Assembly (NCBI GenBank): GCA_021324365.1
Contig: JAJPJE010000084.1
Coordinates: forward strand, 1-33,221
Direction: 5' to 3'
Origin: Terriglobia bacterium
Lineage (GTDB): Bacteria > Acidobacteriota > Terriglobia > Terriglobales > Acidobacteriaceae
DNA length: 33,221 nucleotides
This document shows positions 1 through 33,221 of the stretch, piece after piece; position 1 is the first letter of the stretch; each line of letters starts with the position of its first letter. The translations under genes and the position numbers were made by a program. The notes below the pieces were generated by a model that searched no databases, was not told the DNA's origin, and saw nothing but the letters and a program-made list of their open reading frames with translations.

Positions 1-291
1 TCCCGCGTACGCGGCCTTCGTGCGATTCTCGAGAAGCTGCTTTGCCATTGGCTTCAGCGACGTCGAGGCGACGAAGGCCCGGCTCATGCGATGGCTGCGC
101 AGTAGATTGCGCTCACGCCTCTTGCGTTCCGCCGCGGTTAACGTGTGCCTCTTGGTATGGCTCTTGTGGTGAGTCTTCGAACTGCTTTTCTGCGACGCAA
201 GATCGGAATCGTTCGTCTGCGATAAAAGCGGAACAGCGAAACAGCCCAGAATTACGAGCACAACGAGGAATACAGAATACCTGGAACTCAC
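1..291 (-). CDS. Exported protein, probable lytic transglycosylase (N-terminus only)
   Basis: The first 97 codons of a gene that continues beyond the left edge. It opens with a GTG at 291, ten bases after the stop of the upstream GAF gene and in the same frame, so no earlier start is possible. Residues 1-25 form a signal peptide: a short basic stretch, a hydrophobic core rich in V, L and I, and a cleavage site near PLLSQ. A basic His/Lys/Ser-rich linker follows, then a segment containing MAKQLLENRTKAAYAG. I associate that segment with the helical TPR-like N-terminal part of acidobacterial soluble lytic murein transglycosylases, which cut peptidoglycan in the periplasm. The catalytic domain lies outside the window, so the function is an inference. 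The short gap suggests co-transcription with the GAF gene. No clear Shine-Dalgarno sequence is visible. Confidence 0.5.
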   Translation of the reverse strand, partial: MSSRYSVFLVVLVILGCFAVPLLSQTNDSDLASQKSSSKTHHKSHTKRHTLTAAERKRRERNLLRSHRMSRAFVASTSLKPMAKQLLENRTKAAYAG

Positions 292-300
292 ACTGTTAGT

Positions 301-1317
301 TTATCTCGGAAAGGCTGAGCCGAGCAGTGCTGGATTGTTGTCGGCCAAGATTCGCACCAATTCCTGGTTGAACAGGTCTGCCGCGCCGGCGGGCGTTTGG
401 CCATAACGCTTATCATAGGTTTCGCGGCTCTTCTCGATATCATCGCGTAATCTCTCGTAGAGGTCGTGGTTTGCTTTGCCTTCGTTGACCTTGGCCTGGT
501 TGTAAAGTTTGATCTCTTCGACCAGCAGTTTCGCAAAACGCCGCGCCTTCTTGTGAAGTTCGTCTTCTCCATTGGCATGGCTCGAGACTGACGACGCTGC
601 CGCGGCATGAATAGAAACGGACGCTTGAGAAGCCCCGGCAGCCGCGGCCATAACGGCAGGAGCGGCGCTGGCAATACCGGTTCCAGCTTCGGCAGTCGTG
701 GGAACAGCCGAGCGCCGATTGGCACAGATTTCGAGCCACAGGCCCGTTGTCCGAACCAGAACGTCCAAGGCGACGGAATCGAGTTTTCCTGCAGGATCGC
801 CGCCGTCCGCGTAGAGCAACGCAACGCAGCGGTCGCGGACCACCAACGGAAGAACTACCACCTCGTCACGCGCAGGCCAGCCAAACTTCACGCCAGCGTT
901 GCCATAAAACTGCTCCATGCGTCCGGAGACAGAGGCCCGATTAGTGATTGCTTGTGCCGCCAGACCGGAGTTGAGTTCCAGGGGCGTGTTGCGAATGACT
1001 TCGTTGTCCTGAAATCCGCGCGCCTGCCAGCCTGCCGCGGTGTTGCCCCGCACTACGAAGATAGCGGAGCGTGCACTGAAGGAGGCGCATCCCTCGAGCA
1101 AAGCATCAAGAATGTCTACCTGCGCGGTGGAGCCTTGAACACGATTGATAGCGTCCCGCAGCAATTCCGCGGTCGGGCGGCCGTTCGTATCCGCCGGAAC
1201 AGAAATCTCGTCGGCAATGCGACGCGTGATTTCTTCACTGACGTGGGTAAGAGATCTGTTTAGAACGTCGGCGACCACCTGCTGAACCGCCTCAGTCATT
1301 TGCTTCGTGTTCGCCAT
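301..1317 (-). CDS. GAF-domain protein with C-terminal helical module
   Basis: 338 residues, cytosolic, with no signal peptide. Residues 1-60 are helical, about 65-195 look like a GAF domain (segments SAIFVVRGN, RDEVVVLPLVVRD, VALLYADG), 200-250 are an Ala/Ser-rich linker, and about 255-338 are a charged helical module beginning KKARRFAKLLVEEIKLYN. Similar C-terminal modules occur in acidobacterial and deltaproteobacterial signalling proteins. No kinase, cyclase or DNA-binding domain is present, so this is a sensor or adaptor whose ligand cannot be read from sequence. The ATG at 1317 follows a GGAG five bases upstream, and a perfect minus-strand TATAAT lies about 45 bases further up. It is divergent from the ECF sigma gene and in tandem with the probable transglycosylase, so a role in envelope sensing is possible but unproven. 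Confidence 0.7.
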   Translation of the reverse strand: MANTKQMTEAVQQVVADVLNRSLTHVSEEITRRIADEISVPADTNGRPTAELLRDAINRVQGSTAQVDILDALLEGCASFSARSAIFVVRGNTAAGWQARGFQDNEVIRNTPLELNSGLAAQAITNRASVSGRMEQFYGNAGVKFGWPARDEVVVLPLVVRDRCVALLYADGGDPAGKLDSVALDVLVRTTGLWLEICANRRSAVPTTAEAGTGIASAAPAVMAAAAGASQASVSIHAAAASSVSSHANGEDELHKKARRFAKLLVEEIKLYNQAKVNEGKANHDLYERLRDDIEKSRETYDKRYGQTPAGAADLFNQELVRILADNNPALLGSAFPR

Positions 1318-1361
1318 GGAACTCCATACACCTGGTGAATTCGCAATGCTCGGAAGGGGTG

Positions 1362-1367
1362 ATTATA
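1362..1367 (-). promoter_or_regulatory. Candidate -10 box for the GAF gene
   Basis: Read on the minus strand this is a perfect TATAAT, 45 bases upstream of the GAF-protein ATG at 1317. No convincing TTGACA-like -35 element lies 16-18 bases further up, so only half of a sigma-70 promoter is visible. The 1318-1544 gap must serve two divergent genes. Confidence 0.33.
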
Positions 1368-1544
1368 TTGCAATCTTTCGCTTGCACGATGGTTACCGAG
1401 GTTTCAAGCCTACAGGAACGGTGGAAAACCGTAGAAACCACTGGAAATCATTGACGAAAATGGGGTTCAAAAAAGGGTCTTTGTTTCGTGAAATGAGCGT
1501 TTACAATGGGAATGTTCAGGACAAACTTCTGAATCTGGAGCGTC

Positions 1545-2177
1545 ATGGGAGCCATCCAAAAGGTGAACGAACCTGCGCCGGTCACAGAAGAACTGGTACT
1601 GGTAAACGCCGCGAAAGCGGGTGACGTAGGGGCGTTCGAGGAACTCGTCAGGCTGTACGACCGGAATGTTTTCCGGATTGCGCAGCACATCACGCAGAAC
1701 CGCGAGGATGCGGAAGATGTGGTGCAGGAAGCGTTCCTGAAAGCCTACGAGAACCTGTCGCAATTCCAGGGGCAATCCAAGTTCTACACCTGGTTGGTAC
1801 GGATTGCGGTGAACGAAGCCCTGATGAAGCTTCGCCGCCGCCGGCCCGAGCGCATGGTTTCGCTGGACGAGGAAGTCAGGACGGAAGAGGATTCCATGCC
1901 GCGGGAAATTGCGGATTGGAGCCCGAATCCGGAGCAGCAGTACAACCAGGCGGAGCTGAAAGACATTCTTGGCAAAACGGTACAGGGTTTGCCCCCGAGT
2001 TTCCGCACGGTGTTTGTTTTGCGCGATGTAGAAGGTCTGTCAACCGAAGAGACTGCGGAGGCGCTCAATTTGAGTATCCCGGCCGTGAAGTCGCGTCTGT
2101 TAAGAGCTCGGCTGCAGTTACGAGAACGGTTGAACAAGTACTTCAAGGCCCGCAAGGGTGGGGACAACCATAAGTGA
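1545..2177 (+). CDS. ECF-family RNA polymerase sigma factor
   Basis: 210 residues, the usual length for an extracytoplasmic-function sigma factor. Region 2 (about residues 25-95) includes the core-binding and -10-recognition helices, with the segment NREDAEDVVQEAFLKAY and then FYTWLVRIAVNEALMKLRRR. Region 4 (about 140-195) carries the helix-turn-helix LSTEETAEALNLSIPAVKSR, which reads the -35 element. Region 3 is absent, as in all ECF factors. The gene overlaps the next one by four bases (GTGA), and that gene encodes a zinc-type anti-sigma factor. This is the standard arrangement in which the anti-sigma factor holds the sigma inactive until an envelope or redox signal. The start shown is the first ATG giving a family-like N-terminus. 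I could not identify an ECF-type promoter for autoregulation. Confidence 0.92.
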   Translation: MGAIQKVNEPAPVTEELVLVNAAKAGDVGAFEELVRLYDRNVFRIAQHITQNREDAEDVVQEAFLKAYENLSQFQGQSKFYTWLVRIAVNEALMKLRRRRPERMVSLDEEVRTEEDSMPREIADWSPNPEQQYNQAELKDILGKTVQGLPPSFRTVFVLRDVEGLSTEETAEALNLSIPAVKSRLLRARLQLRERLNKYFKARKGGDNHK

Positions 2178-2428
2178 CCTGCAAAGACTTTCTAAAAGAG
2201 TTGACCGATTACCTGGATGACTCACTCGACCAACCCACCCGGGTCGAACTGGAAGAGCATCTTCAGTGGTGCCACAACTGTTACGTCATCTGCAACACCA
2301 CGAAAAAGACCATTGAAATTTATCGTGACTCCACCCTCTACGAACTCCCCGACGATTTACGAAGCCGCCTACGGTCAGCAATCATGACGAAGTGTCGCGC
2401 TAAGAAGCCCAGCACCTCCGGTGCGTGA
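2174..2428 (+). CDS. Zinc-finger anti-sigma factor
   Basis: 84 residues starting at a GTG that overlaps the sigma-factor stop codon (GTGA), implying translational coupling. It has the zinc-binding anti-sigma (ZAS) signature: an early Cys3, then an H-x3-C-x2-C-type motif in HLQWCHNCYVIC (about residues 29-40), followed by a helix that would bind sigma region 4. There is no transmembrane segment, so this is a soluble cytosolic anti-sigma factor of the RsrA/ChrR-N type, typically sensitive to redox or small molecules, rather than a membrane RseA type. The C-terminal tail is basic. The partner assignment rests on the overlap with the upstream ECF gene. Confidence 0.85.
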   Translation: MTCKDFLKELTDYLDDSLDQPTRVELEEHLQWCHNCYVICNTTKKTIEIYRDSTLYELPDDLRSRLRSAIMTKCRAKKPSTSGA

Positions 2429-2604
2429 GGCTTTGGAAATCCCGCAACTGCAGAAATTTTCCTATGCAACACCCAGAAAACATGGGAGTTGTCTTCCTTC
2501 GTAACGACGCGAAACCTAATCCCGAGTTCCCGAATCTAAGTATTCAGAACGGATTTGAGGGCGGCTCTCTCCCAGGGCCGTCGGGTTCTGATGGAGGGTT
2601 TCCC

Positions 2605-2844
2605 ATGTTCCGCAGGCTGATGGAAGGCATCTTCGGCTGCAGTCACACAAATTACAGTTTCCCTAGAAGCCATCGTCCAGGACAACGCCGCACGGGAGCG
2701 GCTGCGATGACAGGCATGTACGTAGTATGCCTGGATTGCGGGAAGGAATTTCCATACGACTGGAGCCAGATGCGGGTCATCCATCCAGATCAGAAACCCG
2801 AAACGGCCCTCGCGGAACCGGCCCGCTCCTTCGCTACGAAATAG
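2605..2844 (+). CDS. Small conserved zinc-ribbon-like protein, function unknown
   Basis: 79 residues if translation starts at the ATG at 2605, which follows GGAGGG by six bases. The reading frame is open further upstream (to 2425), but that extension is low-complexity and has no ribosome binding site. The product starts MFRRLMEGIFGCSH, has a basic loop RSHRPGQRRTG, then VVCLDCGKEFPYDW with a CxxC pair. With the earlier Cys and His this could form a zinc ribbon. I recognise it as a family of small acidobacterial hypothetical proteins without assigned function. It lies 176 bases downstream of the anti-sigma gene on the same strand and could belong to the same transcript. Confidence 0.7.
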   Translation: MFRRLMEGIFGCSHTNYSFPRSHRPGQRRTGAAAMTGMYVVCLDCGKEFPYDWSQMRVIHPDQKPETALAEPARSFATK

Positions 2845-2862
2845 TGGGTAAACGGCGCGAGC

Positions 2863-2878
2863 CCACGCACCCGCGTGG
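2863..2878 (+). terminator. GC-rich hairpin after the zinc-ribbon gene
   Basis: CCACGC, loop ACCC, GCGTGG forms a six-pair stem about 20 bases beyond the stop codon at 2844. No T-run follows, so it is at best a weak or Rho-assisted terminator, or a 3'-end stabiliser. Confidence 0.25.
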
Positions 2879-2962
2879 CAGCTAATTCAAGGGAATAAGG
2901 CAGCCATTGCCGAGTTCTTATCTTATAGCGAGCTTGCCTGAAGAGGTGGTCCGACTCTAAAG

Positions 2963-3642
2963 TTGGCAATTCCTGTCAATCTCTTTTTGAACCAGGAGAA
3001 GTCAGAATGCACCTCGACGACGACCGACTTCCCTGATCTGGTGCGTAGCGAAGCGGAACTTGCTTCCATGTACGCCTCTCCTGCGCAAGCCTCGATTCGG
3101 AAAGTCACAAGCTTCCTGACTCCTGCATACCGTGAAATGATTGAGGCGTCGCGCTTCCTGGTTATTTCTACGATCGGACCCAACGGAATCGATACCTCAC
3201 CGCGCGGGGATTCACCAGGGTTCGTGCGCGTCAAAGACAAAGGACGCTGCTGCTGCCGGAGCGGAGAGGCAACAACCGAATCGATACGCTGAAGAATATC
3301 GTGGCCGACCCTCGCGCTTCACTGCTCTTCCTGATTCCCGGCATTTCCGAGATGCTTCGCGTTCAAGGGAAAGCTGTTCTAAGCACGAATCAGGCCCTCT
3401 GCGAGTCGTTCTCAGTCAGCGATGCGGCACCCAAAGTCGTGATTGTTGTTCGGATTGATCATGTGATGTTTCAATGTGCTCGAGCTGCGCTGCGCAGCCA
3501 TCTTTGGGATCCGGCCGCTTTGAGATCGCCAGGGCATTTGCCAACCGCTGGACAAATGCTCGCCGATGCCACCGCAGGTGAAGAGGGAGGGCCGGAGTAC
3601 GACAAAGCCCTATCGGAGCGGATCCGTAGCACCCTGTATTGA
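2963..3642 (+). pseudogene. Frameshifted pyridoxamine 5'-phosphate oxidase-family protein
   Basis: Homology runs through two reading frames. Positions about 3020-3241 encode TDFPDLVRSEAEL through SPRGDSPGFVRVKDK. From 3242 the continuation (TLLLPERRGNNRIDTLKNI through to the stop at 3642) is in another frame, one base short at codon AAA/GG. The joined product matches the flavin-binding PNPOx-like family of about 200 residues with the layout of MSMEG_1061-type proteins. A second lesion is likely near the start: the ATG at 3007, with an AGGAGA about nine bases upstream, is in the frame of the 3' half but meets a stop at 3034 before the conserved region. No good start exists in the middle frame except a TTG at 2963. 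Two lesions suggest a genuine pseudogene rather than one sequencing error, although errors cannot be excluded. Confidence 0.72.
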
Positions 3643-3649
3643 GTCGCGC

Positions 3650-3680
3650 AAAAAGCTTCGCCCGCTCGAGCGAGCGGGCG
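3650..3680 (-). terminator. Rho-independent terminator of the M48 protease gene
   Basis: A nine-pair stem (CGCCCGCTC / GAGCGGGCG, four-base loop) at 3659-3680. Read on the minus strand it is followed by GAAGCTTTTTG, giving a T-run at 3650-3654. It lies 30 bases beyond the stop of the minus-strand protease gene. The stem could also stop transcription arriving from the pseudogene side. Confidence 0.7.
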
Positions 3681-3709
3681 AGTCAGCTGAAAGATAAGCC
3701 CACAACCGG

Positions 3710-4927
3710 CTAATCGTCGCGCTTTTTGAGGGTCGGACGATCATCGCCGCTCGTCGAACCGGAATTGCCGCTGCCATTGTCCGTCGTAGAAGATGTACGC
3801 CGTAAGCTCGGGCGGTTCGTGTCCTTCTGATCCATGATCTTGTGGCGATTCTCCAGAACAGCCAGGCGCGCTTTCACCTGATCGAATTCCGACGTATCCA
3901 GCACATACTCCTGTCGTGCCGGAAGTACCTTGGCGATCTCTTCCTGAGACTTCTCGATCCGATCCGGCGTGGGCGGATGCGTCGAGAAGGCCTTTGCCAG
4001 CGTGCCCGGCTTCTTCTTCTCTTTGGCCTCAATCTTCTCAAAGAACGCAATGAAGGATTGCGGATCATATCCGGTCTTGTACATGTATTCGAGACCGAGA
4101 TAATCGGCCTGAGCCTCGAATTCACGCGAGAAGCTGAGGAATGTCAGCGGCAGAGCCAGGCTCATCGCGTTATACGCAGCATAGCCGATTCCGCCACCAA
4201 CAAAGATAAGCGGGATAGTTGCAAAGTTTGCGTATTGTGCTCGCGTCATCTGACGAGTCGCATGTCGGGCGGCGACGTGCGCAATCTCATGCGCCATCAC
4301 GCCGGCCAACTCGGATTCGTTGTCGGCAGCGAGAATCAGGCCCGAATTCACGTAGAAAAATCCGCCGGGTAGTGCGAACGCGTTAATCTCATCGGAGTCG
4401 ACAACTTTAATCGTGAAAGGAACCTTCGCGTCGGAATTGCGCACCAGGTTCTGGCCGATACGGTTGACGTACTCCGTTACCACGGGATCTTGCACCAGTT
4501 TTACGCTGGCTTCAACCTGCTGGGCATACATCTTGCCCATTTGGATTTCTTTCTCCAGCGAATACCAGTTGCCTAGGCCCTTGCCACCACCAATCTTTCG
4601 GTTGCCAATGTCATCAATATCGTTGATGCCGCCGTCCCGCTTCTCTTTGGTTTTCTTGTCCTGCTTGTTGTTGTTGTCCGCTGTCTGATCCGGAGCAGGG
4701 GGTAGCGAGTCAGTTGGAGCGGAAACCTGACCAGAGGAGGTATCTGCTGGTTGTGGCGCTGCAGGCTGAGTGGTCGACGGGGAAGGCGATTGGGCAGGCG
4801 GGGTCGTCGCGGTTTGCGTCTGAGCCGGCTGCGTACTTGCTGGGGTCTGGCTAGTCTGTGCCACTGCCACAGGCAGAAGGCTCAGAAGCAATACTGGTGA
4901 AGTGAGAAGATACGCACGTGACTTCAT
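3710..4927 (-). CDS. Exported M48-family zinc metalloprotease
   Basis: 405 residues from the ATG at 4927, chosen because GGGAG lies about seven bases upstream; the frame is open to 4957. Residues 1-24 are a signal peptide ending PVAVAQ. A Thr/Pro/Gln-rich linker (about 25-85) tethers a peptidase M48 domain. The zinc motif HEIAH is at residues 213-217 and the third ligand is probably Glu271 in EFEAQADYLG; DxxINAFALPGGFFYVNSGL is also typical. Relatives (BepA, LoiP) are periplasmic proteases and chaperones that degrade misfolded outer-membrane proteins. The TPR region of BepA is absent; the tail is short, with basic and Ser/Thr/Gly-rich stretches. The gene is monocistronic, between its own promoter-like element and a terminator. 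Confidence 0.9.
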   Translation of the reverse strand: MKSRAYLLTSPVLLLSLLPVAVAQTSQTPASTQPAQTQTATTPPAQSPSPSTTQPAAPQPADTSSGQVSAPTDSLPPAPDQTADNNNKQDKKTKEKRDGGINDIDDIGNRKIGGGKGLGNWYSLEKEIQMGKMYAQQVEASVKLVQDPVVTEYVNRIGQNLVRNSDAKVPFTIKVVDSDEINAFALPGGFFYVNSGLILAADNESELAGVMAHEIAHVAARHATRQMTRAQYANFATIPLIFVGGGIGYAAYNAMSLALPLTFLSFSREFEAQADYLGLEYMYKTGYDPQSFIAFFEKIEAKEKKKPGTLAKAFSTHPPTPDRIEKSQEEIAKVLPARQEYVLDTSEFDQVKARLAVLENRHKIMDQKDTNRPSLRRTSSTTDNGSGNSGSTSGDDRPTLKKRDD

Positions 4928-4973
4928 ATCCGGCTCCCTATGCGGGTTCGATCGCAAGCTGCGGGGTTTCTCT

Positions 4974-4979
4974 ATTATA
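4974..4979 (-). promoter_or_regulatory. Candidate -10 box for the M48 protease gene
   Basis: A perfect TATAAT on the minus strand, about 45 bases upstream of the ATG at 4927, in a gap of about 180 bases with no other gene. No consensus -35 hexamer is visible at the right distance, so the promoter assignment is tentative. Confidence 0.35.
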
Positions 4980-5109
4980 CGGCGTTCCCGTCGTAATTTG
5001 GATGCACCCGGAGACGTTCAGACAGGTCCCACAACAGGGCCACGTCTGGAGACATTTCCCCTCCAGTAGCAACTCCCGATTTGCGCGAAAGTTGCGCCTG
5101 CTCGGCAGT

Positions 5110-5442
5110 TTATTCCTGTGAGGGAGGCATTTCGATAATTTCTACCGTGCTTGCTTCCCATTCTCCGGACTCGTCCTGGGAAGCCGTAACCCGAATGCCA
5201 GCCCCTTTTCTGAGGCCGTCGGACGCATTTTCAGGATGCCGTTTCTGCCGTACCTCTTCTCCATAACTAAGCGCAGCGTGAGAGATTTCAACTCGACGAA
5301 CCGACCCGTTTCGGCTTTCGAGGTAAACCCAGCGCTTGGCTCCGTCAGGTACCGGGTCTTCGGCAAGGTACCCTCGAAAAGTTCCGGAGACCGCAAAGGC
5401 CAGGACGGAAACGAACAGGACAACCAGTGGCAGAGATCTCAC
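5110..5442 (-). CDS. Small exported protein, function unknown
   Basis: 110 residues from a GTG at 5442. Residues 1-20 are a signal peptide or membrane anchor (MRSLPLVVLFVSVLAFAVSG). The rest is a compact domain with segments RWVYLESRNGSVRRVEISHA and GAGIRVTASQDESGEWEAS, resembling a small beta-rich OB-like or SH3-like fold and probably periplasmic. I do not recognise a named family. The Shine-Dalgarno sequence is poor. The gene is separated from the upstream inositol-phosphate synthase gene by a terminator hairpin, so it should have its own promoter in 5443-5495. Codon use and the exported architecture make it likely real. Confidence 0.6.
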   Translation of the reverse strand: MRSLPLVVLFVSVLAFAVSGTFRGYLAEDPVPDGAKRWVYLESRNGSVRRVEISHAALSYGEEVRQKRHPENASDGLRKGAGIRVTASQDESGEWEASTVEIIEMPPSQE

Positions 5443-5495
5443 GGAAAGATAAGATGCAGGAGTGCTGCTGTTGCGGTGCAGATTTAAGAAATAGA

Positions 5496-5520
5496 AAAGC
5501 CCGGAGCAAGCCCGGGCTTT
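5496..5520 (-). terminator. Terminator downstream of the inositol-phosphate synthase gene
   Basis: AAAGCCCGG, seven-base loop, CCGGGCTTT: a perfect nine-pair stem 18 bases past the stop of the minus-strand gene. On the minus strand it is followed by the T-rich TCTATTTCTTAAATC. The A/T-flanked stem could work in either direction. Confidence 0.72.
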
Positions 5521-5538
5521 CTCAAACCAATCGAAGTT

Positions 5539-6897
5539 TCAGTCGTAATATTCGAGCCCGAGATGCGTGATCAGGTCCTCGCCCTTCAGGTGCCGCAGCG
5601 TATTCTTCAGCTTCATCAACTGGATGAATAGGTCATGCTCCGGGTAAAGTCCGGGCACCGTCATTGGAGATTTGAAGTAGAAGCTCAACCACTCCTGAAT
5701 GCCGAGTCCCTTCAGCGAAGAGGTACGCTGCGCTAGATCCAGGAGCAGCACGAGATCGAGCACGATGGGGGCAGCGAGAATCGAGTCGCGGCAAAGGAAG
5801 TCAACTTTGATCTGCATCGGATAGCCGAGCCATCCGAAGATGTCGATGTTGTCCCACCCTTCTTTATTGTCGCCGCGCGGCGGATAGTAATTGATCTTCA
5901 CCTTGTGGCAGATATTCCCGTAAAGCTCTGGGTACAGTTCCGGCTGCAGGATGTACTCCAATACCGAGAGCTTCGACTCCTCTTTCGTCTTGAACGATGC
6001 TGGATCGTCGAGAACTTCCCCGTCGCGATTGCCGAGAATGTTGGTAGAGAACCATCCGCTCATGCCCAGAAGACGCGCTTTAAAGCCGGGCGCCAGAATG
6101 GTCTTCATCAGCGTCTGACCAGTTTTGTAATCCTTGCCGCAGATGGGCGCTTCCATCTCACGGGAAAGCTCGAGCATTGCAGGAATGTCGACCGTCAGGT
6201 TCGGTGCGCCATTGGCGAACGGCACACCTTCCTTCAGAGCAGCATAGGCATAGATCATCGAGGGCGCGATCTTCGGATCTGACTTGGTGAGAGCCTTCTC
6301 AAATTTCTCGATCGAACCATGGATGTCGTTCGGCTTCAGAAATGCTTCTGTCGAAGCACACCAGACCATGATCAGCCGGTCGGCCTTGCTGCTCTTTCGA
6401 AACGAACGAATGTCCTCGCGGACCTGCTCGGCTAGATCCATCTTCGACTTGCCCTTCTTCTTATTCGGGCCGTCGATGTTGCGAATGTATTCATGATCAA
6501 AAACGGCCTTCATCGGCTTCACTGATTTCAGGAAAGGCTTTACCTTGCTGAGCAGCTCCTGTTCAAGCACGCCGGCCTTTGAGGCAGCGGAATACATGTC
6601 GTCTTCGAATATGTCCCACCCGGTGAAAACCAGGTCGTTCAACTTGGTGAGAGGAACAAAGTCTTTAATCTGCGGTGATCGCGCGTCGGTGCGCTTACCA
6701 AGCCGGATGGTACCCATTTGTGTGAGCGATCCGATCGGTTGCGCCAGACCCTTGCGTACCGCTTCGACGCCGGCGACAAAGGTCGTCGCCACCGCACCCA
6801 TACCGGGGATCATGACTCCCAATTTGCCTTTTGCCGGTGCGATCTCACTTCCTTCACTCGAACTCTTGCTGGAAACAGAACTTTGCCGCGATGCCAT
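5539..6897 (-). CDS. Inositol-3-phosphate synthase (myo-inositol-1-phosphate synthase)
   Basis: About 452 residues from the ATG at 6897, preceded by AGGGAAG; an open extension to 6978 lacks a ribosome binding site. The enzyme (EC 5.5.1.4) uses NAD to isomerise glucose 6-phosphate to 1L-myo-inositol 1-phosphate, the first step to inositol lipids and other inositol compounds. Family features are a Rossmann start (KLGVMIPGMGAVATTFVAGVEA), TGWDIFEDDMYSAA, a central MVWCASTEAF segment, GKDYKTGQTLMKT and the substrate-binding region near GNRDGEVLDDPASFKTKEESK. The first ~25 residues are a Ser-rich tail. The length fits bacterial/eukaryotic-type INO1 rather than the shorter archaeal-like form. No phosphatase or inositol-lipid gene is adjacent. 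Confidence 0.93.
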   Translation of the reverse strand: MASRQSSVSSKSSSEGSEIAPAKGKLGVMIPGMGAVATTFVAGVEAVRKGLAQPIGSLTQMGTIRLGKRTDARSPQIKDFVPLTKLNDLVFTGWDIFEDDMYSAASKAGVLEQELLSKVKPFLKSVKPMKAVFDHEYIRNIDGPNKKKGKSKMDLAEQVREDIRSFRKSSKADRLIMVWCASTEAFLKPNDIHGSIEKFEKALTKSDPKIAPSMIYAYAALKEGVPFANGAPNLTVDIPAMLELSREMEAPICGKDYKTGQTLMKTILAPGFKARLLGMSGWFSTNILGNRDGEVLDDPASFKTKEESKLSVLEYILQPELYPELYGNICHKVKINYYPPRGDNKEGWDNIDIFGWLGYPMQIKVDFLCRDSILAAPIVLDLVLLLDLAQRTSSLKGLGIQEWLSFYFKSPMTVPGLYPEHDLFIQLMKLKNTLRHLKGEDLITHLGLEYYD

Positions 6898-7005
6898 AAG
6901 CACTTCCCTATCAAAACAGAATGATGATGCAAAACGATCTATGTTCTCGTATCGAGAGCAGAAAAGCAATGACAGCACACGGAGTTGAGAAGATTGTGAG
7001 TCGAC

Positions 7006-7041
7006 CAGTCTCTCAGTTCATCAGTCTGTCAGTCATTCAGC
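7006..7041. repeat. Five CAGT/CAGC motifs at exact 8-bp spacing
   Basis: CAGT occurs at 7006, 7014, 7022 and 7030 and CAGC at 7038, exactly every eight bases; most units read CAGTnnnT. The array lies between the divergent inositol-phosphate synthase and SDR genes, 30 bases upstream of the SDR start. Its function is unknown: either a short degenerate tandem repeat or a multi-copy protein binding site. Confidence 0.5.
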
Positions 7042-7071
7042 AGGTATTCCGTGAAGTCGTGGGAGACTCCG

Positions 7072-7920
7072 ATGCAGAAAATCGCCCTCATTACCGGCTC
7101 TTCCAGTGGAATTGGACTGCTCTCCGCCGTCGAACTTGCGCGCCGCAATTATCACGTCATCGCAACGATGCGCGATCCATCGCGTCGTGAGCGGTTGGAC
7201 AAAGCAGCGGCCGAGGCAAAGATCAGCGATCGGATCGAAGTAGCTCAACTGGACGTTACCCAGCCGCTATCTATCAGCCACGCGGTGCAACAGACCATCC
7301 GTAATCACCAGCGCATCGATGTGCTGGTCAATAACGCTGGATTCGCGATGGCCGGATTCGCCGAAGATTTGTATCTCGATGAAATCCGCAAGCAATTTGA
7401 GACGAATTTCTTCGGGCACGTGGCGGTCACGAAGGAAGTGATTCCGTTCATGAGAGCCCAGAAATCTGGACGCATCATCATGGTGACCTCAATCGCCGGC
7501 AGGGTAGGCCAACCCGTGGTCGGAAGCTATTCAGCATCGAAATTTGCGCTTGAAGGCTGGAGTGAAGCGCTGCGCATCGAACTGCGTTCTCTGGGTATTC
7601 GTGTTGTGCTGGTAGAACCCGGAGCTTTCGAAACCGACATCTGGGTGCGGAACGTGGAGATTGGGAAATTGGCGATGGACGCCAGTGCACCGAATCATGC
7701 CCGCGCGCAGCGATTCTCCGAATTTGTAAAGAAAAACGGCGATAAAGGCCGACCGAGTGCGGAGGCGGTAGCGCACCTGATCGGCAAAGTGGCCGACCAT
7801 CCCAACCCAAAGCTCAGATATGTGATCGGTACCGATGCCAAAATGGCACTCTGGATGCGAGCGCTATTGCCCTGGAAGAGCTACGAGAAAATGGTGGAGA
7901 AGTTCACTCAGATCGGATAG
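7072..7920 (+). CDS. Short-chain dehydrogenase/reductase (SDR) family oxidoreductase
   Basis: 282 residues from the ATG at 7072, which has GGGAG seven bases upstream; a GTG at 7051 is in frame but overlaps that ribosome binding site. It is a classical SDR: nucleotide-binding TGSSSGIG (about residues 8-15), NNAG (near 85), a catalytic Ser in MVTSIAG and the catalytic pair in YSASK. The EPGAFETDIW segment follows the active site. ATMRDPSRR after the second strand favours NADPH. The long C-terminal substrate loop and the LPWKSYEKMVEKF tail resemble SDRs acting on hydrophobic ketones or alcohols, but the substrate cannot be inferred. It is divergent from inositol-phosphate synthase and ends five bases from the convergent PilZ gene. 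Confidence 0.9.
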   Translation: MQKIALITGSSSGIGLLSAVELARRNYHVIATMRDPSRRERLDKAAAEAKISDRIEVAQLDVTQPLSISHAVQQTIRNHQRIDVLVNNAGFAMAGFAEDLYLDEIRKQFETNFFGHVAVTKEVIPFMRAQKSGRIIMVTSIAGRVGQPVVGSYSASKFALEGWSEALRIELRSLGIRVVLVEPGAFETDIWVRNVEIGKLAMDASAPNHARAQRFSEFVKKNGDKGRPSAEAVAHLIGKVADHPNPKLRYVIGTDAKMALWMRALLPWKSYEKMVEKFTQIG

Positions 7921-7925
7921 CCCGC

Positions 7926-8912
7926 TTACTGCGGCACATCCATCGGCACCAGGACATCGCAAAGGTCGCGAATAGCTTGTCGATGATCGTGACTCATGTT
8001 CACGAATTCGATTCCGTAGTCATCGATCTTGCGATGGCGTACCGTGCCGTAGATCTTCAACGCGTTGCGCGATGTCGGCAGGCTGAACTCAACCGTAACG
8101 ATTTCGCCCGGGATCAAGTCTCCCGACTCGACTTGCACGCCAACGCCGCCTTCGCTGAGATCGGTCGACTTTCCATGCAGGGTGGCATTCACGCCAGAAC
8201 GCAAAACTCTTACGGTGAGCGGCACGACAACGGCATAGCGTTGCAGGGTCCGTGTGATCGGCCATTTCAACGTCGCACCCGGACCGATCAACTGCTCCAT
8301 CGTCTGCACCAGGCGATTGTGATTCTCGCCCTTGTGCACAAATGCATCTGATTGCGCCAGCGCCCGCTCTGGCAGCTTGCCCGGAAATGCCGACAGGATG
8401 ACCAGTTTCGCCTGTGGCTGGCGGTGCTTCACCTGATCGATGAAGTCCGCAGTATCGATATCCGGTAAAGGATGATCCATGACGACTGCATGAAAATGAA
8501 ATCCAGCGAGCTGCTCGAAGGCGTCACGGCCGCTGGCTGCGGTATGAACGCCGTAGCCGAAAGCTTCGAGCATGGAACGGCGACGATCCAGTTCGTGCTC
8601 CTGATCGTCGATATAGAGAATGGTTTTGCGGATATTCTGGCCGACTTGCACACAGCGAACACCAACCTGGCCTTCGCGAGCGGAACCGGTTTCTCCGACC
8701 CATACAACTTCAAATCGTCCCTGATTGTCCCCGTTTTGGACACCGAGGATCGCACCCGGAGCAACGGTGTGCGTGAGACCCTTCAGACGTGCTCCCAGCG
8801 GAGAGATATCGAGCGTCTGGACCTGCTCCATAAACACGTGCCCATTGCCGTCCATACCCCACACCAAGGTGGTCAGACGCAGGGGGGTCCGTTCCTCATT
8901 CCGATGGGGCAT
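7926..8912 (-). CDS. PilZ-receiver-PilZ protein
   Basis: 328 residues with three domains. Residues about 3-90 are PilZ-like, with basic R4/R8 and the DISPLGARL turn (D35-x-S37-x-x-G40). About 96-210 are a receiver domain with the acidic pair D102-D103, phospho-acceptor D146 in VVMDHPLPD, S174 and K194, so phosphorylation is possible. About 222-325 are a second PilZ domain with the DLSEGGVGV signature (D251). PilZ domains of this type can bind cyclic di-GMP. No DNA-binding or enzymatic output is present, so the protein may act by binding partners, perhaps linking a histidine kinase signal and c-di-GMP to motility or surface behaviour. No clear ribosome binding site precedes the ATG at 8912, but the first PilZ domain begins immediately after it, which supports that start. 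Confidence 0.85.
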   Translation of the reverse strand: MPHRNEERTPLRLTTLVWGMDGNGHVFMEQVQTLDISPLGARLKGLTHTVAPGAILGVQNGDNQGRFEVVWVGETGSAREGQVGVRCVQVGQNIRKTILYIDDQEHELDRRRSMLEAFGYGVHTAASGRDAFEQLAGFHFHAVVMDHPLPDIDTADFIDQVKHRQPQAKLVILSAFPGKLPERALAQSDAFVHKGENHNRLVQTMEQLIGPGATLKWPITRTLQRYAVVVPLTVRVLRSGVNATLHGKSTDLSEGGVGVQVESGDLIPGEIVTVEFSLPTSRNALKIYGTVRHRKIDDYGIEFVNMSHDHRQAIRDLCDVLVPMDVPQ

Positions 8913-9024
8913 TTTAGGAATCGTAAGGCCAGGCCCGTAACTGCTTCAAATTACGGACGTAACGATGCCGAGAGGGCTGTTGGTCAAAGATGAACAGGAG
9001 GGAGCGGCCTTCCGGTCGTCGAAC

Positions 9025-9060
9025 CCCGCCCTTTACCCACTTTTATCGGGAAAGGGCGGG
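9025..9060. repeat. Ten-pair inverted repeat, possible terminator
   Basis: CCCGCCCTTT at 9025-9034 and its exact complement at 9051-9060, separated by 16 bases. It lies 27 bases downstream of the minus-strand coiled-coil gene and upstream of the PilZ gene. There is no T-run on either side, so it may terminate or attenuate weakly, or stabilise a transcript end. Confidence 0.5.
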
Positions 9061-9086
9061 ACTACCTAGCTTCAATCTAATCCGGT

Positions 9087-9392
9087 TTACGGCCAGCTGG
9101 TGCGGTGTTTCACTACATCCCCGGCAGCATTGGCGGCAGGGGCATTGGGTGTTGGCGTTTTAGCCAACACAGCCTCAAGCTCCGGGCTGACATACCCGGG
9201 CGCCTTGGGGGTAGCCGCCCCCTCTACGACAAAGGGTTGTTTGGGACGGAATTCTTCCGCATCCACCTGTTCCTTGGAATCGGCCACGATGGGCAGGACG
9301 ATGCGCAATGCCTCGATTTCTTTCTCCAGGCGCTTGATTTCAAGCTCTTTCGTGCGTAATAGGTCGCGAAGTGCTTCGTACACGGTTTTCAT
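9087..9392 (-). CDS. Small coiled-coil protein, function unknown
   Basis: 101 residues. The N-terminal half (about 1-35) is a heptad-patterned helix, MKTVYEALRDLLRTKELEIKRLEKEIEALRIVLP in two overlapping stretches, and predicts a coiled coil. The second half is Pro/Ala-rich and probably disordered, ending RTSWP. The ATG at 9392 has a good GAGGCGAG ribosome binding site about seven bases upstream. I recognise the layout from small conserved acidobacterial proteins; no function is known to me. It is divergent from the GAF-amidase gene, with 220 bases between them. Confidence 0.7.
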   Translation of the reverse strand: MKTVYEALRDLLRTKELEIKRLEKEIEALRIVLPIVADSKEQVDAEEFRPKQPFVVEGAATPKAPGYVSPELEAVLAKTPTPNAPAANAAGDVVKHRTSWP

Positions 9393-9612
9393 GCGAATGC
9401 TCGCCTCGATTCAGGGACTATAGCACAATCAGCAGTTCAGTCCATCCGCGTTTGCACTTAGCGGTGTGGTGTTTTTGTGGCTGTTGGTCACCCCCGTAAC
9501 AAAGCATGCACAGCCTCCGCTTCTTCTTGAAAACCGACCTGCTACTCGCAAATAATGGAGCAACAAACCTGTCCTGAGACTTACTCGTCGAAGAGAAGGC
9601 AGCAGGAATAAC

Positions 9613-11766
9613 TTGGCCGGGAACGAAGGACCCCAATATCGAGCTAACCACCGCGTCCGCATGAGGCCGCCGGCAGCGTTATTGCCCGATTGGGATTTCT
9701 TTCAGGCCTTGCTTGCTTTTGCCTTTACCGTTCAGCAGGAAAATCAAAAGCTTCGTGGTGAGATTTCCCGCCTTGCTCGAGAAAGGGCGGATGCCGATGA
9801 GGGTGAAGGAATCCATGTCGCCCTGACCAGGATCGTTGCCAGCGCTCAGAATCTGACCGCCGCATCGGGAGCGGCATTGGCACTGGGCACCGAAGAAGCA
9901 ATGGTTTGCGTTGCGCGCAGCGGTCGTATTGCTCCGGAAATGGGTTCCTCCGTGCCACTCGAACAGGGACTCGCAGCGGAATGCGCGCGGACACGCAAAA
10001 GCGTGCTTTGCGTAAACGCAACCGGCGACCCGCGTGTGAACCCAATCTCCTCGCGTGCGCTCGGCGTCAGTTCAATGCTGTACGTACCTCTGCAGGCGCA
10101 GGACGAACTCATCGGCATCCTCGGACTGTTTTCCGAACGTCCCTCGCACTTCGCCTCCAGCGATTTGCAGTTGCTACGGTACATTGCCGCACTGGTTCTA
10201 GAGCAACTGCACAAACAATCACCATTGCTGCAGGCCATCACGCCGCGCGTGCTGGTGGAAACGATCAAATCATCTGCGCCGGCAATAGTTGAGAAGGAAC
10301 CGGAACCAGCGCCACGTCCCGTTGATGAAGGCAGCGCTTCCGAAATAAGAGCGTCCATCAAGGGCTCAGATGCTGCGCCGCTGAAACCCAAAGCAACAGC
10401 TACGGTTTCAGTTCGAGCTCCGTCACCCACACCACCCGGCAAGGCGATTGCCCCGGACATAAAACTTGAACCCGCGCCTGTTCCGACTGAAGAAGTCTTT
10501 CATGACACGCTGATCCAAAACGATGGCAGCAACGTCGCGCTGATCACCACGGTTCTCCTCGTGTTGCTGCTGGGTTCTCTTGGCGGCGGCTACTACATGC
10601 GGCACCATGCACCGCCTATCAAAATGCAGGCTCCCGAAACGGAAACGCAAAAGCCTGCAACGCCTGAAACCAAGACAGTGCCTTCGACCGCCCCTGCGGG
10701 AAGCTTGGAACTAGGCCGGTCGTTGATGCCTGGCCTCCGCTACTGGATGTCGGACGGACGCGCCATGGTAACCATCGTTTTCGGTAAAGAGGTGACTTAC
10801 GACTCGGTGCGGTTGCACGATCCGGAACGCATTTACTTCGATCTGCATGGTTTCGAGTTCGGCGGTCCTAAGGACAAGGCGTTCGACATCAATGACAACC
10901 TGTTGCGGCGGATCCGGGTGGGCCTGTTGCAACCCGGCACAACACGAATCGTTTTTGATCTCGCGCAACCGCTGTCCTATACGGCAACAGAGTCTAGGAG
11001 TCCCGATGGACTCGTGATCGACTTCGAGAGCAAGCGATCCGTGTCCAGTCCTACTTCTACCCTGGCGTCGCCCGAACCAGAGTCCACGGTTGCTCCTCAC
11101 GCATTAACGGTGGTCATTGATCCCGGTCACGGCGGGCGCGACACCGGCACTATCGGTCACAATGGATTGGAAGAAAAACGGTTAACTCTGGATGTGGCGA
11201 AACGACTTGGTAAATTGCTCGAGGAGAACCTCGGGGCGCACGTACTGTATACGCGGAAAGACGACCACTACGTTTCCCTCGAGAACCGAAGTGCCGTGGC
11301 AAAGAAGGCGAATTCGGACTTTTTCATCTCTATTCACGCCAATTCCAGCCAATTCCCGATGGTCAATGGAGTAGAAACGTATTACTTCAAATCTTCCTCG
11401 GAAGTGATTGAAAACGTGACGCACGACGGCCACCGAGGTACAGATTCTTCCGATCGCGCACGGCGCTTTGCTGCGGCTGTTCAGCAGGCATTGATTCAGA
11501 ACCTGAGTACGAAGCAGGTTTCGATTCGCGATCGCGGTGTTCGAACGGCACCTTTTGTCGTGCTGCGAGATATGCAGATGCCGGCAGTGCTGGCCGAGAT
11601 CTCGTTCATCAGCAGCGAAGCCGGTGAACAGCAACTTCGGACGAGCGCGTATCGTGATCGGATCGCCAATGCGCTCTACCAGGGAATCGCCCACAATGTC
11701 TTGCCGAAGAGTCCAGAAGGTGGATCGGTTGCTGCTCTGACGCATGGCAGCGCCTCGGCGCCTTAG
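9613..11766 (+). CDS. GAF-TM-AMIN-N-acetylmuramoyl-L-alanine amidase fusion
   Basis: 717 residues from a TTG at 9613 with AGGA five bases upstream; an ATG at 9661 is the main alternative and has a poorer site. Order: short coiled coil (about 38-60), GAF domain (65-202), Pro/Ala-rich linker, one transmembrane helix (about 308-328), second Pro/Thr linker, AMIN domain (about 375-472) and an Amidase_3 catalytic domain (about 498-700). The amidase zinc ligands appear intact: H506 in DPGHGG, E520 or E521, H575 in SIHAN, and catalytic E662 in AEISFIS. Amidases cut the MurNAc-L-Ala bond and separate daughter cells; AMIN domains target them to septal peptidoglycan. Here the amidase would be tethered in the inner membrane facing the periplasm, with a sensory GAF domain in the cytosol. 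Confidence 0.9.
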   Translation: MAGNEGPQYRANHRVRMRPPAALLPDWDFFQALLAFAFTVQQENQKLRGEISRLARERADADEGEGIHVALTRIVASAQNLTAASGAALALGTEEAMVCVARSGRIAPEMGSSVPLEQGLAAECARTRKSVLCVNATGDPRVNPISSRALGVSSMLYVPLQAQDELIGILGLFSERPSHFASSDLQLLRYIAALVLEQLHKQSPLLQAITPRVLVETIKSSAPAIVEKEPEPAPRPVDEGSASEIRASIKGSDAAPLKPKATATVSVRAPSPTPPGKAIAPDIKLEPAPVPTEEVFHDTLIQNDGSNVALITTVLLVLLLGSLGGGYYMRHHAPPIKMQAPETETQKPATPETKTVPSTAPAGSLELGRSLMPGLRYWMSDGRAMVTIVFGKEVTYDSVRLHDPERIYFDLHGFEFGGPKDKAFDINDNLLRRIRVGLLQPGTTRIVFDLAQPLSYTATESRSPDGLVIDFESKRSVSSPTSTLASPEPESTVAPHALTVVIDPGHGGRDTGTIGHNGLEEKRLTLDVAKRLGKLLEENLGAHVLYTRKDDHYVSLENRSAVAKKANSDFFISIHANSSQFPMVNGVETYYFKSSSEVIENVTHDGHRGTDSSDRARRFAAAVQQALIQNLSTKQVSIRDRGVRTAPFVVLRDMQMPAVLAEISFISSEAGEQQLRTSAYRDRIANALYQGIAHNVLPKSPEGGSVAALTHGSASAP

Positions 11767-11819
11767 TACCTTGTACAGTCGGGAAAGCATCCCAAGCTTG
11801 CGAATAGAGGGGAACCGCG

Positions 11820-12374
11820 ATGCGTTTTTCTTCCCTGCTCCTTCTTTGTTTTCTGTTGCTGGCTACCTCTCTGAGCGAGGGGCAAGCTTCTCGGCGTCGT
11901 GCGATGCCGCGCCAAGAACAAGGCGCGGCTGTTGAGGATCGGCAAGCGATCCAGGAGTTGGACGACAAAGAGATCAAAGCGAATCTAGGACTCGACGTGC
12001 GCGCGCTTGCGCTGCTCTGGGACACGGACATCGTCTCCATGCCGCCCGACCATTCGGCGATTAGCGGATTGGAAGCCAACCAGGCATTTCTCGAAAAGGA
12101 GGCCCAGGCCCTGGCTGATTTTCAGATTCTTGGGTACGAGCAGAATTGGCAGGAGGTTCGCGTACTCGGAGATTATGCCTACGAGTACGGCACGGTACAA
12201 ACTCGCGTGTCGCCCATGAACCCAGGCCCGGAAGTCGACAGGATGTACAACATCATGCGCATTCTAAAGAAGCAGCCGGACGGTACCTGGAAAATCTATC
12301 GTGCTATCTGGAACAGTGCCTTGCCTCTAAAGGCGCAGGAACCCGAGCCGAACAAAACTTCCCCATCCAAGTAA
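11820..12374 (+). CDS. Exported NTF2-like (SnoaL/DUF4440-type) protein
   Basis: 184 residues, ATG with AGGGGAA upstream. Residues 1-22 are a signal peptide (MRFSSLLLLCFLLLATSLSEG). From about 40 the protein has the NTF2-like fold pattern: a starting helix EDRQAIQELDDKEIKANLGLDVRALALLWDTDIVSMPP, a central GYEQNWQEVRVLGDYAYEYGTV strand pair and the closing DGTWKIYRAIWNSALP (quoted here in pieces shorter than the whole domain). Such domains include ketosteroid isomerase-like enzymes and many non-enzymatic binding proteins, so no activity is assigned. It lies 53 bases downstream of the amidase gene in the same direction and may be co-transcribed. Confidence 0.78.
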   Translation: MRFSSLLLLCFLLLATSLSEGQASRRRAMPRQEQGAAVEDRQAIQELDDKEIKANLGLDVRALALLWDTDIVSMPPDHSAISGLEANQAFLEKEAQALADFQILGYEQNWQEVRVLGDYAYEYGTVQTRVSPMNPGPEVDRMYNIMRILKKQPDGTWKIYRAIWNSALPLKAQEPEPNKTSPSK

Positions 12375-12381
12375 TTTCAAT

Positions 12382-12395
12382 AAGATAGCTATCTT
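12382..12395. repeat. Perfect 14-bp palindrome AAGATAGCTATCTT
   Basis: A perfect palindrome eight bases after the stop of the NTF2-like gene, at the start of the 255-base gap before the PEP-CTERM gene. It has no loop, so it suits a dimeric DNA-binding protein better than an RNA hairpin. Function unknown. Confidence 0.4.
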
Positions 12396-12561
12396 CGGGC
12401 GGCGCGACACCCAGCCTTCCCCCGGTTTGCCTGCGCTCCAGTTCCGAATTGTGACGAAAACCGTATCACATGGTGTGCAGGTTTTTGCAACCAACATCGC
12501 GCCTGGCTGCATAAAACTGCAACTTCGTAACAATTCCCTGTAATTTCACGATGGATAGTGA

Positions 12562-12597
12562 CCTGCACCAAGGAGGTTGCAGGACGACTGTGCAGTC
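12562..12597 (+). promoter_or_regulatory. Two small inverted repeats in the PEP-CTERM leader
   Basis: CCTGCA (12562-12567) pairs with TGCAGG (12578-12583), and GACTG (12586-12590) pairs with CAGTC (12593-12597). They lie 33-68 bases upstream of the PEP-CTERM start codon, ahead of its AGGAG site. They could be leader-RNA structure or operators; the stems are short. Confidence 0.28.
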
Positions 12598-12629
12598 TGG
12601 GCAGACGGCTGTTTCCCTAGGAGAAAAAA

Positions 12630-13301
12630 ATGACAAGGGCTCCAAACTCGCTGCGCTTGCTGATGGCCCTGGCGGTCGTATTCGCAATGGTACCCATGAG
12701 CAAAGCCGATACGATAAGTCTTGGCTTGCAGCAAGGCAGTTCAATCACCACGGTGGACACGACGACAACCGGTTCGCTCGTCTACAGTGGGACCTTTGGA
12801 ACCTTCACGCTGAATATGATCACGGCTGAAGGATCTCCGTTTATCAACGAACCAAACTTCCAGACCACCTCCGTAAACACCAGCAGTTCGGCGGGCGGAA
12901 CCTTGGATGTTTGGATGACCCAATCGGACTTGACGGCCCCGATTCCTGAGAACGAGTTGCTGAGTGGATTCACCACCAACGCGTTTCAGGGCGCCGTCAC
13001 TTCGGTCACCGAGAATACGTACCTGGACGCTTCGAATGCCATCTTCGGCACCGGAACGCTGCTCGGTACTGCGACGTTTAACGCCCAGGGCAGCACCTAC
13101 GTCCAGAGTTCGCCCTTGAGCGTCGGTAGCGGACCGTACTCGGAGACCGTCGAATATGTCATCGATATGGCCGGCTCCGGCACGGCGAACAGCACCATCA
13201 ACGTGAGCACCGTTCCGGAACCCTCATCCTTGCTACTTTTGGGAACTGGCATTACGGGAGTGGCAGGAATGCTGCGTCGCAAGCTGAAAGCTACTGCATA
13301 A
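12630..13301 (+). CDS. PEP-CTERM sorting-domain exported protein
   Basis: 223 residues with AGGAG six bases before the ATG. Residues 1-26 are a signal peptide (ending MSKADT). The middle is rich in Thr, Ser, Gly and beta-strand pattern, with no Cys and no recognised enzyme domain. The C-terminus is a textbook PEP-CTERM anchor: VPEPSS, a hydrophobic helix LLLLGTGITGVAGML and a basic RRKLKA tail. An exosortase (EpsH/XrtA type) is expected to cut at PEP and transfer the protein to the cell surface or exopolysaccharide matrix; that enzyme is not in this window. The gene is single, ends at a strong terminator and has a long 5' gap, suggesting independent regulation. Confidence 0.9.
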   Translation: MTRAPNSLRLLMALAVVFAMVPMSKADTISLGLQQGSSITTVDTTTTGSLVYSGTFGTFTLNMITAEGSPFINEPNFQTTSVNTSSSAGGTLDVWMTQSDLTAPIPENELLSGFTTNAFQGAVTSVTENTYLDASNAIFGTGTLLGTATFNAQGSTYVQSSPLSVGSGPYSETVEYVIDMAGSGTANSTINVSTVPEPSSLLLLGTGITGVAGMLRRKLKATA

Positions 13302-13348
13302 ACCTGCTGCTGGCGATTCAGTGAGATGCAATAGTCTCGAATTAAACC

Positions 13349-13381
13349 GTGGCTCGGCCAAAGACCGAGCCACTTTTTTTT
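13349..13381 (+). terminator. Strong Rho-independent terminator after the PEP-CTERM gene
   Basis: GTGGCTCGG, loop CCAAAGA, CCGAGCCAC: a perfect nine-pair stem directly followed by eight T residues. It is 48 bases past the PEP-CTERM stop. On the minus strand the stem is followed by GGTTTAATT, so it may also end the DedA transcript, whose stop codon is only three bases from the T-run. Confidence 0.93.
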
Positions 13382-13383
13382 CG

Positions 13384-14019
13384 CTAAGCATCTGCCCCCA
13401 TGCGGTGCTTCCATCGCGACCAGACAAACCATGCCGCAGCGGCAAGCAGAGCAATTGCGATTACCGCGTCAAAGCGATGAAACCACATCTTTAAACGCGG
13501 ATCGGTATCCCATTTCTCTCCCAATCTCATGCCGACGTAGGCCAGCGCGAGGCACCATGGCCATGATCCGACAAATGTGTAAATGTGAAAGCGCAGTTGC
13601 GGCATTCGCGCGATCCCTGCCGGAAGCGCGATAAATGTCCGCACCACAGGCAGCAGGCGGCTGATGAAGACAGTTCGATCGCCATATCGCGCGAAAAAGT
13701 GGTCGGCCCAATCAAGTTCTTTCCTGCTCAACAGGATGTACGAGCCGTAGCGCTCAACCAAAGGCCGCCCGCCGTAATAACCGATGTAGTACGCCACGAG
13801 TGACCCGAGATTGCATCCAACCGCGCCAACGGTGGCAACCCAGATTAGATTGAAGCGACCGGTGTGAACGAGGTATCCCGAAAACGGCATGATCACTTCC
13901 GACGGCAGCGGGATGCAGGCCGACTCGATCGCCATCAGCAGCAGAATGCCGCCATAGCCACCTTTCGAAATCACGGCAACGATGTATATGCTGAGTACAG
14001 AGATCACTCGCGAGATCAT
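13384..14019 (-). CDS. DedA-family membrane protein
   Basis: 211 residues, integral inner-membrane protein with about five hydrophobic segments. It carries the DedA hallmarks: the acidic re-entrant motif ESACIPLPSEVIMPFSGYL (about residues 32-50) and the arginine motif FISRLLPVVRTFIALPAGIARM in two halves (near 118-139). DedA proteins are now linked to flippase-like recycling of lipid carriers such as undecaprenyl phosphate or phosphatidylethanolamine, and to membrane-potential homeostasis; the substrate here is not known. The start codon lacks a near Shine-Dalgarno sequence (AGGGAA is about 14 bases up). It follows a small gene on the same strand by 31 bases. Confidence 0.9.
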   Translation of the reverse strand: MISRVISVLSIYIVAVISKGGYGGILLLMAIESACIPLPSEVIMPFSGYLVHTGRFNLIWVATVGAVGCNLGSLVAYYIGYYGGRPLVERYGSYILLSRKELDWADHFFARYGDRTVFISRLLPVVRTFIALPAGIARMPQLRFHIYTFVGSWPWCLALAYVGMRLGEKWDTDPRLKMWFHRFDAVIAIALLAAAAWFVWSRWKHRMGADA

Positions 14020-14050
14020 TCGGCGTTAGCGTAGTTCCCTTTCGATGATC

Positions 14051-14278
14051 TCAAAAGCTGTCCGAATCCTGGGTGAAGACGTAACCGGGCAACGTAACTC
14101 CGTCCTTGGTCTTCTCGACTTTAATGCGGATGCTGGCCGTGCTGGCTGCCGTGCTGTCGGCCTTCCGTAGAGTGACGAACTGCGTAAACACCTCGTTATA
14201 AACCTTGGTGACCAGATAGTTCTGGGCGTCGGCCTCGCTTCGCCAGACCTGACCCAGTTGAATCGCTTTTACGGCCAT
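14051..14278 (-). CDS. Small conserved protein, function unknown
   Basis: 75 residues, cytosolic, starting MAVKAIQLGQVWRSEADAQNYLVTK in outline and ending GVTLPGYVFTQDSDSF. The pattern Q-x-G-x-x-W-R followed by NYLVTKVYNEVFTQFVTLRKAD suggests a small beta-sheet domain. I recognise it as a conserved acidobacterial hypothetical protein with no assigned function. No good ribosome binding site is seen at the ATG. It is divergent from the HemQ-like gene (137-base gap) and 31 bases upstream of the DedA gene, possibly in one transcript with it. Confidence 0.65.
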   Translation of the reverse strand: MAVKAIQLGQVWRSEADAQNYLVTKVYNEVFTQFVTLRKADSTAASTASIRIKVEKTKDGVTLPGYVFTQDSDSF

Positions 14279-14415
14279 GCAGCAAGGGTAACGGTCACGG
14301 TGATACGCGTCAATGCGCGCGGATGTTGTGTTTCAACTTGGTAACTCGGGCAGTAGATTCGTCTGGTGATTTCAAAACATCTGAGTTTGAGTAGAATCAT
14401 GCGGGGAACGAGGCC

Positions 14416-15120
14416 ATGCCGGATAAAACCGAATCCAAATGCCAGATCGTAAGTTTCAGCTTCTTGAAGGTTAACCCCAACTGGAGACAACTGCCGGTCG
14501 AAGAGCGATCCGAACAGAAACGCGAATTTCAAGAGGCCCTGGAGCGCTGGGCGAATAACGAAATGCGTATCCTGAGCTACTCCACTATGGGCACTCGCGC
14601 CGACAGCGATATGCTCCTTTGGCGGATCTGCTATTCGCTCGACTGTCTCAGTTCTGCGCATTCCGACATGATGCGAACTGCGATGGGTGGCTATCTAACG
14701 GTGTCGCACTCCTATCTGGCGATGACGCGCCGCTCTCAGTACCTGATCGGTAAAGAAGCTGATAACCCACAATCGATGCACAGCTACATACGTCCAGGCA
14801 ATCATCGCTATATGATCGTCTATCCGTACTCAAAGGCACGCTCCTGGTATCAACTGCCGTTTGAAGACCGGCAAAGGATGGTGCATGAGCAAATGAAGCT
14901 GGTCGATCAGTTTCCGAACATGCATATGCATACCATGTATTCCTTCGGATTGGATGATAATGAATTTCTGATCTCCGCCGAGGCGGATCGCCTGCAGGAC
15001 TGCATTGAAATGACAATGCGATTGCGGGAAGTAGACAACTACAACTACGTGGCGAATGACACGCCGAGATTCACCTGCATCCGCACCACGATACCTGACA
15101 TGCTGGAGCGGCTAGGCTGA
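14416..15120 (+). CDS. Chlorite dismutase-family haem protein, probable coproheme decarboxylase (HemQ-like)
   Basis: 234 residues of the chlorite dismutase/HemQ superfamily. The C-terminal half holds the haem-side block HMHTMYSFGLDDNEFLISAE, followed by the NDTPRFTC ending typical of HemQ-like members. The YPYSKARSWYQLPFEDR segment in the middle also fits the family. HemQ decarboxylates coproheme III to haem b, the last step of the coproporphyrin-dependent pathway. Non-HemQ members of the superfamily occur as well, and I cannot confirm substrate specificity. GGGG/GAGG precedes the ATG. Its stop shares one base with the start of the endonuclease III gene (TGATG), so the two are probably co-transcribed; hemD lies 5.6 kb away on the other strand. 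Confidence 0.8.
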   Translation: MPDKTESKCQIVSFSFLKVNPNWRQLPVEERSEQKREFQEALERWANNEMRILSYSTMGTRADSDMLLWRICYSLDCLSSAHSDMMRTAMGGYLTVSHSYLAMTRRSQYLIGKEADNPQSMHSYIRPGNHRYMIVYPYSKARSWYQLPFEDRQRMVHEQMKLVDQFPNMHMHTMYSFGLDDNEFLISAEADRLQDCIEMTMRLREVDNYNYVANDTPRFTCIRTTIPDMLERLG

Positions 15121-15974
15121 TGGCGCGTGGCGTGATTCCCCGACAACCCGCGAAGACTGGACGACACGAAGCGGCCCTCAAAGCGCAGCTTCCTGCGTTG
15201 AAAGTATCCAAGAACGGCGGCAGATCGAAAGCATCGATGGTGCCTTCAAAATCGAGGCCGGCAAAGTCCAAAATTAACCCTGGGAAATTGCCTGCTGGAT
15301 ACAATCCGCTCGCGCCAGAGCGCGTGAATGAAATCCTGAAACGCCTCGACGCGACATATCCGCGTGCGACCTGCGCTCTTCACCATAACAGCGCATGGGA
15401 ACTGGTGGTGGCGACCATCCTGTCGGCCCAATGCACCGATGCCCGGGTGAACATGACTACACCTGAACTATTCCGGAAATATCCGACCGTTCAGGACTTT
15501 GCCGCACTGAAACCCGAAGCACTCGAATCGGACATCAAGTCCACAGGCTTCTTCCGCAATAAGTCCAAGTCAATTGTCGGCGCGGCCAAGAAGATCGTCA
15601 GCGACTTCGGTGGAGAAGTTCCGAGCGACATGGACCAACTGCTATCCCTGCCCGGTGTGGCGCGCAAAACAGCTAATGTGGTCCTCGGCACATGGTTCCA
15701 TAAAGCCGAAGGCGTGGTCGTCGACACCCACGTACACAGGATCTCGCGTCGCCTGGAACTGACAAGGAATGAAGAGCCAAAGTCCATCGAGCAGGACTTG
15801 ATGAAAGTGATCCCGCGCGACAAGTGGATCCTTTTCTCGCACCAGATCATCTTGCATGGCCGCGCACTCTGTGTCGCACGCAATCCGAAATGCGCCGACT
15901 GCCCGCTCGAAAATCTCTGTCACGCCGCTGATAAGACCTGGAGCACCGTGGAGATTCACAAGAATGCGAAGTAG
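15120..15974 (+). CDS. nth: Endonuclease III (DNA glycosylase/AP lyase)
   Basis: 284 residues, longer than the usual 210-220 because of a Lys/Arg/Pro-rich N-terminal extension of about 60 residues before GYNPLAPERVNEILKRLDATYP. The catalytic core is complete: SAQCTDARVN, the helix-hairpin-helix LPGVARKTANVVLG with the catalytic Lys, VVDTHVHRISRRL with the catalytic Asp, and a C-terminal 4Fe-4S loop with cysteine spacing C-x6-C-x2-C-x5-C (CVARNPKCADCPLENLC). It removes oxidised pyrimidines in base-excision repair and cleaves the abasic site. The start codon overlaps the HemQ stop by one base, which supports the long form, although an internal start could give a canonical enzyme. It converges on the TMEM175 gene with a six-base gap. 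Confidence 0.94.
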   Translation: MARGVIPRQPAKTGRHEAALKAQLPALKVSKNGGRSKASMVPSKSRPAKSKINPGKLPAGYNPLAPERVNEILKRLDATYPRATCALHHNSAWELVVATILSAQCTDARVNMTTPELFRKYPTVQDFAALKPEALESDIKSTGFFRNKSKSIVGAAKKIVSDFGGEVPSDMDQLLSLPGVARKTANVVLGTWFHKAEGVVVDTHVHRISRRLELTRNEEPKSIEQDLMKVIPRDKWILFSHQIILHGRALCVARNPKCADCPLENLCHAADKTWSTVEIHKNAK

Positions 15975-15980
15975 CTGGTA

Positions 15981-16568
15981 TCAACTCTTCACTTCGGCTC
16001 GTGCTCCTCTTTCGATGCGCGGATCGGGAATCAACCACATAATCGCCACGACGACGTAGCCGGCGCCTGCAATCCACGGGCGTACGAATGCCAGCAGAAT
16101 CGCTACAGCGTAAATCCAGATTGAGATCTTCCCTTTTCTATCGCGTCCGATTGATCTTGCTAGACTTGAATCTCGTCCATGAAGTTTGATGAGAGTTCTT
16201 GCCAGTATGAAATAAGCAATAGCTGCAAACAACAGAACAGCACCATACACCACGACCGGCCATGACTCGAAATGGTTCTCATCCATCCAAGCGGTCGTGA
16301 ACGGAACGAGTGACAGCCAGAAAAGTAGATGCAAGTTGGCCCACAGCGTCGCACCATTCACTTGCTGAGTCGCATGGAGTAGATGGTGATGATTGTTCCA
16401 ATAGATTCCGATGTACATGAAACTGAGCAGGTAAGCCAGGAAAACCGGAAGCAATGGCCTCAAAGCCGCCAGCGTGGGCTGGCTAGGCGATTTCAATTCC
16501 AGCACCATGATGGTTATGATGACGGCAAGAACTCCGTCGCTAAAGGCTTCAAGTCGTCCTTTGTTCAT
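15981..16568 (-). CDS. TMEM175-family (DUF1211) potassium channel-like membrane protein
   Basis: 195 residues with about six hydrophobic helices. Helix 1 has the TMEM175 signature R-x-x-x-F-S-D in GRLEAFSDGVLAVIITIMVLEL (residues about 3-24), the conserved pore-helix motif of this channel family. FMYIGIYWNNHHHLLHA in helix 3 is also characteristic. Bacterial TMEM175 proteins form tetrameric, potassium-permeable channels without the classic TVGYG filter; ion selectivity here is inferred from family only. The start overlaps the last 20 bases of the AraC gene, so the two are probably translationally coupled. Confidence 0.88.
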   Translation of the reverse strand: MNKGRLEAFSDGVLAVIITIMVLELKSPSQPTLAALRPLLPVFLAYLLSFMYIGIYWNNHHHLLHATQQVNGATLWANLHLLFWLSLVPFTTAWMDENHFESWPVVVYGAVLLFAAIAYFILARTLIKLHGRDSSLARSIGRDRKGKISIWIYAVAILLAFVRPWIAGAGYVVVAIMWLIPDPRIERGARAEVKS

Positions 16569-17373
16569 CTAGTCCTCCGGACAATGCGGTTTCGCTTCGC
16601 AGCGACTGAGTCCATACCTTAGGAGTCATGCAAAAAACACCACGAAACATCACCACGAAGGCGCTGGGCTGCAGATAACCAACTTCCAAAGCAGTCTGCT
16701 TCACCGACTTTCCAGCTACTAGCATTTCAATTGCTTTCATGAGCCGAACCTGCCGCCGCCACGAGTCGAAATCCATTCCGAGATCGCTGCGGAAAAGCCG
16801 CTGAATCGTTCTGACGCTTACTCCTGCTTGAGCACAGAGGGTGGCAAGACTCCGACTTGCGCCTGGTTGTGCCAGCACCGCATGAGCTACTCTCGCCGCG
16901 CGTTCGTCGGTTGGCATTGTCACCATGCTTGGCAGCGGAGACGCCGTTTCCAGGCAATTAGTCAGGACGGTAGCGAGCGCGTTCTCGTACGCATTCCTGG
17001 TGCGTAGTTGAGCGCATGCTACAACTGCGAGAATCACCTCGCGCATAAGCCCGGTGATATGCACAACGCAGCAGCAATTGCCAAAGCGGCGAACCAGTCC
17101 GGGTACGACGTAGAGTGTACGCATGGAAACTTCTGAGGACATTAGCAGTCGATGTCGCTTTCGCGCAGTAATCCACAATGCGAACTGAGGCGGAATAAAC
17201 CACGTGCTCTTTTCTGACGACACCTGCATTAATCCCCGACTGGCATAGATCAGTTGATCCGATCCGTGGGCGTGTTCTGCGACCTCGTATCCCTTCGGGT
17301 ACTCGTATGCGAGTGTTGCTATCGATGTACCGCGTTTAGGGTCATATTCCCTGAGGATGGCACTGTGTCGCAT
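16549..17373 (-). CDS. AraC-family transcriptional regulator
   Basis: 274 residues from the ATG at 17373; a further ATG at 17400 would add nine residues. Residues about 10-95 form a cupin sensor domain (EYPKGYEVAEHAHGSDQLIYASRGLMQVSSE in outline, with the metal/ligand-site style H-x-H). The last ~100 residues are the two helix-turn-helix AraC DNA-binding domain: SLATLCAQAGVSVRTIQRLF and VKQTALEVGYLQPSAFVVMF. The second helix pair ends in the usual FRxxFCMTPKVW variant. It is divergent from a VOC gene by about 64 bases and overlaps the downstream TMEM175 gene, so both are candidate targets. A direct repeat with 21-base spacing at its own start is a plausible autoregulatory site. Confidence 0.9.
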   Translation of the reverse strand: MRHSAILREYDPKRGTSIATLAYEYPKGYEVAEHAHGSDQLIYASRGLMQVSSEKSTWFIPPQFALWITARKRHRLLMSSEVSMRTLYVVPGLVRRFGNCCCVVHITGLMREVILAVVACAQLRTRNAYENALATVLTNCLETASPLPSMVTMPTDERAARVAHAVLAQPGASRSLATLCAQAGVSVRTIQRLFRSDLGMDFDSWRRQVRLMKAIEMLVAGKSVKQTALEVGYLQPSAFVVMFRGVFCMTPKVWTQSLRSETALSGGLDEQRTT

Positions 17374-17397
17374 AACCGATAGTTTATGTCGCAATAA
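17366..17397. promoter_or_regulatory. Candidate AraC-type operator: 21-bp-spaced direct repeats
   Basis: TGTCGCATAA at 17366-17375 and TGTCGCAATAA at 17387-17397. The repeats begin exactly 21 bases apart (two helical turns) and point the same way, as expected for an AraC-family dimer. They overlap the translation start of the AraC gene and lie about 40 bases upstream of the divergent VOC gene. The link to this regulator is inference. Confidence 0.4.
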
Positions 17398-17437
17398 CAT
17401 GCTTGCGCCATCACGCAGTCGAGGAGATCATGCTCAC

Positions 17438-17842
17438 ATGCGAAGCGAAAAACCACTCACAAATTTTGACGTCATCGCGTTCGTCCCTATCGTAGACACT
17501 GCTCGCGCGAAACACTTCTACAGGGACACGCTGGGGTTGGAATTGCTGAGCGAAGAGCCTCCATTTGCGCTGGTTTTCAATGCCAATGGAATTATGCTGC
17601 GCCTGGTGATTGCAAAAGAACTTCCAGCGAGATTCGGCACGGCTCTGGGCTGGCGCGTCACAGATATAACATCGCGTGTCTCCGAACTCGCGGCCGCAGG
17701 CGTTACATTCGAGCGCTATCCAGGCATGCCGCAGGATCAGTTAGGAATTTGGACCGCACCTGGCGGAGCGAAGGTGGCGTGGTTCAAAGATCCGGACGGA
17801 AATGTTCTCAGTATTTCCGAACACCCGGAGGTGACTTTATGA
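17438..17842 (+). CDS. VOC-superfamily (glyoxalase/bleomycin-resistance-like) protein
   Basis: 134 residues from the ATG at 17438, with GAGGAG 11 bases upstream; the open frame back to 17357 runs into the AraC gene and lacks a site. The single VOC domain has the pattern FVPIVDTARAKHFYRDTLGLELLSEE at the start and VAWFKDPDGNVLSISE at the end, the usual beta-alpha-beta-beta-beta halves. The closing Glu is the common metal ligand, while the first-strand His is replaced (AFVPIVD), so the metal site may be incomplete. Members include glyoxalases, dioxygenases and antibiotic-binding proteins; the substrate is unknown. It is divergent from the AraC regulator, suggesting it is a regulated target. Confidence 0.82.
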   Translation: MRSEKPLTNFDVIAFVPIVDTARAKHFYRDTLGLELLSEEPPFALVFNANGIMLRLVIAKELPARFGTALGWRVTDITSRVSELAAAGVTFERYPGMPQDQLGIWTAPGGAKVAWFKDPDGNVLSISEHPEVTL

Positions 17843-17863
17843 GGCTCCCATAGAGATCACCCA

Positions 17864-19708
17864 ATGCCGACGGACAGCCATCGAAAGCGGAGGGCCGCGG
17901 TTACAATGTCATGGATGCGCTCATCCTTCGGCTATGTCTTCCCTGCTTTCCTGGCAATCGCATCTTTTGCGCAACAACCGGCGGCAGTTCCCAAAGCGAT
18001 CACCGATCCGAAACTGCTGGTCAGCACTAACGTTGCCGACCTGACTACCTATGCGCTCGACAAGTTCATGATGACGCGTTCGATCGGTGAAAGCTCGTGG
18101 TCTCCAGATGGCAAAAGCGTCGTCGTCGAAACGAACATCAGCGGACGGGACAATCTTTGGATCGTGCCGGCAGACGGCGGATGGCCGCGGCAACTCACGA
18201 TCAGCGATCAGCGGCAGACCAAACCTGCATGGTCTCCGGATGGACAGTGGATCGCGTTTCAGTCTGATAAAGACGGGAATGAGCAGTGGGACATTTTTGT
18301 GGCCTCGCCCAGGAACGGTGACGTCGTCAATCTGACGAACTCGCCCGAGGTTTCCGAAGAATCTCCCAGTTGGCAGCCCCGCGGACGTTTGCTGGCGATC
18401 ACGGTTAAGGCAAGCGGGGCGGCGCAGGAGGTCGCCACTCTTGATGTCTTAACGCGGCGAGTCCGCAAGCTGACGAACACCACATCGAAGGACGTTGTCA
18501 ACTCCAGGCCAGTCTGGTCGCCAGATGGAAAGCAGATCGCCTACACGCAGGCATCAGGCGCTGATTCCAACGTGTTCGTGGTGGATATCGAAACGGGCAA
18601 ATCGACAAATCTGACGCCGCACACTGGAGAGCATCGCTACTCGGCAGCCGCGTGGTCGCCGGATGGAAAAAACCTTCTAGTCACCTCGAATGAAGGCGCG
18701 TCTGACCGTGTCGGACTTCTCCATGTAGCCAGCAAACAGATACGCTGGCTGTCGAACGGGAAAACTACGGCAAAGGCTGGATGCTTCTCTCCAGACGGCA
18801 AGCGCGCCGCGTGGACCTTAGGACGAGACAGCACTGAAACAATTGTGATTTACGATTTGCTGACGAAGCAGACGCAGGTACTGCCGGCGAGAGAAGGCGT
18901 TGATTCGCTCGCTGGCTCCGCAACGGCCTTTTCGAAATCAGGCAATGATTTGCTATACAGGTACAGCGGTCCGACAGCACCGGATGACCTCTGGGTTTAC
19001 GATCTGTCAACTCGCCGCTCCCGCCAGATTACGAATTCTCTCGTAGCCGGGTTGCGTCCGGAGGATATGGTCTCACCTACCCTGGTTCAGCTTCCGAACA
19101 CGGGTGCACACGCGCTCGTCTATGTGCCGCACAACATAATCAAGAACGCGCAATATCCGGCATTGATCTATCTTGCGGACACACAATTTCAGAATTCGTT
19201 TCGTGCTTTACTGCAGTACATGGTGAACCAGGGATACATTGTCGTTATTCCGGACCGGCCTGAGGATGCGGCAACTGCGGCCGACTTTATCAAGCAGAAC
19301 GGGTATGTGAATCCGAAAAAGATCATTCTGATGGGGCGGGGCTATGGCGGATATCTCACGCTCGCATCCATAGTGAAATCACCAGACGAATGGGCTGCAG
19401 CGGTGGCGGTAGCTCCCGATATGAAATCGCGGGCTGGAAGTGACGATCCGATCTCCGTCACAAAAATAGTAAATACACCGTTGCTGGCGATTGCCGGCGC
19501 GAACGACCCGAATCTATCACCGGGCGACTTGCAACAGATCACCAATGCCGTCAAACGGAATGGCGGGAGCGCACAGTTGAAGATTTATGATGAAGAGGGC
19601 AGCCCCCTCGAACACATCGACAACAGGCTGGATGCCGCGAAGCGTATCTCCGACTTCATCAAGGTACAGGTGCCCTCCCCGGGGTGCGGATGTGAGCTGA
19701 TACAGTGA
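17864..19708 (+). CDS. TolB-propeller/S9 peptidase-like protein lacking catalytic Ser
   Basis: 614 residues from the first ATG; an ATG at 17906 (11 bases after GGAGGG) would give a more typical signal peptide (hydrophobic core up to AIASFAQQ). Residues about 85-400 form a beta-propeller with WSPDG-type repeats (at least five copies). Residues about 425-605 are the alpha/beta-hydrolase half of prolyl oligopeptidase family S9. The nucleophile elbow, normally GGSYGG, reads GRGYGG, so the catalytic Ser is Gly493; the acid position survives (AGANDPNLS) but the usual EGHGF histidine motif is EGSPL. The oxyanion HGGP motif is also absent. This is probably a secreted pseudoenzyme that binds peptides or the envelope. 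It converges on the PilZ gene. Confidence 0.85.
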   Translation: MPTDSHRKRRAAVTMSWMRSSFGYVFPAFLAIASFAQQPAAVPKAITDPKLLVSTNVADLTTYALDKFMMTRSIGESSWSPDGKSVVVETNISGRDNLWIVPADGGWPRQLTISDQRQTKPAWSPDGQWIAFQSDKDGNEQWDIFVASPRNGDVVNLTNSPEVSEESPSWQPRGRLLAITVKASGAAQEVATLDVLTRRVRKLTNTTSKDVVNSRPVWSPDGKQIAYTQASGADSNVFVVDIETGKSTNLTPHTGEHRYSAAAWSPDGKNLLVTSNEGASDRVGLLHVASKQIRWLSNGKTTAKAGCFSPDGKRAAWTLGRDSTETIVIYDLLTKQTQVLPAREGVDSLAGSATAFSKSGNDLLYRYSGPTAPDDLWVYDLSTRRSRQITNSLVAGLRPEDMVSPTLVQLPNTGAHALVYVPHNIIKNAQYPALIYLADTQFQNSFRALLQYMVNQGYIVVIPDRPEDAATAADFIKQNGYVNPKKIILMGRGYGGYLTLASIVKSPDEWAAAVAVAPDMKSRAGSDDPISVTKIVNTPLLAIAGANDPNLSPGDLQQITNAVKRNGGSAQLKIYDEEGSPLEHIDNRLDAAKRISDFIKVQVPSPGCGCELIQ

Positions 19709-19718
19709 CAAGCGAATC

Positions 19719-20429
19719 TTAGTCTGCTGCTCCCGTCCGTTGTAGCCACTTTTGCAGGTGCTCCTTACATTGCATTGTCATGAACAGAAATTCCAAACCG
19801 ACGCGCCCCTGCTCGTCTCTCCAACACACCTGACAATCGGCACGGATTTCGATTGAATCCCCGGGCAAGTGGAAACTGATGGTGACATTGTCGTTCAGCG
19901 GCTGTGGATGATCTGTTAAAACACAGATACCTCCCTCGGCCACATTGAGCGTTTGGCAGTGACACGGAGGTTGAGCCGGGCGCTCCAGAGAAGCACTAAC
20001 GCAACACGCGCGCCGCGTATATTTCCTGCGCTCATTTTGCATGATTTGATGAGCTGCCTTCAGCAATTGCTGAACACTGTCGGGTGAAAGCGGCGCATCG
20101 AGCGTAAAGTTGGCGCCGGCAAGGAACGCTTTCTTCACGTGTTCTCCGGAGCCGGTGATGGCCAGGATAACGGAACGGCGGTTTGAAGGGCTGAGGCGCG
20201 CATTTTCGATCGCAACAAAAGCGTCGTCGCCCAAATGGCAGTCCACCACGATCCCTTCATAACGGCCATGATTCAGCATGCGTGGAAAAGCGATCGGATC
20301 CAGGCAGATTGCCGATGAAATCTGCAGGCCCTGCATGTAGGAACGCAACTCCTGGATCAGTGTCAAATCCGTACCGAGCAGCAGACAGTTGCTACTCTCG
20401 CGCAGCTCCGAAAAATTGTCGGTGTCCAT
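19719..20429 (-). CDS. Pseudo-receiver/PilZ-domain protein
   Basis: 236 residues. The first ~125 follow a receiver fold with Asp63 at the phospho-acceptor position (VVDCHLGDDAF), but the N-terminal acidic pair is missing (CLLLGTD) and the conserved Lys near KP is replaced (TLDAPLSPD). Phosphorylation is therefore doubtful. Residues about 134-232 are a PilZ domain with the RRKYTRR basic start and LNVAEGGICV in place of the D/N-x-S-x-x-G loop (Ser to Ala), so c-di-GMP binding may be altered. It has the same general plan as the PilZ-receiver-PilZ protein at 7.9-8.9 kb. The ATG at 20429 has only a weak AGG directly before it. Confidence 0.8.
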   Translation of the reverse strand: MDTDNFSELRESSNCLLLGTDLTLIQELRSYMQGLQISSAICLDPIAFPRMLNHGRYEGIVVDCHLGDDAFVAIENARLSPSNRRSVILAITGSGEHVKKAFLAGANFTLDAPLSPDSVQQLLKAAHQIMQNERRKYTRRACCVSASLERPAQPPCHCQTLNVAEGGICVLTDHPQPLNDNVTISFHLPGDSIEIRADCQVCWRDEQGRVGLEFLFMTMQCKEHLQKWLQRTGAAD

Positions 20430-20627
20430 CCTGTGAGGCTAGCGCAGAATGCCGCGCTTCTACTGTGTCGCCGACTTCTTTCCGCGATCAAAAGGTCTTG
20501 TACTTCGGAGGAAACTCTGCTCGGTCGCAACACGATACCTGGCGCCCGCGTTTTTTAAACGTTTCAGAAAATAACAAATCGGTTTACTAGTTTTTGAGCC
20601 CGTCCTTCTGCAATAGTTCTGTTTTGG

Positions 20628-20745
20628 CACCACTCATGCCATTAGGGAGATCCGGACCACGGGGTTTTCCCGCAGGGGCTAGCCCACAAATTGATCTGGC
20701 TGTATGGGTGCCTGAAGCCGCGCCCTTCAAACCCGATTCACGCCG
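20628..20745. repeat. Degenerate dispersed-repeat-like sequence
   Basis: Within the 331-base gap 20430-20760, which otherwise holds no gene. It contains CCCGCAGGGGCTAGCCCAC, with the perfect palindrome GGGCTAGCCC, and CCTGAAGCCGCGCCCTTCAA followed by ACCCGATTCACGCC. This wording resembles non-coding repeats I associate with acidobacterial intergenic regions (CGCAGGGGCTAAAGCCCC and CTGAAG..GCGCCCTTCAAA types). The copy is imperfect and probably decayed. No ends or target duplication could be defined. Confidence 0.35.
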
Positions 20746-20760
20746 GATGGAGCGCGGCAC

Positions 20761-21567
20761 TTATGATTCAGTCGATTCAACCAGAGCTTCGAGGAGTCCG
20801 GGGATCGTGTACTCTTTCGCCTCGGCATCCACGCGAAGTCCTAATTCGCGAAGAGTATCGGACGTCACCGGTCCAATGGAAACAAGCTTCACGCCGTCAA
20901 GAAGATTGGAGTGGGCGCGCTCTTCCCCGACAAGATCGACGAAATTTTTGGCCGTCGACGAACTTGTAAAGGTAATTGCATACGGCTTTTCCGCCTCTGA
21001 AAGCACCTGCTCGAGTTTTCTGCGCGAGCTTTCCGGCAGGATGGTTTCGTAAACTTCCGCTACGTCGACACGCGCTCCGAGTTCGCGCAGTGCACTGGGA
21101 ATGACATCGCGAGCGACCTTGGCCCTCGCCAGGAGAATGCGTTCGTTCTTTGTAACTTGCGTGGCAAGTGCCTCGACCAGCGATTCAGCAATGTATTCTT
21201 CTGCCATGACATCGACCGGCAGTCCATGAAGTTCGATTGCCTTGCGGGTTGCCGGGCCAATCGCAGCCAGTTTCAGATGCAGCAGATCGGCTTCCGATTT
21301 TCCGAGCTGTGCCATTCGCGCAAACAGCATCTTCACGCCATTTACGCTGGTGAGGATCAACCAATCGTAGTTCAGAATTCCTGCCATCGCCTTGTCGAGT
21401 GCGGCAAAGGATTGCGGCGGGCGGATTTCAATGAATGGAATCTCCAGCACTTCGGCGCCCAGCGCTCGAAGTGTGTCAGAGAGAATGCTCGCCTGGTCCT
21501 TTGCACGGCTCACGATGATGCGTTTATTCGCGAGCGGCAGTCGTTCTGGTTTTTTGCTGATTGCCAA
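20761..21567 (-). CDS. hemD: Uroporphyrinogen-III synthase
   Basis: About 268 residues from a TTG at 21567, chosen because AAGGG lies eight bases upstream; the frame opens at another TTG at 21612. HemD closes hydroxymethylbilane with D-ring inversion to uroporphyrinogen III, the branch point for haem, sirohaem and cobalamin. The two-lobed fold is visible: LANKRIIVSRAKDQASILSDTLRALGAEVLEIPFIEI in lobe one (overlapping pieces), YDWLILTSVNGVKMLF, then lobe two with AITFTSSSTAKNFVDLV and VSIGPVTSDTLRELGLRVD. Sequence identity in this family is low, but these TSxNxV / FTSSST / SIGPxTSxTLRELG blocks are diagnostic. No hemC neighbour is present; the HemQ-like gene is elsewhere in the window. Confidence 0.9.
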   Translation of the reverse strand: MAISKKPERLPLANKRIIVSRAKDQASILSDTLRALGAEVLEIPFIEIRPPQSFAALDKAMAGILNYDWLILTSVNGVKMLFARMAQLGKSEADLLHLKLAAIGPATRKAIELHGLPVDVMAEEYIAESLVEALATQVTKNERILLARAKVARDVIPSALRELGARVDVAEVYETILPESSRRKLEQVLSEAEKPYAITFTSSSTAKNFVDLVGEERAHSNLLDGVKLVSIGPVTSDTLRELGLRVDAEAKEYTIPGLLEALVESTES

Positions 21568-21690
21568 TGTGTGCGCCCTTAGTGATCTATTCGCAACGGA
21601 GCAAACCAACAATTGTAGATGAGGATCAGAATTGCGGGAATACTGAGCCGCACAGGTTTCGATAATGAAAGTTCAAGCGACGCAGTCGCG

Positions 21691-21720
21691 CATCAAATAG
21701 GTGCGGCTACCTATATGATG
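21691..21720. promoter_or_regulatory. 12-bp inverted repeat, candidate operator of the dehydrogenase gene
   Basis: CATCAAATAGGT at 21691-21702 and ACCTATATGATG at 21709-21720 are complementary at 11 of 12 positions, separated by six bases. The element ends 24 bases before the ATG of the 2-oxoglutarate semialdehyde dehydrogenase gene, overlapping where a promoter or its start should lie. No T-run follows, so an operator for a dimeric regulator is more likely than a terminator. No regulator gene for this locus is in the window. Confidence 0.55.
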
Positions 21721-21744
21721 TCTGGTTGCGGATGAGGTAACTGG

Positions 21745-23337
21745 ATGGCGACGAAAGAACTCGAGCTTGCTGGCGTTTCACTGGTAGGAGAACAGGCGTC
21801 AACGCGGCGCGGAGATGCGTTTAACGGGAGAAATCCCGCCAATGGAACAAAGTTGGAGCCTGCATTCTATTCGGCCACTATGGATGACTTAGAACAGGCG
21901 GCAAAGCTTGCGGCCGTGGCGTTTCCAGTCTTCGCTGGGCTTTCGGGGCGCGAGCGCGCCTCGTTTTTGCGCCGAATTGCGGACGGACTCGCGGCTCAGG
22001 GGGATTTGATTGTCGAGCGGGCCAACCTGGAATCGGGACTGCCGCTCGCGCGATTGCAAGGAGAACTTGGGCGCACCACGGGCCAGCTGAGGCTTTTCGC
22101 CGAGGTGCTGGAGGAGGGCTCCTGGGTAAATGCACGGATCGATCCCGCAGACCGTGAACGAAAACCGCCCCGTCCGGACGTACGCTCCATGCTGCACCCG
22201 CTGGGCCCGGTTGCAGTTTTTGGAGCCAGCAACTTTCCGCTGGCATTTTCGGTGGCGGGCGGTGACACAGCGTCGGCATTAGCGGCAGGAAATCCGGTCA
22301 TCGTGAAGGCACACCCGGCACATCCGGGCACCAGCGAACTTGTGGGGCGGGTCATACGGGGCGCGGTAAAGGAATCGGGGCTGCCGGCCGGAGTCTTCGC
22401 GTTGCTATTCGACGCAGGGATTGAGATCGGTGTAGCGCTAGCGAAGCACCCTGTCATCAAAGCGATCGCGTTTACGGGATCGCAGCGCGGAGGGATCGCG
22501 TTGATGCAGATCGCCGCCTCCCGGCCAGAACCAGTTCCCTGCTATGCAGAGATGGGCAGCACAAACCCTATGTTTATCTTGCCGGGCGCCATGCGCGAAC
22601 GTGGCGCCAAAATTGCCCACGGATTGCAAGCCTCCTTCACTCTGGGTTCAGGTCAGTTCTGCACGAAGCCCGGCATGGTTTTTGTTCCGCAGGCGAGCAG
22701 TGAGTTCATACAGGAATTGCAGAACGGAGTACGCGGTCTTGGACAGCATGGGATGTTGACGCACGACATCGCCGACCGCTATAGCAAGTCCATTGAGGAA
22801 AGGGTGGCGAAAGGGCAGGCACAAGTTATCGCGCGATCGGATATTGCCATTGAGCCAAGTTGTGCTGCAGGCGCAGCGGCGGTTTTCGGAGTGTCGCTCC
22901 AGGAATTCCTCAAGAACCCTGAATTAAGCGAAGAAGTCTTCGGCCCCACAACCTTGCTGGTGCATTACGGTGCGGAGCAGGAACTGGTTAAGGTCGCAAA
23001 GGAGCTGCACGGCCATTTGACGGCAACAATCCATGGCACCGACGAAGAACTCGCACGAGCGCAAGAGCTGATCCGTGTTTTGGAAACCAAGGTCGGGCGC
23101 CTCCTGTTTAACGGATTTCCAACCGGGGTGGAAGTTTGTCATGCAATGGTGCATGGTGGGCCGTTCCCAGCTACCTCCGACAGCCGCACCACTTCAGTTG
23201 GGACAATGGCCATCTTGCGATTCGCACGGCCGGTCTGTTATCAGGACTTCCCCGATGCAGCTCTCCCCCCGGAGCTGCAGAATGCCAATCCGCTGGGAAT
23301 CATGCGTATGGTGAATGGCGAGTTGACGCGCGTGTGA
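21745..23337 (+). CDS. 2-oxoglutarate semialdehyde (2,5-dioxovalerate) dehydrogenase
   Basis: 530 residues, ATG with GAGGT six bases upstream. It is an aldehyde dehydrogenase of the NADP-dependent 2,5-dioxopentanoate dehydrogenase subgroup (EC 1.2.1.26). Signature blocks include GPVAVFGASNFPLAFSVAGG, KAHPAHPGTSELVGR, FTGSQRGG, AEMGSTNP with general base Glu269 and GSGQFCTKPG with catalytic Cys306. The subgroup oxidises 2-oxoglutarate semialdehyde to 2-oxoglutarate, the final step of oxidative pentose (Weimberg), glucarate/galactarate and hydroxyproline catabolism. Facing FAH-type and YjhG-type dehydratases point to the pentose route here. It converges on the FAH gene with three bases between stops and has its own candidate operator. 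Confidence 0.93.
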   Translation: MATKELELAGVSLVGEQASTRRGDAFNGRNPANGTKLEPAFYSATMDDLEQAAKLAAVAFPVFAGLSGRERASFLRRIADGLAAQGDLIVERANLESGLPLARLQGELGRTTGQLRLFAEVLEEGSWVNARIDPADRERKPPRPDVRSMLHPLGPVAVFGASNFPLAFSVAGGDTASALAAGNPVIVKAHPAHPGTSELVGRVIRGAVKESGLPAGVFALLFDAGIEIGVALAKHPVIKAIAFTGSQRGGIALMQIAASRPEPVPCYAEMGSTNPMFILPGAMRERGAKIAHGLQASFTLGSGQFCTKPGMVFVPQASSEFIQELQNGVRGLGQHGMLTHDIADRYSKSIEERVAKGQAQVIARSDIAIEPSCAAGAAAVFGVSLQEFLKNPELSEEVFGPTTLLVHYGAEQELVKVAKELHGHLTATIHGTDEELARAQELIRVLETKVGRLLFNGFPTGVEVCHAMVHGGPFPATSDSRTTSVGTMAILRFARPVCYQDFPDAALPPELQNANPLGIMRMVNGELTRV

Positions 23338-23340
23338 CAC

Positions 23341-24174
23341 TTACGCGACTTGGTTTTCCAACGTGCCGATGCCCTCTATCGTGATGCGAATAATATCGCC
23401 ACTCGCGAGAGTGAAGTCATCGCCCGGTACGATTCCTGTTCCGGTCATCAAGAACACGCCCTGAGGAAAGCTGTTGTCGCGAAACAGAAATGCCACAAGT
23501 TCTTTCAGCTCGCGCTTCAGTTCGGCGAGGGTGGTACTGCCGGCGAACGCTTTCTTTCCTGACCGCACGATTTCGAGCTGAATGCTGGTCTCGCGGGGCG
23601 GAGGATCTCCCAACAATAAGCAGGGACCCAGGGCGCAGCTGCCGTCATAGACTTTTGCCTGTGGCAGATAAAGAGGATTTTCACCCTCAATATCGCGCGA
23701 ACTCATGTCGTTGCCAATGGTAAAGCCGGCGATATCACCGCGCGAATTAGCGAACAAGGTCAGCTCCGGCTCAGGAACAGACCACCTCGCATCAGACCGA
23801 ATCCGGACAGGCGTACCGTGCCCGACCACTCGCCGACCGGTGGCTTTGAAAAACAGTTCCGGACGCTCCGCCGAGTACACGCGATCGTAGAAGTCTCCTC
23901 CGCCAGCACCTTTGCTCTCTTCCATGCGAGCCTTGCGGCTTCGAAAATATGTGACCCCTGCGGCCCACACTTCCTGGCTCACGACAGGCGCAAGAATCGT
24001 TGCCGGATCGAGGCTTGTTCGCGCATTGCTGTTCAGTGCTGCGCGAGCACGGCTGTGAAGGTCCGGATCGCATAGCAATTCGTCCCACTCTTGGGATTGC
24101 GCCAGCGTGGAGATTAGAAAAACGTCGTCGTCCTGTTCTACTAATGCGCCTTGCGTCGTGCGATAGAGTTTCAA
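23341..24174 (-). CDS. FAH-family 2-keto-3-deoxypentonate dehydratase
   Basis: 277 residues from a TTG at 24174 with GAGG about seven bases before it; a GTG at 24192 is the alternative. The C-terminal fumarylacetoacetate hydrolase fold carries the metal site Glu-x-Glu in VPEPELTLF and then [31 protein letters not shown], in overlapping pieces. That block is characteristic of 2-dehydro-3-deoxy-D-arabinonate dehydratase (EC 4.2.1.141) and L-arabinose-route relatives. The reaction removes water from 2-keto-3-deoxypentonate to give 2-oxoglutarate semialdehyde, the substrate of the convergent dehydrogenase. It sits 67 bases downstream of the YjhG-type dehydratase and is probably in its operon. Confidence 0.88.
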
Positions 24175-24241
24175 CGAACTGCCTCGTTCCACAGATTAGA
24201 GTCCGACCAGAAGTACTTTTACACAGTCCAGTACAGCCCAT

Positions 24242-26227
24242 CTACTTCCGAGCTTCCTCTGCACCTCGTTGCAGGCGGGTGGTGATCGCGTCCACATCAT
24301 AAACACAGCCACCCCAAACGCCACCGCTTGCCTGCACGAGGGCAGCCCAAAGCCGCGTGTCGGCGGGAAGATCGGGATGAGGTGCTAGATCCTTGCGTGC
24401 GCCGCGTGCCGCAAGCCGCCGTTGTCCTTCATCTGCGGAAAATCTGTTGTTCCCTTCACCAATGAAGTTCACCGTACCGTGCAGGGCGTTTCGGTCGATA
24501 ACGATTTGGATGATATCGCCTTCGCAGACTCGCCCGATCGGACCTGCAGCCAACGCCTCCGGCGAGACATGACCGATACATGCGCCCGTAGATACACCAC
24601 TGAAACGAGCGTCCGTGAGCACGGCCACGTGTTTGCAGTACGGCAGCGCTTTCAAAGCAGACGTGACCTGATAAATCTCCTGCATACCGGCGCCTGCGGG
24701 CCCGCCGCAGATCAGGACGATAACATCACCCTGCGCTATGGATCCTCGTTTAATCGCCTCGATTGCCGCAGCTTCCGTCACGAAGACACGAGCCGGGCCG
24801 GTATGGCGATAACAATTCTGGTCATCGATCAGTGAGGGATCAATGGCAGTGCTCTTGATCACGCTGCCTTCCGGTGCGAGATTGCCTACGGGAAAGCAGA
24901 TCGTAGGAGTAACCCCTCGCTTGCGGGCCGAGTCAGGCGAAAAGATCACGTCGTCTGGATTGATGGAATCCAAGGCGGCAAGCCTCTGTTTTAACGCCCT
25001 CCTGCGCTCGCTCTGCTCCCACCAGTTGAGGTTTTCATCCAGCGGTTCGCCGGTGACCGTGCGCACGCTGCAGTCCAGAAGTCCCGCCCTCCGCAGGTGA
25101 AGCATGACTTCCGGCACGCCCCCAGCGAGAAATACCTGCACAGTTGCGTAATTGCTAGGCCCATTCGGTAGTGCATCCACAAGTCGGGGAACAGCGCGAT
25201 TCACGGCCGTCCAATCCGCGACAGAGGGACGGCGCAATCCAGCGGCATGGGCGATTGCGGGGATATGCAGGAGAAGATTCGTGGATCCGCCAAACGCTGC
25301 GTGCAGGACCATCGCGTTGCGAATGGCGGCATCTGTAAGAACGCCAGATGTTCCGACCCGCAGCTGCGTCATCCGGAGCATTGCCCGCGCAGAACGGGCT
25401 GCTGCGTCCAGCCAGATCGGCTGACCCGAGGGCGCAAGCGCCGAATGCGGCAGTGACAGTCCCAAAGCTTCGGCAACCACCTGCGAAGTCGCAGCCGTGC
25501 CCAGGAACTGGCATCCACCGCCTGGAGTCGCACAGGCGCGGCATCCCACTTCGGCGGCGTACTCGGCCGTGATTTGCCCCTGGGAGTATCGTGCGCCGAT
25601 CGTCTGCACCCGTCCGGCATCTTCCCCCATTTCTGGCAGAAGAGTCACCCCGCCGGGCACCAGGATTGACGGTAGTTCCCCGCTCGACGCAAGCGCCATC
25701 ATCATCGCCGGCAATCCCTTATCGCAGGTGGCAACGCCGATTACGCCTTTGCGGGTGGGAAGCGAGCGCATCAGGCGACGCAGAACCATGGCCGCATCGT
25801 TGCGATATGGCAACGAATCGAGCATGCCCGAGGTGCCTTGCGTTCGGCCGTCGCAAGGATCGGTGCAAGCTCCTGCGAATGGAATGGCGCGATGGGAACG
25901 GAGTTCGCGCGCGGCTTCGCCAACGAGCAGACCCACTTCCCAATGTCCGGTATGGAAGCCTAGAGCAATCGGCGTCCCATCCTCTGCGCGGAGACCGCCG
26001 TGCGTGCTGAGGATGAGAAATTCAGGATCGAGCACGCGCGCGGACTCCCATCCCATACCGGCGTTCTGGCTCAGTCCGAAGAGATTCCCGGAGGGTTGGG
26101 TCAGCAGCATTTCCGGAGTGATCGGCAACGAGCCTTGCGGTCCGGGAGCGTGTGTCTTCGTTTCGCGAAAAATAGACTCCTCGCTCTCAAGCACTTGCGC
26201 ATCGGTGATAGAAGTTGCTTTCGTCAT
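24242..26227 (-). CDS. YjhG/YagF-type pentonate (D-xylonate) dehydratase, IlvD/Edd family
   Basis: 661 residues, matching the 655-residue E. coli YjhG/YagF subgroup and longer than ordinary IlvD. Iron-sulphur cysteines are in [24 protein letters not shown] and [42 protein letters not shown] and [22 protein letters not shown] are the usual IlvD/Edd substrate and metal blocks. YjhG/YagF dehydrate D-xylonate to 2-keto-3-deoxy-D-xylonate (EC 4.2.1.82). Related pentonates such as L-arabinonate are possible, and the sequence alone cannot decide. The gene starts inside the last four bases of the upstream transporter gene (ATGA), showing one operon. Confidence 0.92.
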
Positions 26228-27561
26228 GACTTAGGGAGGGCAGCTGTGCCGTTCGATCTTGCCGGTTCTTTGAGAAACAAAATCAGGATTGCAGACACTA
26301 TCAAAGAAAAGGACATCAAGAGATATCCAGCGCGCGCGTTTCCAGTGATCGCCTCCAGCAGGCCCACCAGGTAGCTGCCGAAAAATCCGCCAAGCGCACC
26401 GGCGCTGTTGATGAAGGCTAGCACCTCCGCCGTGGCATTGCGCGGTAATCGCTCGGGTACCATCGCGAAGAACGGGCCGTAAGGTCCATACACTCCTGCA
26501 CCACAAATCACCAGGCACATGAATGTGAGAGCGAAGCTGACGTCTGCGAGCAGAAACGAGCCGGTCAGCGCAACCCCGGACATCAGCAACAGGGGCCACA
26601 CGAAGGGGCGGCGTTTCTGCAGCTTGTCGGAGAAGTGCGAAACCGTGAGCATGAGCGAGATCGCTGCCAGGTAAGGGATAGCAGTAAGCAGCCCGGTACT
26701 TGCCATCGAAACGACGGCGCCTTTTCGCACAATCGTCGGGAGCCAGAGCACGAATCCGTAGATTCCAAGACTCCAGAAGAAGTATTGGATTGCGAGAATG
26801 ACAACATCGCCTCGGACGAATGCCTTGTAAGGCACGCCAACAGGTACGATACCGATCTGCTCCTTTGTCAGGCGCGTTTCCAGGGCTTCGGCGGCTGCCG
26901 GTGTGATCCACGTTGCCTGGGTTGGGCGGTCGCGGATAAAGGCAATCCAGACGAACGCCCACAACATAGAAGGAATGCCTTCCACAATGAAGGTTGTTTG
27001 CCATCCCAGTTTCTGGATCAGAAAACCGGTGACCGGTGACATCAGCAACAGAGTAAGCGGATTGCCGAGCATCAGGAGCGTATTGGCACGCGAGCGCTCC
27101 GCACGCGTAAACCAGTTCGTCAGCAGATGCAGCATGACGGGAAAGACCAGGCTTTCCGCAACCCCGAGCAAAAGGCGGTCGACGGCGAGAAGCCAGAATG
27201 TACGAATGACTCCGGTTAATGCGGCAAACAATCCCCAGAGAAGAAGCGTGCCAAATACGACGCGACGCACACTGTACTTTCTCGCCAGTACGGCGCCGGG
27301 CACTTGAAAAGCGAAGTAGCCGAGAAAGAACAGTCCGGCAAGCAGAGACGCGTCGCTTTCCGTGATATGAAGAGTGGTTGCTAAGCCCGCAGCCGCGCCA
27401 AATCCAAAATTGGCCCGATCGAGATATGCCAGGCTGTACGTGACAAAGACTGCCGGCAGCAAATATTTCCAGCGCTTGCGCAGATTTGCCTGCATACCCT
27501 CCTGGGAGAGTTCCAGGGAAGGACTGGGACTGTTGCTAAGGCGAATCTGGGGAGAGTCCAT
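26224..27561 (-). CDS. MFS transporter, anion:cation symporter (sugar-acid uptake) type
   Basis: 445 residues with 12 predicted transmembrane helices. The first helix block [28 protein letters not shown], read as overlapping pieces, with [10 protein letters not shown] is the hallmark of the ACS subfamily (ExuT, GudP, DgoT, tartrate/phthalate carriers). The second typical block is [20 protein letters not shown] before [11 protein letters not shown] carriers take up organic and sugar acids with protons or sodium, so this is the likely entry route for the pentonate used by the downstream dehydratases. ATG at 27561 has GGGA upstream; an ATG at 27495 follows AGGAGG too closely to be favoured. It is divergent from the EntS-like exporter gene. 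Confidence 0.88.
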
Positions 27562-27654
27562 CGAGAATCCCGGTTACAGAACCGTTTCTTCTGAGGAGAC
27601 ATTGTACAGAGGCGACCGGCTGCGCAGGTAAGATGAAGGAGACACATTCGTCCC

Positions 27655-28950
27655 ATGCGCGAATTTTTCATCCTCCTACGCCTTAACCGGAATTATCGAT
27701 ACACGTGGATGGGCCAGGTTGTAAGCGAAATCGGCGATAACTTTAACAATATCGCCGTATTCGCACTTGCCATGGCGTTGACGCATTCGGGGCTGGTGGT
27801 TACTGGGATCATGCTGGCGCGCGCCGTTCCTGCCGTAACGGTTGGCCCGCTGGCCGGAGTACTCCTCGACCGTTTTGATCGCCAGCGGATCATGATTGCT
27901 AGCGACCTCATCCGCGCCGTGGTGGCACTCGGCTTCATTCTTGTGCTCCGTGGCCGGCACATATGGTTACTGTACCTGTTCAGCGCGCTGCTGATGCTGG
28001 CATCGCCTTTCTTCACCGCGGGCCGCTCGGCCATCCTGCCTACAATTACCACCGATGACGAACTCCACACGGCGAATTCCCTGACCCAGACGACGCAATG
28101 GACCACCCTTACCGTCGGCACATTCCTTGGCGCAACGGTGATCGCTATCGGCTACACCTGGGCATTCGTCTTCAACGCTTTGTCATTTGTGTTTTCCGCC
28201 TGGGCCATCTGGCATCTGAAAGCGCCGAAAGGCAGAGCCTTCCGCGCGGAACGCAAAAGCCTGACGGAAGCCGAAGTCGTTAGGCCGTGGCATGAATACC
28301 GAGAGGGCTTGCGGTACATGCGCTCTGTCCCGCTGGTGCTCGCGATCGCGCTGCTCGCCGTGGGTTGGGCCACCGGAGGCGGAGCAGCGCAGATTCTTTT
28401 CACCCTGTTTGGCGAAGTTGTCTTCAATGCCGGAGCTGCCGGCATCGCCATGATCTGGGGCTGTGCCGGGATAGGGTTGCTGATCGGAGGGGTCCTCGGG
28501 AACTGGTTGGGCCGGCGGTTATCGTTCGAGCGCTACAAAGTCGCCGTCTTTATCGACTACATCGTGCACGGCGGCGCATACGTTCTTTTCAGCCGGATGC
28601 CGCGAATCCAATTGGCTTTGATCTTCATTGCGTTGTCGCGCACGGCCATCGCGATCAATTCGGTCATGAACTATTCCTATCTGCTGAGAACGGTCACCAA
28701 CCAGTATCGCGGGCGCGTTTTCGCCACCATGGAAGCGCTGACCTGGAGCATGATGATGATTTCCATGATGGGCGCCGGAATTGCCTCCACACATTACAGT
28801 GCCCGAACCATTGGCACCGTGGCCGGGTTACTGAGTTCCTCGACCGCCCTCTTCTGGGGATGGGCCAACTGGACAGGTCGCCTGCCAAGGCCGGAGGCTT
28901 TGGGTGTGGACGCGCGCGAGGTAGAGGTCCATGGAGATCCAGTGGTATAG
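27655..28950 (+). CDS. MFS exporter, EntS/MFS_3-like
   Basis: 431 residues with 12 predicted transmembrane helices, ATG with AAGGAGA about 12 bases upstream. The N-terminus (FFILLRLNRNYRYTWMGQVVSEIGDNFNNIAVF, in overlapping pieces) and the loop GVLLDRFDRQRIMIASDLIRAVVAL belong to the MFS_3 group around enterobactin exporter EntS and macrolide exporters. NQYRGRVFATMEALTWSMMMI in helix 11 is also typical. It probably exports a hydrophobic or siderophore-like compound using the proton gradient; the substrate is unknown, as no biosynthetic genes adjoin it. The next plus-strand gene begins within its last 20 bases. Confidence 0.85.
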   Translation: MREFFILLRLNRNYRYTWMGQVVSEIGDNFNNIAVFALAMALTHSGLVVTGIMLARAVPAVTVGPLAGVLLDRFDRQRIMIASDLIRAVVALGFILVLRGRHIWLLYLFSALLMLASPFFTAGRSAILPTITTDDELHTANSLTQTTQWTTLTVGTFLGATVIAIGYTWAFVFNALSFVFSAWAIWHLKAPKGRAFRAERKSLTEAEVVRPWHEYREGLRYMRSVPLVLAIALLAVGWATGGGAAQILFTLFGEVVFNAGAAGIAMIWGCAGIGLLIGGVLGNWLGRRLSFERYKVAVFIDYIVHGGAYVLFSRMPRIQLALIFIALSRTAIAINSVMNYSYLLRTVTNQYRGRVFATMEALTWSMMMISMMGAGIASTHYSARTIGTVAGLLSSSTALFWGWANWTGRLPRPEALGVDAREVEVHGDPVV

Positions 28951-29347
28951 GCGAGCATTGCGAATCCTGCAAATCACGCTTCTGGTCGCCTTGACGCTTG
29001 CCGCTTTTGTCCCGGCACTCGCAGAGGACGACGTCGATCGCGATATCGAGCGAGCACTGTCCGTCGTAGTCAATGAAGTTCGATCGCGGTATGGCTTCCC
29101 GCAATTGGCCAGCGGCACACGGCTCAAACAGGCTGCTCGCGCACATCTAACTGAATTTCTGGCCCGAAAGCGTCGATTCCTTTGCGGTGCTTCGGACCGA
29201 AGAGGTCATCAAGGTATAGCAGATATACACAAAGCAGGTTGTAGGATTGATCCACCCGCTGCAGTTGGACGGAAGCATCCAGAGCCTTCAGATGGGGCTC
29301 GCCGTCAAGCGAGTAGTCGATCATGGCTTCTGTCAGCAGTGAGTTGA
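28931..29347 (+). CDS. Possible truncated CAP/SCP-domain exported protein
   Basis: 138 codons starting at an ATG inside the last 20 bases of the exporter gene. Residues 1-31 are a good signal peptide (LLVALTLAAFVPALAEDD). Residues about 38-77 (VNEVRSRYGFPQLASGTRLKQAARAHLTEF) resemble the first helices of a CAP/SCP domain, which should run on for about another 80 residues. The remaining ~60 residues look unrelated: they are basic, low in pattern and antisense to the last 220 bases of the M28-like gene. The simplest reading is a gene cut short when the convergent M28-like segment was joined near 29150-29200. Whether it is still translated is unknown. Confidence 0.45.
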   Translation: MEIQWYRRALRILQITLLVALTLAAFVPALAEDDVDRDIERALSVVVNEVRSRYGFPQLASGTRLKQAARAHLTEFLARKRRFLCGASDRRGHQGIADIHKAGCRIDPPAAVGRKHPEPSDGARRQASSRSWLLSAVS

Positions 29348-30059
29348 AGACAACCCCGGGAATGCGCCAGTGATCCAGTTCCTGTACCTGGAACTCGTCT
29401 TGCGGTAAAGCGGGCGGCGACGGCAACTGCAAGGTTCTTGCAGCGGTCGTTACATAGTCGGCAAGCCGGTTCGCATCGGCCTTTGCCACAGAGCATGATG
29501 GAAAGCCAATGCCGATCGATTTAAGGAAAACCATCGCACTAATGTTCTTCCGTTCCTTCGCGGTCAGATGATCCAGATACCAGGAGAATCCGGTCTTGCC
29601 TTCATCGCTGCCCGCAAATGCAACGAACACGACGTCATTTTGATGGGGCACGGAACCGACCGACTCAGCCAGCAGTCGCAGCATCATGGGCGTAACCCAG
29701 GATGATGACTCACTCTGGTTCAAGTTGTGATCGCTCAACGCGGCGCCAATCACAATCGTCCGGCGTGTGCCTTCTGGCTGCGTGCCAGGTAGAACGCACG
29801 TCACATTCGGTACGACTTCTCCCGTAACTGGCTGTTCCCTTATTTTGTCGGGATCACAACCCGCATGGCGGAAAAGTATTTTCAGGGTCTTTGGGCGGTC
29901 CGCTTCCGCGGGAGCTTTGCGAAGGTATTTCTCAAGCGTGGGCCTATCGATTCTGAGATAAGTAATTGTCCGGGTATAGGAGGTATTCGCCAGCAGAAGG
30001 AAAACAATAACTTGCGTGGTAGCCTGAGAGAAAAGTCCGTGCGGGAGCCGTGCTCGCAT
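29124..30059 (-). CDS. M28-like exported protein lacking most metal ligands
   Basis: 311 residues, ATG with GAGGG seven bases upstream, one N-terminal hydrophobic segment (about residues 14-27). From residue 95 it follows an acidobacterial M28 aminopeptidase-like pattern (IVIGAALSD, VVFVAFAGSDEGKTGFSWYL, LKSIGIG, GVVFNSLLTE, LCVYLLYLDDLFG). By comparison with the usual blocks GAHSD, DNWSG, DEEKG, LECLG and LHSxTxE, the zinc ligands His, Asp, Glu and the last His appear as Leu, Ser, Lys and Asn, and the catalytic Glu pair is Asp-Glu. It is thus likely a non-catalytic binding protein or a decaying gene. The last 24 residues run into the plus-strand CAP-like fragment. Confidence 0.72.
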   Translation of the reverse strand: MRARLPHGLFSQATTQVIVFLLLANTSYTRTITYLRIDRPTLEKYLRKAPAEADRPKTLKILFRHAGCDPDKIREQPVTGEVVPNVTCVLPGTQPEGTRRTIVIGAALSDHNLNQSESSSWVTPMMLRLLAESVGSVPHQNDVVFVAFAGSDEGKTGFSWYLDHLTAKERKNISAMVFLKSIGIGFPSCSVAKADANRLADYVTTAARTLQLPSPPALPQDEFQVQELDHWRIPGVVFNSLLTEAMIDYSLDGEPHLKALDASVQLQRVDQSYNLLCVYLLYLDDLFGPKHRKGIDAFGPEIQLDVREQPV

Positions 30060-30261
30060 TCAGGAGCCCTCAACCTGTATAGCGTATGCGCTCTGTTTCG
30101 CGTATCAAACGACTATTTGGCAAGGACGGTGGAGTCTCACAATTCATTTTGGGACTCGTTTCCCTTGTCCACGATCCTCATCGATTCGCTGCTTGTAAAC
30201 ACTCAATGCACGCTTCTGCACGACAGTTGCCTCTCTCTCGCGTTACACTTTTCTGCTTACC

Positions 30262-31374
30262 ATGGCGCTCAAATCTCCTACGGAACTTCGGCAGCTCGTC
30301 GGACAACTGATGATCATGGGGTTCGAAGGAACGGAAGTCTCGGTTCGCTTTCGCATGATGCTCTCCACATTGCAGCCGGGCGGGGTCATCCTGTTCCGGC
30401 GCAATCTCGAAGCGGCGGATCAGACATACGCTCTCAATCGCGAATGCCATAGCTACCTGAAGACGCCTCCGTTTCTTTCTGTTGATCTCGAAGGTGGCAC
30501 CGTCGACCGTTTTCGCGATCTCATCGCGCCGATGCCGTCGGTAGCGGATGTCGCCGCTGCCGGCCAGAAGAAACTTCTGCGCAAGCACGGCTTGCTTCTT
30601 GGCGCCGAATGCCGCACGCTTGGCTTCAATACTGATTTCACGCCGTGCCTCGATCTGCAGCTTCCACCTTCGCGCAGCGTGCTTACCTCGCGCACGATTT
30701 CTGCCGATCCGAAGGAAGTTGTCGTCGGCGCGCGCGAGATTCTGCGCGGTCTCCATGAGTGCTACATCCTCAGTTGCGGAAAACATTTCCCCGGATTGGG
30801 AGAAGGCAATCTCGACAGCCATAAGGGCATGCCGGAGATCCATAAGCCGCTGAAACGGATGTGGAATGAAGATCTGTATCCTTATCGCGAACTCAAGCGG
30901 CAATTGCCATTCGTGATGGTATGCCACGCGTCCTATCCAGCCGTGTCGGGAGATCGCAAACCGGCGTCGATTTCGCGTAAATGGGTGACTGATATTCTCC
31001 GCAAGAAGATCGGCTACAAAGGGCTGATTGTCACCGACGACCTCGAGATGGGTGGCGTGCAACAAGCTCTCCCCGTCGATCAGGCAGCGGTCGAAGCGAT
31101 TTGGGCCGGATGCCACATGTTCATCGTCAGCCGCCAGGAGGAGCTCGTGTCTCGCACTTACGAAGCCGTGCTTCGTGAAGCTGAGAAGGACAGGCGATTT
31201 GCCGAAATGGTCCGCGCCGCGGCGGCGCATGTGCTTTCGATGAAGAAAAAGGCAGGCGAGCTGAAACGTCGTCCAAAGCCTCCGTCGGCAAAGAGCATCG
31301 ATTCGTTACGGCGAAAAATCTGGGAGTTCACGGAAGAAATTCGCTACGATGCCGACGCAGTGAGGACCGCTTGA
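30262..31374 (+). CDS. nagZ: Beta-N-acetylhexosaminidase (glycoside hydrolase family 3, NagZ-type)
   Basis: 370 residues, single GH3 barrel. Features are GGVILFRRNLE, VDLEGGTVDRFRD, the catalytic loop KHFPGLGEGNLDSHKGMP and the nucleophile in VTDDLEMGG. NagZ removes GlcNAc from GlcNAc-1,6-anhydro-MurNAc peptides during peptidoglycan recycling. The usual GHGD of the loop is GLGE here, while the Asp-Ser-His acid/base dyad is kept, so activity is expected. There is no signal peptide, consistent with cytosolic recycling. The C-terminal ~60 residues are a basic helical tail. The gene overlaps anmK by four bases (TTGA). No clear Shine-Dalgarno sequence precedes the ATG. Confidence 0.9.
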   Translation: MALKSPTELRQLVGQLMIMGFEGTEVSVRFRMMLSTLQPGGVILFRRNLEAADQTYALNRECHSYLKTPPFLSVDLEGGTVDRFRDLIAPMPSVADVAAAGQKKLLRKHGLLLGAECRTLGFNTDFTPCLDLQLPPSRSVLTSRTISADPKEVVVGAREILRGLHECYILSCGKHFPGLGEGNLDSHKGMPEIHKPLKRMWNEDLYPYRELKRQLPFVMVCHASYPAVSGDRKPASISRKWVTDILRKKIGYKGLIVTDDLEMGGVQQALPVDQAAVEAIWAGCHMFIVSRQEELVSRTYEAVLREAEKDRRFAEMVRAAAAHVLSMKKKAGELKRRPKPPSAKSIDSLRRKIWEFTEEIRYDADAVRTA

Positions 31375-32531
31375 TCGTCGCTGGCGTGATGAGCGGGACC
31401 TCAGCTGACGGGATCAATGTGGCTATTGTCCGTCTGCGCGGACGCCGTTTTCGTACGCGTCTCGAACTCCTCGCTCATGAGGAGTACGCCTTCCCTGCTC
31501 CTGTCCGTCGCACTATTTTGTCATTCATGAACGCCAAAGTTCCCGTCGCAGATCTGGCGCGGTTGAACTTTCTCCTCGGCGAACTTTACGCCGAATCCGT
31601 CATCCGTACGACTGAGAAACACAAGATCGACATCAGCCTTATCGGTTGTCACGGACAAACGCTCTACCACCAGGGCGAAGCCGCACCGTACCTCGGAAGA
31701 AAGATTTCGTGCACTTGGCAAACCGGAGAGGGAGCCGTGCTGGCGCAACACACGCGGGTGCCGGTCGTCTCCGACTTCCGTCCGGCGGACATGGCTGCGG
31801 GAGGAAAGGGCGCCCCGCTCGTGCCTTTTCTCGATTACATCCTTTATCGGCATTACCGCCGGGGACGCATCGTGCAGAACATCGGGGGAATAGCGAACCT
31901 CACTGCAATTCCCTCGGCTGCTCGTCCTGAAAATGTCGTCGCTTTCGACACCGGCCCTGGAAACATGGTGATCGATGCGGTGGTGGAGCGACTTTTTCAA
32001 AAGTCATTTGACCGTGACGGGCGGATTGCCGCTCGCGGACGTGTTCTCGAACGTGTAGTCGACGAAGTTCTATCGCGCCCTTTCTTCCGGCGCAAACCTC
32101 CGAAGACCGCTGGCCGCGAAGAGTTCGGACGCGAGTTCGTCTCCGACTTCGTTCGCTCCTGCGGGAAAGTTGCGAAAGAAGATGTAGTTGCGACCGCAAC
32201 TGCGATCACGGCAGAATCCATCGCGTACTCGGTCCGCAATCTGTTGCCGGGGATGAAGGCCATTACGCCAAAACACCGACGCCTTCCGTTTCGCGAAATC
32301 ATCGTGTCGGGCGGGGGTGCGAAAAACGTGACACTCATGAACATGCTCGCGGAACTTCTGGCCGGTCTGAAAATCGCACGTACGGACGACCATGGCATGC
32401 CGTCGGATGCCAAAGAAGCGGCAGCGTTTGCGTTGCTAGCCTATGAGACCTGGTTTCGCCTGCCCGGCAATATCCCCTCTGCAACCGGCGCGGTGCATCC
32501 TGCCATCCTCGGTAAAATCAGCTTCCCTTAG
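31371..32531 (+). CDS. anmK: Anhydro-N-acetylmuramic acid kinase
   Basis: 386 residues from a TTG at 31371 that overlaps the nagZ stop (TTGA); the family start is just GVMSGTSADGINVAIV, so no later start is sensible. Key blocks are MSGTSADG (phosphate binding), GCHGQTLYHQG, FRPADMAAGGKGAPLVPFLD, QNIGGIANLT and FDTGPGNMVID with the catalytic Asp. AnmK hydrates and phosphorylates 1,6-anhydro-MurNAc to MurNAc 6-phosphate (EC 2.7.1.170). It acts directly after NagZ in recycling, and the four-base overlap makes them one operon. MurQ, the next enzyme, is not visible in the window. Confidence 0.95.
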   Translation: MIVAGVMSGTSADGINVAIVRLRGRRFRTRLELLAHEEYAFPAPVRRTILSFMNAKVPVADLARLNFLLGELYAESVIRTTEKHKIDISLIGCHGQTLYHQGEAAPYLGRKISCTWQTGEGAVLAQHTRVPVVSDFRPADMAAGGKGAPLVPFLDYILYRHYRRGRIVQNIGGIANLTAIPSAARPENVVAFDTGPGNMVIDAVVERLFQKSFDRDGRIAARGRVLERVVDEVLSRPFFRRKPPKTAGREEFGREFVSDFVRSCGKVAKEDVVATATAITAESIAYSVRNLLPGMKAITPKHRRLPFREIIVSGGGAKNVTLMNMLAELLAGLKIARTDDHGMPSDAKEAAAFALLAYETWFRLPGNIPSATGAVHPAILGKISFP

Positions 32532-32575
32532 TTTTTCTCTGCATTTGTAACCGTACTCTGTGGTAAAGAATTGCT

Positions 32576-33221
32576 TTGCGCAAGATTCTCCATTGCCTCC
32601 TCGCCACCACGCTCCTGTTGAGCTTGTGTACTTGCTCTCGCAAACCTGATACCAACACGCTGGTGATGATCATCGAAAGTAGCCCGAACAACCTAGACCC
32701 TCGGATTGGAATCGACGGTCAATCGGAGCGCCTTGACGAACTCATCTTCGACGCGCTTGTCCGGCGGGACGAGCATTTCAACCTGCAGCCTTCGCTCGCC
32801 ATCAGTTGGACTATTCCCGATCCCCTGACCTATGTCTTCCATCTGCGTCATGAAGTCCGCTTTCACAACGGTCTGCCGCTCACTGCTCGCGATGTGAAGT
32901 GGACCTTTGACTCAATCCTCAATGGCACAATTTTGACGCCGAAAGCCAGCTCCTACCGTTTTGTCGATCACATCGACACTCCTGACGAATACACAGTAAT
33001 CTTCCATCTAAAAGAACCATGGGCGAGCCTGCTGTGGAATGTCTCGGGCGGAGCCATCGGCATCGTGCCTTACGGTTCAACGCGCGACATGACCACGCAT
33101 CCAGTGGGTTCGGGGCCGTTTCGTTTTGTCAGCGCGGCGCAGGATAAAAATGTCGTTCTGGAGCGGAATCCTGATTATTGGGGCGCCAAGGCACACGTGC
33201 AGCGCATCGTCTTCAACGTCA
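32576..33221 (+). CDS. Family-5 ABC solute-binding lipoprotein (N-terminal part)
   Basis: 215 codons, open at the right edge. A TTG at 32576 begins a lipoprotein signal peptide (basic RK, hydrophobic LLATTLLLSL, then Cys18/Cys20 as candidate lipid-attachment sites). The mature part matches the SBP_bac_5 (OppA/DppA/MppA-type) start: ESSPNNLDPRIG, DELIFDALVRRDEHFNLQPSLA, YVFHLRHEVRFHNGLPLTARDVKWTFDSI (read in pieces), PVGSGPFRFV and NPDYWG. These proteins deliver oligopeptides or similar ligands to an ABC importer. It lies 44 bases after anmK on the same strand, so the ligand could be murein tripeptide or anhydromuropeptide, but this is inferred from context only. Confidence 0.82.
   Translation, partial: MRKILHCLLATTLLLSLCTCSRKPDTNTLVMIIESSPNNLDPRIGIDGQSERLDELIFDALVRRDEHFNLQPSLAISWTIPDPLTYVFHLRHEVRFHNGLPLTARDVKWTFDSILNGTILTPKASSYRFVDHIDTPDEYTVIFHLKEPWASLLWNVSGGAIGIVPYGSTRDMTTHPVGSGPFRFVSAAQDKNVVLERNPDYWGAKAHVQRIVFNV

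Follow-up and report, generated by a model that had tools for sequence, protein, structure and literature searches.

The stretch of DNA analysed here (33,221 nucleotides, hereafter the window) carries at positions 9613-11766 of the forward strand a gene for a protein of 717 amino acids that begins with a TTG codon (9613-9615). A ribosome-binding-like AGGA (9604-9607) precedes this start by 5 nt, so that the putative initiation site spans 9604-9615, and the residues HRVR or HRIR, immediately upstream of the next ATG, were common in the alignment to the window protein and to its relatives in genomes G026 and G015. Further features of the protein follow on the same strand. A helix at residues 27-57 (9691-9783), helical in the AlphaFold2 model, carries a 'D.LQALLAF' type motif that was found ahead of the GAF domain in most of 12 aligned homologues. 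It is followed by the GAF domain at residues 69-195 (9817-10197), a Pro/Ala-rich, disordered and presumably cytosolic linker at residues 203-307 (10219-10533), a single transmembrane (TM) segment at residues 308-326 (VALITTVLLVLLLGSLGGG; 10534-10590; Kyte-Doolittle 2.19 over 19 residues), a presumably periplasmic linker at residues 327-372 (10591-10728), an AMIN domain at residues 375-471 (10735-11025) and an Amidase_3 catalytic domain at residues 500-693 (11110-11691). Within the latter, residues 592-612 (11386-11448) appear from paired comparison, segment lengths and AlphaFold2 to be a degenerate regulatory remnant without the AAREN motif. Two genes lie on the opposite strand upstream: one for a divergent protein of 101 amino acids (9087-9392), coiled-coil-like by eye and without a Pfam match, and one for a response-regulator receiver and PilZ protein identified with Pfam (7926-8912).

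The matches to GAF_2 (PF13185, 2.8e-16; 60.4 bits against a cut-off of 28.6), AMIN (PF11741, 4e-12) and Amidase_3 (PF01520, 1.8e-50) all exceeded the Pfam curated cut-offs, and the same search found no PilZ domain in the window protein. The first-pass annotation had read the order GAF-TM-AMIN-amidase from the letters and had placed the GAF domain within residues 65-202; the domain search and hydropathy confirmed the order, and the GAF_2 match at residues 69-195 (2.8e-16) fell inside that interval. The AlphaFold2 model, built from 23 sequences of the window protein and related loci, had an overall mean pLDDT of 69.7 and a pTM of 0.43. The GAF, AMIN and amidase folds were confident (ten-residue blocks mostly 76-97), the linkers were unstructured and of low confidence (pLDDT mostly below 50), and blocks at the regulatory remnant fell to 44-64. 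The best Foldseek match to the whole model was AmiC (4bin), which covered the AMIN and amidase parts. By sequence and fold, the window protein is an AMIN-Amidase_3 zinc amidase.

The zinc ligands H506, E521 and H575 and the catalytic E662 were invariant in alignments of 9 and 23 rows (A1 and A2). The claim of intact ligands was thereby upheld, and of the two residues first given for the second ligand, E520/521, the invariant one is E521. An inactive amidase was ruled out as far as these residues tell. The amidase part superposed on Nostoc AmiC2 (5emi) with a VIA-align Z of 27.8 and 1.8 A over 179 residues. The closest solved relatives by phmmer were latch-free enzymes, namely AmiC2, C. difficile CD2761 (4rn7) and CwlV (1jwq), which came ahead of AmiA and were among the top four by VIA-align, where 5emi and 4rn7 lead. 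The best solved matches of the housekeeping amidase domain from the same genome (L001) were AmiA and AmiC.

The window genome (4.44 Mb, 125 contigs, 95% complete) contains three Amidase_3 genes, which encode the window protein, the TPR-AMIN-Amidase_3 protein L001 and a divergent protein (L003). The same architecture was sought in other genomes, and complete GAF-AMIN-Amidase_3 proteins were found as 18 distinct sequences including the window's, all in one frame. Sixteen came from surveyed genomes, all of the window's family (Acidobacteriota), and two from named records (L115 and L116). This number of full-length occurrences indicates a fusion beyond chance; together with the single clade described below, it ruled out an open-reading-frame artefact or a chance joining.

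Among 61 genomes surveyed, 37 belong to the family (the window's own and 36 others), and nine of these encode complete GAF-amidases (G000, G003, G005, G006, G013, G022, G026, G027 and G028). The gene runs off the contig end in G014 and G036, and the protein ends after AMIN in G015. G003 also holds a broken GAF copy (C78), with one TGA inside the match. The other 24 genomes had no match covering GAF among the matches listed. Across 399 genomes of the class there were 12 full GAF-amidases, all in the window's family (G000, G006, G013, G027, G028, G548, G554, G599, G613, G661, G676 and G679); a separate check covered the GAF of G554 and the open frame of G599, where the match contains one stop. 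A survey of 396 genomes of the phylum (E up to 1e-115) returned three GAF-amidases (G000, G006 and G013) and five other matches that start at model position 344 or later. At least three named records carry the architecture in a motif-based scan that used two amidase motifs only, so that its counts are lower bounds: Terriglobia bacterium SRVP_17 (L114, the same segment as G554), Acidobacteria gp1 AA132 (L115) and Terriglobia SRVP_8 (L116). A single-sequence scan of genome contigs found no relatives, and a phylum scan with the N-terminal half alone returned many GAF proteins and was uninformative on fusions.

Phylogenetic analysis places the fusion within the acidobacterial housekeeping enzymes. 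In a midpoint-rooted tree of 77 amidase domains, the 18 GAF-amidases formed one clade with moderate support (ultrafast bootstrap/SH-aLRT 87/68; 88% of bootstrap trees), in which long branches lead to the window, L008 and L016, and this clade was nested in a group (86/84) of housekeeping AMIN amidases of the family and named acidobacterial records. When the regulatory segment was removed, 15 GAF rows again formed one clade (SH-aLRT 88); this tree leaves out L004 (the window protein), L006, L011 and L107, and the window's place rests on the 77-domain tree. The gene neighbourhoods are consistent with vertical descent. The receiver-PilZ gene, which lies beside the GAF gene in all three, and genes for inositol-phosphate synthase, an SDR and a VTT protein are shared by the window, G026 and G015; an overlapping open reading frame of the 9087-9392 region is also conserved beside the GAF-amidase in G026. 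Other genomes have a different set of neighbours, and two genes at 17864-20429, peptidase-like and receiver-PilZ-like by eye, occur in both sets.

The AmiB/AmiC-type amidases (E. coli AmiC, 4bin; B. henselae AmiB, 3ne8), together with AmiA (8c2o), share with the window protein the Amidase_3 fold and the zinc and catalytic residues, and AMIN precedes the catalytic domain in the window protein as in the AmiB/AmiC-type enzymes, though not in AmiA. As described in PMC10268282, E. coli AmiA and AmiB are switched on by the periplasmic LytM activator EnvC, with FtsEX relaying from inside; in AmiA, a blocking helix with the zinc-binding Glu167 keeps the enzyme inactive, and the helix after it is the docking site for EnvC. 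AmiC2 and CwlV are presented in a section of PMC8496864 as lacking a blocking helix and as active alone. In our phmmer alignment the 'EREN' of AmiA paired with the 'AREN' of the housekeeping paralogue L001, and Glu167, counted from the zinc ligand His65, fell on the Glu of the AAREN motif of L001.

Paired comparisons within the same genomes demonstrate the loss of this motif from the GAF-amidases. The AAREN-type motif (A-x-[RKQHM]-E-N) was present in all 15 housekeeping AMIN amidases and in none of the 15 GAF-amidases paired with them, a comparison that covers 15 of the 18, with G676, L115 and L116 lacking an identified housekeeping partner. An ELxDLVK stretch after the motif was likewise seen by eye in the 15 partners and in none of the 15 GAF-amidases. 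A looser xEN pattern occurred in 105 of 116 non-GAF domains versus 2 of 18 GAF domains, one in register (L092) and one out of register (the 'IEN' of the window protein). With a stricter His pattern, which missed 26 of the 116 domains, A..EN was found in 79 of 90 non-GAF domains; the GAF rows in this count number 19, including one truncated copy (L054). The motif comparison found no blocking helix with a zinc-latch Glu in the window protein, which has a His at that spacing, and no activator-binding helix was seen there, either by eye or in the AlphaFold2 model, whose confidence is low at this point. Retention in 15 of 15 paralogues and in 0 of 15 GAF-amidases suggests that the site of EnvC-type control has degenerated in the copy to which the GAF-TM half was added.

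The enzyme also differs from the AmiA/B/C type in its anchoring. Hydropathy alone revealed no N-terminal hydrophobic or signal-like stretch, and instead of a soluble exported protein there is a single internal TM at residues 308-326 with a presumably cytosolic GAF ahead of it. With the latch motif, the docking helix and soluble export all lacking, the window protein is not an EnvC/NlpD-regulated amidase of the AmiA/B/C type, and the contrast with those enzymes drawn in the first-pass annotation stands. The loss of the latch, as compared with the paralogue that keeps it, is new here and goes beyond that annotation. The active site of the GAF-amidases is probably open and not gated by EnvC, at least in the window protein. 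AmiC2, CwlV and CD2761 are also latch-free, but no GAF has been reported for them, and the loss in the GAF-amidases looks like a separate event because their place in the tree is with acidobacterial enzymes that carry a latch and not with the cyanobacterial and Bacillota rows.

The GAF domain contains a conserved pair of cysteines. C124 and C133 were invariant in all 18 GAF-amidases, and further Cys positions were found in 13 of 18 (residue 99 in the window protein) and in 10 of 18 (residue 146, a Ser in the window protein). Residues 58-213 matched the GAF structures 2qyb and 4mmn (VIA-align Z 18.9), and among solved sequences the sole match was 3p01 (E=0.004). The match to 4mmn, a type II free methionine-R-sulfoxide reductase with the same GAF fold, extends over 138 residues at 17% identity and is within 1 Z of several other GAFs; as compared by eye, the catalytic Cys positions of fRMsr may not match the C124/C133 pair. 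The window genome has 31 GAF_2 matches. Fourteen domains were scored for the pair, after the removal of matches shorter than 90 aa and of those scoring worse than E = 1e-3 against the GAF-amidase model, and two had both cysteines, two had one and ten had none. The Cys-bearing GAFs are those of the window protein, of two PilZ-GAF-TM-TonB_C proteins and of L066, which is without a clear TM. A redox, metal or haem role for the pair is a guess that fits.

Selection analysis was performed on six close pairs of relatives, which do not include the window protein and in which dS ranged from about 0.9 to saturation. GAF dN/dS was about 0.03-0.12 in four close pairs, with dS saturated in the two others. 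The dN values were 0.042-0.176 for GAF and 0.065-0.181 for the amidase, GAF being lower in five of six pairs; in L009/L115 the rate of the GAF is about double that of the amidase. The linkers and TM drift, with dN of 0.43-0.64. These values indicate that the GAF is translated and constrained like the enzyme. The objection that an internal start might produce only the AMIN-amidase part is answered by the conserved frame and the GAF dN/dS, although a second, shorter product from such a start may be made as well. The dN/dS values also ruled out the GAF as neutral baggage.

The same front end is found on paralogous proteins. With Pfam we identified PilZ, GAF and TonB_C in three paralogues of the window genome (L064, L065 and L082), GAF and TonB_C in L067, and PilZ, GAF and Sel1 in L069. 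In all five a TM lies between the GAF and the C-terminal domain, and the window protein shares their layout of GAF, Pro-rich linker, single TM and periplasmic-type C-terminal module, whereas their C-terminal domains differ from its amidase and four of them (all except L067) have PilZ in front. This suggests a general one-component plan for inside-to-outside signalling in the group. PilZ can sense c-di-GMP only in the cytosol, and TonB_C can function only in the periplasm; the common layout therefore points to a GAF inside and a C-terminal module outside, and we infer that the GAF of the window protein is cytosolic and its amidase lies on the other side of the membrane.

The reading that we favour, with a probability of roughly 45%, is that the anchored amidase descends from a duplicated housekeeping AMIN amidase, lost the latch, gained the GAF-linker-TM half and came under control from inside. 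In one acidobacterial family, the housekeeping enzyme would have been copied, the copy acquiring the N-terminal half and losing the blocking-helix motif and the activator-binding helix through which LytM proteins switch AmiA/B/C-type enzymes. The amidase would then most likely no longer need an activator of the EnvC/NlpD type. The GAF would read a ligand or redox state, perhaps via its conserved Cys pair, and this input might alter how the anchored protein associates with itself or where it sits, and thereby the site and timing of contact between the AMIN-amidase half and peptidoglycan. The degradation of the blocking and activator-binding segment in the GAF-amidases, and its retention in the same-genome paralogue, strengthens the idea of control from inside. 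An amidase that has lost most of its latch and is tied across the membrane to a probably cytosolic sensor domain gives a hint that the cell could govern wall cutting from its interior. The first-pass annotation had the GAF set septal cleavage directly; the septal site is conjectural, and direct control has little support: about 105 disordered residues separate GAF from TM and about 46 separate TM from AMIN, and such long, fast-evolving linkers make a rigid relay through the TM unlikely and favour clustering, tethering or placement. A bolder version, which we regard as doubtful, holds that control moved from the periplasm to the cytosol: these bacteria would have given up the EnvC-type latch and connected, through the anchor, a GAF sensor with a Cys pair that responds to redox, metal or a small molecule, as one branch of a modular (PilZ-)GAF-TM design that drives an amidase, TonB or Sel1 in the periplasm.

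The length and rapid evolution of the linkers would also suit a GAF-TM half whose sole task is to dimerise the enzyme or hold it in place, perhaps by way of a partner in the cytosol and with no small-molecule signal, leaving the unlatched amidase to be controlled by amount and place. GAF domains often dimerise, and GAF-TM-AMIN proteins without an amidase occur in G015, where an SDR gene directly follows, and as a second copy in G676, which indicates that the GAF half does not have to work through the amidase of its own chain. This explanation is possible, if less probable than a sensing GAF: all 18 sequences retain the Cys pair in a GAF that otherwise diverges, and the domain is under strong purifying selection, though a pure anchor could also explain the latter.

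The favoured reading further supposes that no activator is needed, and here the remnant itself has to be weighed. The regulatory segment comprises 85 residues in 84 of 116 non-GAF domains, 41-46 in nine latch-free enzymes and 59-98 in the 16 GAF-amidases in which it was measured, being unmeasurable in 2 of 18 GAF and 10 of 116 non-GAF domains. At 67 residues, that of the window protein exceeds the segments of the nine latch-free enzymes, and in 12 of the 16 the segment, with 77-83 residues, comes close to the full 85. A Glu 32 residues past the zinc His is kept in 5 of 15 GAF-amidases (L008, L009, L011, L089 and L092, which reads KREN at the latch position), and some of them may therefore have lost the latch only in part. 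These observations, together with four M23/LytM proteins encoded in the window genome, would fit a LytM protein that still binds the residual segment and a GAF that acts as a secondary input. We consider such residual activator control unlikely, as the A-x-[RKQHM]-E-N motif is missing from all 15 paired GAF-amidases, and AlphaFold2 predicts two helices at the segment in a housekeeping amidase (L118) but only residues 598-601 as helical in the window protein, at low confidence in both.

For a cytosolic GAF, as proposed in the first-pass annotation, the evidence was divided: nothing signal-peptide-like precedes the domain, but the charges that flank the TM do not favour N-in. Summed over 16 of 18 GAF-amidases, the N-flank has 26 K/R and 29 D/E and the C-flank 32 K/R and 9 D/E, so that positive-inside counting gave no support for the N-in topology; these rows omit L011, whose TM was missed by hydropathy, and L093, in which a Pro-rich stretch was picked and residues 442-460 are a better candidate. 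A reversed or absent crossing, with the GAF outside or with a non-lytic amidase that stays inside, would agree with this lean towards C-in and with four of six paralogues, including the TonB_C type, that likewise have more K/R on the C-flank, but it is very improbable given that there is no visible means of exporting some 300 N-terminal residues and that the PilZ of the paralogues belongs in the cytosol and their TonB_C in the periplasm.

If the GAF does steer an apparently unlatched amidase in the same chain, with a latched paralogue in the same cell, these bacteria would provide a natural experiment in keeping a dangerous wall-cutting enzyme safe once its latch is gone. To our knowledge, envelope control in this acidobacterial group has been little studied. 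Among the titles and abstract openings listed from the open-access literature, none concerned a GAF-amidase, GAF-TonB or GAF-TM-TonB fusion; the architecture may be on record elsewhere, since subscription papers and domain-architecture databases were outside the scope of the search. A comparable pairing is the LytH-ActH system of S. aureus, described in part of PMC8496864, in which an amidase has a membrane-spanning partner for its control. LytH-ActH consists of two proteins, whereas the window protein combines a sensor-like domain and the amidase in one chain, and the LytH-ActH structure 7tj4 was among its Foldseek fold matches.

The GAF domain is not the only cytosolic-type domain found joined to an AMIN amidase. 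In a genome from another family of the same class as the window (G506), an ExeA-like ATPase domain (AAA_22) was located N-terminal to AMIN-Amidase_3 (locus L106, 499-3009), and the protein also has a weak TM-like stretch. The latch motif, the blocking-helix motif of regulated AMIN amidases, is retained in this protein and reads ATREN. Two further sequences, L103 and L109, resemble L106 and possibly share its layout.

GAF-TM-AMIN proteins that stop ahead of the amidase domain were observed in two genomes, G015 (L010/L076) and G676 (L228, 1558-3147). The G676 copy retains the Cys pair of the GAF domain, and a complete GAF-amidase is also encoded in this genome, on a different contig.

GAF-TM fronts were also found to carry other C-terminal domains. 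Pfam domains revealed four proteins with a (PilZ-)GAF-linker-TM-TonB_C layout, two in the window's own genome (L064, 1026-3209; L065, 710-2848) and two at other loci (L067, 878-3043; L082, 622-2655), which place a TonB-type energy-transducer end on the same chain as GAF and, in three of the four, a detected PilZ domain. A PilZ-GAF-TM-Sel1 protein was identified by Pfam at L069 (2575-4287), and ORFs resembling it by eye were located near GAF-amidase genes in neighbourhoods L071 and L077. There, these PilZ-GAF-Sel1-like genes adjoin proteins akin to a GAF protein of the window's genome (G000:C117:22353-22775; L066, 946-1821), whose N-terminal stretch appeared by eye to be zinc-ribbon-like (CxxC...CxxC).

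Within the window, the ORF at the left end (301-1317, minus strand) matched GAF_2 below threshold (23.3 bits; cut-off, 28.6). A receiver-PilZ protein is encoded at 7926-8912 (minus strand; Pfam), and another resembling it by eye at 19719-20429 (minus strand), which is accompanied in several relatives by the peptidase-like gene at 17864-19708.
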